Source of the DNA: Prevotella sp.
GTDB taxonomy: Bacteria; Bacteroidota; Bacteroidia; Bacteroidales; Bacteroidaceae
Direction: 5' to 3'
Length of the DNA: 50,588 nt
Assembly: GCA_017467705.1 (NCBI GenBank)
Contig: JAFUSC010000001.1
Location: 1 to 50,588, forward strand
Positions 1-50,588 of the stretch are shown piece after piece. A program made the position numbers and the translations under genes. Each line of letters begins with the position of its first letter. The first letter of the stretch is position 1. The notes beneath the pieces were generated by a model. The model was not told the DNA's origin. It ran no database searches and was given only the letters and a program-made list of their open reading frames with translations.

Positions 1-1257
1 CATGATCTTCTGGTCGTCGTTCGGCACAATCTCCACGCCGTCAGCACGCTTACCGCCCTTGTAGTAGGTGATGATGGCTGCCAGTCCGAACACCAGTCCC
101 TTCGGCAGTTCGCCCTTGCGCTCCAAGTAGGTCTTCAGTCCGGGCAGGTCGCGCGTCTGGAACTTCGGGAAAGAGTTGAGCATGATGCTCGTCACCTGAA
201 GATCTACGAACGGATTGTCAAAGCGCTCCAGCACGTCGCCGGCAAACTTCTCCAGCTCCTCCATAGGCAGGTCGAGCGTCTGCATCAGCTCGTCGAACTG
301 CACCTTGTGGATGTACTTGCCGATAACCTCATGCTGGCAGGCATCGCGCACGATGTTCACGCCGCTGAGGAAGGCCACGGGGCTCAGCACGGTGTGCGGA
401 CCATTGAGCAATGTCACCTTGCGCTTGTGGTAGGGCTCCTCTGACGGTACGAACAGCACATGCAGCCCGGCCTTGTCAGCAGGGAATTCCTTTGCTACTT
501 CCTTCGGGGCCTCGATGACCCAGAGATGGAACGTCTCTGCCTGTACCACGAGATTGTCGCGGTAGCACACCTTCTCCTGAATCTCCTTGATCTCGTTGCG
601 CGGGAATCCCGGCACAATGCGGTCTACCAATGTAGCATAGACTCCGCAGGCCTCTTCAAACCACTTCTTGAAGTCAGCGCCCAGCTGCCAGAGGTCAATG
701 TACTTATAGATGCACTCCTTCAGCACGTGACCGTTCAGGAAGATAAGCTCGCAGGGGAAGATGATGAGTCCCTTCGTGGGGTCACCGTTGAACGTCTGAT
801 AGCGGCGATAGAGCAGCTGCACCAGTTTGCCGGGATAGCTGCTGGCGGGAGCATCCTCCAGTTTGCAGGTGGGGTCGAAAGCAATGCCGGCCTCGGTGGT
901 GTTTGATATGACGAAACGGATTTCGGGCTGGTCAGCCAGTGCCATGAAAGCAGCGTTCTGCGTGTAGGGGTTCAGTGCACGGCTGATGACGTCAATGCGC
1001 TCCAGCGTGTTCACCGGCTTGCCGTTCTCGCGGCCCTGCAGGTTTACATGGTAGAGACAGTCCTGTGCATTGAGCCAGTCCACCATGCCGCGCTCAATGG
1101 GCTGCACGACGACGACCGAACCGTTGAAGTCGGTCTTCTGGTCCATGTTCCAGATAATCCAGTCAACGAATGCGCGGAGGAAGTTACCCTCGCCGAATTG
1201 AATCACCTTTTCAGGCATCACGCTCTTAGGCGCAAATTGTTTGTTTAGTGGTTTCAT
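1..1257 (-). CDS. uxaB: Tagaturonate reductase (altronate oxidoreductase), 3' end beyond window
   Basis: The frame is open from the ATG at 1257 to the window edge (419 codons), so the C-terminus is missing. The translation has the mannitol/altronate dehydrogenase pattern. An N-terminal 'VIQFGEGNFLRAFVDWI' matches the nucleotide-binding segment, followed by 'VVVVQPIERG', 'ISNTTEAGI', 'FPCELI.NG' and 'LLNGPHTVLSP'. The family reduces tagaturonate to altronate with NADH in the galacturonate branch of hexuronate breakdown, in the cytosol. A good promoter lies just upstream. uxaC, 9 kb away on the other strand, acts one step earlier in the same pathway. Identification as UxaB rather than the mannonate enzyme UxuB is by overall resemblance. 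Confidence 0.88.
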   Translation of the reverse strand, partial: MKPLNKQFAPKSVMPEKVIQFGEGNFLRAFVDWIIWNMDQKTDFNGSVVVVQPIERGMVDWLNAQDCLYHVNLQGRENGKPVNTLERIDVISRALNPYTQNAAFMALADQPEIRFVISNTTEAGIAFDPTCKLEDAPASSYPGKLVQLLYRRYQTFNGDPTKGLIIFPCELIFLNGHVLKECIYKYIDLWQLGADFKKWFEEACGVYATLVDRIVPGFPRNEIKEIQEKVCYRDNLVVQAETFHLWVIEAPKEVAKEFPADKAGLHVLFVPSEEPYHKRKVTLLNGPHTVLSPVAFLSGVNIVRDACQHEVIGKYIHKVQFDELMQTLDLPMEELEKFAGDVLERFDNPFVDLQVTSIMLNSFPKFQTRDLPGLKTYLERKGELPKGLVFGLAAIITYYKGGKRADGVEIVPNDDQKIM

Positions 1258-1305
1258 AATGAAATAATGTGTGTATGAGTTTTTAGTTTGTTTTTTATTG
1301 TGTTG

Positions 1306-1337
1306 CAAAGTTACGCAAAAAAAACTGATGCGCCAAA
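1306..1337 (-). promoter_or_regulatory. Bacteroidetes-type promoter of uxaB
   Basis: Read on the minus strand, TTTG (1337-1334), 20 nt, then TAACTTTG (1313-1306). This matches the -33/-7 consensus of the Bacteroidetes primary sigma factor. It lies about 50 nt before the uxaB ATG. Confidence 0.7.
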
Positions 1338-1442
1338 TATTTCATGCTCTATCGGCTTAAATTCTGCGTAAAGGTTTGCGGGTTCAATGGGCGTGATGAC
1401 ATTTTTCGTAGCTAATATGAAATGCATTTGAGTTTTATTTCG

Positions 1443-1450
1443 TACCTTTG
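1443..1450 (+). promoter_or_regulatory. -7 box (TACCTTTG) of the COG2509 oxidoreductase gene
   Basis: TACCTTTG sits 27 nt before the ATG at 1478; the -33 region is poor. It makes an upstream TTG at 1448, inside the box, unlikely as the start and supports 1478. Confidence 0.5.
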
Positions 1451-1477
1451 CAGCAGACATTAGCAAACGAACAGGTA

Positions 1478-3166
1478 ATGACAGAAGAACTACAGCTACG
1501 GGTGCTGCCGCAGGTGGCAGCCAGTGAACAGGCGCTGCGCCACTACGTGGCCAGCGAGCGAGGACTGCGTGAGAATGAGATAACACGTGTGCGGGTGCTG
1601 CGGCGCAGCATCGATGCACGCCAACGTACGGTGTACGTGAATCTGAAAGTGCGCGTCTATGTGAATGAGCAACCGACGGACGACGAATACCAGCACACGG
1701 ACTATCCCGACGTAAGCCAACGGCCACAGGTGATTGTGGTGGGTGCAGGACCGGGTGGACTGTTTGCCGCGCTGCGACTTATCGAGCTGGGCTTCAGACC
1801 CGTGGTCATTGAGCGCGGCAAGGACGTGCATGAGCGTAAGAAAGACTTGGCACGCATTAGCCGTGAGCAGTGTGTGGACCCTGAGAGCAACTATTCGTTT
1901 GGTGAGGGTGGGGCAGGCGCTTACTCGGACGGTAAGCTTTACACCCGGTCGAAGAAACGCGGTTCGGTGGAAAAGGTGCTCAGCGTGTTCTGTCAGCACG
2001 GGGCATCAACGGCTATCATGGCCGACGTGCATCCACACATAGGCACCGACCGGCTGCCGCGCGTCATTGAGAACATGCGCAACACCATCATCAAGGCCGG
2101 CGGTGAGGTGCACTTCCAGACCAAGATGACTCGCTTGATCTTTGGTGGAGGGACCTCTGGAGGAGGGTTGAAGGTTGAGGGTGGAGGGAGATTACCTGAC
2201 GCCCCCCGCGTGATTGGTGTCGCGGCAGAAGACTATTCTCCCTCCACCCTCCACCTTCCACCCTCCACCAGAGAGTTCCTCGGCCCTGTGATTCTGGCTA
2301 CGGGACATTCTGCACGTGACGTATACCGCTATCTGACTGCCTCGCAGGTGACGCTGGAACCGAAAGGCATTGCCGTGGGCGTGAGGTTGGAGCATCCGTC
2401 GGAGTTGATAGACCAGATACAATACCATTCGAAGCAGGGACGTGGCAAATACCTGCCTGCTGCTGAGTACAGCTTTGTGACGCAGGTAGACGGACGTGGC
2501 GTCTACTCGTTCTGCATGTGTCCGGGCGGCTTCGTCATTCCTGCGGCCACCGGTGCAGAACAGGTGGTGGTCAACGGCATGTCGCCTTCGAACCGTGGCG
2601 GGCAGTGGTCGAACTCAGGCATGGTGGTTGAGGTGCGGCCGGAGGATATTATAATAAATGAAGAATTTAGAATGAAGAATGAAGAATCTGTAGGGGAGTG
2701 TGAGGCCTTGTGCATGCTTGCTTTCCAAGAGCAGCTGGAGCGTGACTGCTGGCAACAGGGCAACCGACGGCAGACAGCACCGGCGCAGCGCATGGCGGAC
2801 TTCGTGAATGGCAAGCTGAGCTATGACTTGCCGCGCAGCAGCTATGCGCCGGGATTGCTGGCGTCGCCACTGCACTTCTGGCTGCCGCAGCTCATCACCC
2901 GTCGACTACAGCAGGGCTTCAAGGTGTTTGGCCGGCAGGCACACGGATTCCTGACCAATGACGCAACGATGATTGCCGTAGAAACCCGCATGTCGGCACC
3001 CGTGCGCATCGTTAGAAATGCCGACACGCTGATGCACGTGCAGGTGGAAGGACTGTTTCCCTGCGGTGAAGGAGCAGGCTATGCCGGCGGCATCGTCTCT
3101 GCTGCCATTGACGGCGAGCGCTGTGCCGACATGTGTGCGCTCTACATGAACAGCAGTCCCACCTGA
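1478..3166 (+). CDS. NAD(FAD)-utilising dehydrogenase, COG2509 type, with two low-complexity in-frame insertions
   Basis: This is a 562-residue flavoprotein. An N-terminal ~85-residue region precedes a Rossmann FAD site 'VIVVGAGPGGLFAALRL' (about residues 86-102). The family-typical 'NYSFGEGGAGAYSDGKLYTR' and 'GPVILATGHSARDVY' follow, and the C-terminus has 'FPCGEGAGYAGGI'. The substrate of this family is not established. The ATG at 1478 is chosen because the longer frame would begin inside a -7 promoter box. Two stretches do not look like the family: about residues 226-265, coded by a 119-bp inverted repeat, and about residues 391-405, coded by A+T-rich GAAGAAT words. Both keep the frame. 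The 3' end overlaps feoB convergently by 25 bp. Confidence 0.85.
   Translation: MTEELQLRVLPQVAASEQALRHYVASERGLRENEITRVRVLRRSIDARQRTVYVNLKVRVYVNEQPTDDEYQHTDYPDVSQRPQVIVVGAGPGGLFAALRLIELGFRPVVIERGKDVHERKKDLARISREQCVDPESNYSFGEGGAGAYSDGKLYTRSKKRGSVEKVLSVFCQHGASTAIMADVHPHIGTDRLPRVIENMRNTIIKAGGEVHFQTKMTRLIFGGGTSGGGLKVEGGGRLPDAPRVIGVAAEDYSPSTLHLPPSTREFLGPVILATGHSARDVYRYLTASQVTLEPKGIAVGVRLEHPSELIDQIQYHSKQGRGKYLPAAEYSFVTQVDGRGVYSFCMCPGGFVIPAATGAEQVVVNGMSPSNRGGQWSNSGMVVEVRPEDIIINEEFRMKNEESVGECEALCMLAFQEQLERDCWQQGNRRQTAPAQRMADFVNGKLSYDLPRSSYAPGLLASPLHFWLPQLITRRLQQGFKVFGRQAHGFLTNDATMIAVETRMSAPVRIVRNADTLMHVQVEGLFPCGEGAGYAGGIVSAAIDGERCADMCALYMNSSPT
2155..2273. repeat. Inverted repeat inside the COG2509 oxidoreductase gene
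   Basis: A left arm at 2155-2191 of GGAGGGTTGAAGG-type words is complementary to the right arm 2237-2273 at 34 of 37 positions, with a 45-nt loop. It is read in frame as a Gly-rich then Pro/Ser/Thr-rich segment. Related GGTGGAGGG words occur in tamB at 19703-19752 and 20766-20800. Confidence 0.85.
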
Positions 3167-5463
3167 TAGACCGTGGCACTGACCACCCATGCCATGACGG
3201 TGGTGTAGACTGCGGCAAAGATTGCCCAGCGCCAGGAACCCGTCTCGTTCTTGATGGCAGCGATGGTGGCAATGCAGGGGAAGTAAAGCAGAATGAAAAG
3301 CAGGTAGCAGTAAGCCGTCAAAGGTGTTACGCCTTCAAGACCGCCCAGTACGCCGATGGTGGATGCCACAATCTCCTTGGCTCCCACGCCGGCAATGAGC
3401 GACACGTCCAGCTTCCACGTGAAGCCCTGCAAACGGAACAGCGGCTCAACAGCCTGCCCCATCGTGCCGATAAAGCTTTCCTCCATGGTAGGTGCTACCC
3501 CCGTGGGGCCGAAGTAACCCAGTGCCCAGACGATGATGCTGGCCACGAGAATAATTCCACCCATCTTCTTCAAATACTCTTTTCCCTTGTCCCACGTGTG
3601 GCGCATGGTTGCCTTTGCCGTCGGCCAGCGGTAAGGGGGCAGCTCCATGACGAACGGTGTGTCCTCACCCTTGATGACGAACGTGGCAAACACCTTGCTG
3701 ACGATGACTGCCACGACGATGCCGATGGCGTAGAGTGACAGAATGACCCACGAGCGGTATTGAGCGGCAAAGAACGTACCGGTCACCATGATGTAGACCG
3801 GCAGGCGAGCCGAGCATGACATGAAGGGGATGATGAGCATGGTGATGAGTCGTGAACGACGACTTTCGACGGTGCGTGTGCCCATGATGGCCGGCACGTT
3901 GCAGCCGAAGCCCATGATGAGCGGAATGAACGACTTGCCGTGCAGTCCCATCTTGTGCATCAGGCGGTCCATGATGAACGCAGCGCGCGCCATGTAGCCT
4001 GAATCCTCCATGATGGAGATGAAGAAGTAGAGAATGAGAATCTGAGGCAGGAAGACGATGACGGCGCCCACGCCGCCGATGACTCCGTCAACCAGCATGG
4101 ACCGTATCGGACCGTCAGGAAGCGTGGTTCCAAGCGTCTCGCCGAGCCACTCAACGCCCGCCTCAATCCAATCCATCGGGTACTGACCGAGTGAGAACGT
4201 CGTCTGGAACATGACGAAGAGGATGAGGAAGAAGACGGGGAAGCCCAGATACTTGTTGGACAGCACGTCGTCAATGAGGTGGGTCGTGTGGTACGTGTCT
4301 TCCTTCGTGCCGGTGGTGAACTCAGCCTCGCGCAGCGCACCCTGTATGAAGCCATACTTGGCATCCATGATGGCGGTCTCGCTGTCGTCCTTCGTCTCCT
4401 CCAGCACACGGGCGGCGGCCATGTCGCGGGCCTCCATGATGTCGGCGGCGCTGGGCAATGTCTGCACGAAGTCCTCAATGTCCTTGTCGTGCTCCAGCAG
4501 CTTGATGGCCAGATAACGTGTGGAGTAGTGGCGGGGCAGGGTGTCGTTCTCACGCAGATGCTGCTGAATGTGGGTGATGCCGTGCTCTATCTCATGACCA
4601 TAGTTGATGTGGATGTGACGGGCGTGCTTGTTGGCTCCTTCATACACCTGCACGACGGCCTTGAACAGCTCCTTGACCCCCATGCCGCTCTTGAACGATG
4701 TGGGAATCATGGGCGTACCGAAGAGCGTGCTGAGTGTGTCGAGCTGTAACTGGTCGCCACGACGTTCAAACTCGTCGTACATATTCAGGGCGCACACCAT
4801 GGCAAGGTCCATGTCAAGCAGTTGGGTGGTCAGGTACAGGTTGCGCTCGATGTTCGACGAGTCAATGACGTTGATGACCACGTCGGGCATCTTCATGTTC
4901 AGGTGGTGACGCACATAGAGCTCTTCAGGTGAATAGCATGACAACGAATAGGTGCCCGGCAAGTCAGTCAGGTTGAACTCGTAGCCGAAGAACGAAGCGT
5001 GTGCCTCTGATGCGTCGACGGTGACGCCTGAGTAGTTGCCCACATGTCCGTGTGCACCGCTGGCGAAATTGAAGAGCGATGTCTTTCCGCAGTTAGGGTT
5101 GCCCACCAGTGCCACGTTGATGATGCGGTGTTGGCGCAGTGCCTCGTGACGGGTGGCATCCCCGGCAGTCCCCTCTGGCTTTCCCGATGGGGAATCATTA
5201 TCTACGGACTTTGCGACAAAGTCCTTCTCCTCGTCGGGGAGCGAGGCCACCACGTCAATCATCTCTGCCTCTTGCCGACGCAGTGACACCTCATAATTCA
5301 TAAGTTTATATTTTACCGGGTCTTGCAAGGGTGCGTTGAGCAGCACTTCAACTGCCTTACCCTTGATGAAGCCCATCTCAATGATGCGTTTGCGGAAACC
5401 GCCGTGGCCGTGTACCTTCACGATAACCCCGTGTTCGCCTGTCTTCAGTTCGGAAAGTTTCAT
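3142..5463 (-). CDS. feoB: Ferrous iron transporter, FeoA-FeoB fusion
   Basis: The 773-residue protein begins with a FeoA-like SH3 domain (residues 1-72, 'MKLSELKTGEHGVIVKV'). A G-protein domain follows: G1 'GNPNCGKTS' at 121-129, G2 'GVTVD' at 146-150, G3 'DLPG' at 167-170 and G4 'NMYD' at 227-230. The C-terminal half is the membrane permease, with Gate-type segments such as 'IMGFGCNVPAIMGTRT' and 'GVGAKEIVAS'. It imports Fe2+ across the inner membrane, as expected for an anaerobe. The start at 5463 gives a canonical FeoA N-terminus. It lies 29 bp after a FemAB/GNAT-like gene on the same strand and may be cotranscribed with it. Its stop overlaps the 3' end of the convergent oxidoreductase. 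Confidence 0.96.
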   Translation of the reverse strand: MKLSELKTGEHGVIVKVHGHGGFRKRIIEMGFIKGKAVEVLLNAPLQDPVKYKLMNYEVSLRRQEAEMIDVVASLPDEEKDFVAKSVDNDSPSGKPEGTAGDATRHEALRQHRIINVALVGNPNCGKTSLFNFASGAHGHVGNYSGVTVDASEAHASFFGYEFNLTDLPGTYSLSCYSPEELYVRHHLNMKMPDVVINVIDSSNIERNLYLTTQLLDMDLAMVCALNMYDEFERRGDQLQLDTLSTLFGTPMIPTSFKSGMGVKELFKAVVQVYEGANKHARHIHINYGHEIEHGITHIQQHLRENDTLPRHYSTRYLAIKLLEHDKDIEDFVQTLPSAADIMEARDMAAARVLEETKDDSETAIMDAKYGFIQGALREAEFTTGTKEDTYHTTHLIDDVLSNKYLGFPVFFLILFVMFQTTFSLGQYPMDWIEAGVEWLGETLGTTLPDGPIRSMLVDGVIGGVGAVIVFLPQILILYFFISIMEDSGYMARAAFIMDRLMHKMGLHGKSFIPLIMGFGCNVPAIMGTRTVESRRSRLITMLIIPFMSCSARLPVYIMVTGTFFAAQYRSWVILSLYAIGIVVAVIVSKVFATFVIKGEDTPFVMELPPYRWPTAKATMRHTWDKGKEYLKKMGGIILVASIIVWALGYFGPTGVAPTMEESFIGTMGQAVEPLFRLQGFTWKLDVSLIAGVGAKEIVASTIGVLGGLEGVTPLTAYCYLLFILLYFPCIATIAAIKNETGSWRWAIFAAVYTTVMAWVVSATVYQVGLLFM

Positions 5464-5492
5464 GTCTGTTCTGTGTATGTGTTATTGCTTTG

Positions 5493-6503
5493 TCAGTCTT
5501 TGTAAATCCATGACAGCACTTTGTTGATCCACCTGATGTTGCAGCGAAACCATCGGTAGGTGCCGACAGGCTTGCCGCCAAAGCTGAGGATGAATTCACG
5601 GAAGGGATTGCGCCGGAAAGGAAGCCCGACATCCATAAACCGGATGTGGTCATAACGATGCTCATAGGCATGGGTAATGGCATGCCAGACGGTCATCGTG
5701 TCGGGATGCAGACGTAAGTAGCTCTTGCGGAGGAAAGCCGAATACCACAGGTAGGCATCACTGCCGGTGTAGGTGCAGGCACAGCAACCAATGACCTTGT
5801 CCTTCTGCTTCGTAATGAAGAGTCGTGCATGTTGTCCTTCCATCAGCCCGCGGAAGAACCGCTCGTCAGGGATGTAACGCTTCGGCTTCAGCCAGTGGTG
5901 GTGTCGCAGCAGTTTCATGAACTGACGAAACTCGTCGTCGGTATCTACCTCCTTGGTCACTACGCCTCGCTCCGTGGCATGCTTGATACGCTGGCGTACC
6001 CGATCCGTCAGCCGCTCCTCGGGCGTACGGCTGTGCAAAGAGTTGTGTATGCTCATCCAGTGCACAGGGAAGAATGACTGCTGGCGCAGATAGCGGTAGC
6101 CGAACATCTTGGCGCTCAGGTTGCTCACTTCGACGTAGAGCACCCACCGCTGCATCTTCTGTGCCAAGGCTTCTATCATCATGCCGAACAGCTGTTCTTT
6201 CCCTTCGCGGCCCTCGCTGCCTGCAACGTCGGAAGGCGTCTCATAGTCGCCTTCACCATAGACACGGCAGTGCATGTACCAGTAGGGCGGAACCAATGAT
6301 GAGCGGTAACGCAGCATGGCCAGCATGTGGGCTACTACACGTGGCTTGTCCGGTTCAAGGCTTTCTACCACGACCATGTAAGGTCTGAGCCGTGGCGTCT
6401 GTTCACAGAGGTGGAACAATGTCTCACTGTGAAAGAAGTTACGGCAGGTAAGCTGGGGCAAGGTGTCGCCTTTGGTGTAAATCTTGACCTTCAGTTCGCT
6501 CAT
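5493..6503 (-). CDS. FemAB/GNAT-like acyltransferase family protein, function unknown
   Basis: This 336-residue protein has no signal peptide or membrane segment. The central and C-terminal parts resemble FemAB/GNAT-fold proteins: 'RQRIKHATERGVVTKEVDTDDEFRQF', then 'HARLFITKQKDKVIGCC' (typical of a GNAT core strand pair), 'AYLWYSAF' and 'DHIRFMDVGLP'. The family transfers acyl or aminoacyl groups; no substrate can be read from this sequence. It is followed after 29 bp by feoB on the same strand. A -7 box (TACCTTTG) lies 8 bp upstream of the ATG, implying a very short leader. The enzyme class is tentative. Confidence 0.6.
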   Translation of the reverse strand: MSELKVKIYTKGDTLPQLTCRNFFHSETLFHLCEQTPRLRPYMVVVESLEPDKPRVVAHMLAMLRYRSSLVPPYWYMHCRVYGEGDYETPSDVAGSEGREGKEQLFGMMIEALAQKMQRWVLYVEVSNLSAKMFGYRYLRQQSFFPVHWMSIHNSLHSRTPEERLTDRVRQRIKHATERGVVTKEVDTDDEFRQFMKLLRHHHWLKPKRYIPDERFFRGLMEGQHARLFITKQKDKVIGCCACTYTGSDAYLWYSAFLRKSYLRLHPDTMTVWHAITHAYEHRYDHIRFMDVGLPFRRNPFREFILSFGGKPVGTYRWFRCNIRWINKVLSWIYKD

Positions 6504-6510
6504 CGTGCTG

Positions 6511-6518
6511 CAAAGGTA
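6511..6518 (-). promoter_or_regulatory. -7 box TACCTTTG for the FemAB-like gene and possibly feoB
   Basis: The minus strand reads TACCTTTG from 6518 to 6511. No clear TTTG lies 19-20 nt upstream. It would give a nearly leaderless mRNA for the gene starting at 6503. Confidence 0.45.
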
Positions 6519-6585
6519 AGAAATAATTATGAATTACAGATGACGAACGGCAAATAATTTTCCCTATATACCTATAAATGAGTAT

Positions 6586-6643
6586 GTCTTGTGCGTGCGT
6601 GAATGTATACCTATATATGTATACATTCACGCACGCACAAGAC
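6586..6643. repeat. Perfect 25-bp inverted repeat (hairpin) downstream of the asparaginase gene
   Basis: The left arm 6586-6610 and right arm 6619-6643 are exact reverse complements separated by the 8-nt loop CTATATAT. A further AAATGA/TCATTT pair extends the stem imperfectly. It lies between the end of the asparaginase gene and the promoter of the next gene, so it could act as a terminator or RNA end, but no clean U-run follows. Confidence 0.9.
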
Positions 6644-6652
6644 TCTTCATTT

Positions 6653-6742
6653 GAGTTAGGTGCCGCCTAACTGGTAGTTAGGTGCCACATAAAGGGGAGT
6701 TAGGCGGCACCTAACTGTCCTTTAGGTACCGCCTAACTCTTC
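6653..6742. repeat. Four copies of a palindromic word (GTTAGGTGCCGCCTAAC family)
   Basis: Variants of AGTTAGGTGCCGCCTAACT follow one another with short spacers such as CCTTTAG and AAAGGGG. The same array recurs at 40607-40692, and a partial copy lies at 50437-50449. Each copy is itself a dyad. Confidence 0.85.
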
Positions 6743-6743
6743 C

Positions 6744-7769
6744 TTATATGGTCAACTCGCCGCGCAGTGAGCGCTCCATGTACTTTCTCACCGTGGCAGG
6801 GTCGTCGTACAGGGCTTGCAGGAACATCAGTTTCGTCACAGCTGCCTCGACCGTAGCATCGCCACCGCTGATGACGCCAGCCTCCTGCAACTGGTAGCCC
6901 GTGTCATAACGTCCCATCTCAACGGTGCCTTGCACGCACTGGCTGATGTTGATGACCACCTTGCCGTGCTGGGTGGCTTCACGCAATGCCTGCATGACCC
7001 ATGGCCGCTGCGGAGCATTGCCGGAGCCGAAGGTGCGCATGACGATGCTGCGCAGGTTGGGAGTGGCAATAATGTGCCGCACCAAATCTTCACGTATGCC
7101 GGGGAACAGGCTGAATATGATGACGTTATTGTCAAGCCTGAAGTGCGGAGTCATGGGCTTGTCCCACTGTGGCGTGAGCATGCGTTCCGTGTGGTAGAGA
7201 ATGTTCACACCGGCATCGGCCAAGTGAGGATAATTGAATGACTCGAAGGCATTGAACTCGTCGGCGCTCTGCTTGGTGGTGCGGTTGCCGCGGAGCAGCC
7301 GACCGCTGAAGTAGATGCCTACCTCTGGCACGAGTGCCCTCCCTTGCCCGTTCTTAGCCGCAGCAATCTCCACGGCGGTGATGAGGTTCTCTTTGCCGTC
7401 GGTACGCAGTTGTCCTATGGGGAGCTGTGAGCCGGTGAAGATGACTGGCTTGGTGAGATTCTCGAGCAAGTAGGAGAGTGCCGAGGCGGTGTAAGCCATC
7501 GTGTCAGTGCCGTGAAGCACGACAAAGCCGTCGAACATGTCGTATCGGTCGGCAATGGTGTGAGCCAAGTCAGTCCATCGGGCCGGCGTCATGTCGCTGC
7601 TGTCAATGGGCGGGTCAAACTGGCAGGAATCTATTTCGACGTCAAATGCTCCAAGTTCGGGCACATTGCTGAGCAGGTGCGCAAAGTCAAAGGGCTCAAG
7701 CGCACCTGTCTGCGGATTGCGGTTCATGCCGATGGTGCCGCCGGTGTATATGAGAAGAACCTTGCTCAT
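6744..7769 (-). CDS. ansA: Type I L-asparaginase
   Basis: This 341-residue cytoplasmic-type asparaginase has no signal peptide. The first catalytic threonine is in 'LLIYTGGTIGM' at the N-terminus. The second motif, 'VLHGTDTMAYTASALSYL', carries the Thr-Asp pair. 'PVIFTGSQLPIG' is also typical. It hydrolyses asparagine to aspartate and ammonia. Length fits the family (about 335-350). Downstream lie the palindrome array and the perfect hairpin; upstream is a 62-bp gap of GCTAAATGAGAAAT repeats before the GH51 gene. Cotranscription with the GH51 gene is possible but not shown. Confidence 0.93.
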   Translation of the reverse strand: MSKVLLIYTGGTIGMNRNPQTGALEPFDFAHLLSNVPELGAFDVEIDSCQFDPPIDSSDMTPARWTDLAHTIADRYDMFDGFVVLHGTDTMAYTASALSYLLENLTKPVIFTGSQLPIGQLRTDGKENLITAVEIAAAKNGQGRALVPEVGIYFSGRLLRGNRTTKQSADEFNAFESFNYPHLADAGVNILYHTERMLTPQWDKPMTPHFRLDNNVIIFSLFPGIREDLVRHIIATPNLRSIVMRTFGSGNAPQRPWVMQALREATQHGKVVINISQCVQGTVEMGRYDTGYQLQEAGVISGGDATVEAAVTKLMFLQALYDDPATVRKYMERSLRGELTI

Positions 7770-7778
7770 GTGGCGCTT

Positions 7779-7822
7779 CGCTAAATGAGAAATGCTAAAT
7801 GAGAAATGCTAAATGAGAAACG
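7779..7822. repeat. Short tandem repeat, GCTAAATGAGAAAT word
   Basis: About three consecutive copies of a 14-bp word fill most of the gap between the asparaginase and GH51 genes. Confidence 0.8.
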
Positions 7823-7831
7823 CTCAACTCC

Positions 7832-9847
7832 CTACAACTGAATCTCCAGCATGGTGAAGGAGTAGGGGGGCACGTCGAGTGTCATCTTCTTCTTCATCTT
7901 GATGGTTTCCTGCTGGGGGACAACGGGCTGCTGCTCGTAGTTGTTCTCATCTTCAGCCTGTCCACTGAGGGTGGTCTTCACGGCAGTCTTCACCCCTTTG
8001 AAGCGCGAAAGGTCAAGCTCTGCTTTCTTCGTGTCGGCTGTGGCATTGCATATCTTCACAAAGAGCTGGCGTGTCTTGACGTTCAGCACGACGCTCTGCC
8101 CGTAGTGAACATCAGCCTGCGGCTGCTCCACACCGGCTGCGTCGCCCTCAAAGTGAACGCAGTCGCCATAGTAGTACTGGCCGCTTGACTGGCCGAACAT
8201 CTGCTGCACGTAGTAGCTGCAAGTCAGGTAAGGACGGTCGTTGTCGAAATAAATGAGGTCAGGATTCCAGTTCGTGGCGTTCTTACGGGCAAACAGCGGC
8301 GCATAGCTGCTCATGCAGACCACATCGCCATTGCGCTCGACGTGCAAGAGGTAGAGACCTTCGGCCAATGCGTCGATGAGCTTCTTGTCCTTGGCAGCAT
8401 ATTCGCCGAGGTAGACTTTCGTCTTGCGGTCGCGGGGATAATTATCGTACTGGCGGCTGCCCAGGAAGTAGTCACGCGGCTCATAGTAGTGCTCGTCGAT
8501 GATCGGCATGCCCAGTTCGTCAGCCAGCTTCCAGCCTGCTTCGTAGTCGGGGTTCTGTGCATGAGAGCCGGGACCGGCCGTGCCGACGACGATAATCTCC
8601 GGATGGGCCTTCGTCACTCGGTCATACATATACTTGAAGCGCTCTGCAAACTCGGGGGAAATCTTCTCTTCATTGCCGATGCCGAGATATTTCAAGCCGA
8701 AGGGAGCGGGGTGTCCCTGCTCGGCACGCATCTTGGCCCATTTCGACGTGGCAGGGTCGCCGTTAGCCCACTCAATGAGGTCAAGGGCATCCTGCACCCA
8801 CTCGTCCATTTCTTCCATGGGACAGGCATCCTGTGCCTGGGTGGGCCACATCTCCCAACCGCCGTTGGTGCCTTGGCATGACACGCCACAGGGCAAAATG
8901 GGAAGAGGCTGCATGCCCAGATCCTCGCAGAACTGGAAGTACTCATAGTATCCCAATCCCATGGACTGATGATATCCCCATGTGTTCTTCTGCTGCTTGC
9001 GCTGCTCGCGGGGGCCGATGGTGGTCTTCCAACGGTAGGTGTTCCAGAATCCGTCGCCGCCTCCATGCACCACACAACCGCCGGGGAAACGCAGGAATTT
9101 GGGATTCAGGTCAGCCAATGCCTGTGCCAGGTCAGTGCGCAGACCGTGACCCTTGAATGTGTCTTCAGGCATGAGCGAAACCATGTCCACATCCACAACG
9201 CCCGTGGTGAGCACCAACAGCTGCAGCACGGCGGTCTTGGAACTTTCCGTAGGCACGAGCTGTGCTTCGTACTTCTTCCATGTGCCTGCATCAGCCGTCA
9301 CGGTGGCTTCTGCCAACAGCTTGGGGTCTTTGCCCCAGCCCTGCGGCTCGACCAGCACTACACGTACCTGCTTGGCCTCGCCTTTGACGTTGCGCATGAA
9401 GACGGAAAAGTCGTAGCGGGCACCAGCCTTGACCGACATGCCATCGAAACCGTCGTTCTGCAAGCCGAAGCCCGTCCATCCCTTATAGTCGTAGTAATGG
9501 CCAACACGCTCAATCTCAAGCTGCATGTAGGTCGGGTTGTTCGGGTGTATGCTGTTGTCCATGCGCGGTGTCATGCGGCCCAGCGAGTGACCGGGACGCA
9601 TCATGCGCCATGCCGTGCCGGGTCCCCAGCCGTCACGCTCCGTGGGATTGTACTCGAACGAGCCGTTCTGCACCAACTCGGCATACAGTCCGCCATCGGC
9701 AGAACTGCTGATGTCCTCAAAGAAAATTCCGATTAACTCGTCGCTGATGGCTTTGCCCCCCTTCGGAGCGCTCATCGGCTTTTGGGCTGTTGCCCCCAGT
9801 GTAGCTGCCATCATCAAGGCAGCAAGTGTCATTCGTTTGTTCATCAT
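7832..9847 (-). CDS. Secreted alpha-L-arabinofuranosidase, GH51
   Basis: The 671-residue protein has a signal peptide (residues 1-21, 'MTLAALMMAATLGATAQ'), so it acts in the periplasm or outside the cell. A carbohydrate-binding-like N-terminal region (about 25-230) precedes the GH51 barrel. The general acid/base Glu is in 'LGIGNEEK' (about residue 394), and the nucleophile Glu in 'YLGEYAAK' (about residue 482). The C-terminal beta domain ends in 'VPPYSFTMLEIQL'. It removes arabinose from arabinoxylan or arabinan. Two in-frame ATGs (9847, 9844) are equivalent choices. A near-perfect promoter lies 26 bp upstream. It diverges from uxaC; together they fit plant cell-wall sugar use. Confidence 0.93.
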   Translation of the reverse strand: MMNKRMTLAALMMAATLGATAQKPMSAPKGGKAISDELIGIFFEDISSSADGGLYAELVQNGSFEYNPTERDGWGPGTAWRMMRPGHSLGRMTPRMDNSIHPNNPTYMQLEIERVGHYYDYKGWTGFGLQNDGFDGMSVKAGARYDFSVFMRNVKGEAKQVRVVLVEPQGWGKDPKLLAEATVTADAGTWKKYEAQLVPTESSKTAVLQLLVLTTGVVDVDMVSLMPEDTFKGHGLRTDLAQALADLNPKFLRFPGGCVVHGGGDGFWNTYRWKTTIGPREQRKQQKNTWGYHQSMGLGYYEYFQFCEDLGMQPLPILPCGVSCQGTNGGWEMWPTQAQDACPMEEMDEWVQDALDLIEWANGDPATSKWAKMRAEQGHPAPFGLKYLGIGNEEKISPEFAERFKYMYDRVTKAHPEIIVVGTAGPGSHAQNPDYEAGWKLADELGMPIIDEHYYEPRDYFLGSRQYDNYPRDRKTKVYLGEYAAKDKKLIDALAEGLYLLHVERNGDVVCMSSYAPLFARKNATNWNPDLIYFDNDRPYLTCSYYVQQMFGQSSGQYYYGDCVHFEGDAAGVEQPQADVHYGQSVVLNVKTRQLFVKICNATADTKKAELDLSRFKGVKTAVKTTLSGQAEDENNYEQQPVVPQQETIKMKKKMTLDVPPYSFTMLEIQL

Positions 9848-9872
9848 ACGTTAGTTAAATTTGATTTGTTTG

Positions 9873-9903
9873 CAAAGGTACGAACAACTGACCACAAAAC
9901 AAA
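9873..9903 (-). promoter_or_regulatory. Consensus promoter of the GH51 gene
   Basis: On the minus strand TTTG (9903-9900), 19 nt, TACCTTTG (9880-9873): an exact match to the Bacteroidetes housekeeping consensus. Confidence 0.8.
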
Positions 9904-10009
9904 ATATTTTCGCCGCTTTTTTGTCAAGGCGCCTGTTCGCCGCACCGCTCGCCGCACCGCTCCCCGTCATCGTTTACGTTGAATTTTCATTAAAAAGTGC
10001 GGCATTTAT

Positions 10010-10040
10010 TTCGTCGTGAGCTGGATTTTATTTAACTTTG
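10010..10040 (+). promoter_or_regulatory. Promoter of uxaC
   Basis: TTCG (10010-10013), 19 nt, TAACTTTG (10033-10040), ending 38 nt before the uxaC ATG. The -33 box matches at 3 of 4 positions. Confidence 0.55.
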
Positions 10041-10078
10041 CAGAAAATATTAATGTACTAAAACAATTAAAACAGACT

Positions 10079-11485
10079 ATGAAGCAATTTAATGACAAGA
10101 ACTTTGTTCTGGAGACCGAAGTGGCTCAGGACTTGTTTCACAACCATGCGGCCAAGATGCCCATTATTGACTATCACTGCCATCTGATTCCTGAGATGGT
10201 GGCCAACGACCACCGTTTCAAGTCAATCACCGAGCTGTGGCTGGGTGGTGACCACTACAAGTGGCGTGCCATGCGTACGAACGGCGTCGACGAAAAGTAC
10301 TGCACGGGCAAGGATACATCAGACTGGGAGAAGTTTGAGAAGTGGGCTGAGACCGTGCCCTACACGCTGCGCAACCCGCTCTACCACTGGACGCATCTGG
10401 AACTGAAGACTGCCTTCGGCATAGAAAAACTGCTCAGTCCCAAGACGGCACGTGAGATTTTTGACGAGTGTAACGAGAAGCTGAAGCAGCCGGAGTTCTC
10501 TGCCCGCGGACTCATGAAGCACTACAACGTGGAGTGTGTCTGCACCACTGACGACCCCGTGGATGACCTGCACAACCATATTGAGTATGCCCGCAACAAG
10601 GCAGAGGATGACCCCATGATGATTCCTGCATGGCGCCCCGACAAGGCCATGAACATTGAGAAGCCTGAGTTTGCCAAATATGTGGAGCAACTGTCGCATG
10701 TCAGCGGTGTCAACATCGTGAAGTTCGCTGACATGGTTGATGCCTTGAAGAAGCGTCATGACTTCTTCGCAGCCAACGGCTGTAAGCTCAGTGACCACGG
10801 CATTGAGGAATTCTATGACGAAGAGTACACCGACTCGCAGATTGAAACCATCTTCGAGAAGGCCATGCGTGGTCAGCAGCTGTCGAATCTGGAAACACGT
10901 CAGTACAAAAACTGCTTCCTCACCGTCATGGCTGAGATGGATGCCGATGCAGACTGGACACAGCAGTTCCACTATGGTGCCATTCGTGACAACAATACCA
11001 AGATGTATAACCAGCTGGGGGCTGACACGGGCTTCGACAGCATTGGTGAGTTCAATACAGCCAAGGCAATGTCAAAGTTCCTGAACAAGCTGAACATGGA
11101 GGACAAGCTTACACGTACTATATTATATACGCTCAATCCGTGCGCCAACGAAGTCATTGCCACCATGCTTGGCAACTTCCAAGGTGGAGAACCCGGCAAG
11201 ATTCAGTTCGGTAGTGGCTGGTGGTTCAACGACCAGATGGACGGCATGATCCGGCAGATGAACGCCCTCTCAGTGCTCGGCCTGCTTTCACGCTACGTGG
11301 GCATGCTCACTGACTCGCGCTCGTTCCTCAGCTATCCGCGTCATGAGTACTTCCGCCGTATTCTCTGCAACCTGCTGGGCAACGATGTAGAGAAGGGACT
11401 GCTGCCTGACGACCGTGAACTGCTGGGCAAGATGGTGGAAGACATCTCCTACAACAACGCCCGCCGTTATTTCAAGTTTTACTAA
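10079..11485 (+). CDS. uxaC: Glucuronate (uronate) isomerase
   Basis: The 468-residue protein is full length for the family. The N-terminus 'PIIDYHCHLIPEMVAND' carries the metal-binding His33-x-His35. 'VECVCTTDDPVDDLHNH', 'IRDNNTKMYNQLGADTGFDS', 'GSGWWFNDQMDGM' and the C-terminal 'NNARRYFKFY' are typical of UxaC. It interconverts glucuronate/fructuronate and galacturonate/tagaturonate in the cytosol. The ATG at 10079 is preferred over a longer frame from 10016 that would run through the promoter. It works directly before UxaB at the window's left edge, although the two genes are not adjacent. Confidence 0.96.
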   Translation: MKQFNDKNFVLETEVAQDLFHNHAAKMPIIDYHCHLIPEMVANDHRFKSITELWLGGDHYKWRAMRTNGVDEKYCTGKDTSDWEKFEKWAETVPYTLRNPLYHWTHLELKTAFGIEKLLSPKTAREIFDECNEKLKQPEFSARGLMKHYNVECVCTTDDPVDDLHNHIEYARNKAEDDPMMIPAWRPDKAMNIEKPEFAKYVEQLSHVSGVNIVKFADMVDALKKRHDFFAANGCKLSDHGIEEFYDEEYTDSQIETIFEKAMRGQQLSNLETRQYKNCFLTVMAEMDADADWTQQFHYGAIRDNNTKMYNQLGADTGFDSIGEFNTAKAMSKFLNKLNMEDKLTRTILYTLNPCANEVIATMLGNFQGGEPGKIQFGSGWWFNDQMDGMIRQMNALSVLGLLSRYVGMLTDSRSFLSYPRHEYFRRILCNLLGNDVEKGLLPDDRELLGKMVEDISYNNARRYFKFY

Positions 11486-11544
11486 AGTTTCGCAAGGACA
11501 CCTGAAAACCCAGCGAAACTGAAGCCCGACGAAAGGCCAAATCA

Positions 11545-11600
11545 AAGCAAAAAGGTAAAAAATGAGGTTTCTCCTTACTTTTTTTACCTTTTTGCTTTTT
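11545..11600 (+). terminator. Terminator-like hairpin after uxaC
   Basis: The 18-nt arms 11545-11562 and 11580-11597 are exact reverse complements (A-rich/T-rich, containing AAGCAAAAAGG). The hairpin ends in T-runs. The sequence is also a plausible bidirectional terminator. It overlaps the upstream part of the next gene's promoter. Confidence 0.65.
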
Positions 11601-11626
11601 TACGTATAATATTTTTATTAATTTTG
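11596..11626 (+). promoter_or_regulatory. Promoter of the polysaccharide export lipoprotein gene
   Basis: TTTT (11596-11599), 19 nt, TAATTTTG (11619-11626), 32 nt before the ATG. Confidence 0.5.
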
Positions 11627-11658
11627 CAGGCAGTTTAAACAAATTAGTAGAATTAGTC

Positions 11659-12462
11659 ATGAGAATGAAACAGATTTTCTTGCCTTTGGCCCTTGTGGCA
11701 GCGGCAATGGTGCTCGGCAGTTGCGGAGAAACCAAGAATATTCCTTATTTTAAGAATAGTGACAGCATCAATTTCGAACAGTCGCGTTATCAGTATGATG
11801 CACGCATCATGCCCAAAGACCAGTTGACTATCACTGTCAGCACGACTGACCCCGAGGCTGCTGCACCGTTTAACATGACGGTCAACACATCAACGACGGT
11901 GAACAGCCGTTCAACCTACTCTCAGCCGCTGCTTCAGGCATACCTCGTTGACAATCAGGGATACATCAGTTTCCCTATTATTGGCAATCTCAAAGTGGGC
12001 GGACTGACCAAGTCGGAGGCAGAGCGTTTGATTCAGGAGAAGATACGCCCCTACATGGCTGAGGCAGAGAATCCTATCGTGACGGTCCGCATGTTCAGTT
12101 ACAGCATCTCTGTCATCGGCGAAGTAGCCCGTCCGGGTACGTTCCAAGTGTCACGTGAGAAGATTACCATTCTGGAGGCGCTTGCACAGGCTGGCGACCT
12201 GACCATCTACGGTGTGCGTGATAAAGTGAAGCTGATTCGTGAGGATGCTACGGGCAAAAAGGAGTTCCACACGTTGAACCTGAACGATGCCAACATCATC
12301 AGCTCACCCTACTATTACTTGCAGCAGAATGATGTGGTCTACGTAGAGCCGAACAAGGTGAAGGCCCAGAACTCCAGCGTCGGTAGCATGACCACACTGT
12401 GGTTCTCTGCAACCAGTATTCTTATCTCACTCACCTCGCTGTTATATAACATCTTGAAGTAA
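11659..12462 (+). CDS. Polysaccharide export outer-membrane lipoprotein, Wza/BexD-like
   Basis: The 267-residue protein has a lipoprotein signal with lipobox 'VLGSC' (Cys22), so it should be membrane-anchored. A Poly_export domain ('DQLTITVSTTDPEAAAPFN', 'YLVDNQGYISFPIIGNLKVGGLT') spans about residues 45-150. An SLBB-like domain ('VSVIGEVARPG'-type sequence, 'ITILEALAQAGDL') follows. A C-terminal hydrophobic segment (about 245-265) is consistent with an outer-membrane helix. The family forms the export channel for capsule or exopolysaccharide. No partner kinase/co-polymerase or glycosyltransferases are adjacent, so this is an isolated copy or a fragment of a dispersed locus. The ATG at 11665 is an alternative start. 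Confidence 0.88.
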   Translation: MRMKQIFLPLALVAAAMVLGSCGETKNIPYFKNSDSINFEQSRYQYDARIMPKDQLTITVSTTDPEAAAPFNMTVNTSTTVNSRSTYSQPLLQAYLVDNQGYISFPIIGNLKVGGLTKSEAERLIQEKIRPYMAEAENPIVTVRMFSYSISVIGEVARPGTFQVSREKITILEALAQAGDLTIYGVRDKVKLIREDATGKKEFHTLNLNDANIISSPYYYLQQNDVVYVEPNKVKAQNSSVGSMTTLWFSATSILISLTSLLYNILK

Positions 12463-12474
12463 ATTATTATTTTT

Positions 12475-12653
12475 GGGGAGTTAAAGGAGTTAGGGGAGTT
12501 AAAGGAGTTCTTTGCAAACAAAGCGGCAAAGCCGAGCGAAAGACGAATGTACCGTAGGACTTGGACAAAGGAAAGTGCGAAGTCTATGAACTATTGTCTT
12601 TAACTCCTTTAACTCCCTTAACTCCCTTAACTCCTTTAACTCCTTTAACTCCT
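12475..12653. repeat. Inverted pair of GGAGTTAAAGGAGTT word repeats
   Basis: A left block (12475-12510) of GGAGTTAAAGGAGTT words is matched by a right block (12601-12653) of the complementary AACTCCTTTAACTCC words. About 90 bp of unrelated sequence lies between. It fills the gap between the export lipoprotein gene and glmS. The same words occur at 42190-42330. Confidence 0.85.
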
Positions 12654-12669
12654 TATATATTAAAACAAC

Positions 12670-14517
12670 ATGTGCGGAATTGTAGGATATATAGGTCACA
12701 AGCAGGCTTTCCCCTTCCTCATTAAGGGTTTGCGACGGCTGGAGTACCGTGGCTACGACTCGGCTGGTGTGGCATTGATCAATGAAGAAGGTGCCCTGAA
12801 TGTCTATAAGACGAAGGGTAAGGTGGATAATCTTGTCAGTTACTGCGAGGAAAAAGACACGTCTGGATGCGTCGGCATTGCGCACACCCGTTGGGCTACG
12901 CATGGCGAACCCTCATCGGTCAACGCCCATCCGCATTACTCGGAGTCACGCAACCTTGCCATCATCCACAACGGCATCATAGAGAACTACGCTGACCTGA
13001 AAGAAAGACTCATGGCCAAGGGCGTGCACTTCCAGAGCGACACCGACACCGAGGTGCTGGTGCAGCTGGTGGAGTACATCATGGAGCGCAAGCACCTTGA
13101 CCTGCTGACAGCCGTTCAGGTGGCCCTTTATCAGGTTATCGGCGCCTACGCCATTGCCATCGTCGACCGTCGGCAGCCCGACCAGCTCATTGCTGCCCGC
13201 AAGCAGAGTCCGCTGGTGGTAGGCATCGGCGACGGGGAATTCTTCCTTGGCAGTGATGCCAGCCCCATCGTGGAGTACACGGACAAGGTGGTCTATCTGG
13301 AGGACGGCAACATTGCCGTGCTGCAGCAGGGAGCCGATCTGAAGGTGGTCGACATCCTTGACCGCAAGCTGAATCCTGAAGTGCAGACCGTTGACATCAA
13401 CCTTGGCCAGCTGGAGAAGGGCGGCTATCCGCACTTCATGCTGAAAGAAATCTTCGAGCAGCCTGAGTGCCTGACCAACTGCATGCGTGGACGTGTCAAC
13501 ATTGACGCTGACAATGTGGTCCTCTCGTCGGTCATTGACTATAAGCAGCAGCTGGTCACCGCCCAGCGCTTCATCATCGTGGCCTGTGGCACGTCGTGGC
13601 ACGCCGGACTCATCGGCAAGCAGGTCATTGAGCACTACTGCCGCATACCCGTTGAGGTGGAGTATGCCTCCGAGTTCCGCTACCGTAATCCTGTCATCAA
13701 CGAGCACGACGTTGTCATTGCCATCTCGCAGAGTGGTGAGACGGCCGACACGCTGGCCGCCGTCCGTCTGGCCCGCAGTCACGGCGCCTTCGTCTACGGC
13801 ATCTGTAATGCCATCGGTTCCAGCATCCCGCGTTCCACTGACACCGGCTGCTACATCCACGTAGGCCCCGAGATCGGCGTTGCCTCCACCAAGGCCTTTA
13901 CCGGTCAGGTGACCGTGCTCACCATGCTGGCCCTTGCCCTTGCCAAGGAGCGGGGCACCATTCAGCATGACGAGTACCTCAGCATGGTACGCGAACTGCA
14001 CGAGGTGCCCGACATGATCCGCCGCGTGCTGAAGCTCAACAACCGCATAGCCGACCTCAGCCGGACCTTCACCTACGCGCGCAACTTCCTCTACTTAGGC
14101 CGTGGCTACAGCTACCCCGTGGCCTTGGAGGGTGCGCTGAAACTCAAGGAAATCTCTTACATCCACGCCGAGGGCTATCCCGCTGCCGAGATGAAGCACG
14201 GCCCCATTGCGCTGATTGACTCTGACATGCCCGTCGTCGTCGTCGCCACCCGTAATGCTATGTACGAGAAAGTGCTGTCGAACATTCAGGAGGTGAAGGC
14301 CCGCAAGGGTAAGGTCATTGCCATTGTGAGCGAAGGCGACGACACCATCAGCCGCATTGCCGACGAGGTGATAGAGCTGCCCGTCACGCGCCACGAGTGT
14401 CTGGAGCCACTGTTGGCCACCATTCCCCTGCAGCTGCTGGCCTACCATGTCGCCGTCTGCAAGGGTCTCGACGTGGACCAGCCGCGCAACCTCGCCAAGT
14501 CCGTCACCGTGGAATGA
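12670..14517 (+). CDS. glmS: Glutamine-fructose-6-phosphate aminotransferase (isomerising)
   Basis: The 615-residue protein is the expected length. The class II glutaminase domain begins 'MCGIVGYIG', with catalytic Cys2, and 'GIAHTRWATHGEPS' follows. Two SIS domains make up the sugar-phosphate isomerase half: 'VACGTSWHAGLIGKQ' and 'ISQSGETADTLAA', then 'LGRGYSYPVALEGALKLKE' and 'EMKHGPIALID'. It ends in the conserved 'PRNLAKSVTVE'. It makes glucosamine-6-phosphate for peptidoglycan and LPS. No glmS ribozyme core is apparent upstream; the gap holds only word repeats. Confidence 0.98.
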   Translation: MCGIVGYIGHKQAFPFLIKGLRRLEYRGYDSAGVALINEEGALNVYKTKGKVDNLVSYCEEKDTSGCVGIAHTRWATHGEPSSVNAHPHYSESRNLAIIHNGIIENYADLKERLMAKGVHFQSDTDTEVLVQLVEYIMERKHLDLLTAVQVALYQVIGAYAIAIVDRRQPDQLIAARKQSPLVVGIGDGEFFLGSDASPIVEYTDKVVYLEDGNIAVLQQGADLKVVDILDRKLNPEVQTVDINLGQLEKGGYPHFMLKEIFEQPECLTNCMRGRVNIDADNVVLSSVIDYKQQLVTAQRFIIVACGTSWHAGLIGKQVIEHYCRIPVEVEYASEFRYRNPVINEHDVVIAISQSGETADTLAAVRLARSHGAFVYGICNAIGSSIPRSTDTGCYIHVGPEIGVASTKAFTGQVTVLTMLALALAKERGTIQHDEYLSMVRELHEVPDMIRRVLKLNNRIADLSRTFTYARNFLYLGRGYSYPVALEGALKLKEISYIHAEGYPAAEMKHGPIALIDSDMPVVVVATRNAMYEKVLSNIQEVKARKGKVIAIVSEGDDTISRIADEVIELPVTRHECLEPLLATIPLQLLAYHVAVCKGLDVDQPRNLAKSVTVE

Positions 14518-14620
14518 CGCTTCGCCGAAGACGCTGTTATTATACCTATTATATATTTACGCGCGCGAAGCTGAACTTCCTTTCCTTTTAAGAAATACCA
14601 ATTACCGTTTTTTATTCATG

Positions 14621-14666
14621 GGGGTGGGTAGCATTGCAGATGCAACTCACCCCTGTGCTGTTTTTT
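14621..14666 (+). terminator. Probable intrinsic terminator after glmS
   Basis: GGGGTGGGT (14621-14629) pairs with ACTCACCCC (14645-14653) with one G-U. An inner GCAT/ATGC stem extends it, and six Ts lie at 14661-14666. The T-run starts 7 nt after the stem, longer than ideal. Confidence 0.5.
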
Positions 14667-14680
14667 ATAAATGATTCAAG

Positions 14681-14845
14681 TTTCTGAAGTTAAGAAGTTA
14701 AGTAGTTATCGCGGCCTTAGGCCGCTGTGAAGTTAAGCCAATAGTTCAATATGCAGATGCAGATATACAGTCAGATGAAAACAATGAAGTTCAGTGCCCA
14801 AACATTTGGCTTAACTTCTCTAACTTCTCTAACTTCTCTAACTTC
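14681..14845. repeat. Inverted pair of GAAGTTAAG / CTTAACTTC word repeats
   Basis: The left block (about 14685-14737) has GAAGTTAAG words around a perfect GCGGCC-TTA-GGCCGC hairpin. The right block (14808-14845) has the complementary CTTAACTTCTCTAACTTC words. Confidence 0.75.
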
Positions 14846-15177
14846 AAAACTTGCGAAAGTTGAGTAAATGATAAATGAGAACTGTTGATGTTGCAAGTTT
14901 GTTCCGCCACTCTTTGACGGTAATATGTCACTTATTGCAAAGTAATAAGTCACTTATTACCGAGTAATATGTTACTTATTACCGAGCAATAAGTAACTTA
15001 TTACTTTTCAAAACTATCGTTTCCCACTTATTAAATGGGCAAGAATGACTTACAAAACAAATGGTTTTTTCTGTGATTTCTGTGATTTCTGTGTGACAAA
15101 CACCTATGCCTCTGTGTGACATGGCTCTTTCTGCGTGCCCCCGTGAAAGCGTTTGCGGAAAAATATTTACTGATATG

Positions 15178-15209
15178 TTTGGCCATTTCGCAAAATAGTT
15201 GTACTTTTG
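15178..15209 (+). promoter_or_regulatory. Consensus promoter with a ~350-nt leader before the secreted-protein gene
   Basis: TTTG (15178-15181), 20 nt, TACTTTTG (15202-15209). Transcription would start near 15215, leaving about 350 nt of leader before the ATG at 15566. Confidence 0.65.
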
Positions 15210-15214
15210 CATCG

Positions 15215-15565
15215 GAGTTTGTGGCCCGCCCTCCCTCGGGAGCCGACGCGGGCGCAAGAGCCGGAGGGCTTAACGCTCCTGATTTAATGGAAAAATGAAG
15301 CGTTGTGCTTTTATCTTGCAGTTAGAAACCTGAGAAATTTCAAACGAAAACAAGATGGAGTAACAATGGTTCACGTTGTATGGCGTGGCCTGTTATATCT
15401 GTATCTTTTTTCGTGGGTTTTCTCAGGACCTCTAACTGGAGATGTGGAGCATATCAGTTCCACGCTTCTGACGTGTTATAGGGTTTTTGAGGGACGGGGA
15501 ATCCACTATTGATTATTAACGGATTTTCGTAACATTCATTTATTCATTTTAAAACCAAAACAATT
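15215..15565 (+). promoter_or_regulatory. Long, partly G+C-rich structured 5' leader
   Basis: The leader has alternative, mutually exclusive stems. GCCCGC 15224-15229 can pair with GCGGGC 15248-15253, enclosing CTCC/GGAG, or GCCCTCC 15228-15234 can pair with GGAGGGC 15263-15269. A 12-codon reading frame (ATG 15295 to TGA 15331) follows. Near 15441-15465 a GTGGA/TCCAC hairpin is visible. It matches no riboswitch class I recognise. Confidence 0.4.
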
Positions 15566-17398
15566 ATGAAAAAATTAAGTTTACTTAAAACGATGTTCCT
15601 GCTGTGCGCCCTCATAGCAGGAAGTACAAGTGTATGGGCAGATGATGTATTGTCATGGACAGCAAGAACATCAAGTTCTGGAGATGACACTTATACAAGT
15701 GGCTTTACTTATGCAACTAATAAAATATCCGGAAAGTCAGGTTATGTTCAAGACAGTGGTACTAAAGATGAAACAATAGTTAGTATTGCTTTGTATAAAA
15801 CAGATGCCAAACTTTTCGCAACAACTCCAGCAATGGTCTCTTTTAAAGCTAAGTTAGGTGGAGGTTCTGCGAAAGATCCTCTTGACTACCCTGTCTACGC
15901 ATGTTTTGTTGACAACACTGGTGCAGATATAGCAGGTTCAGAAGTAACGGTAACAACCAAAATTACTTCAACAACAGGCTCGGATTTTGAAGTTGAAATG
16001 CCAGTTGCAGAGGCTGCTGATGCCTATGGTGTAAAAATATACCACATGAAAGAAAATGGTTGGAATGTACGCTATTATAATTTTACTCTGAGTTATAGTA
16101 ATCAAGTGAATGCGACATGGACGCTTGACCCAACCACTGCGTCAGTTTCTGCCGGTGAGTCAACAGTATTAGATTTGACAACCAACTACGATGGTACTCT
16201 GACCTTTACTTCTAATGACACAGATATAGCAACGGTAAGTTATAATTCGTCTACGAAGAAAGTTACCGTAAATGGCATCTCTGGAGGAACAACAACAATC
16301 AGTGTAACAGGTGATGCAACTGCTAACTATAATGCTATTAATAAAACAATTAATGTAAAGGTTAAGAAAATTCTTGCAGCCAATAGTATCATGTATGAGT
16401 CATTTGATGATAATGACGAAGTAGGCGGAAATGATGGGACTTGGAAAAATATTTCCCTGACGCCGACACCTTTGTTTGATTTGGATGGTTGGACATACGA
16501 CACAGCTTACGGTGCTTCAAGATGTGTACGTATAGGTAGCGGTGGCTATTTCTTGTCACCTGCTCTTGGTGTTGCTGGTGATGTTACGTTGAAGTTTAAA
16601 ACCGAATCGTGGGGATCAGATGGTAGCAATGGTCTTGTTGACATCGTTGGAGGCGGAACTTTTGATGACTCAAAAACCATAACAGGAGTAACATTCCAGG
16701 AAGAAAATACTCGCGCGCAAGTAACCTTACAGAAAAAAGGAACGTGGACAGAGTATACACTCAAAATTAATGGCGTTACTGCAAGTTCTAAAATAAAGTT
16801 CTTCGGCCCATCAGGTAAGCGCATCTTCTTTGATGAAGTTGAGGTGTTGTTGGATAAGGCATCTATCGCTCCCGCTAAGGAATACACAACTTATGTAACT
16901 CCTTATGCTCTTGACTTCACAAGCGTTGACGGTCTGAAGGCATTTGTTGCTACTGAGGCTGAGTCTACTGGTGTTACGTTGGAAGAGCCAGCAGCTGCTG
17001 TGCCGGCTGGTACACCGCTCGTGCTGAAGAAGACTGGCAGTGATGCTTCCTACAATGTTCCCGTGGTGGCTTCGGCTACGGCCCCTGCAACGAACCTGCT
17101 GAAGGCTGGTCCCGCTGACCTGACGGGTGACGGCACGGAGTACATTCTGAGCAACGGACTGTTCTATCAGGCAAATGCAGGCACACTGGCTGCTGGTAAG
17201 GCTTATTTGAAAGTTCCCGCAGCACTGGCACGTGAGCTGGTCATCAACTGGGGCGAGACAACAGGCATTGGCGCTACGCTAAATGACAACGTAGAAATGA
17301 CAAATGATAACGTTATCTACGACCTGAGCGGCCGCCGCGTGGAGAATCCCACGAAGGGCATTTACATCATGAACGGCAAAAAGGTAGTTATCCGCTAA
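15566..17398 (+). CDS. Secreted/surface protein with Ig-like domain and a sorting-type C-terminus
   Basis: The 610-residue protein has a clear signal peptide (residues 1-25, cleavage after 'SVWA'). About 180-268 looks like a bacterial Ig-like (Big_2) fold: 'WTLDPTTASVSAGESTVLDLTT...DIATVSYNSSTKKVTVNGISGGTTTISVTG'. About 270-435 looks like a carbohydrate-binding-like beta domain. The last 160 residues are Ala/Gly/Pro-rich and end in 'YDLSGRRVENPTKGIYIMNG', a C-terminus common in Bacteroidales surface proteins and reminiscent of secretion or anchoring tails. Codons up to about 16900 are clearly A+T-richer than the final third and the neighbouring genes, suggesting a mosaic or acquired gene. Its ligand is unknown. 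It may share a transcript with the two small peptides. Confidence 0.8.
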   Translation: MKKLSLLKTMFLLCALIAGSTSVWADDVLSWTARTSSSGDDTYTSGFTYATNKISGKSGYVQDSGTKDETIVSIALYKTDAKLFATTPAMVSFKAKLGGGSAKDPLDYPVYACFVDNTGADIAGSEVTVTTKITSTTGSDFEVEMPVAEAADAYGVKIYHMKENGWNVRYYNFTLSYSNQVNATWTLDPTTASVSAGESTVLDLTTNYDGTLTFTSNDTDIATVSYNSSTKKVTVNGISGGTTTISVTGDATANYNAINKTINVKVKKILAANSIMYESFDDNDEVGGNDGTWKNISLTPTPLFDLDGWTYDTAYGASRCVRIGSGGYFLSPALGVAGDVTLKFKTESWGSDGSNGLVDIVGGGTFDDSKTITGVTFQEENTRAQVTLQKKGTWTEYTLKINGVTASSKIKFFGPSGKRIFFDEVEVLLDKASIAPAKEYTTYVTPYALDFTSVDGLKAFVATEAESTGVTLEEPAAAVPAGTPLVLKKTGSDASYNVPVVASATAPATNLLKAGPADLTGDGTEYILSNGLFYQANAGTLAAGKAYLKVPAALARELVINWGETTGIGATLNDNVEMTNDNVIYDLSGRRVENPTKGIYIMNGKKVVIR

Positions 17399-17412
17399 GG
17401 AGAGAGTTTTTA

Positions 17413-17491
17413 GTCTAAGGATTTAAAGGATTAAAAGGAATAGGCATCATAAGGATAGTTATAATCCTTTAAATCCTTAAAATCCTTAGAC
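17413..17491. repeat. Inverted pair of AAGGATTTAAAGGATT words (hairpin)
   Basis: The left arm (about 17413-17441), beginning GTCTAAGGATTTAAAGG, pairs with the right arm (17461-17491) ending ATCCTTAGAC. It lies between the secreted-protein gene and the first small peptide, so it could attenuate read-through or stabilise the upstream mRNA. Confidence 0.8.
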
Positions 17492-17523
17492 AAAAAAGAA
17501 ATTTATAAGAAAAGAACTGAGTT

Positions 17524-17685
17524 ATGAAGAAAGAATATATCAACCCCACGCTGGTCGTGGTGGAAATGAAGACGGAGCAGTGCCTGATGGCGGGTTCCGT
17601 GCTGGGCGTCGGCTCGGGTTCAAAGAATCCCAGTGAGGCCGACAGCCGCGAGTTCGATCCCTATTGGGATGAAGAGGACTGGTAA
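17524..17685 (+). CDS. Small peptide, tandem copy 1 (53 aa), unknown function
   Basis: The 53-codon frame starts 'MKKEYINPTLVVVEMK' and has a single Cys at residue 20 in 'TEQCLMAGS', then 'LGVGSG'. It ends acidic ('ADSREFD...DEEDW'). There is no signal peptide or membrane helix. The second copy shares the start context (AACTGAGTTATGAAG), the N-terminal 25 residues with few changes, the LGVGSG block and ADSREFD, so both are real and arose by duplication. Conserved ends with a variable middle and a possible leader/core boundary at 'LMAGS' suggest a processed peptide. That is inference: no maturation enzyme or transporter is adjacent. Short Bacteroidales proteins with a similar 'MKK.Y..P...V' start are familiar but uncharacterised. 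Confidence 0.7.
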   Translation: MKKEYINPTLVVVEMKTEQCLMAGSVLGVGSGSKNPSEADSREFDPYWDEEDW

Positions 17686-17719
17686 TCATAACTATCATCA
17701 AAAAGAAAGGAACTGAGTT

Positions 17720-17878
17720 ATGAAGAAACAGTATATCAATCCCACGATGGATGTGGTGAACATGAAGACGGAGCAGTGCCTGATGGCAGGCTCTGAGAAA
17801 CTGGGTGTCGGTAGTGGCACTATGAGCGTAGACAAAGCCGACAGCCGCGAGTTTGACGACTTCGACTGGGAAGACTAA
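17720..17878 (+). CDS. Small peptide, tandem copy 2 (52 aa), unknown function
   Basis: The 52-codon frame is a paralogue of the preceding peptide, 34 bp downstream. It keeps 'MKKQYINPT', 'MKTEQCLMAGS' with Cys20, 'LGVGSG' and 'ADSREFD', and ends 'DFDWED'. The differences are concentrated in residues 26-27 and 34-39, between the conserved blocks. It has no signal peptide, no membrane helix and strong C-terminal acidity. Both frames probably share one transcript that ends at the terminator near 18119-18155. Function is unknown. A secreted or modified peptide, or an accessory factor for the upstream surface protein, are both possible readings. Confidence 0.7.
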   Translation: MKKQYINPTMDVVNMKTEQCLMAGSEKLGVGSGTMSVDKADSREFDDFDWED

Positions 17879-18118
17879 ATCCTCTCATTGGCCGTCAAGG
17901 CCATTAGGCGGAACCGCAGGGGAAAGCAGAAACTTCCCGCCCGCAGCCAGGGCAAGTCTCTACGGCGGGAGTTTCTGTGCTTTCCGTGGTTTCTGTGTGA
18001 CAGACTCCTGTGGCTTCCGTGTGAAAAAGTAAAAGATTTTTGTTTCAGGGTGGCTCCTGAGAACCGCTGCGAAGCGCCGCCGCCCGTTTTGTTTTAAAGA
18101 AGTTAATATTGTTATGAT

Positions 18119-18155
18119 GCCGCCCGCTCGTGAGAACGGGCGGTGTTTTTGTTTT
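18119..18155 (+). terminator. Intrinsic terminator after the small-peptide genes
   Basis: CCGCCCG (18120-18126) pairs with CGGGCGG (18137-18143). CTC/GAG can extend the stem inward, and a TTTTTGTTTT run begins at 18146. Confidence 0.75.
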
Positions 18156-18358
18156 AGACGAATGAAGGAGCTTAGACGAATGGACGAATGAACGAATATT
18201 TAGACGAATGGACGAATGAACGAATATTTAGACGAATGGACGAATGAACGAATATTTAGACGAATGGACGAAAGAACGAATATTTAGACGAATGGACGAA
18301 TGAACGAATATTTAGACGAATGAACGAATATTTAGACGAATGGACGGATGGACGTTTT
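18155..18358. repeat. 28-bp tandem array built from GACGAATG words
   Basis: Five consecutive 28-bp units, each starting TAGACGAATGGACGAATG, run from 18173 to 18312 with one base change in unit 4. A 20-bp truncated unit (18313-18332) and a degenerate end follow. Units abut without spacers. Similar words recur at 40465-40520. Confidence 0.9.
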
Positions 18359-18366
18359 AGACAGAT

Positions 18367-19497
18367 TTATGAATTACCGTCCTGCAGTTTAAGCCAGATC
18401 TTGAATACAGGATCTTCCAGAAAGACTCCATCCTTCGTTATTTCGATGAGTTCCCTGTCTAAGAGAGCCGCTTTAATTCGTGTGACATTCGATTTGGTTC
18501 CCAAGTTATATTCCTCCAGTACAGATTTACTCCCGAAGTCGCTGTGTATGCCGTCACAAATGGCACGGATGAAATTGATTTGGTAAGACGTCAAGCCTTG
18601 AATATGCTTTTCAAACAGCCCTGAACACTGCGCCAATAGAGCCTGAACTCCATTTCTAAAATCCTGTTCCGTGGTTTCCTTGTCTGTCTCTGCCAAGACA
18701 TTCCAGGCTAATTGCTGAACGTATGATGAATGGTTTTCAACTGTCTCGCAAATTCTTCGGGCCAGCTCTTCGGAGATGTACTTACCTTGGCTTTTAAAGC
18801 GGCTACAAATAAAGGTTACCCAGTCGGTCGTAGGAATCTTGTCGAGATACATCATCTCACCAAACTGATAGAATGGCATCTTGCGATTCTGAAATAGTTT
18901 TGTCATCAAATGTTTCTTGCTACCAAAGAGACAATATGACACATTACGCTGATGCTGCCATATTCCACGGAGTCGCTTTTGGACAGTAATTGAATCCTGA
19001 AATTCGCCTATCTGCTGGAATTCGTCTATACATATAATAAGGTGAAATCCCTGCTCTTTGGCAATCAGCTCAGGCAGTTGCAAGATCTCTTCTGGCTGGT
19101 AGTTCTGTGGGGTAATACCTAACGAGAGTGACATCTCTGACAACGGTTCTGGTGAGAAAGCTATTTTAGGAGTTAGCCTGACAAGGAAGCGCTTGATATT
19201 CTCAATGATTGTGTCTGTCTTTGTGGCAGTTTGCTTCATCAAAGCAGATGCGAAGCGGTTATAGAAATCGTACTCGTTGCGGCAATCGTAGATGTCCATA
19301 TACACCACTTTGATGGCAGGATCAGTGATTTCAGACTTCACCTTTTTTACGATTGAACTTTTACCCATACGACGGGGAGAGATGAGGATGACGTTCATGC
19401 CGTTCTCAAAATCCAGTTTTAGCCGTTTGGTTTCTTTCACTCTGTCCGTAAAGTTCTCTCCTTCTACGGACATCCCATATACAAATGCTCTGTTCAT
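18367..19497 (-). CDS. P-loop ATPase, archaeal-type ATPase (ATPase_2-like) with C-terminal winged-helix region
   Basis: The 376-residue protein has a Walker A 'SPRRMGKSS' (residues 40-48) and Walker B 'LIICIDEFQQ' (Asp158-Glu159), as in the STAND/ATPase_2 group common in Bacteroidales. 'YCLFGSKKHLMTKLF' fits a sensor-1 region and 'YMDIYDCRNEYDF' the preceding strand. The C-terminal ~85 residues ('LTSYQINFIRAICDGIHSDF...LGTKSNVTRIKAALLDRELIEI') resemble a winged helix. The family's role is poorly defined; defence, plasmid or regulatory roles have been suggested for relatives. It stands alone on its strand, behind a promoter overlapped by a palindrome. G+C is lower than in the neighbouring housekeeping genes, consistent with transfer. 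Confidence 0.8.
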   Translation of the reverse strand: MNRAFVYGMSVEGENFTDRVKETKRLKLDFENGMNVILISPRRMGKSSIVKKVKSEITDPAIKVVYMDIYDCRNEYDFYNRFASALMKQTATKTDTIIENIKRFLVRLTPKIAFSPEPLSEMSLSLGITPQNYQPEEILQLPELIAKEQGFHLIICIDEFQQIGEFQDSITVQKRLRGIWQHQRNVSYCLFGSKKHLMTKLFQNRKMPFYQFGEMMYLDKIPTTDWVTFICSRFKSQGKYISEELARRICETVENHSSYVQQLAWNVLAETDKETTEQDFRNGVQALLAQCSGLFEKHIQGLTSYQINFIRAICDGIHSDFGSKSVLEEYNLGTKSNVTRIKAALLDRELIEITKDGVFLEDPVFKIWLKLQDGNS

Positions 19498-19525
19498 TAT
19501 TGTCAGATTGGATGATTCTTGGGTG

Positions 19526-19557
19526 CAAATTTACAAAATAATAACGTGGTACACAAA
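19526..19557 (-). promoter_or_regulatory. Promoter of the P-loop ATPase gene
   Basis: On the minus strand TTTG (19557-19554), 20 nt, TAAATTTG (19533-19526), 28 nt before the ATG. Confidence 0.65.
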
Positions 19558-19583
19558 CTTGTGGTCCACAAAGTTGTGTACCA
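19547..19583. promoter_or_regulatory. Operator-like 37-bp palindrome over the ATPase promoter
   Basis: 18-bp arms (19547-19564 and 19566-19583) match at 16 of 18 positions around one central base. Inside are two 12-bp dyads, CACAAACTTGTG (19552-19563) and CACAAAGTTGTG (19567-19578), with centres 15 bp apart. The first dyad covers the -33 box, as expected for a repressor site. Confidence 0.6.
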
Positions 19584-19666
19584 TGTGTCGTTTTTAACAA
19601 TTAGCATGAAATATTTAACAAGAAAGATTATGAAAAAGGACACGAAGAAGGTACGAGGATCAGCCG

Positions 19667-22600
19667 TCACTGGGCTTTGATGCTGTCGGCCGGGGCTTCG
19701 TCGTGTTGAGGGTCGGGGTTGGAGGGGGGAGTGTCGAGTGTGGAGGGTTGGCGTCTGCGGCGGAGGCCGAAGAGGTCAGCGAGGGACGTAAAGTCTTTCT
19801 TCAGGATGATACCAAGGCCTTGGGTGTTGAGCGACGAACGGGTGAAGTAACGGTCGTTAGTCTGGTTATACATCTTGATGGCAATGGAGCCGCTGGGGGT
19901 CAGCAGGTACTGCACGTCGAAGTCGCCGATGAACGACGTTGTGGCGGTGTTGGCATTGTCGCGGTAGCCGAACTGTCCGTTGAGCAGCAGGCGGTTGTTG
20001 AGCAGGCGACCACTGAGCAGCCCTTCGTACTCGGCGTTGCGCCAGCCCTCGTCGCCCGTCGAGATGTTGGTGCCGAAACTCCACTGGCTGCTGTTCACCA
20101 CGCGCGAGAGCAGGGCGTTGAGCTGGCTCGACAGCGTGCCGCTGAGCAGGCTCTGCATGGCGAGCGCCGTCTGGCTCTGCTGGCTCTGACCGTCGGCAGA
20201 CTGGTTGTTGTCGGTCTGCGGGTAGAAACGGCCCACGGCGAGCAGATAGATGACCTGCTGATTCATTTCCTGCTGGCCGTTGATAACGGAGCGCACCATC
20301 TGCTGCTCGTCGGCACTGACGGTGGGCATGGACAGGTCGAAGCCTACCTGCGGTGCACCAGCCGTGCCGCCGATGTTCATGAGGCAGTTGACGCGCACGG
20401 TGTTGCTGGAGAAAGAGCGCCCGACGTTCAGGTCGCTGAGCGACACGCTGTTCACCGTGTGCTGGGCCTGCAGGTTAAGCTGGGCGTTGAAGGGGTTGCC
20501 GTTGAAGCTGATGGTGCCGCCCTGTTGGAACGTAAAGTTCTTCTTGATGAGTTCCTGAATGGTGATGTTATAGGTGCCGCGGTCGACGACGTAGGTGCCA
20601 AACATGTTGAACGTGCCCTTGTTATAGTAGCTGGCGCGGAACGAGCCTTCGCCGTTGAGCGAGATATAGTCGCCTGTGCGGGCATCCATGAGCAGCCTGA
20701 CGGTCGACGACGGTGAGCAGTGCACGAGGAAGTTGAGCACCATGTCGCTGGAAGGCTCGTCGGGTGAGGGTGGAGGGATGTTTTGGTGGAGGGTGGAGGG
20801 CTCATCGGGCTTATAAGTCTCATGGGGCTTATAGGGTTCATGGGCTGTCCACCTGATGAACTCCTGCCGGTTGATGGCATCGGGCTGGCTGGCATTGTAG
20901 ACGAAGGTGGAGTTGGGCTGGGCGTCGACGTCGATGTCGAAGACAATGCTGCCGGGGCGCCCCTTGATGTCCACCTGACCGGAGCCGTAGACGGTGCCGT
21001 AGAAATTCATGTCGCCGAAGTCCGTGAAATCGTAGGCCAACAGGTTGTCGGCTGTGACGCCGATGTCGAACGTCCAGTGCGACAGGTTGTGGTGCATGAG
21101 CCGTCCGTCGACGTAGCCCGTATGTCCGTCACGGTCGAGGATGGCGGCATGGCTGCACGTGATGAGGTCTGGTTCGAACCAGATGCTGTCATGCGTAATC
21201 TTGTAGGTGGTGCCCAGCTGGGTGATGTCCATCTCGCCGTCGACGACAATGGCACCGGTGAGGTTGATGGCGTCGAGCGGGCCGTGGATGCGGAGGTTGC
21301 CCTGTCCCTGTCCCTCAACACGTCCAGAGAAGGCTGAGGCAAACGACTGGGCGAAGTCGAGGTGGGTGCCGAGCGCCTTGATGTTGAGGTCAATCTGCCC
21401 GTCGCCGGCAGGGGCCACGAAGCCGTCGATGTAGGTGATGGCGTCAGGGCCGTCGTTGCTGATGGCGTGAATGTCTATCTGCTCTTTCTCGGTGTTCCAT
21501 CGGGCCGTAGCACTGAGCGTCCCCATGCGACCGTGCTCGAACTTGAAGTCGCGCACCTTCAACTGTGCCTCGACGTGCGGCGTGGCAAAGAGTGAACTGA
21601 CGGCGGCCCGGCCGCTGGTCAGTCCGCTGAAGTCGACGGAATGGAAGTTGACGAGGTCGAGAACGTATTCCAGATCAACATCGTGCAGGTCTGCCGTCAG
21701 CGTGTCGGTCACAGCACTGGAGGCGTGGCCGTCGATGGTGATGTGCTGCTGGTCGTGGGCCACGGAGAAGTGGTGCACCACGAGGTTCTCTTTGGAGTAG
21801 GTGATGTCAGCAGGCTTGACGCTCCATTCGGCATTGTTCACGGTGAGCTGTGAGGGAAGCACGGAGATGGCACCCTCCTGCTGGCCAGCTTCGTTGAGGA
21901 AGAAGCGCCCCTTAGCATTGAGGATGCCGCTCATGCGCATAGGCTCGTGGTTGTCCCAGCGGAACGAGGCCGTCAGGTTGTTGTCGACGGCGTTGGCGTT
22001 CAGCCCCAACGTCATATCTGTGTTGTCGTCCATGTGTTTCACCACGCTGACGTTGCACAACAGCGAGTCCTGACTGGTGCTGACCTGCAGCCGTCCGCCG
22101 CTGTAACGCCCGCCGCTGTAGATGAAGTTGGGACAGGCTCCGTTGAGCGATATGCCGTCCTGTTTGTCGTTGACGTAGCCCGTCATGGTGAGCGGTGAAA
22201 CCAGCTGCAAAGGCACGCCGAAGAGCGCCGTCAGGAAGTCGGAACGCCGCACGTGGAGATTGAAGGCGAAGTTGTTGGCCGTCGGCTCCACCTCAGGCAA
22301 TCCGGGCAGTGTAGGCAGATGGGTGGCAACAAGATTGGTGATGCTGCGCACCAGTGTGGCATAGTCGAACGTTCCACGAAGATTGGCACTGGCAAAGTCG
22401 CTGGCCAGGGTTACATAGTGCTGCTCGTCCTCGTCGTAGCCCGTCTCCATGTGCAGGTTGTCAAGGTGATAACTGGTGGAGGGTTGAGAGTGGGGTGCGG
22501 AACGCATGGAGAACTGGCTGATGTCGAGAAAGCCCGTTGCATCATTGAGATTGCTGGCCGTGAAGTCTGCGTTAATGTCGGCAGCAAACTGCGTGTCAGG

Positions 22601-24211
22601 CCATTTGTCCAGCAAGTTGAGAGCATGAGGTGAACAGTTGGTCACGTTGGCCGTCAGCTTGACATTGTAGGAAGGTGGAGAGTGAAGAGTGGACACCCGT
22701 TGCAGGAGTCCCTCTGCGGTCAGGCTGATATTGGGGTCGTCAATGGTGATGCTGCCGTCAACGTCGCCACCGGCATAAGAGGCGTCGAGCTGCACGCCTT
22801 GATATTGATAGCCACGGAAGTCGAAGCGCGGCAGACTGCCCTGAAAGGACAGCTGCGGAGTGCCACCGGCAGGCAGCACACCCTGCACGTCAAGGTTCAT
22901 GGAGGCCGTTCCGAACGACTCGTCAGCCAGCAGCTCGTTGAGCAGCAGACCGTCAGTCTCTATGTGCCCGTGCAGCTGTCGGTGCTCATTCAGGTCGGCG
23001 TTCAGACTGAACTGCCCGACGTCAGTAACCATGTTGGCGTGGCTCCTGACAGCCCGTCCCTCGCCGCTGACCTCACCATGGATGCTGATGCCTCCCAGAC
23101 GGTCAACCACCTCTGGGACGCTGACATTGTTGCGAAGCTGCTGCAAAGCGACATTGATGCCGCGCTTACTGACCTCGAACTGACGCAGCTGGGCCAGCCA
23201 CACGGGTGACTCATCCCACCGATGAATGTAGCCGTTGGCGTCAATGTAAATGTCGCCGTTTGACGATGACACCTGCAGATTGTTTACATCAAGCCCTGTG
23301 TCCGTCCCACTGAACGCCGTGGCCATCACAATCTCGTTAGGCACGGCCTTGAGTGATGGAAGTAAACACTCAATGTCAGAGAGTGTTATGCGTGATGGTT
23401 CTACAGAACCTTTATAATGGAGAGAGTGGGGGACGAGCTGACCTTCTTGCAGTTGATAGTTGGCTGTAAGGGACCCCAGCATGAGCTTGGAGTGAGGCAT
23501 GGAGAGCACGAAGTCTTCAATGCTGGCCTGATGCTGTGAGGCTGCTGCATGCAGGCTCATTCGGTCTACCTGCAAGCCTGACTGCTCGCGGAAGGCGAGC
23601 TTCTTCACGGTGAGATTGAGGGAGTCCTCACGGAAAGCCTTGAGAATGATGTGGGCGCTGATGTCGCTGATGTTCAGGTGAGCGGGATTCAGCTGGTGGG
23701 CTGTCGGTGCCACGTCCAGCTGGTCGTACTGCAAGCTGCTGTGACGCATGATGAAGGTGTTGACGCGCAGGTCAAGCGGTGTCGACTTGGTCGTGTCACG
23801 TGATGCCAGCGAGTCGAGCATGAATTGGAAATTGGTGGGAGAGTCGGCATGTGACTTGTAGAGTGCCAGATGAGCGCCGAACAGCTGCGCCGTGGAGATG
23901 GAAATGCGTCCCTGTGCAAGGGGCAGCAGGTCGACTTTGACCGACAGACGTGACGCCTTGACCATCTTTCGCTGCTGCTGGTCGTAGATGACGATGTCGT
24001 CAATGATAATGCGATTGAACAATCCAATATCCACACGTCCCACTCCGACCTTCGTACCAAGTTTCGCGGAGAGGGCTGAAGCTATCTCTTGACCGATGAA
24101 ACGTTGCACCTGAGGGATATGAGTGAGCGTGGTTAGCAGGATGTAAAGACCGACAATGGTCCACAACGCACCACTTATGATTCTCCTTATTTTTTTGATA
24201 TGCTTCTGAAT
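19667..24211 (-). CDS. tamB: Translocation and assembly module protein, TamB/DUF490 family
   Basis: A very long (~1,500 residues) beta-helical protein has one N-terminal membrane segment ('LWTIVGLYILLTTL'). The DUF490/TamB C-terminal domain holds 'GTYNITIQELIKKNFTFQQGGTISFNGNPFNAQLNLQAQ', 'VNCLMNIGG.AGAPQVGFDL' and 'EMNQQVIYLLAVGRFY'. The family spans the periplasm and serves outer-membrane protein insertion or lipid transport. The start is unusual. The N-terminal 'KKIRRIISGALWTIVG' is in frame, yet no ATG precedes it after the stop at 24224. Candidates are ATT (24211), ATC (24199) and TTG (24166); the last would drop the basic residues. Repeat-derived Pro-rich segments occur at about 20755-20850 and at the C-terminus. 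Confidence 0.88.
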   Translation of the reverse strand: MQKHIKKIRRIISGALWTIVGLYILLTTLTHIPQVQRFIGQEIASALSAKLGTKVGVGRVDIGLFNRIIIDDIVIYDQQQRKMVKASRLSVKVDLLPLAQGRISISTAQLFGAHLALYKSHADSPTNFQFMLDSLASRDTTKSTPLDLRVNTFIMRHSSLQYDQLDVAPTAHQLNPAHLNISDISAHIILKAFREDSLNLTVKKLAFREQSGLQVDRMSLHAAASQHQASIEDFVLSMPHSKLMLGSLTANYQLQEGQLVPHSLHYKGSVEPSRITLSDIECLLPSLKAVPNEIVMATAFSGTDTGLDVNNLQVSSSNGDIYIDANGYIHRWDESPVWLAQLRQFEVSKRGINVALQQLRNNVSVPEVVDRLGGISIHGEVSGEGRAVRSHANMVTDVGQFSLNADLNEHRQLHGHIETDGLLLNELLADESFGTASMNLDVQGVLPAGGTPQLSFQGSLPRFDFRGYQYQGVQLDASYAGGDVDGSITIDDPNISLTAEGLLQRVSTLHSPPSYNVKLTANVTNCSPHALNLLDKWPDTQFAADINADFTASNLNDATGFLDISQFSMRSAPHSQPSTSYHLDNLHMETGYDEDEQHYVTLASDFASANLRGTFDYATLVRSITNLVATHLPTLPGLPEVEPTANNFAFNLHVRRSDFLTALFGVPLQLVSPLTMTGYVNDKQDGISLNGACPNFIYSGGRYSGGRLQVSTSQDSLLCNVSVVKHMDDNTDMTLGLNANAVDNNLTASFRWDNHEPMRMSGILNAKGRFFLNEAGQQEGAISVLPSQLTVNNAEWSVKPADITYSKENLVVHHFSVAHDQQHITIDGHASSAVTDTLTADLHDVDLEYVLDLVNFHSVDFSGLTSGRAAVSSLFATPHVEAQLKVRDFKFEHGRMGTLSATARWNTEKEQIDIHAISNDGPDAITYIDGFVAPAGDGQIDLNIKALGTHLDFAQSFASAFSGRVEGQGQGNLRIHGPLDAINLTGAIVVDGEMDITQLGTTYKITHDSIWFEPDLITCSHAAILDRDGHTGYVDGRLMHHNLSHWTFDIGVTADNLLAYDFTDFGDMNFYGTVYGSGQVDIKGRPGSIVFDIDVDAQPNSTFVYNASQPDAINRQEFIRWTAHEPYKPHETYKPDEPSTLHQNIPPPSPDEPSSDMVLNFLVHCSPSSTVRLLMDARTGDYISLNGEGSFRASYYNKGTFNMFGTYVVDRGTYNITIQELIKKNFTFQQGGTISFNGNPFNAQLNLQAQHTVNSVSLSDLNVGRSFSSNTVRVNCLMNIGGTAGAPQVGFDLSMPTVSADEQQMVRSVINGQQEMNQQVIYLLAVGRFYPQTDNNQSADGQSQQSQTALAMQSLLSGTLSSQLNALLSRVVNSSQWSFGTNISTGDEGWRNAEYEGLLSGRLLNNRLLLNGQFGYRDNANTATTSFIGDFDVQYLLTPSGSIAIKMYNQTNDRYFTRSSLNTQGLGIILKKDFTSLADLFGLRRRRQPSTLDTPPSNPDPQHDEAPADSIKAQ
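20755..20850. repeat. In-frame word repeats inside tamB
   Basis: Two repeat classes lie side by side: GGTGGAGGG words (20766-20800), as in the oxidoreductase gene at 2155-2273, and GGGCTTATAGG-type words (20806-20850), as at 46044-46100 and in hisB. They encode a run of 'HEPYKPHETYKPDEP' and Pro/Ser-rich sequence. Confidence 0.8.
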
Positions 24212-24218
24212 TTTGAGA

Positions 24219-24249
24219 CAAAATTAATCATTTTTCTTGGTAATGCAAC
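24219..24249 (-). promoter_or_regulatory. Promoter of tamB
   Basis: On the minus strand GTTG (24249-24246), 19 nt, TAATTTTG (24226-24219). It places the transcript start at or within a few nt of the in-frame ATT at 24211. Confidence 0.5.
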
Positions 24250-24268
24250 ATATTTTTAGCAATTTTTC

Positions 24269-24299
24269 TTTTCTGTCTTCGCTTTTTTATGTAATTTTG
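24269..24299 (+). promoter_or_regulatory. Promoter of the nqr operon
   Basis: TTTT (24269-24272), 19 nt, TAATTTTG (24292-24299), 40 nt before the nqrA ATG. It diverges from the tamB promoter. Confidence 0.55.
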
Positions 24300-24339
24300 C
24301 AAGCAATCTGCGTAAGTAACACTAATTTATTATGAATAT

Positions 24340-25683
24340 ATGGCAAATGTAATTAAGTTACGGAAAGGCTTGGACATTGCGCTGAAAGGCAAAGCTGAGG
24401 AGAAGAAAATCCAGCTGAAGTCGAATGGGAAGTACGCTATCGTGCCCGATGACTTCGAGGGTGTCGTCCCCAAGGTGGTTGTCAAGGAAGGTGAGCATGT
24501 CAAAGCCGGCGACGCATTGTTCGTCAACAAGAACTACCCCGACGTGAAGTTTGCCTCGCCAGTGAGCGGTAAGGTTACCGCCGTGGAGCGTGGCGACAGA
24601 AGAAAGGTGCTCAGCATAAGGGTAGATGCTGATGCAAAACAGGAGTACAAGGATTTCGGCGTGCAGAACGTGGACGACATGAAGGGCGACGACGTGAAGC
24701 AGCTGTTGCTCGATGCCGGCCTCTTCGGATACATCGACCAACTGCCTTATGCTGTGTCAGCCACTCCTGATGTCACTCCGAAGGCCATCTTTGTCTCGGC
24801 ACTGCGCGACAAACCGCTGGCTGCCAGTTTCGAGTATGAGCTGAAGGGACAGGAAAAGAACTTTCAGACGGGACTTACGGCCTTGTCGAAGATGGCGAAA
24901 ACCTACCTTGGCGTAGGCTTGCATTCCAGCATGGAGAACTACCGCTATGTGGAGGTCAACGTGTTCGACGGTAAATGCCCCGCAGGTAATGTCGGCGTGC
25001 AGGTAAACTACATTGACCCCGTGAACAAGGGCGAGGTGGTGTGGACCATCGGCGATCCCACGGTAGTGCTTTTCATTGGACGCCTGCTCAACACGGGTAG
25101 GGTAGACCTGACCCGCACGGTGGCCCTATGCGGCAGTGAAGTGAATCAGCCAGCCTATGTAGACATGCTGGTAGGCGAGGAGTTGTCAACACTGTTGAGC
25201 AACAGTTACAATGCCGACCACTCCGTGCGCATCATCAATGGCAACGTGCTGACCGGCCGCCCCACGACGAAGGAAGGCTTCTTAGGGGCACACACCTCTG
25301 AGATTACCGTCATTCCAGAGGGTGACGACAACGACGAGATGCTTGGATGGATTATGCCGCGCTTCGGTCAGTTCTCTGTGAGCCGTAGCTATTTCTCATG
25401 GCTGCTGGGTAAGAAGAAGTATGCACTCGATGCCCGCGTCAAGGGTGGTGAGCGCCACATGATCATGAGTGGCGAGTACGACCGCGTGCTGCCGATGGAC
25501 ATCTACGGTGAATACCTCATCAAGGCCATCATTGCCGGTGACATCGACCGCATGGAGGCACTTGGCATTTACGAGGTAGCTCCTGAGGACTTTGCGCTGG
25601 CTGAGTTCGTCGACTCTTCCAAGCTCGAATTGCAGCGCATTGTGCGTGAAGGTCTGAATATTCTTCGTAAGGAGAATGCTTGA
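24340..25683 (+). CDS. nqrA: Na+-translocating NADH:quinone reductase subunit A
   Basis: The 447-residue protein matches the length of characterised NqrA. It has the N-terminal 'IKLRKGLDIALKGKAEEK', an RnfC-like barrel-sandwich region ('VVVKEGEHVKAGDALFVNK...FASPVSGKVTAV') and 'GLHSSMENYRYVEVNVFDGKCPAGNVG'. NqrA is the peripheral cytoplasmic subunit associated with quinone binding. It is the first gene of a complete six-gene operon in the standard order A-B-C-D-E-F, all on the plus strand with short gaps. Confidence 0.97.
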   Translation: MANVIKLRKGLDIALKGKAEEKKIQLKSNGKYAIVPDDFEGVVPKVVVKEGEHVKAGDALFVNKNYPDVKFASPVSGKVTAVERGDRRKVLSIRVDADAKQEYKDFGVQNVDDMKGDDVKQLLLDAGLFGYIDQLPYAVSATPDVTPKAIFVSALRDKPLAASFEYELKGQEKNFQTGLTALSKMAKTYLGVGLHSSMENYRYVEVNVFDGKCPAGNVGVQVNYIDPVNKGEVVWTIGDPTVVLFIGRLLNTGRVDLTRTVALCGSEVNQPAYVDMLVGEELSTLLSNSYNADHSVRIINGNVLTGRPTTKEGFLGAHTSEITVIPEGDDNDEMLGWIMPRFGQFSVSRSYFSWLLGKKKYALDARVKGGERHMIMSGEYDRVLPMDIYGEYLIKAIIAGDIDRMEALGIYEVAPEDFALAEFVDSSKLELQRIVREGLNILRKENA

Positions 25684-25721
25684 ATCGTAAATTGTAAATC
25701 GTCAAAAAGTAAATTACATTT

Positions 25722-26891
25722 ATGAAAGCATTAAGAAATTATCTCAATAAAATCAAGCCCAACTTCGAACCTGAAGGTAAGCTGCACGCTTTTCGTAGCA
25801 TCTTCGATGGCTTTGAGACGTTCCTCTACGTTCCGAATACGACGGCAAAGAGGGGTGTCAACATTCACGATGCCATCGACTCGAAGCGTATTATGAGCAT
25901 GGTGGTCATCGCCCTGATGCCGGCCATGCTGTTCGGTATGTATAACGTGGGCTATCAGAACGCCTTGGCATCAGGTATTGAAGCAACGTTCTGGGAAATG
26001 TTCCTCTATGGCTTCTTGGCCGTACTGCCAAAAATTCTTGTCAGTTACATTGTCGGTCTCGGCATTGAGTTTGCATGGGCCCAGTGGAAAGGTGAGGAGA
26101 TACAGGAAGGCTACTTGGTCAGCGGCATCTTGATTCCGCTCATCGTGCCTGTCAATTGTCCGCTGTGGATGATGGCACTGGCCTGCGCCTTTTCGGTCAT
26201 CTTTTGTAAAGAAATCTTCGGTGGCACGGGCATGAACATCTTTAACCCCGCCATTGCTGCCCGTATGTTCCTGTTCTTCTCTTATCCGTCGGTCATGACA
26301 GGTGATAAGGTGTGGGTAGCTGACAGTCCCATTTTCGGACTGGGCGGCACGCCGTTAGACACTTTTTCGGGTGCTACACCGTTAGGACAAATCGCACAGG
26401 GCAACGCTGCTGCCTTTGACTGGAACATGGTGACAGGACTCATCCCCGGTTCCATCGGTGAGACGTCAGTCGTCGCCATTGCCATCGGTGCGGTCATTCT
26501 GTTGTGGGCTGGCATCGCTTCATGGCGCACCATGCTGAGCGTGTTCGTTGGTGGTGTTCTCATGGCACTGCTCTTTAACTCTCTGGACATGAATGTTACC
26601 ACTTATCCTGCTGCTGCCCTTCCTTGGTATGAGCATCTGGTTCTTGGTGGTTTCTGCTTCGGTGCCGTGTTCATGGCTACTGACCCAGTCACCTCATGCC
26701 GGACGACTACGGGGCAGTATATCTATGGTTTTATCATCGGTGCCATGGCCATCATCATCCGTGTGATGAACGCTGGCTATCCCGAGGGTATGATGCTCGC
26801 CATCTTCTTTGGTAACATGATTGCTCCTATGATTGACCATTTCATCGTGGAGCGTAACATCTCGAAGAGAATGAAAAGATTGAAGAACTGA
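25722..26891 (+). CDS. nqrB: Na+-translocating NADH:quinone reductase subunit B
   Basis: The 389-residue polytopic membrane protein has about ten hydrophobic segments. 'DTFSGATPLGQ' contains the S-G-A-T motif whose Thr carries covalently bound FMN in this family. 'GGTGMNIFNPAIAARMFLFFSYP' and 'FMATDPVTSCRTTTGQYIYG' are also characteristic. NqrB is part of the Na+ channel and electron path. It lies 38 bp after nqrA; that gap carries TAAATTGTAAATCGT words. Confidence 0.97.
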   Translation: MKALRNYLNKIKPNFEPEGKLHAFRSIFDGFETFLYVPNTTAKRGVNIHDAIDSKRIMSMVVIALMPAMLFGMYNVGYQNALASGIEATFWEMFLYGFLAVLPKILVSYIVGLGIEFAWAQWKGEEIQEGYLVSGILIPLIVPVNCPLWMMALACAFSVIFCKEIFGGTGMNIFNPAIAARMFLFFSYPSVMTGDKVWVADSPIFGLGGTPLDTFSGATPLGQIAQGNAAAFDWNMVTGLIPGSIGETSVVAIAIGAVILLWAGIASWRTMLSVFVGGVLMALLFNSLDMNVTTYPAAALPWYEHLVLGGFCFGAVFMATDPVTSCRTTTGQYIYGFIIGAMAIIIRVMNAGYPEGMMLAIFFGNMIAPMIDHFIVERNISKRMKRLKN

Positions 26892-26904
26892 AAAATTGAA
26901 GATT

Positions 26905-27546
26905 ATGGCTAAGTTAAATACGAACTCTAACACGTACATTATTATATATAGTGCGATACTTGTCATCATCGTGGCCTTCTTGCTGGCTTTCATCTTCAAG
27001 GCACTGAAACCCATGCAGGATGCTAACGTGGAACTTGACAAAGAGAAACAGATTCTTTCTGCGCTCAACATCCGTGGCTTGGATGATGCTGAAGCAGATG
27101 CTACCTATCATAAATTGCTTACCAAAGTAGACTCCATTGGTCAAGGCAAGGAACGTAAGCCTTACATTTATTATTTTAAGGTGGATGGCAACCAGAAGTA
27201 CGTATTCCCATTGAAGGGAATGGGACTCTGGGGCGGCATTAGTGGATTTGTCTCTTTGAATGATGACAAGAACACAGTCTACGGAGCTTACTTCGACCAC
27301 GAGAGTGAGACAGCAGGTCTCGGTGCAGAGATCAAAGACTCGCAAGAGTGGCAGGAGAAGTTTCAAGGAAAAAAAGTCTTTGATGAAGCGGGACAGATTG
27401 CCATTGGCGTAGAGAAGAAAGTTGACGACGGTAAGAAGGCATACGAAGTTGATGCCGTGACGGGTGCAACCCTGACTTCTAATGGCGTGCGTGATATGCT
27501 ACGTTCCGGATTCAAACAGTATGAGAAATTCTTAAAGGAGAAATAA
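26905..27546 (+). CDS. nqrC: Na+-translocating NADH:quinone reductase subunit C
   Basis: The 213-residue protein has one N-terminal membrane helix (about 10-33) and a periplasmic FMN-binding domain. The motif 'VTGATLTSNGV' has the flavinylated Thr at position 189, and 'PLKGMGLWGGISGFVSL' is typical. It is shorter than the proteobacterial form (about 255) but close to other Bacteroidetes. The ATG at 26905 is chosen over an in-frame TTG at 26896. It lies 13 bp after nqrB and 3 bp before nqrD. Confidence 0.95.
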   Translation: MAKLNTNSNTYIIIYSAILVIIVAFLLAFIFKALKPMQDANVELDKEKQILSALNIRGLDDAEADATYHKLLTKVDSIGQGKERKPYIYYFKVDGNQKYVFPLKGMGLWGGISGFVSLNDDKNTVYGAYFDHESETAGLGAEIKDSQEWQEKFQGKKVFDEAGQIAIGVEKKVDDGKKAYEVDAVTGATLTSNGVRDMLRSGFKQYEKFLKEK

Positions 27547-27549
27547 GAC

Positions 27550-28173
27550 ATGGCACTATTCAGTAAACAAAATAAAGAGGTGTTCTGCAATCCGCTGAAC
27601 CTCGACAACCCGATTCTGATTCAAGTATTGGGCATCTGCTCGGCCCTTGCCGTCACATCGCAGCTGAAGCCTGCCATCGTGATGGGACTCGCCGTGACGG
27701 TGATTACCGCGTTCTCAAACGTAATCATCTCTATCATCCGCAACACCATTCCTAACCGCATCCGCATTGTGGTGCAGTTGGTGGTTGTTGCAGCTCTCGT
27801 TACCATCGTTTCTCAGGTACTCAAGGCGTTTGCTTACGACGTCAGTGTGCAGCTGAGCGTGTATGTAGGTCTGATTATTACCAACTGTATCCTGATGGGG
27901 CGCCTCGAGGCGTTTGCCATGATGAACAAGCCTTGGCCGTCGTTCCTCGACGGTGTAGGCAATGGACTTGGCTACGCTATGATTCTGGTCATCGTCGGTG
28001 CTTTCCGTGAGTTCTTCGGACGCGGTTCGCTGCTGGGTTTCCAGATTCTGCCCGAAGGTTTCTATGATTTTGGCTACCAGAACAACGGTATGATGACCAT
28101 GCCTGCCATGGCCCTCATTCTTGTCGGTTGTGTCATTTGGATTCATCGTGCATACTTTTATAAGGAGAAATAA
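27550..28173 (+). CDS. nqrD: Na+-translocating NADH:quinone reductase subunit D
   Basis: The 207-residue integral membrane protein has six predicted helices. Characteristic sequences are 'NPILIQVLGICSALAVTSQLKPAIVMG', 'YVGLIITNCILMGRLEAFAM' and 'DGVGNGLGYAMILVIVGAFREFFG'. The Cys residues in helix 1 and in 'ITNCILMGR' match those bridging an Fe centre between NqrD and NqrE. It starts 3 bp after nqrC and ends 3 bp before nqrE, implying tight coupling. Confidence 0.96.
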   Translation: MALFSKQNKEVFCNPLNLDNPILIQVLGICSALAVTSQLKPAIVMGLAVTVITAFSNVIISIIRNTIPNRIRIVVQLVVVAALVTIVSQVLKAFAYDVSVQLSVYVGLIITNCILMGRLEAFAMMNKPWPSFLDGVGNGLGYAMILVIVGAFREFFGRGSLLGFQILPEGFYDFGYQNNGMMTMPAMALILVGCVIWIHRAYFYKEK

Positions 28174-28176
28174 GAT

Positions 28177-28824
28177 ATGGAACATATAATCAGTTTATTC
28201 TTCCGGTCGATATTCGTCGACAACATGATCTTCGCTTTCTTCCTCGGTATGTGTTCTTACCTTGCCGTGTCGAAAACCGTGAAGACCTCCATGGGACTGG
28301 GACTGGCCGTGACGTTTGTGCTGACGGTCACCGTTCCTGTGAACTATCTGTTGCAGACACAGGTGCTGAGTGAGGACGGCTTGCTTGGAATAGACCTTTC
28401 CTACTTGTCGTTCATTCTCTTCATTGCTGTTATTGCCGGCATGGTGCAGTTAGTGGAGATGACCGTTGAGAAGTATAGCCCTTCACTTTATGCTGCACTG
28501 GGTATCTTCCTGCCGCTCATTGCCGTCAACTGCGCCATCATGGGTGCCTCGTTGTTCATGCAGCAGCGCATACTCATGAAGCCTGCCATCATCAATGGTG
28601 TTGAAACCATCTCTTCGCAGGCCATCACCAATATCTGGGATGCCATTATCTACGGCTTCGGTTCAGGTCTCGGCTGGACGCTCGCCATCGTGGCCATGGG
28701 TGCTATCCGCGAGAAGATGCAGTACTCTGATGTGCCCAAGCCCTTGCAGGGCCTCGGCATCGTGTTTATTACCGTAGGTCTGATGGCGATGGCCATGATG
28801 TGCTTCAGTGGACTGAATATTTAA
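28177..28824 (+). CDS. nqrE: Na+-translocating NADH:quinone reductase subunit E
   Basis: The 215-residue membrane protein is homologous to NqrD. It has '[22 protein letters not shown]' and '[16 protein letters not shown]', whose cysteines match the NqrD/E Fe-centre ligands, and '[23 protein letters not shown]'. It is slightly longer than proteobacterial NqrE (about 198) because of a loop around '[17 protein letters not shown]'. It is 3 bp from nqrD; the 37-bp gap to nqrF carries a small GTAAT/ATTAC dyad. Confidence 0.96.
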
Positions 28825-28861
28825 TGAGTAATGAGAAATTACTAATTAAAAGAAGAAGATT

Positions 28862-30127
28862 ATGGTAGATTTTATAGCATATAGCATTGGAGTATTTCTT
28901 TCCGTCATACTCCTGTTGGTAATCATTCTGCTGGTTGCCAAGAAATACCTCTCGCCCAGCGGAAACGTGAATATCACCGTCAACGGCGACCGGGTGCTCA
29001 ACGTGCCGCAGGGCAATAACCTCATGGCTACGCTCAACGAGAACGGTATCTTCCTGCCCTCCGCTTGCGGCGGAAAAGCCTCGTGTGGACAGTGTAAAGT
29101 GCAGGTGCTTGAGGGCGGGGGAGAGATTCTCGACTCGGAGAAGCCCCACTTCACACGTAAACAAATCAAGGACCACTGGCGTCTGGGTTGCCAGTGTAAG
29201 GTGAAGGGTGACCTCAGCATCCATGTCGATGAAAGCATCCTCGGCGTCAAGGAGTACGAGTGTACCGTCATCTCAAACAAGAACGTCGCCACGTTTATCA
29301 AGGAGTTTAAGGTGCAGCTGCCTCCGGGCGAACACATGGACTTCCTGCCCGGTTCCTACGCCCAGATCAAGATTCCTGCTTTCGAATGCATTGACTACAA
29401 TGACTATGACCGCGAGCTCATCACGCCCGAGTATGTGCCTTCATGGGAGAAGTTCAAGATGTTCGACCTCAAGTGTAAGAACCCAGAGCCTACCCTCCGT
29501 GCTTACTCCATGGCCAACTATCCCGCCGAGGGGGACGTGTTCATGCTCACCGTGCGTATTGCTACGCCGCCGTTCAAGCCTGACCGCAGCGGCTTCATGG
29601 AGGTGAACCCCGGCATCGCTTCGTCGTACATTTTCTCCTTGAAGCCTGGCGACAAGGTCATCATGTCAGGTCCCTTCGGTGATTTTCATCCCCACTTCGA
29701 CTCGAAGAAGGAAATGATTTGGGTCGGCGGTGGTGCTGGTATGGCTCCGCTGCGCGCCCAGATCATGCACATGACCAAGACGTTGCATACCACCGACCGT
29801 GAGATGCACTACTTCTACGGTGCCCGCGCGCTGAATGAAGTGTTCTATCTTGACGACTTCCTCGGTTTGGAGAAGGAGTATCCCAACTTCCACTTCCATC
29901 TTGCGCTCGACCGTCCTGACCCTACAGCCGATGCTGCCGGCGTCAAGTATACCCCGGGCTTCGTCCATCAGGTGATGCTCAACACCTATCTGAAGGACCA
30001 CGAGGCCCCCGAGGACGTAGAGTACTACATGTGCGGTCCCGGCCCCATGTCGGCTGCCGTTGTCTCTATGCTCGACTCACTGGGTGTCGATCCCGAGAGC
30101 ATCATGTACGATAACTTCGGAGGCTAA
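28862..30127 (+). CDS. nqrF: Na+-translocating NADH:quinone reductase subunit F
   Basis: The 421-residue NADH-oxidising subunit has an N-terminal membrane helix (about 5-26). A 2Fe-2S ferredoxin domain has cysteines 69, 75, 78 and 110 in the expected C-x5-C-x2-C spacing. The FAD/NADH reductase domain has 'RAYSMANYPAE', 'GPFGDFHPHF', 'WVGGGAGMAPLRAQ' and the terminal 'YYMCGPGPMSAAV...YDNFGG'. Electrons enter the complex here from cytosolic NADH. It is the last gene of the operon; a 15-bp inverted repeat follows. Confidence 0.98.
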   Translation: MVDFIAYSIGVFLSVILLLVIILLVAKKYLSPSGNVNITVNGDRVLNVPQGNNLMATLNENGIFLPSACGGKASCGQCKVQVLEGGGEILDSEKPHFTRKQIKDHWRLGCQCKVKGDLSIHVDESILGVKEYECTVISNKNVATFIKEFKVQLPPGEHMDFLPGSYAQIKIPAFECIDYNDYDRELITPEYVPSWEKFKMFDLKCKNPEPTLRAYSMANYPAEGDVFMLTVRIATPPFKPDRSGFMEVNPGIASSYIFSLKPGDKVIMSGPFGDFHPHFDSKKEMIWVGGGAGMAPLRAQIMHMTKTLHTTDREMHYFYGARALNEVFYLDDFLGLEKEYPNFHFHLALDRPDPTADAAGVKYTPGFVHQVMLNTYLKDHEAPEDVEYYMCGPGPMSAAVVSMLDSLGVDPESIMYDNFGG

Positions 30128-30140
30128 GTCTCCTGACACA

Positions 30141-30213
30141 AGATTTCACGGATTAGGCGGATTTGCACTTGTCATGATAAACATGAGCACAGTCTGTTTA
30201 ATCCGTGAAATCT
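30141..30213. repeat. 15-bp inverted repeat after nqrF
   Basis: AGATTTCACGGATTA (30141-30155) and TAATCCGTGAAATCT (30199-30213) are exact reverse complements separated by 43 nt. It may end or protect the nqr transcript. Similar 'aatccgtg' words occur near 40530. Confidence 0.8.
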
Positions 30214-30231
30214 ATTGTTTGCCTTTGTGAA

Positions 30232-31230
30232 ATGTGTACCTCGGTTATGATGTCGGATGTGTTGATGGCCTGTGCTCCGCTGCTGGTGGGCTGGATGTTG
30301 GATTTTCTGTTAGGCGACCCAGTAAGGATGCCACATATCGTGGTGTTCTTTGGTAAGCTGATTGCCCTGCTGGAGCGATGGCTGAATCCTGCACGGAATC
30401 CTGTGACAGCACCGACAGACAGTTGGCGAAGAAAAGCATTTATCCGAGGTGCAGTGATGGCCGTGTTGCTGACGGCATCAGTCTTCGCTTTGTCGTGGGC
30501 GGTGCTGTGGCTGCTTGGCCAATGGTCATGTTGGGCGATGTTGGTCGTGCAGACATTGCTCATCTTCCAATGCTTGGCTGGCACCTCGTTGATTCGTGAG
30601 GTACGTGCCGTGTTCCGTGCTGTTGATCGTTCGCTTGACGAGGGACGTCGTCAGGTGGCACGCATTGTCGGGCGTGACACGTCGGAGCTGACGGCGCAGG
30701 AGGTGCGCACGGCAGCTTTGGAAACGCTGGCCGAGAACCTGAGCGACGGTGTCATTGCACCGCTCTTCTGGCTGATGATTGCCGGTGTGCCCGGCATGTT
30801 GGCATACAAGATGGTCAACACGCTTGACTCAATGGTGGGCTATCGCACGGAACGCTATCTGTACTTTGGCCGTTGTGCTGCGCGCATGGATGATGTGGCA
30901 AACTATCTGCCAGCGCGCTTGACAGCCTTTCTTATGTGGTGTGTGGCATGGGGACGGAAAAGGCCGTCGCTTGCAGCCATCTTCTGCGAAGGACACCATC
31001 ATGCCAGCCCCAACAGCGGTTATCCGGAGGCCGCACTTGCATTGACGCTAAACTGTCGGTTCGGCGGACCGCATACCTATTTTGGCCAGCTTTTCGACAA
31101 ACCCTACATTGGCACCTATGACCGTCTGCTCACAACGGCGGATATGCATCGAGCCATTCGCATCAATCGAGGGGCAGAGGTGCTGATGGTGCTACTGACC
31201 CTCACGGTGCAGCTCGTTATTTGGAGTTAA
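30232..31230 (+). CDS. cbiB: Adenosylcobinamide-phosphate synthase (CbiB/CobD family)
   Basis: This integral membrane protein has about 332 residues from the ATG at 30232. GTG 30205 and ATG 30250 are other in-frame choices; 30250 gives the most typical N-terminus ('MSDVL'). Family landmarks are 'GWMLDFLLGDPVRMPHIVVFFGKLI', 'ENLSDGVIAPLFW', 'MVNTLDSMVGYRTERYLYFG', 'DDVANYLPARLTAFLM' and 'PNSGYPEAALALTLNCRFGG'. It attaches the aminopropanol arm to cobyric acid in the late corrin pathway. It lies 18 bp upstream of cobQ; no other cob genes are present and no B12 riboswitch is visible. Confidence 0.93.
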   Translation: MCTSVMMSDVLMACAPLLVGWMLDFLLGDPVRMPHIVVFFGKLIALLERWLNPARNPVTAPTDSWRRKAFIRGAVMAVLLTASVFALSWAVLWLLGQWSCWAMLVVQTLLIFQCLAGTSLIREVRAVFRAVDRSLDEGRRQVARIVGRDTSELTAQEVRTAALETLAENLSDGVIAPLFWLMIAGVPGMLAYKMVNTLDSMVGYRTERYLYFGRCAARMDDVANYLPARLTAFLMWCVAWGRKRPSLAAIFCEGHHHASPNSGYPEAALALTLNCRFGGPHTYFGQLFDKPYIGTYDRLLTTADMHRAIRINRGAEVLMVLLTLTVQLVIWS

Positions 31231-31248
31231 AACTAAAGATATTATCTG

Positions 31249-32784
31249 ATGATGAAACAACTTCACCCCATGATGCTGGTCGGAACTGGCAGTGACGTCG
31301 GCAAGAGTGTGTTGGCGACAGCTTTTTGTCGCATCTTCTTGCAGGACGGTTATAAGCCCGCTCCCTTCAAGGCACAGAACATGTCACTCAACTCGTATGC
31401 CACGCCCGACGGCCTGGAGATAGGCCGCGCTCAGGCTGTGCAGGCCGAAGCTGCCAGCATTCCCTGTGAGGCAGAGATGAATCCTGTGCTGTTGAAACCG
31501 CAGGGCGACCTGACATCACAAGTCGTGCTGTTGGGACGTCCCGTCGGCAACATGTCAGCCCGTGAGTATTTCCGCAACGAAGGCCGCGAACAGCTGCGCC
31601 GCGAGGTATGCAATGCTTTCGACCGGTTAGCTGCGCGCTTCAATCCCATCGTCTTGGAAGGGGCAGGTAGCATCAGCGAACTGAACCTGCGTGACCGCGA
31701 CATCGTCAACATGCCCATGGCGCGCCATGCCGGTGCCGATGTGTTTCTGGTGGGCGATATTGACCGTGGCGGGGTGTTCGCTTCCGTTTACGGCAGTTTG
31801 ATGTTATTGCCCGAGGAAGAACGGAGCATGGTGAAAGGCATCATCATCAATAAGTTTCGTGGCGACCGAAGCCTTTTCGACGACGGAGTGCGCATGATGG
31901 AAAAACTGTGCCACGTGCCCGTGGTGGGTGTTGTGCCTTATTATCAGGACATCACTATCGAGGAGGAAGACAGTGTGCAGCTGAAGAACAAACAGCGTAG
32001 CGCATTGTCGAAGGCTGATAAGAACGTGTGTAACGTCGCTGTCGTGCTGCTACGCCACATGAGCAACTTTACTGACTTTGATGCCTTAGAGCAACGCGCG
32101 GGCGTACATCTTTATTATGCATCGTCACCGTCTGACTTAGAACAGGCAGACATTGTCATCGTTCCGGGGTCGAAGACTACCATCAATGACTTGGAACAAT
32201 TGCGTCGTGAGCGCATGGATGCTGCCATCGTCAAGGCCTATGAACGGGGTGCCACCGTGCTGGGCATCTGCGGCGGCTATCAGATGCTGGGCACAGAGAT
32301 TCTTGACCCGCTGCATTTGGAGGGCTGCCGTGAACGCATGTCTGGCATCGGCCTATTGCCTGTCTCCACCACCATCACCGACACAAAGACCACGCGGCAA
32401 GTCAGATTCCGGCTGGCTGACATGCCTGAAACAGATACGCCATGGCTACAGGGCTATGAGATTCACATGGGGCACACCGTTCCCCTGTCAGGACATGCGG
32501 AACGTCCGCTTTGTCACTTCGCTGATGGCACCTCTGATGGCTATCAGGTCAACCGTCGACTGATGGGAACCTATGTGCATGGCATACTCGACAACTCTCT
32601 GTTTGCCAATCAGCTACTCTCTTCTTGTCAAGCAACACATGAATATCCTACGGATGTCCGTAACCATCAGGGAACCGACTATCAAACCTTCAAACAACAG
32701 CAGTATGACCGGCTGGCTGCGCACGTCAGGGCAAGCGTTGATATGGAGAAGATATATGATATTCTGAAAATAAATTTTCGATAA
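31249..32784 (+). CDS. cobQ: Adenosylcobyric acid synthase (glutamine-hydrolysing)
   Basis: The 511-residue protein has an N-terminal P-loop-like synthetase domain ('LVGTGSDVGKSVLATAFCRIF', 'APFKAQNMSLNS', 'VFLVGDIDRGGVFAS'). A C-terminal triad glutamine amidotransferase carries the nucleophile Cys in 'VLGICGGYQMLG' (about residue 341) and His in 'GTYVHGIL'. It amidates four side chains of adenosylcobyrinate. Together with the upstream cbiB it forms a two-gene unit for the last corrin steps, consistent with salvage or with the remaining genes lying elsewhere. The Met at position 2 (ATG 31252) is an equal start candidate. Confidence 0.95.
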   Translation: MMKQLHPMMLVGTGSDVGKSVLATAFCRIFLQDGYKPAPFKAQNMSLNSYATPDGLEIGRAQAVQAEAASIPCEAEMNPVLLKPQGDLTSQVVLLGRPVGNMSAREYFRNEGREQLRREVCNAFDRLAARFNPIVLEGAGSISELNLRDRDIVNMPMARHAGADVFLVGDIDRGGVFASVYGSLMLLPEEERSMVKGIIINKFRGDRSLFDDGVRMMEKLCHVPVVGVVPYYQDITIEEEDSVQLKNKQRSALSKADKNVCNVAVVLLRHMSNFTDFDALEQRAGVHLYYASSPSDLEQADIVIVPGSKTTINDLEQLRRERMDAAIVKAYERGATVLGICGGYQMLGTEILDPLHLEGCRERMSGIGLLPVSTTITDTKTTRQVRFRLADMPETDTPWLQGYEIHMGHTVPLSGHAERPLCHFADGTSDGYQVNRRLMGTYVHGILDNSLFANQLLSSCQATHEYPTDVRNHQGTDYQTFKQQQYDRLAAHVRASVDMEKIYDILKINFR

Positions 32785-32787
32785 TAT

Positions 32788-32818
32788 TTTGTATTTCGCC
32801 CTTTTTGCATTATCTTTG
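32788..32818 (+). promoter_or_regulatory. Consensus promoter of pgk
   Basis: TTTG (32788-32791), 19 nt, TATCTTTG (32811-32818): an exact match to the Bacteroidetes consensus. The ATG is 76 nt downstream. Confidence 0.8.
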
Positions 32819-32894
32819 CAACGTTATTAGCGAAAACAGGCGATCAATCGTGTAACATAAATCATAAATAGTAATTTGTAAATCAAAAAAAGTT

Positions 32895-34166
32895 ATGACA
32901 ATTAACGAGTTTAATTTTGCTGGTAAAAAGGCAATCGTGCGCGTTGACTTCAACGTGCCCCTGGATGAGAATGGTAAGATAACCGACGACACCCGCATCC
33001 GCGGTGCGCTGCCCACCCTGAAGAAGGTGCTGGCTGACGGCGGTGCTGTCATCATCATGAGCCACATGGGTAAGCCCAAAGGCAAGGTTGACCCCAAGAA
33101 GTCGCTTGGCCAGATTCGTGAGGCTGTGGAGAAGGCTCTCGGCGTGCCCGTAGCTTTCGCTCCTGATTGTGCTAAGGCTCAGGAGCAGGCTGCTGCCCTG
33201 AAGATGGGTGAAGCTCTGCTGCTGGAGAACCTGCGTTTCTATCCCGAGGAGGAAGGCAAGCCCGTGGGCGTAGAAATGGGTACACCTGAGTTTGACGAGG
33301 CAAAGAAGGCCCTGAAGGCCAGCCAGAAGGAATTTGCCAAGACACTGGCCAGCTATGCTGACTGCTACGTCATGGACGCCTTTGGCACAGCTCACCGCAA
33401 GCACGCATCTACTGCTGTCATTGCTGACTACTTCGACGCAGACAACAAAATGCTCGGTCTGCTGATGGAGAAAGAGGTGCAGGCTGTTGCCAACGTGCTC
33501 TCAAACATCAAGCGCCCGTTCGTGGCTATCATGGGTGGTTCGAAGGTGTCTTCGAAGATCGGTATCATCGAGAACCTGCTGGGTAAGGTGGACAAACTCA
33601 TCCTCTGCGGTGGCATGACCTACACCTTCGCCAAGGCTCATGACGGCGAGATCGGTAACTCTATCGTAGAACTCGACAAGCTGGACGTTGCCCTCGGTGT
33701 TGAGGAACTGGCCAAGAAGAATGGCGTGGAGCTCGTGCTGGGCTCTGACTGCACGGCAACCAATGGTCTCGACTTCGGTACGATGACCGTGAAGCCCGGC
33801 AGCGAGATCATCAACTGCCCCAGCGACAAGGTGCCCGCAGGTTTCGAGGGCGTCGATGCAGGTCCTGAGAGCCAGAAGGCATTTGCCGAGGCCATCAACG
33901 GTGCCAAGACCATCCTGTGGAACGGTCCTGCCGGTGTGTTTGAGTGCGACGACTTCACTGCTGGTAGCCGCGCCATCGGCGAGGCTATTGCCAAGGCAAC
34001 GAAGGAAGGTGCTTTCTCGCTGATCGGTGGTGGTGACAGCGTAGCTTGTGTCAACAAGTTCGGTCTGGCTGACCAGGTAAGCTACATCTCTACCGGTGGT
34101 GGTGCTCTGCTCGAGGCCATCGAGGGTAAGGTGCTCCCCGGCGTTGCAGCCATCAAGGGCGAGTAA
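32895..34166 (+). CDS. pgk: Phosphoglycerate kinase
   Basis: The 423-residue protein shows the canonical '[31 protein letters not shown]', '[11 protein letters not shown]', '[12 protein letters not shown]', '[15 protein letters not shown]' and the C-terminal '[16 protein letters not shown]', followed by a glycine-rich phosphate-binding stretch. It transfers phosphate from 1,3-bisphosphoglycerate to ADP in glycolysis. Codon use is strongly biased, as in highly expressed genes. It has its own promoter and is followed by a terminator-like hairpin, so it is probably monocistronic. Confidence 0.99.
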
Positions 34167-34179
34167 TCGTCACGTTTTC

Positions 34180-34253
34180 CGAGGTACGGGATGCGTCATG
34201 CGTTCCCGTACCTCGATTTCGTACTTCGTCGTACCTCGACCCCGTACTTTTTT
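34180..34253 (+). terminator. Terminator-like hairpins after pgk
   Basis: CGAGGTACGGGA (34180-34191) pairs exactly with TCCCGTACCTCG (34204-34215). GTACCTCG words recur at 34230-34238, offering a competing partner. A run of six Ts (34248-34253) ends the element. Confidence 0.6.
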
Positions 34254-34280
34254 AACATCTCGAATTAAAAACCTAAACAA

Positions 34281-35114
34281 ATGAAGAAACTGATATTCTT
34301 AGTCCCTTTTTTGACATTCCTTGTTTCCTGTAGTTTTGTTTCAAAGAAGGTGACTGCCCTCCCGCTGTTGGGTGGCGATGACCTGACCACAGACAGCATC
34401 GTGTTCGACAAGGACCAGAACCATGTTACGGTACACATCTATGTGGATTATCCTGTCGGCGGCAATGCCATACTGGTCAATGCTATTGCTGAGTACATTG
34501 ACGAAATCATGGGTGGCACCTACGAAGGCGACCTGACCAATGGACAGGAGGTCATTGCCGGTTACGGACAGCAGGAGTGGAACCACATGCAGGACGAGTA
34601 CAGGGAAATGACTGCGGACATGGACCCTGAATATATCTCTGGTATCGGTTTCTACTCATCATACGAAATCCGCAAGGTCTATGAGACCGATCAGGTTGTC
34701 ACCTACGTCACAGACAACGACACATATCTGGGCGGTGCCCACGGCATGCAGTACCAGACGGGCGTGACGTTCCGCAAGAGCGACGGGCGGCGTTTCGGCT
34801 ACGACATGATGCGTAACCTCGGTACAGAAGCCTTTGGACAACTCACCAAGCAAGGTCTGAAGGACTACTTCCACGAGGGTCTGAGTGAGGAAGTCAGTGA
34901 CGAAGACCTGAAATCCTATCTGCTCACAGAGGATGATGTGAACTTTCTGTCACGTCCGAACGTAGAGCCATACATGCTCGAAGAGGGCGTTCTGTTCATT
35001 TATCAGCCCTATGAGATTGCACCCTACGCTGCCGGTATGCCGACCTACGTCGTGAGTTATGACAAAATCAAACCGTTCCTGACAAATACGGCAAAGAAAA
35101 TGTTAGGGAAGTAA
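34281..35114 (+). CDS. DUF3298/RsiV-type lipoprotein
   Basis: The 277-residue protein has a lipoprotein signal with lipobox 'FLVSC' (Cys17). 'VTYVTDNDTYLGGAHGMQYQTGVTFRKSDGRRFG' is the characteristic DUF3298 segment seen in PdaC- and RsiV-like proteins. 'LFIYQPYEIAPYAAGMPTYVVSYDKIKPFL' is the usual C-terminal block. It probably sits in the periplasm or on the membrane surface. Some relatives bind lysozyme or peptidoglycan, but no function can be assigned here. It lies 23 bp upstream of the large regulator and may share its transcript. Confidence 0.82.
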   Translation: MKKLIFLVPFLTFLVSCSFVSKKVTALPLLGGDDLTTDSIVFDKDQNHVTVHIYVDYPVGGNAILVNAIAEYIDEIMGGTYEGDLTNGQEVIAGYGQQEWNHMQDEYREMTADMDPEYISGIGFYSSYEIRKVYETDQVVTYVTDNDTYLGGAHGMQYQTGVTFRKSDGRRFGYDMMRNLGTEAFGQLTKQGLKDYFHEGLSEEVSDEDLKSYLLTEDDVNFLSRPNVEPYMLEEGVLFIYQPYEIAPYAAGMPTYVVSYDKIKPFLTNTAKKMLGK

Positions 35115-35137
35115 TCCCTTATAAGCGCAAAGAAGAA

Positions 35138-38134
35138 ATGTCCAAGCCTCCCGCTCTGTTGAAGAAACTGCTGATTGTCGTGGTGAGCATGATGTGCTCA
35201 CTGGCTGCTCCTGCCCAACAGTTGCAGGCTACGCTCTATCATTATACTACCTACGACGGTATGGCCAGTAACGCCATATCTGACATTAAAAGTGATGCCT
35301 ATGGCTATATATGGATAGCCACGTGGAATGGTCTGTCGCGCTTTGACGGCTATCACTTTTTTAACTACGCGACAGGCAATCGTAGCGGGGTACCCCTGCT
35401 GCATAATCGCATCTTCTCTATCACCATTGATCACAGTCAGAACATCTGGCTGCGCATGTACGACGGTCGGGTGTTTGTGCTCAACCGGCTGACGGATACC
35501 ATTCAGAGTGCTTTCGATGATGTCGAGGGAGGCGGTAACTTTATCACCCGCCATAACCTGACCGTGACATCGAAGGGCGACGTCATTGCGCTTATCAGGA
35601 ATGTGGGCATCTACGTCATGCGCCTGGAGCGCGATGGGCGCATCACTAAACGTCTGATTAAGACAGAGCCGTTGAATCCAGTCTCCGTTGTGGAAGATGC
35701 ACATGGCCATCTGTACGTGGGTACTAACCACGGGATTCATCAGTTAGACGTGGCGGCGGGAACGCTGCAACGCGACAGTCTTTTTGAGGATGAGGCCATG
35801 CGTTGCATGTATGCCAGTGGTGACCGTATCTATGCCGGCACTGCGTCGGGCAAGTTGTTGCGCTTCACCTGCGGACAGGAGCCCGAGGCGTTGGCAGACC
35901 TTCAGGTGCCCATCTCGTCGCTCTTTGTTGACAGCCATGAGCTGATCTGGTTCTCGCAGGATGCGCAGGGCGTTTCACGCCTGATTCCCGAGGCTGGCAA
36001 TGTGAAACATTTTACGCAGTATGTGCTGGTGCCTCAGTATGACATCAAGGGAGCTGTGATGGCTGAGATGAACGGTACCGTATGGATTAGCATGAACCAT
36101 GGCGGCTTCGGCTATTACAACCGTGAGACGGACGAAGTGGAGTACTTCCACAACGACCCGTCCAACATGTGGAACCTGCTGAACACCGTCGATGCCTTCA
36201 CGCTGCTTCCTGAGGGCGTGCTATGGGAGTCAACTGTCCGCAAGGGACTGGAGAAGCTGGAAATCATGCAGAGCATCATTGGCCGCGAGCGGCTCTTTAA
36301 CGACGCCTCAGGTTCCAACATCAATGAGCTACGTGCGTTCTGTTATGACAAGAAGCGCCGCCGCCTCTTGATTGGCAACAAGATGAGCACCCTCTGCGTG
36401 CTTGAGGCCAACGGCACGCGCACCGACATCACCACCGACGACAACGGCCGTCCGTTAGGGCGTATCTACGGCATCAGTATTGACCGTGCCGGAAACTACT
36501 GGATAGCATCAAAGGGCATGGGTCTGACCGTGATGACGCCTCGGGCTGACGGTGGCTACAGCTTCCGATCCTACGTTCACAGTGATGCCACGTCAGGCAG
36601 CATCAGCAGCAATAACACCTACTGCACCGTTGAAGACCGTTCTGGCAACATCTGGATTGCCACCTATGGCGGCGGTGTCAATCTGTTGCTGAAACAGAAA
36701 GACGGTTCATTCCGTGTGCTGCATCAAGACAACGGACTGTCGAAATATCCCAAGGAGAGTCATCAGAATGTCCGCACGCTGACACTCGACAAGAATGATA
36801 ACGTGTGGGCAGGAACCACCGACGGACTGCTGCTGATGTCATGCCACAATGGGAAGTTCGTGATTGAGGACGTCAAGCCGTGCAGCAATCCCGACTACAT
36901 CATCGGCAGCACTGACGTCATCTGTCTGGCCTGCGACACGGCGGGCTCCGTCTGGGTGGGCACCAATGGCGGCGGACTGTCTCACACCGTCGGGCGCGAT
37001 GATGACGGGCGGTGGATGTTCGAGAGTTTCGACACCCGCGACGGCCTGCCTTCAGCTGAGATTCGCAGCCTCGTGTTCGACAGTAAAGGCAATGCTTGGA
37101 TTGCTACCGAGCATGAGCTTGTGTCGTTCGACACCGATAAGCGCGTCTTCAGCGTGTTCTCCATGCAGGACGGTGTGGACAATACGCTGTGTTCTGAGTG
37201 TGCCGCGCTCGTCATGCCTGATGATAACGTGCTCTTCGGAACGCTGAACGGCTATTACGTGGTGGACCGCAAGAAGCTGATCAACTCTTCAGCCTCGCAG
37301 ATCAAGTTGAACATCACCGACTTCCTGATTGATGACGAGATAGCCAGCCCGCGCCTGAACAAGCATCTTGACTATTATGTCCCTGACAGCACCATGGTCA
37401 CTCTTCCCCGTCATGGATGCAAGTTCTCTTTCCGCTTCGCTTCGCTGAACTTCCAGCTTCAGCATCGCGTGGTCTATCAGTACATGATGGAAGGCTATGA
37501 CAAGGACTGGCGCAACGGCGATGCCACACACATGGCGCACTACGACGGACTGCCGACAGGCACCTACCGCTTCCATGTCAAGGCCTACCTGTTAGAGTCG
37601 CCTGACAACTATGACATGCGCACCGTACTGGTGCAGGTGCCGCCTTATCCGCTCTTCTCGTCCACAGCGGTGTGGTTCTATGTCATACTGCTCATCATCA
37701 TTGCGTTGACATCAATCTTCATCATACAGGAGCGCAGCCGTCGGAGTATTCGCCGCCGGACGCTGAGGGTGGGGCATCGCTACATGTCGTTCGACAAGAT
37801 TGAGGACTATGAGCTGATGGACCGGTTGCTGAAGTGGCTGGAACTGAACTATAGCAATCCAGAACTGAAGCTCGACGACCTCGTGTCGCAGTCATCGCTG
37901 GGCCGTGCGGCTTACATCAATCAGATGGAGACGCTGACGCAGATGTCGCCCAAGGAGTTCATCACAGACTTCCGTCTCAAGAAAGCCATTGAGCTGCTGG
38001 ACACCCGTCCAGACCTCACCGTGTCGGCAATCTTCAAGCAGACAGGCTTCAGCGACCCCATCTACTTCGCACAGATGTTCAAGAAGAAGACAGGTGTCTC
38101 ACCCACGGAATATTGGAAAAGAAAGAAAAAGTAA
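35138..38134 (+). CDS. Membrane one-component regulator: beta-propeller, Y_Y_Y, TM helix, AraC DNA-binding domain; no kinase
   Basis: The 998-residue protein has a signal peptide (about 1-26). A periplasmic two-component-type propeller follows, with repeats such as 'YTTYDGMASNAISDIKSDAYGYIWIAT', 'DRSGNIWIATYGGGVN' and 'DSKGNAWIATEHELVS'. A Y_Y_Y domain (about 760-835) and one membrane helix (about 845-865) come next. The final ~115 residues are an AraC/XylS helix-turn-helix ('LSRAAYINQ'-like 'LGRAAYINQMETLTQMSPKEFITDFRLKKAIELL', 'TVSAIFKQTGFSDPIYFAQMFKKKTG'). Classical hybrid two-component systems carry HisKA, HATPase and receiver modules between helix and AraC; here only ~20 residues separate them. 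It probably senses a glycan fragment or other ligand and acts on DNA at the membrane. Targets are unknown; no polysaccharide-utilisation locus is adjacent. Confidence 0.88.
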   Translation: MSKPPALLKKLLIVVVSMMCSLAAPAQQLQATLYHYTTYDGMASNAISDIKSDAYGYIWIATWNGLSRFDGYHFFNYATGNRSGVPLLHNRIFSITIDHSQNIWLRMYDGRVFVLNRLTDTIQSAFDDVEGGGNFITRHNLTVTSKGDVIALIRNVGIYVMRLERDGRITKRLIKTEPLNPVSVVEDAHGHLYVGTNHGIHQLDVAAGTLQRDSLFEDEAMRCMYASGDRIYAGTASGKLLRFTCGQEPEALADLQVPISSLFVDSHELIWFSQDAQGVSRLIPEAGNVKHFTQYVLVPQYDIKGAVMAEMNGTVWISMNHGGFGYYNRETDEVEYFHNDPSNMWNLLNTVDAFTLLPEGVLWESTVRKGLEKLEIMQSIIGRERLFNDASGSNINELRAFCYDKKRRRLLIGNKMSTLCVLEANGTRTDITTDDNGRPLGRIYGISIDRAGNYWIASKGMGLTVMTPRADGGYSFRSYVHSDATSGSISSNNTYCTVEDRSGNIWIATYGGGVNLLLKQKDGSFRVLHQDNGLSKYPKESHQNVRTLTLDKNDNVWAGTTDGLLLMSCHNGKFVIEDVKPCSNPDYIIGSTDVICLACDTAGSVWVGTNGGGLSHTVGRDDDGRWMFESFDTRDGLPSAEIRSLVFDSKGNAWIATEHELVSFDTDKRVFSVFSMQDGVDNTLCSECAALVMPDDNVLFGTLNGYYVVDRKKLINSSASQIKLNITDFLIDDEIASPRLNKHLDYYVPDSTMVTLPRHGCKFSFRFASLNFQLQHRVVYQYMMEGYDKDWRNGDATHMAHYDGLPTGTYRFHVKAYLLESPDNYDMRTVLVQVPPYPLFSSTAVWFYVILLIIIALTSIFIIQERSRRSIRRRTLRVGHRYMSFDKIEDYELMDRLLKWLELNYSNPELKLDDLVSQSSLGRAAYINQMETLTQMSPKEFITDFRLKKAIELLDTRPDLTVSAIFKQTGFSDPIYFAQMFKKKTGVSPTEYWKRKKK

Positions 38135-38139
38135 AATTT

Positions 38140-38160
38140 AGGAGTTGCAGGAGTTGCAAC
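38140..38160. repeat. GGAGTTGCAGGAGTTGCAA repeat before radA
   Basis: Two copies of GGAGTTGCA fill the gap between the regulator and radA. The same words occur at 42193-42225. Confidence 0.75.
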
Positions 38161-38173
38161 AAAAATAATCATC

Positions 38174-39568
38174 ATGCCTAAGGATAAAATAGCTTACGTC
38201 TGCTCTAACTGCGGACAGGAGTCGCCCAAGTGGATCGGCAAGTGTCCGGCTTGTGGTCAGTGGAACACGTTTAAGGAGATACGTGTGGCCGACACACGTC
38301 AGCAGGTCGCCACCACTGCCGCGGCGTCGGCTGGTCATGCCCTGCGTCGCAACAAGGTGCTGCGGCTGAACGATATCAGTTCACACGATGAGCCACGCAT
38401 TGACATGCACGATGCCGAGCTGAACCGTGTGCTCGGCGGTGGACTCGTGCCAGGCTCCATTGTGCTCTTAGGTGGTGAGCCCGGTATCGGCAAGTCTACG
38501 CTCTCACTCCAAACCGTGCTGAACATGCCGGAGAAGCGCATCCTCTACGTCAGCGGCGAGGAAAGCGCCCATCAGCTGAAGATGCGTGCCGAACGGCTCA
38601 GCTCATCTCCGCAATTGACGAACACAGACAACTTTTTCCTGCTTTGCGAAAACTCACTCGAGGCCGTCTTCGACCACATCAAGGAGGTGCAGCCTGAGCT
38701 GCTGGTGGTTGACTCCATCCAGACGCTGTCAACTGAGGACGTAGAGTCGAGTGCGGGCAGCATTGCGCAGGTGCGTGAGTGTGCCTCGGCCTTGTTGCGC
38801 TTTGCCAAGACGTCAGGCGTGCCCGTGCTGCTCATCGGCCACATCACCAAAGAGGGAACGCTGGCCGGACCGAAGATTCTGGAACATATTGTCGATACGG
38901 TCATCCAGTTCGAGGGCGACCAGCATCACATGTACCGCATCCTGCGCAGCATCAAGAACCGCTTTGGCAGCACGTCAGAGCTGGGCATCTATGAGATGTT
39001 GCAAACGGGCCTGCGACAAGTGGAGAACCCGTCAGAGCTGTTGCTGACACAGGACCATGAGGGACTGTCGGGCATCGCCATCAGCTCGGCCATCGAGGGC
39101 ATACGTCCGTTCCTCGTTGAGACGCAGGCATTGGTATCAACCGCTGCCTACGGTACGCCGCAGCGCTCGGCCACCGGCTTCGACCAACGCCGGCTGAATA
39201 TGTTGCTGGCTGTGCTTGAGAAGCGCGTAGGCTTCAAGCTGATACAGAAGGATGTGTTCCTGAACATTGCCGGAGGATTGCGTGTGACCGACATGGCCAT
39301 GGACCTCAGCGTCATTGCCGCCGTGTTGTCGTCCAACGTTGACACGCCCATTGAGCGTGGCTGGTGCATGTGTGGCGAGGTCGGCCTGAGCGGTGAGGTA
39401 CGCCCCGTGGCCCGCATCACGCAACGCATTGCCGAAGCCGAGAAACTGGGCTTCACGCACATCATCATCCCCCGTCACAACCTCAGTGCCCTCAGCCGCG
39501 AAAAACTGAACATCGAGGTCGTGCCCGTCCGCAAAGTCGAAGAAGCCCTCCGTGCCCTCTTCGGATAA
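38174..39568 (+). CDS. radA: DNA repair protein RadA (Sms)
   Basis: The 464-residue protein starts with a four-cysteine zinc finger (Cys10, 13, 24, 27: 'YVCSNCGQ...KCPACGQW'). A RecA-like ATPase follows, with Walker A 'GGEPGIGKST' (100-109) and 'LLVVDSIQTL'. The RadA-specific 'KNRFG' motif is in 'RSIKNRFGSTSELGI'. A C-terminal Lon-protease-like domain ends the protein. It drives branch migration in recombinational repair. Its stop codon (39566-39568) abuts the ribE stop (39569-39571) on the other strand. Confidence 0.97.
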   Translation: MPKDKIAYVCSNCGQESPKWIGKCPACGQWNTFKEIRVADTRQQVATTAAASAGHALRRNKVLRLNDISSHDEPRIDMHDAELNRVLGGGLVPGSIVLLGGEPGIGKSTLSLQTVLNMPEKRILYVSGEESAHQLKMRAERLSSSPQLTNTDNFFLLCENSLEAVFDHIKEVQPELLVVDSIQTLSTEDVESSAGSIAQVRECASALLRFAKTSGVPVLLIGHITKEGTLAGPKILEHIVDTVIQFEGDQHHMYRILRSIKNRFGSTSELGIYEMLQTGLRQVENPSELLLTQDHEGLSGIAISSAIEGIRPFLVETQALVSTAAYGTPQRSATGFDQRRLNMLLAVLEKRVGFKLIQKDVFLNIAGGLRVTDMAMDLSVIAAVLSSNVDTPIERGWCMCGEVGLSGEVRPVARITQRIAEAEKLGFTHIIIPRHNLSALSREKLNIEVVPVRKVEEALRALFG

Positions 39569-40189
39569 TTATGCCGTGATGTCTCTCAGTCGGGCGATGT
39601 ACTTCCCTAAGATGTCAAACTCAATGTTCACCACTGACCCGACGGCGATGTCACAGAAGTTTGTGTGTTCCAGCGTGTAGGGGATAATGGCCACTTGAAA
39701 CGTGTTGCGGGTAGGGTTGCACACCGTCAGCGAGACACCGTTCACCGTCACAGAACCCTTGTCTACCGTGAAGTAGCCACGGTGGATGGCTTCAGCGTCG
39801 GCCTCATGTTCAAAGGTGAACAGCTTGCTGCCGTCAGCATCCTCGACCGCCGTGCATGTGGCTTTGCCGTCGACGTGGCCCTGCACGATGTGACCGTCCA
39901 GCCGGCCGTTCATCAGCATGGAGCGCTCCACGTTCACCCTGTCGCCCACGTGCAGCAGACCGAGGTTCGAGCGCTGCAGCGTCTCCTTCATGGCCGTCAC
40001 CGTGTAGACGGTACCCGCAGGCGTGTCCGGCTGTATGTCAACCACCGTGAGGCATACACCGTTATGCGACACGCTCTGGTCAATCTTCAGTTCATCGACA
40101 AAAGAACAATGCAGGGTGAAGTCAATATTCTCCCTGTCCCGACGTATGGCAACTACAGTGGCCATCTCTTCAACAATTCCAGAAAACAT
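39569..40189 (-). CDS. ribE: Riboflavin synthase alpha chain
   Basis: The 206-residue protein starts with the hallmark 'MFSGIVEE' and has two tandem lumazine-binding repeats. The first holds 'DQSVSHNGVCLTVVDI' and 'RVNVERSMLMNGRLDGHIVQGHVDG'. The second holds 'KGSVTVNGVSLTVCNPTRNTFQVAIIPYTLEHTNF' and 'VNIEFDILGKYI'. It converts 6,7-dimethyl-8-ribityllumazine to riboflavin. The frame stays open upstream to 40405, but the ATG at 40189 gives the family N-terminus and the upstream part is a structured RNA. Expression may depend on read-through of that RNA's terminator 21 nt upstream. Confidence 0.95.
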   Translation of the reverse strand: MFSGIVEEMATVVAIRRDRENIDFTLHCSFVDELKIDQSVSHNGVCLTVVDIQPDTPAGTVYTVTAMKETLQRSNLGLLHVGDRVNVERSMLMNGRLDGHIVQGHVDGKATCTAVEDADGSKLFTFEHEADAEAIHRGYFTVDKGSVTVNGVSLTVCNPTRNTFQVAIIPYTLEHTNFCDIAVGSVVNIEFDILGKYIARLRDITA

Positions 40190-40209
40190 GATTATAACTT
40201 TGAGCTTTG

Positions 40210-40405
40210 AAAAAAAGTGTGGGTCATGTTGTTGATGTGATGAAAACTCCTGTTTCCAAGATTTGAGTGCTCGCTGTCGTTTGTAATCCACCGGCATTGC
40301 TGCGGTTCCCATCGGGGGAAACTGTGGCCCGCCATAGGCAGCGAAGCTGGCTCGGTTTTCAATGTCATTTGATGAGTATCCCGATCTATACAACACAACC
40401 CACAC
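40210..40405 (-). ncRNA. Candidate structured RNA of ~196 nt with 6S-like architecture, upstream of ribE
   Basis: Read on the minus strand, the first 16 nt (40405-40390, GTGTGGGTTGTGTTGT) pair fully with 40232-40217 (ACAACATGACCCACAC), with two G-U. Seven Ts follow directly (40216-40210), as in a terminator. Inside are a UCUUG-GAAA-CAGGA hairpin (40261-40248), a GCUUCGCUG/CAGCGAGC stem (40347-40339 with 40276-40269) and further irregular pairs up to a GGGAA/UUCCC apical stem. A consensus promoter starts it. Size, paired ends and an open middle resemble 6S RNA. A ribE leader/attenuator is the alternative. It does not fit the FMN riboswitch consensus. Confidence 0.55.
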
Positions 40406-40407
40406 TG

Positions 40408-40438
40408 CAAAGGTAGCACTTTTTGTGCAAATAACAAA
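40408..40438 (-). promoter_or_regulatory. Consensus promoter of the candidate RNA / ribE
   Basis: On the minus strand TTTG (40438-40435), 19 nt, TACCTTTG (40415-40408). This is an exact consensus match, with the start predicted at about 40403-40405, just where the closing stem begins. Confidence 0.8.
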
Positions 40439-40464
40439 ACAAAAACGGATTTATTTTTTAGATG

Positions 40465-40520
40465 GACGTACGTTCTTTAGACGTTCTTTAGACGAATAGA
40501 CGAATGAACGTTTTTTTAGA
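40465..40520. repeat. GACGAATGAACG-type words
   Basis: Degenerate TTTAGACG and GACGAATGAACG words, the same family as the 28-bp array at 18155-18358. Confidence 0.7.
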
Positions 40521-40606
40521 CGGGTATTATTTAAATCCGTGCAATCCGCGCAATCTGTGGTTGGTTTCAAACGCACAGCTCGAATTTTTGATGTCTTGCC
40601 TGAGCA

Positions 40607-40692
40607 GGAGTTAGGTACCGCCTAACTACCCTTTAGGTGCCGCCTAAGTCATAGTTAGGTACCGCCTAACTCCCCTTTAGGTGCCGCCTAAC
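40607..40692. repeat. Second array of the GTTAGGTACCGCCTAAC palindromic word
   Basis: Four consecutive variants (TACC or TGCC centres) separated by CCTTTAG-like spacers, as at 6653-6742. It lies just downstream of the outer-membrane barrel gene. Confidence 0.85.
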
Positions 40693-40703
40693 AATCATTT
40701 TGT

Positions 40704-41384
40704 CTACAGCGAAATGTTATAGCCGACGGTGAGCATGAACACGCTGTTGCGGACGTTGGTTCCCCGAAAGCCTAAAGGCTGGATTGTATAACCACGGTTG
40801 GGATCGTCGTATGGCAAATAAGAACTTACGTCCTCGTATCTGTTCGATTCCTTTGCCATCTTCGTCAGCCCGAAACAGTAACGGGCATCTATGACAAAAT
40901 GCTTATACTCATACGAAATGCCGATGGGTATAGCCATGTCAAAGGTGTTAAACAGCTCATCAACATTCACGTAACAACGCGCTCCCTCATGCCAACCTGA
41001 CTCTCTGGCACCAAGCAGGAAGCCGGGCTGCACACCGGCCTTGATAGCCAGTCCCTTTGCCACGTAGTAGTTAGCCAGAAGAGGAATATTCAGATAGTGC
41101 AGTTTTATTTTCGGGTCGAATGACTGATGCGTGTGACAGCCCTGCATGGCATACAGCGCACCGCCGCTGATGGCAAACTGCGGTGACACCTGATAGCTGA
41201 GTTCGGCACCGCCCACGAGGCCCACCTTCATCTTGGTCGCCTCTGTATCCTGACCGACAAGGCTGGTCAGCGTACCGCCCACCATCGGTTTCAGACTAAA
41301 CGAGCCCGCAGCATCCTGTGCCTGAGCAGAAACTACACACAACGCTGCCAGTGCAGCTGCTAAAAACGTTCTTTTCATTGCCAT
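40704..41384 (-). CDS. Outer-membrane beta-barrel protein (porin-like family)
   Basis: The 226-residue protein has a signal peptide (cleavage after 'VSAQA', about residue 22). Alternating amphipathic strands are typical of an 8-10-stranded barrel ('LVGGAELSYQVSPQFAISGGALY', 'LPLLANYYVAKGLAIKAGVQPGFLLGARE', 'IGISYEYKHFVIDARYCFGLT'). It ends 'VFMLTVGYNISL', a usual terminal strand. It resembles the Bacteroidetes 'outer membrane protein beta-barrel' family, whose ligands are mostly unknown. The start could be ATG 41384 or 41378. A palindromic-word array follows the stop. Confidence 0.82.
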   Translation of the reverse strand: MAMKRTFLAAALAALCVVSAQAQDAAGSFSLKPMVGGTLTSLVGQDTEATKMKVGLVGGAELSYQVSPQFAISGGALYAMQGCHTHQSFDPKIKLHYLNIPLLANYYVAKGLAIKAGVQPGFLLGARESGWHEGARCYVNVDELFNTFDMAIPIGISYEYKHFVIDARYCFGLTKMAKESNRYEDVSSYLPYDDPNRGYTIQPLGFRGTNVRNSVFMLTVGYNISL

Positions 41385-41474
41385 TGTTGCTTTTTATTGT
41401 TTTAGTTATTCAAAAATTGCTGTTCCGGTTTTCTCATTTACCACGGCAGGGCATCTGTCTGATGATTTACGGGG

Positions 41475-41482
41475 CAAAGTTA
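41475..41482 (-). promoter_or_regulatory. -7 box TAACTTTG of the outer-membrane barrel gene
   Basis: The minus strand reads TAACTTTG from 41482 to 41475, giving a leader of about 85-90 nt. No good -33 box. Confidence 0.45.
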
Positions 41483-41592
41483 CAACTTTTTTTCATATAA
41501 CATTCGATTGTGGAGTAAAATATGCGATTCGGGCGTTAATGTGCAAAACGACAAACCTCAATGCATCTGCGCGCAGCCGCACACCCAAGACC

Positions 41593-42171
41593 TCACAGCA
41601 GCTTGCTGAGCTTTTGGCGTAGCTGGTCGGCGGCTGACTGGCGGATGCGCAAGCGAATCTCACAGCTGTTGCCGAAGGTCTGGCTGACGATGCGCGGCTG
41701 CATCTCCTTGACAATGCGCATGACGTCGTTCATCTGTGGATAGGCAAAGGTGTAGGTCACCTCTTCCTCTACCTGTCGCATTTCAAACGTGGCATGCGCC
41801 AGTGCATCGGCCGCTGCCTCACGATAGGCAACAATGAGTCCACCGGTGCCGAGGTTGACGCCGCCGTAATAGCGCACGACGACAACAAGTACGTCGGTCA
41901 GCACGTTCGAGTTAATCTGTCCGAGGATTGGCTTGCCTGCCGTGGACGAGGGTTCCCCATCGTCGTTGGCGCGGAACTCCTGACGCTGCGAGCCCAGCAT
42001 ATAGGCATAGCAGACGTGGCGCGCATCGTAGTATTTCTTGCGGTAACGGCTGATGATGTCTTTCACCTCGTCGACCGTCTCAACGTGATGCGCAAAAGCG
42101 AGGAACTTACTCCGCTTCTCGGTGTAATAGCCCTCGCTCGTGGTTGCTATGGTCTTGTACTCGTCGGACAT
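41593..42171 (-). CDS. yigZ: YigZ/IMPACT family protein
   Basis: The 192-residue protein shows the UPF0029/IMPACT N-terminal signature: 'RSKFLAFAHHVETVDEV', 'KYYDARHVCYAYMLG', 'RANDDGEPSSTAGKPILGQI' and 'VLVVVVRYYGGVNLGTGGLIVAYREAA'. A C-terminal DUF1949-like domain follows. Biochemical function is uncertain; eukaryotic IMPACT modulates translation control. It is the last gene of the minus-strand run that starts with hisG, but a 165-bp gap of word repeats separates it from the DUF1015 gene. Confidence 0.9.
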   Translation of the reverse strand: MSDEYKTIATTSEGYYTEKRSKFLAFAHHVETVDEVKDIISRYRKKYYDARHVCYAYMLGSQRQEFRANDDGEPSSTAGKPILGQINSNVLTDVLVVVVRYYGGVNLGTGGLIVAYREAAADALAHATFEMRQVEEEVTYTFAYPQMNDVMRIVKEMQPRIVSQTFGNSCEIRLRIRQSAADQLRQKLSKLL

Positions 42172-42189
42172 TTTTCATTAAGAATTTAT

Positions 42190-42336
42190 ATTAGGAGTTG
42201 CAGGAGTTTCAGGAGTTACAGGAGTTGCAGACATTACCTGCTGCGGCATTTGACAGGGCATGAAGCCTATAGAACATACGTCTTTAACTCCTTTAACTCC
42301 TTTAACTCCTTTAACTCCTTTAACTCCCGAAACTCC
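42190..42336. repeat. Inverted pair of GGAGTTGCAGGAGTT / AACTCCTTTAACTCC words
   Basis: The left block 42193-42225 has GGAGTTGCA/GGAGTTTCA/GGAGTTACA words. The right block 42281-42334 has AACTCCTTT words. About 55 bp of other sequence lies between. It matches the block at 12475-12653. Confidence 0.85.
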
Positions 42337-43581
42337 TCACACCAGTTTATGAATCACCAGTCCTGAACGGAGCTTGGGTTCGAACCATGTGGCTTTGGGG
42401 GGCATGATCTTGCCGCTGTCGGCAATGTCCATGATCTGCTGCATGGTGACGGGATAGAGCGCTAAGGCTGCACGCATCTCGCCGCTGTCAACGCGACGCT
42501 TCAGCTCTTGCAGACCGCGCAGCCCGCCCACGAAGTCGATGCGCTTCGATGAACGCAGGTCGCCGATGTTGAGAATCTCGTCTAATATCAGACGGCTGCT
42601 GATGTCAACGTCGAGCACCCCGATGGGGTCGGTGTTGTCATAGGTTCCTTCCTTGGCCGTGAGTCGATACCAGTGACCATCCAGATAAAGCGAGAACTCA
42701 TGTAACTTGGCAGGCTTATAGATGGCCGTGCCCATGTCCTCAACGGTGAAGTTCACCTGCAGCGCGCTGAGGAATTCTTCAGACGTGAGACCGTTGAGGT
42801 CCTTCACCACGCGGTTATAGTCAAGAATGGTGAGCTGACTGGCTTGGAAGCACACGGCCATGAAGTAGTTATACTCTTCGTTGCCGGTGTGGTTGGGGTT
42901 CTGCTGTTGTTTCTCGGCGCCAACGAGTGCGGCAGCGGCAGAGCGGTGGTGACCGTCGGCGATGTAGAAGCTGGGCATGCGGCCGAACTCGGCGGTCACG
43001 GTCTGCTGGTCAGCTTCGTCGCGGATGACCCAGAACTGATGGCGGAAGCCGTCAATGGGTGCCGTGAAGTCATACTCAGGCTCTGTCTGCGCATAACGCA
43101 TGATGAGCGCATCGAGCACGGCATTGTCGGGATAAGCAAAGAACACGGGCTCGATGTTGGCATTGTTCACGCGGACGTGCTTCATGCGGTCTTCCTCCTT
43201 GTCGCGGCGGGTCAGCTCGTGCTTCTTGATGTTACCTTTCAGGTAGTCGTCAACGTAGGCACACACCACCAGACCGTACTGCGTCTTGCCTTGCATGGTC
43301 TGTGCGTAGATGTAGTAATGCTCGTGCGCGTCCTGCACCAGCCAGCCTCGCTCCTGAAACTTCTGGAAGTTTTCAGCGGCCTTCTCATAGACGCGCGGAT
43401 CGTACTCGGACGTGCCGACGGGAAAGTCGATCTCGGGTTTGATGATGTGGTAGAGGCTCTTCTCGTTGTCGCCGGCTTCGGCGCGTGCCTCGTCACTGTC
43501 GAGCACGTCGTAAGGACGGCTCTCCACTTGTTCTACTAACTCTTTGGGCGGACGTATGCCGCGAAATGGTTTTACTATCAT
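42337..43581 (-). CDS. DUF1015 family protein
   Basis: The 414-residue protein begins 'MIVKPFRGIRPPKELVEQVESRPYDVLDSDEARAEA', the characteristic DUF1015 start. It also holds 'YIADGHHRSAAAALVG' and 'YNYFMAVCFQASQLTILDYNRVV'. The His-rich 'DGHHR' motif suggests an enzyme, and relatives have been discussed as serine-processing kinases or hydrolases, but no role is secure. It lies 42 bp after hisC on the same strand. The C-terminus ends 'KATWFEPKLRSGLVIHKLV', as in many relatives. Confidence 0.9.
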   Translation of the reverse strand: MIVKPFRGIRPPKELVEQVESRPYDVLDSDEARAEAGDNEKSLYHIIKPEIDFPVGTSEYDPRVYEKAAENFQKFQERGWLVQDAHEHYYIYAQTMQGKTQYGLVVCAYVDDYLKGNIKKHELTRRDKEEDRMKHVRVNNANIEPVFFAYPDNAVLDALIMRYAQTEPEYDFTAPIDGFRHQFWVIRDEADQQTVTAEFGRMPSFYIADGHHRSAAAALVGAEKQQQNPNHTGNEEYNYFMAVCFQASQLTILDYNRVVKDLNGLTSEEFLSALQVNFTVEDMGTAIYKPAKLHEFSLYLDGHWYRLTAKEGTYDNTDPIGVLDVDISSRLILDEILNIGDLRSSKRIDFVGGLRGLQELKRRVDSGEMRAALALYPVTMQQIMDIADSGKIMPPKATWFEPKLRSGLVIHKLV

Positions 43582-43623
43582 GGTTTTTCGTTTGATGATG
43601 AAACGGTATGTTATTTATTCTAA

Positions 43624-44685
43624 TCATGCACTGCGCAGGGCAGCGAGCAGTTCGTTGTTCTCGCCCTTCATGCCGACGGTGATGCGCAGACAGTTGTGGC
43701 AGAGCTGCACCCGTGTGCGGTTACGCACGATGATGCCGCGGTCTACCAGGTAATCGTAGATGCGCTGAGCGTCGGTCATGCGGGCCAGGAAGAAGTTGGC
43801 ATCACTGGGATAGACCTGTTCGCAGATGGGTAGCAGTGCGAAAGCCTGCATCAGACGGTTGCGTTCCAGTAGCAGCGTCTTCACCCACTTGTCAACCTCG
43901 AAGGGGTCTTTCAGTGCTTCCATGGCCTGCTGTTGGGTCAGCTGATTGACGTTATAGGGATATTTCACCTTATTGAATATCTGTATGATTTCCTTGGAGG
44001 CGAAGGCCATGCCCAGACGGATGGCCGCCAGTCCCCATGCCTTGCTGAACGTGTTGAGCACAATCAGGTTAGGATGCTTGGCAAGCTCGGCCCGCATGGT
44101 CTTCTGTGCAGAGAAGTCACCGTAGGCCTCGTCAATGATGACAATGCCCCCGAAGCGCTCTACCACCTTCAGCATCTCGTCGCGGTTGAGCGAGTTGCCG
44201 GTGGGGTTGTTGGGTGAGCACATCCAGATGAGCTTTGTCCTGCTGTCGGTAGCCTTCAGCAGTCGGTCGGCATCCATCTGGTAGTGATCATCGAGCAGTA
44301 CGGGCCGATACTCCACATTGTTGATGTCAGCGCACACCTTATACATGCCGTAGGTAGGCTCAATGGCCACAACGTTGTCGCGCCCGGGCTCGCAGAAAAT
44401 GCGATAGGGCAGGTCGATGGCCTCGTCGCTGCCGTTGCCCAGGAAAATCATGTCCTCGGGCACGCCCTTGATGCGGCTCACCTGCTTCTTCAGCTCGCGT
44501 TGCAGCGGGTCGGGGTAACGGTTATAAGGGGCGTTGTACGGATTCTCGTTGGCATCGAGAAAGACGTGTGCTTCCTTGCCTGAGTATTCATCACGGGCAG
44601 AACTGTAAGGGGCAAGGCTCCAGATGTTGGGGCGGACCAAGCCCCCTAAGTTAGAGGGTTGGGGGGCTGAACAAGGTTTATTCAT
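43624..44685 (-). CDS. hisC: Histidinol-phosphate aminotransferase
   Basis: The 353-residue PLP enzyme has the catalytic Lys215 in '[17 protein letters not shown]', 'CSPNNPTGN' and '[10 protein letters not shown]'. It converts imidazole acetol phosphate to histidinol phosphate in histidine synthesis. Residues 4-16 ('[13 protein letters not shown]') are unlike the family, which normally runs from the start almost directly into 'RPNIW'. They are encoded by an inverted repeat whose partner arm encodes the end of hisD. It is second or third in the order hisG-hisD-hisC. Confidence 0.95.
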
Positions 44686-44757
44686 CTTTGCACTATTATT
44701 AATTCATAGGAGGTCTTCGTTTGTTCAGACCCCCAGCCCCCTTAACTTAGGGGGCTC
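44641..44757. repeat. Inverted repeat shared by the hisD end and the hisC start
   Basis: The arm 44641-44674 (GCCCCCTAAGTTAG...TGAACAA) is complementary, with a few mismatches, to 44721-44757 (TTGTTCAGACCCCC...TTAGGGGGC). One arm codes for HisC residues 4-15, the other for the last residues and stop of HisD. Confidence 0.85.
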
Positions 44758-46037
44758 TTGAGGCTTTGAATTCGTACCGTCATGGCGTTGCGGTGGGCGT
44801 CGAGCTGTTCGGCGGCTGCCATGAGCTCGACGGCGGGCCCGATGTGGCGAACGCCTTCCTCGGTGAGGTGCTGGAAAGTGATCTTGCGGCAGTAGCTGTC
44901 CAGATTAACGCCGTTGTAGGCGGTGGCATAGCCGTGGGTGGGCAGCGTGTGGTTAGTACCGCTGGCATAGTCGCCGGCACTCTCACAGGCATACGGCCCG
45001 AGGAACACGCTACCGGCATTGACCACCTTTTCAGCCAACTGCTCGTAGTCGGCGGTTTGCAGGATGAGGTGCTCAGGGGCGTAGAGGTTGGAGAGGGAGA
45101 TGGCCTCGTCAATGGAATTGACGAGCACCGTGCTGCTATTCTCTAAAGCCTTGGCTGCTATGTCTTTGCGCGGTAATTGCTGAAGCTGTCGTTCAACCTC
45201 TTCGTGCACGGCCTTGAGCAGGGCTTCGGAGGTGGTGATGAGCAACACCTGTGAATCAATGCCGTGCTCTGCCTGCGACAACAAATCGGCAGCCACGAAC
45301 TGGGCGTTGGCCGTCTCGTCGGCAATGACGCACACCTCGCTGGGTCCTGCGGGCATGTCGATGGCCACGTCCTCTAAGCTGACGTGCTGCTTGGCAGCCA
45401 TCACGTACTGATTGCCCGGGCCGAATATCTTGTAGACCTTAGGCACAGACTCCGTACCGTAGGCCATGGCACCGATGGCCTGTACGCCACCGGCCTTGAA
45501 TATCTTGCTGACACCGGCAATGCGGGCAGCGACGAGAATGGCAGGGTGCACCTTGCCCTCGCTGTTCGGCGGCGTGCAAAGCACAATCTCCTGACAACCG
45601 GCAATCTTCGCGGGCGTGGCCAGCATGAGCACGGTAGAGAAGAGTGGGGCGGTGCCGCCGGGGATGTAAAGCCCGACGCGCTCAATGGCGACGCTCTTCT
45701 GCCAGCACAAGACACCTTCCTGCGTCTTGATCTTCTGGCCCACAAAGCGCTGGGAGATGTGGAACACCTTGATGTTGTGGTGAGCGAGTATGATGGCATC
45801 GCGCAGTTCGTTGCTGACCAGAGTCTCGGCCTCGTCCATCTCTGCCTCACTGACGGCCAGTGACGACAGTGCGGCATGGTCGAACTTCTGCTCGTATTCC
45901 TTCACGGCCTCGTCGCCACGCTGCTTGACGTCGGCCAGCACAGCGGTGACAGTAGCGTTGAGCTTGTTCAGGTCGAGGCGAGGACGCTCCACAATTTCTG
46001 TCCACTGGTCTCTTGTAGGGTTCTTGTATAGTTTCAT
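44742..46037 (-). CDS. hisD: Histidinol dehydrogenase
   Basis: The 431-residue protein has the family signatures 'PGGTAPLFSTVLMLATPAKIAGC', 'GAMAYGTESVPKVYKIFGPGNQYVMAAKQ' and 'IDMPAGPSEVCVIADETANAQFVAADLLSQAEHG', which hold the Zn-ligand and catalytic residues, and 'TNHTLPTHG'. It performs the last two oxidations to histidine with NAD+. Its last residues ('LKSPLS') are coded by one arm of the repeat that also enters hisC. It lies 67 bp after hisG, in a gap of GGGCTTATAGG-type words. Confidence 0.97.
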   Translation of the reverse strand: MKLYKNPTRDQWTEIVERPRLDLNKLNATVTAVLADVKQRGDEAVKEYEQKFDHAALSSLAVSEAEMDEAETLVSNELRDAIILAHHNIKVFHISQRFVGQKIKTQEGVLCWQKSVAIERVGLYIPGGTAPLFSTVLMLATPAKIAGCQEIVLCTPPNSEGKVHPAILVAARIAGVSKIFKAGGVQAIGAMAYGTESVPKVYKIFGPGNQYVMAAKQHVSLEDVAIDMPAGPSEVCVIADETANAQFVAADLLSQAEHGIDSQVLLITTSEALLKAVHEEVERQLQQLPRKDIAAKALENSSTVLVNSIDEAISLSNLYAPEHLILQTADYEQLAEKVVNAGSVFLGPYACESAGDYASGTNHTLPTHGYATAYNGVNLDSYCRKITFQHLTEEGVRHIGPAVELMAAAEQLDAHRNAMTVRIQSLKSPLS

Positions 46038-46043
46038 TTATCT

Positions 46044-46100
46044 TATAGGTCGTATGGGGCTAATAGGGCTTATATGACTTATATGACTTATAGGGCCCAT
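46044..46100. repeat. GGGCTTATATGACTTATAGG word repeats between hisG and hisD
   Basis: Five or more degenerate CTTATAGGGCT/CTTATATGA units fill the gap. Near-identical words form the hisB linker (48887-48945) and part of tamB (20806-20850). Confidence 0.8.
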
Positions 46101-46104
46101 AGCC

Positions 46105-46956
46105 TTAAATAATCATTTTCTCAATGGGGGTTACGAGGATGCCTTGGGCGCCCATGTCCTTCAGCTTTCCTATGATTTCCCAAAACTGCTTCTGGTCGAG
46201 CACGGTGTGCACGGAGCACCAGTCGTCGTCAGCCAAGGGGATGATGGTGGGGCTCTTCAGACCGGGCAGCACACTGATAATCTCTTGCAGGTGAGCCTTC
46301 GGCGCGTTCATGCGCACGTACTTCTTATCCTCGGCATCCTTGACGGCCTTGAAGCGGAAGAGCATCTGTTCGAGCACCACACGCTTCTTGGCTGACAGGT
46401 TCTTGTTGCCGATGAGCAGGGCTTCGCTTTGCATGACGACCTCCACCTCGCGCAGGTTGTTGCTGACGAGCGTTGAGCCGCTGCTGACGATGTCGAAGAT
46501 GCCGTCAGCCAGTCCGATGCCCGGACTGATCTCCACGCTGCCCGTGATGACGTGCACCTCGGCGTTGATGCCGTGCTGCTGCATAAACTGATTCAGGATA
46601 TGGGGATAGCTGGTGGCTATCTTCTTGCCGTTGAACCACTCCAGCCCTTGGTAGTCAATCTCCTTGGGAATGGCCAGTGACAGACGGCACTTGGAGAAGC
46701 CCAGCCTTGATATAAGCTCTACGTCCTCGCCGCGCTCCACCAACTCGTTCTCACCCACCACGCCGATGTCGGCGACACCGCTGGCTACGCTCTGCGGAAT
46801 GTCGTCGTCGCGCAGATAAAGCACTTCGAGCGGGAAGTTACCGGCTGACACCAGCAGCGTGCGCTTGGAGGCACTCACCTTGATGTCGGCCTCGCTCAGC
46901 AGGTTCATGGTGTCGTCGTAAAGGCGACCTTTAGATTGTACTGCAATTCTTAACAT
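46105..46956 (-). CDS. hisG: ATP phosphoribosyltransferase, long form
   Basis: The 283-residue protein is the long HisG with the C-terminal ACT-like regulatory domain ('KSPTIIPLADDDWCSVHTVL'), so it should be inhibited by histidine without HisZ. The N-terminus 'MLRIAVQSKGRLYDDTM' sets the start at 46956, although the frame is open further. The PRPP-binding loop lies in 'GLADGIFDIVSSGSTL'. It catalyses the first step of histidine synthesis. A -7 box lies about 50 bp upstream. It heads hisG-hisD-hisC. Confidence 0.96.
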   Translation of the reverse strand: MLRIAVQSKGRLYDDTMNLLSEADIKVSASKRTLLVSAGNFPLEVLYLRDDDIPQSVASGVADIGVVGENELVERGEDVELISRLGFSKCRLSLAIPKEIDYQGLEWFNGKKIATSYPHILNQFMQQHGINAEVHVITGSVEISPGIGLADGIFDIVSSGSTLVSNNLREVEVVMQSEALLIGNKNLSAKKRVVLEQMLFRFKAVKDAEDKKYVRMNAPKAHLQEIISVLPGLKSPTIIPLADDDWCSVHTVLDQKQFWEIIGKLKDMGAQGILVTPIEKMII

Positions 46957-47004
46957 CTTTATTCTGTTTACGTTTACTCGGTTTACTTTTATTATATGAG
47001 AGTG

Positions 47005-47012
47005 CAAAGATA
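47005..47012 (-). promoter_or_regulatory. -7 box TATCTTTG of the hisG-hisD-hisC operon
   Basis: The minus strand reads TATCTTTG from 47012 to 47005. The -33 region is A+T-rich without TTTG. It diverges from the mltF promoter across AATTAATAATT words. Confidence 0.5.
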
Positions 47013-47056
47013 CAAAATAATTCATAATTCATAATTAATAATTAATAATTATTTTC

Positions 47057-47064
47057 TAACTTTG
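47057..47064 (+). promoter_or_regulatory. -7 box TAACTTTG of the mltF-like gene
   Basis: TAACTTTG ends 19 nt before the TTG at 47084, consistent with a short leader and the TTG start. Confidence 0.5.
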
Positions 47065-47083
47065 CACCCAAATTGGACGTATT

Positions 47084-48259
47084 TTGAAAGAGAAAGGTAT
47101 ATATATACTGCTTTTTGCCATTCTTCTCGGCATCACGGGCTGTGGCCGCAGGACGAACAACGTGGCGCCGCCTTGGGTCGTCACCAGCGACTCAGCCGAC
47201 CAGTCTGATGCCTTCGACCTGAAGCAGATCATCCGCAACGGTGAACTCATCATGCTCACCGTGAGCGGTCCTGACACCTATTATGAGTATCATGGCCGCG
47301 GGATAGGTACGCAGTATCTGCTCTGTGAGCGCTTTGCCACGAAGATCGGCGTCAGTGTGCGCGTGGAACTGTGCCATGATTCGGCCGAGATGCAACGTAA
47401 GCTCGATGAGGGCGTGGGTGACATCATGGTGGGCGCTTTCCCGAAGGACACTGAACACCCCGTCATTAAGGGCAAGGGGGAGGCGTTCGACTCCTTAGGC
47501 TGGACGGTGGACAGCCAGAAACCGCTGTTGCAGCAGGAGTTGCGCTCATGGTACCGCTCGTCGATGCTGGCCGACGTGAGGCAACAGGAGGCGGAGATGC
47601 TCAGTGCCAAGAACCGTGTGCACCGCCGCGTCTATGCTCCGATGCTCGACCGTGCCAATGGCATCATCTCCAAGTGGGACGACCTGTTCATTGCCAATGC
47701 GCCGACGGCTGGTTGGGACTGGCGCCTGTTAGCCGCCCAGTGTTATCAGGAATCCACGTTCGACCCGCAGGCACACTCATGGGCCGGAGCCTGCGGACTG
47801 ATGCAGATCATGCCCACGACGGCTGACCATCTGGGGCTGCCGCGCAGTCAGATATACGAGCCGAAAGCCAACGTGGAAGCAGCTGCCCGTCTCATTGCTG
47901 AGCTCACCGGCTCGTTCAGCGACGTGGCCGACCGTCGTGAGCGCATCAGCTTTGTGCTGGCAGCCTACAACGGTGGCGGCGGTCATATACGCGATGCGAT
48001 GGCGCTGACCGAGAAATATGGCGGCAATAAATACCGATGGGCAGACGTGGCACGCTATGTCCTGCTGTTGCAGGAACCGCAATACTACGGCGACGCCGTC
48101 GTGCGTTACGGCTATATGCGTGGCAGTGAGACGGTTGACTATGTGGACAAGGTCAACCGGCGATTCAATGAATACCGTGGCGTACACTCCCCCTTGGGCG
48201 GCTCTTACAGTACACCGCGCAAGGCCCAAAAGGAACGTAAGAGCAAGTATCGTTCGTAA
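47084..48259 (+). CDS. mltF: MltF-like membrane-bound lytic transglycosylase (lipoprotein)
   Basis: The 391-residue protein has a lipoprotein signal (lipobox 'GITGC'), a solute-binding-like N-terminal domain (about 45-170: 'YYEYHGRGIGTQYLLCERFATKIG', 'LDEGVGDIMVGAFP') and an SLT domain. The SLT catalytic Glu223 is in 'AAQCYQESTFDPQAHSWAGACGLMQIMP', followed by 'VLAAYNGGGGHIRDAMAL'. It cleaves peptidoglycan glycan strands. The start codon is TTG at 47084: it directly follows a promoter and gives a complete signal peptide, while no in-frame ATG precedes the lipobox. It lies on the opposite strand, between hisG and hisB. Confidence 0.88.
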   Translation: MKEKGIYILLFAILLGITGCGRRTNNVAPPWVVTSDSADQSDAFDLKQIIRNGELIMLTVSGPDTYYEYHGRGIGTQYLLCERFATKIGVSVRVELCHDSAEMQRKLDEGVGDIMVGAFPKDTEHPVIKGKGEAFDSLGWTVDSQKPLLQQELRSWYRSSMLADVRQQEAEMLSAKNRVHRRVYAPMLDRANGIISKWDDLFIANAPTAGWDWRLLAAQCYQESTFDPQAHSWAGACGLMQIMPTTADHLGLPRSQIYEPKANVEAAARLIAELTGSFSDVADRRERISFVLAAYNGGGGHIRDAMALTEKYGGNKYRWADVARYVLLLQEPQYYGDAVVRYGYMRGSETVDYVDKVNRRFNEYRGVHSPLGGSYSTPRKAQKERKSKYRS

Positions 48260-48270
48260 AAGACGGGAAG

Positions 48271-49395
48271 CTAAAGCAAACCTTTGGTGGATGGCAGTTC
48301 GTAGTGGTAGACATCACGGCGGACAGCCATCTTCAGCGAACGGGCCAATGCCTTGAAGATACCCTCAATCTTATGGTGTTCGTTCTGTCCCTCGGCCCGT
48401 ATATTCAGATTCATGCGGGCGGCGTCGCTCAGGCTCTTGAAGAAGTGCAGGAACATCTCCGTAGGCATCTCGCCAATCTTCTCACGTTTGAACTCAGCAT
48501 CCCACACCAGCCACGGGCGGCCGCCGAAGTCAAGACAGACGGAGCAGAGGCAATCGTCCATCGGCAAAGAGTAGCCGTAGCGCTCAATGCCGCGCTTCGA
48601 ACCCAGTGCACGGTCGATGCACTCACCCAGTGCAATGGCCGTATCCTCGATGGTGTGGTGCTCGTCCACGTGCAGGTCACCCCGGGTGTGAACGGTCAGG
48701 TCAATCATGCCGTGACGCCCTATCTGCTCCAGCATGTGGTCGAAGAAACCCAATCCTGTCGAGATGTCGCAACGTCCCGTGCCGTCCAGATTGACGCGCA
48801 CCAGAATGTCGGTCTCCTTCGTCGTGCGCTTCACCTCGGCCGTGCGTTCACCGGCAAAGACGATCTCTGCGATTTTGGGCCAGGGGAGGGGGCTTGTAGG
48901 GCTAATAGAGCTTATAGGACTTATAGGGCCAATGGGGTTATTGGAGGAAGAGTCCACTTGCAGGAACTTACAACCGATGTTCCGGGCAAACTGCCGGTCG
49001 GTGTCACGGTCGCCGATGACGTAGCTGTTGCCGATGTCGTAGTCAGCATCCTGCATGTATTTCTCCACCAGTCCCGTCTGCGGTTTGCGCGTGGGCGCAT
49101 GGTCTTCAGGGAAGTGGGGGTCAATAAGCACCTCGTCGAAAGTGACGCCTTCACCTTCCAGCGTCTGGAGAATGAAATTGTGCACAGGCCAGAAGGTGTC
49201 CTCAGGGAAGGCAGGCGTGCCCAGCCCGTCCTGATTGCTCACCATGACGAACTCAAAGTCGGTGTGCTGACGCAGGAAGTTGAGGGCAGTGATGGCACCG
49301 GGTACGAAGCTGAGCTTCTCGAACGAGTCAATCTGCTCGTCGGCGGGTTCGCGGATGATGGTACCGTCGCGGTCGATGAATAGGATGCGTTTCAT
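48271..49395 (-). CDS. hisB: Bifunctional histidinol-phosphatase / imidazoleglycerol-phosphate dehydratase
   Basis: The 374-residue fusion has a HAD phosphatase at residues 1 to about 145 ('[12 protein letters not shown]', '[19 protein letters not shown]', '[18 protein letters not shown]'). The dehydratase begins at about 175 ('[18 protein letters not shown]', '[16 protein letters not shown]', '[15 protein letters not shown]'). Between them, residues 149-171 are a low-complexity '[16 protein letters not shown]' run coded by GGGCTTATAGG-type repeats. It carries out two steps of histidine synthesis. Its ATG overlaps the stop of the upstream membrane-protein gene (ATGA, 49392-49395), implying translational coupling. 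It is separated from hisG-D-C by mltF. Confidence 0.97.
48887..48945. repeat. In-frame GGGCTTATAGG-type repeat forming the HisB linker
   Basis: Units such as GGGCTAATAGAGCTTATAGG match the intergenic block at 46044-46100 and tamB at 20806-20850. All remain in frame. Confidence 0.85.
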
Positions 49396-50348
49396 TCTTT
49401 TATGCTTTTGTTTTTGTTGTCTTCGCGGGTGTCAATGGAACCGTACATGTAGTAAAGGCAGAAGAGCGCCGGCAGTGCTATATACAGTTGCATGAACGAG
49501 CCGAGCGTGCAGGTGACGCAGGTGAGTGCCGTGATGTAGGACGGCATGCCGAGCGGGTCGCCTCCGATGACACCGAAGCGTGCCTCGCTGTTGGCTTGAC
49601 AGATAATAATTTCGGGCAGACTGGCGATGATGTATAGCAAACCGAGCAGGATGGCGCACACCAAGAGCACGACGAACTGACGGCCCCAATAACGCATGGA
49701 CGTTCCGAAGCGCTTGACCAACAGCGGCCAGAAAGACGTCTTTTCGTTCATCAGGTATTTCACTGCGGGATAGGCCAAAGGCACCATGACCACGCAGACA
49801 ATGATGGTCATGACGATGACAGCCACCACCGACACGATGTTGTGCATGGGATCGAACAGCATTTCACGTTTCCAGTAGACAAAAGCGGACACAGCTCCGC
49901 AGAGCAGGAGAGAGATGAGACCGCACCAGAACCAGGTCTTGATGGATTGCCACACCATGCTGCCCTCCCAGTGCAGGTGATACTGCTGCGGCAGAATGGC
50001 ACCGCCTTCCTGATGTTGCTTGAGCAGGGCAGCTGCGTAGCCACCGAAGATGGCCGTGTCCAGCACCGAGAGGAGTATAAAGGCACACAAGATAATCAGC
50101 AGCGTAAAGTACTGATCTGCATACATATAGGCATGAGGCAGGTCGCTGAACATCTTGGCAATCAGTTCCGGCCACCAGACGATGCTGACCGTTGCGCCGA
50201 CTCCAGAAATCAGCGAAGCAATGAGCGCAACCAGCCACGTAGCCTTGAATATGCGCCGGAAATTACCTGTATAGAGGCGGAAACCTGCTGTGAGCGATGC
50301 GCGGGAACTACGTTCCTTCAGCAATGGTTCAAACGTTTCTTTTTGCAT
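49392..50348 (-). CDS. Multi-pass membrane protein of unknown function
   Basis: The 318-residue protein has about six hydrophobic segments ('[24 protein letters not shown]', '[26 protein letters not shown]', '[19 protein letters not shown]', '[24 protein letters not shown]', '[21 protein letters not shown]' and '[23 protein letters not shown]'). I recognise no enzymatic motif. The arrangement is like uncharacterised Bacteroidetes integral membrane proteins often placed beside hisB-like or housekeeping genes. The ATG at 50348 is chosen because the longer frame begins inside a -7 box. Its stop overlaps the hisB start by 4 bp. Confidence 0.75.
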
Positions 50349-50369
50349 GATAGCTGTTATTTTTGTTTG

Positions 50370-50400
50370 CAAAGGTAGTGTAAAAATCCGATTCAGCGAA
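50370..50400 (-). promoter_or_regulatory. Promoter of the membrane protein-hisB unit
   Basis: On the minus strand TTCG (50400-50397), 19 nt, TACCTTTG (50377-50370), 22 nt before the ATG. Confidence 0.6.
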
Positions 50401-50449
50401 AAGAATACTGATGATTTAGTGTTTTTTTTATGTTCAGGCGGTACCTAAG

Positions 50450-50482
50450 GAGGGTGTGTCAAAATAGGCACATCCTCTTTTT
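50450..50482. mobile_element. Possible insertion-sequence end (or terminator)
   Basis: GAGGGTGTG (50450-50458) pairs with CACATCCTC (50469-50477), followed by TTTTT. GAGGGTGTGTCAAAA resembles terminal repeats of some IS1182/IS5-like elements, and no host gene is evident from here to the edge. Only about 140 bp remain, so the partner end and transposase cannot be seen. Confidence 0.3.
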
Positions 50483-50588
50483 CTATGTTATTAATGTTGA
50501 CATAGGAGTCTATGCAGCTCTTTTTATGATTTGTGCGTTTTGTGTTCGTCCTAAGCCCCAAATTGGCTTATATGATGCCATATAAAGC

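Follow-up and report, generated by a model that had tools for sequence, protein, structure and literature searches.

A 6S-type RNA of the Bacteroidales-1 family directly upstream of ribE in Prevotella-like Bacteroidales

6S RNA is thought to sit on RNA polymerase and to damp transcription, and in the 6S RNAs that have been studied the closing stem, the loops and the apical arm mimic the downstream DNA, the transcription bubble and the upstream DNA, respectively. Within the Bacteroidales, the closest described system is the Bacteroidales-1 RNA, which appeared in 2010 in Table 1 of Weinberg et al., where the cis-regulatory column of its entry is left open ('cis-reg?') (PMC2864571). In Rfam this family carries the accession RF01693 and the description "6S-Bacteroidales RNA suggested". 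For Bacteroides thetaiotaomicron, the passages of PMC7366714 that deal with the subject report a 6S RNA together with two classes of pRNAs, and cite Wehner et al. 2014 for the 6S prediction. Literature searches on 6S RNA in the Bacteroidota turned up little, and the accession RF01693 itself was encountered, in the literature searched, in the 2010 paper alone (PMC2864571).

The window analysed here, a stretch of 50,588 nucleotides from a Prevotella sp. assembly (GCA_017467705.1, contig JAFUSC010000001.1), carries at 40210..40405 on the minus strand an RNA gene that, judged by its covariance-model match and its fold, is a member of this known 6S-type RNA family of the Bacteroidales. We consider it very probable that it represents the 6S RNA of Prevotella-like Bacteroidales, an RNA that would be transcribed from its own primary-sigma promoter, have its ends paired, bind RNA polymerase and serve as a template for pRNAs, with the downstream gene ribE probably being expressed by read-through.

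Family membership and distribution

The covariance model of RF01693 matches positions 40400-40216 over its full length (model positions 1-179 of 179). The match scores 106.8 bits where the cut-off is 60, has an E-value of 9e-17 for the whole window and shares the conserved blocks and the apical arm of the family. It is the one match to the family in the source genome, whose completeness is 77%. The classical 6S model RF00013 gives no match in 39900-40700 at E up to 10 and none across the source genome, in a search whose control matched five of 14 named genomes, four of them above the cut-off; 6S-Flavo (RF01685) gives no match in the source genome, and the control genomes likewise gave none. 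Riboswitch and rib leader families of Rfam are also missing from 39900-40700 at E up to 10, where just RF01693 and three chance hits were returned. A preliminary description of the sequence had suggested searching this region with the Rfam 6S, FMN and Bacteroidales models. As RF00013 finds nothing here, what ties the RNA to classical 6S RNA is the Rfam title, the report from B. thetaiotaomicron and the architecture, in which fold and covariation point to paired ends, an open centre and a long apical arm, with a short helix (P2) splitting the open region.

RF01693 was found in 31 of 36 genomes of the same genus, the source genome included, and, among 199 genomes of the family drawn at a completeness of at least 90% (the source genome excepted), in 191, with matches in 22 of 22 genera. 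Across the order, 70 of the 247 genomes drawn gave a match, 51 of them above the cut-off. The preliminary description had left a choice between the 6S RNA of this lineage and a ribE attenuator; the former is supported by the family match, its single occurrence in the source genome, its presence in nearly all genomes of the family and the covariation of the end stem, and the latter is taken up below together with termination.

Of the 199 family genomes, one from another genus (G444) is the only one with two RF01693 matches, which have equal scores and lie on contigs C4 and C89. One of the two begins at base 440 of its contig, and the pair may reflect an assembly duplicate.

Secondary structure

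In the minimum-energy fold of the 196-nt segment 40405-40210 (-64.8 kcal/mol, z -3.47, equalled by two of 200 shuffles), the outermost helix is the closing stem P1, whose 5' arm (40390..40405, minus strand) pairs with the 3' arm (40217..40232, minus strand) over 16 bp, two of them G-U, as the preliminary description had predicted. The covariation that it had proposed to look for in this stem is also present: the highest corrected score among all column pairs, calculated on 106 sequences, falls within P1, at 40400:40222 (AU 51, GC 50, others 5), and 14 of the 16 pairs show two-sided changes in 42 sequences. Further P1 pairs in the same register (40398:40224, 40394:40228, 40395:40227, 40397:40225, 40391:40231 and 40390:40232) are found in the top 70 of this score, which ignores kinship and also places several non-complementary pairs, such as 40378:40276, in that range. 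The 106 sequences derive from 113 loci, from which a second copy of the window (L001), a weak match (L063), three loci with short flanks (L075, L077 and L087) and two identical rows were left out, and the 42 are a subset of them, hand-picked for spread. On this subset, the whole named structure has a covariation score of 0.350 (0.208 when shuffled), which none of 500 shuffles attained, and 82.9% of its cells are paired, compared with 37.7-47.0% when it is slid by one to three columns. As the helices P2 and P3 were found in the run on the 106 sequences, the subset is no independent test of these two, while P1 had been predicted beforehand in the preliminary description. The outermost pairs of P1 are poorly kept, with 21-28 unpaired cells of 41 in each of the outer four and 13 in the fifth, which indicates a conserved stem of about 11 bp and a longer one in the window; the 3' arm is off by one column in some alignment rows (e.g., L011), so that the counts for the closing stem are lowered.

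Inside P1, the comparison points to two further helices. P2, which is absent from the Rfam structure, would pair ACUC (40374..40377, minus strand) with GAGU (40246..40249, minus strand); 96% of its cells are paired in the 42 sequences, and the pair 40376:40247 covaries (CG 99, GC 7, n=106), the seven GC sequences being so similar to one another that they probably reflect one event. P3, in which GAG (40351..40353, minus strand) would pair with CUC (40265..40267, minus strand), extends the apical arm past the Rfam structure and has 100% of its cells paired in the 42 sequences; its middle pair, 40352:40266, covaries and is paired in 106 of 106 sequences (AU 88, GC 13, GU 5). The middle of the RNA would then consist of two internal loops flanking the short helix P2, and not of one open bubble. 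The GAAA-capped hairpin noticed in the preliminary description (40261-40257 with 40252-40248) does form in the minimum-energy fold. It overlaps P2 (40377-40374 with 40249-40246), the helix favoured by the comparison, and its exact segment, GAAACAGGAGTTTTC, occurs in eight of 52 same-genus loci. P1 and, on weaker support, P2 and P3 would add to the secondary structure given by Rfam. A helix UCGG/CCGA obtained with RNAalifold on the 5' strand, where the changes are one-sided, is not claimed.

The loop strands are strongly conserved in the alignment, in the neighbourhood of GAUCGGGAUACUCAUCAAAU (5' side) and of CAUCACAUC (3' side), which, by analogy with the studied 6S RNAs, fits a contact with RNA polymerase. 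Following this analogy, these strands, which run from the closing stem to the apical arm, would imitate an open promoter and bind the RNA polymerase holoenzyme. The closing stem would take the place of the downstream DNA, the apical arm that of the upstream DNA and the internal loops that of the transcription bubble. The loop strands would also be the template of short pRNAs, which would release the polymerase, and copying would proceed off the 5' strand, heading toward the closing stem. Inspection by eye of the RNA strands for an imitation of the TTTG/TAnnTTTG promoter gave nothing convincing.

Transcription of the RNA and of ribE

Upstream of the RNA, the sequence at 40408..40438 (minus strand) reads as a Bacteroidota promoter for the primary sigma factor, TTTG-N19-TACCTTTG, with TTTG at 40438-40435 and TACCTTTG at 40415-40408, followed by two bases and then G40405; the spacing is that given in the preliminary description, whose coordinates for the RNA are correct as well. 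The predicted start of transcription is the base with which the closing stem begins, and the product would be about 195 nt long, with its ends paired in the 16-bp stem. A TAnnTTTG box is found at most 70 bases upstream in 48 of the 52 same-genus loci, and TTTG lies 17-21 bases above the box in 33 of the 52. The distance from the end of the box to the start of the aligned RNA is seven bases in the window; of the other 51 loci of the genus, 47 have a distance of 8-50 bases and four have no box, so the tight fit between box and start is peculiar to the source genome.

The intergenic stretch adjoining the promoter contains repeats. Four TTAGGYRCCGCCTAA units at an exact spacing of 22 bases form an array (40611-40692) that lies between the promoter and the point where the adjacent ORF 40704-41384 ends, and an array of the same kind stands at 6656-6736. 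With 75 copies on 18 contigs genome-wide, mostly in runs at 22-base steps, this is an interspersed intergenic repeat; the pattern read backwards does not occur in the genome. Short tandem repeats with the units ACGTTCTTTAG, TAGACGAA and AATCCGTGC occupy 40470-40559 in the same stretch.

Downstream, the ATG of ribE (39569..40189, minus strand; riboflavin synthase, NCBIfam NF006767 and TIGR00187 above cut-off) follows the U-run at the end of the RNA by 20 bases. The 50 closest riboflavin synthases listed from named genomes (73-81% identity) comprise 48 from Prevotella/Prevotellaceae, one from Xylanibacter and one from Segatella, and the lineage is for this reason called Prevotella-like here. In Prevotella-like bacteria the 6S gene nearly always directly precedes ribE. 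The ribE gene lies downstream on the same strand, 15-309 nt past the aligned RNA, in 50 of the 52 same-genus loci, which comprise 31 genomes with an RF01693 match and 21 added loci; of the latter, 12 were chosen with the positions of RNA and ribE known and nine by the position of ribE, so that they could not miss it. The unbiased part of the set is therefore formed by the loci found via the RNA alone, where ribE follows in 29 of 31, the exceptions being L030, in which it is absent from the examined flank, and L031, in which it is on the opposite strand. Two further genomes lie outside the 52: G461, with the RNA and no match for ribE, whose inclusion gives 50 of 53, and G470, with neither. When named genomes are sampled by RibE alone, 70 Prevotella-type loci have at least 600 bases upstream, and 66 of them carry the RNA before ribE in the same orientation (67 of 73 before this cut), the four without it being L151 (Segatella copri), L160, L164 and L192, the last titled just Bacteroidales; the RNA-based and RibE-based samples overlap, as some contigs are shared (e.g., L116 and L016). 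Outside this group, the RNA was found upstream of ribE in none of seven Bacteroides/Mediterranea/Phocaeicola loci (one with only 174 bases upstream), and ribE in none of the examined flanks of 57 other-genus loci found via the RNA, flanks that in 56 cases reach 1 kb or more downstream. In the 27 other-genus genomes of the family with both on one contig, the nearest distance between RNA and ribE, among the matches listed, is 13.3 kb. The literature searched contained no report of a pairing of 6S RNA and ribE, and the co-mentions in PMC2864571 and PMC7366714 concern an unrelated word.

Two other readings of the region were considered. The ribE frame is open up to 40405 in the window (ORF 39569-40405), as the preliminary description had noted, and the region could on that ground be taken for the N-terminal coding part of a longer RibE. 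What holds for the window does not hold as a general feature: the frame is open through the RNA in just four of 50 same-genus loci, the window included, so that its openness here is put down to chance. All 50 loci have the ATG at the place corresponding to 40189, the riboflavin synthase models match from residue 1 of the protein starting there, and the longer N-terminus, rejected on the count of open frames, is hardly credible. A cis-acting leader of ribE, that is, an attenuator or riboswitch with a 6S-like fold by accident, is favoured by the regular position of ribE behind the RNA on the same strand and by the 'cis-reg?' that stands in the 2010 table (PMC2864571). Nevertheless, we regard it as very improbable: the RNA occurs without ribE in the examined flanks of 57 of 57 other-genus loci, which means that it is not primarily a ribE leader, and a strong hairpin terminator belonging to the RNA itself is present in 43 of 56 of these; moreover, no riboswitch family appears in 39900-40700 at E up to 10. 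The attenuator that the preliminary description had offered as its second option thus falls as a primary role and is compatible with a 6S RNA, which in the Prevotella-like genus may also limit read-through into ribE.

How the RNA ends bears on this last point. P1 is immediately followed by the U7 run that the preliminary description had correctly placed there (40210..40216, minus strand), and both together are the proposed terminator; a scan for local hairpin terminators on the minus strand of 40150-40720 found none. A strong separate hairpin within about 72 nt is present in 43 of 56 other-genus loci and in 17 of 52 same-genus loci, an apparent loss in the Prevotella-like lineage. These counts were made with the strict threshold only, at which shuffled sequences score 1-2 of 56 and 0-2 of 52, and a looser scan, in which they scored 22-28 of 56 and 18-28 of 52, was dropped as a measure. 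Within the same genus, a run of at least five U lies around the end of the closing stem in 30 of 35 loci without the hairpin versus five of 17 with it, and the mean stability of the stem is -24.3 versus -20.2 kcal/mol (p 1.4e-7, kinship ignored); the window is of the hairpin-less type, with U7 and a closing duplex of -27.9 kcal/mol. The rarity of the hairpin in this genus and the U-run after the stem suggest that the 6S end stem may itself terminate transcription ahead of ribE, and U-runs and stabler stems in hairpin-less loci are what would be expected if the closing stem had taken over termination. However, on a tree of ribE the hairpin state changes just six times and yields a single well-supported independent pair, which means that kinship alone could explain its association with the stem, and the link between hairpin loss and stem strength is a lead only. 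No other -7 box is visible: between the start of the RNA and ribE, TAnnTTTG was seen in none of 50 loci, which is weak evidence as few such boxes are expected by chance, and RNA-ribE gaps of 15-50 nt leave scant room for a promoter outside the RNA. Given that the closing stem and U7 are the sole visible terminator between the two genes in the source genome, expression of ribE most likely results from read-through of transcription that began at the 6S promoter.

It is also conceivable, and we give it a real though lesser chance, that both roles coexist, the closing stem of a 6S RNA doubling as a regulated ribE terminator and the folding or polymerase-bound state of the RNA setting ribE expression. 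The U-runs and stabler stems of the hairpin-less same-genus loci speak for this, as does the lack of any other minus-strand terminator in the window, but the few changes on the ribE tree, for which kinship could suffice, argue against it. Moreover, stem stability in other-genus loci is no different with and without the hairpin (p 0.50). The T content right after the stem differs just slightly (4.20 versus 3.06 of 8, p 0.02), and termination by a stem that encloses about 165 nt would be slow and unusual; Rho or another end is possible in its place. The more specific proposal that 6S RNA and ribE form one transcription unit in Prevotella, in which the closing stem is an intrinsic terminator and nascent folding or polymerase capture sets the amount of riboflavin synthase mRNA, we hold to be unlikely. 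The reading preferred here is that of a 6S RNA with its own promoter, from which ribE would be reached by read-through.

Comparison with known 6S RNAs

The likeness to RF01693 lies in the full-length match far above the cut-off, the conserved blocks and the apical arm. The Rfam structure differs in leaving the ends unpaired, without the closing stem, P2 and P3, and at its base the stem of the window reaches 5 bp past the ends of the model. The 6S RNA of B. thetaiotaomicron, which belongs to the same order and for which the relevant passages of PMC7366714 give two pRNA classes, is most probably the same RNA, judging by the Rfam title of the family, although Bacteroides-type loci differ in that ribE does not stand beside the RNA (0/7). 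With classical 6S RNA (RF00013, ssrS of E. coli), the RNA shares its length, paired ends, open middle and irregular apical arm, whereas the RF00013 model gives no match here and the Bacteroidales RNA would imitate a TTTG/TAnnTTTG promoter instead of a sigma-70 promoter; a 6S RNA of the Bacteroidota must mimic a promoter quite unlike that of E. coli. In E. coli, ssrS is likewise followed by a metabolic gene, ygfA. The Ms1 RNA of Actinobacteria, as presented in the pertinent passages of PMC9130861, is also 6S-related and was also found through gene synteny, but it belongs to another phylum and binds the RNA polymerase core and not the holoenzyme.

Against this background, the fuller structure, with its closing stem and, more weakly, P2 and P3, can improve the Rfam model and aid in locating where pRNAs start. 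With ribE next to it across Prevotella-like bacteria and a separate terminator apparently lost there, this 6S RNA is a case in which a tie to a gene of flavin biosynthesis can be tested, and, if the closing stem is indeed the terminator, a global regulator of transcription would double as a cis attenuator. Both the 6S-ribE unit and the fuller structure add modestly to what is known of this family.
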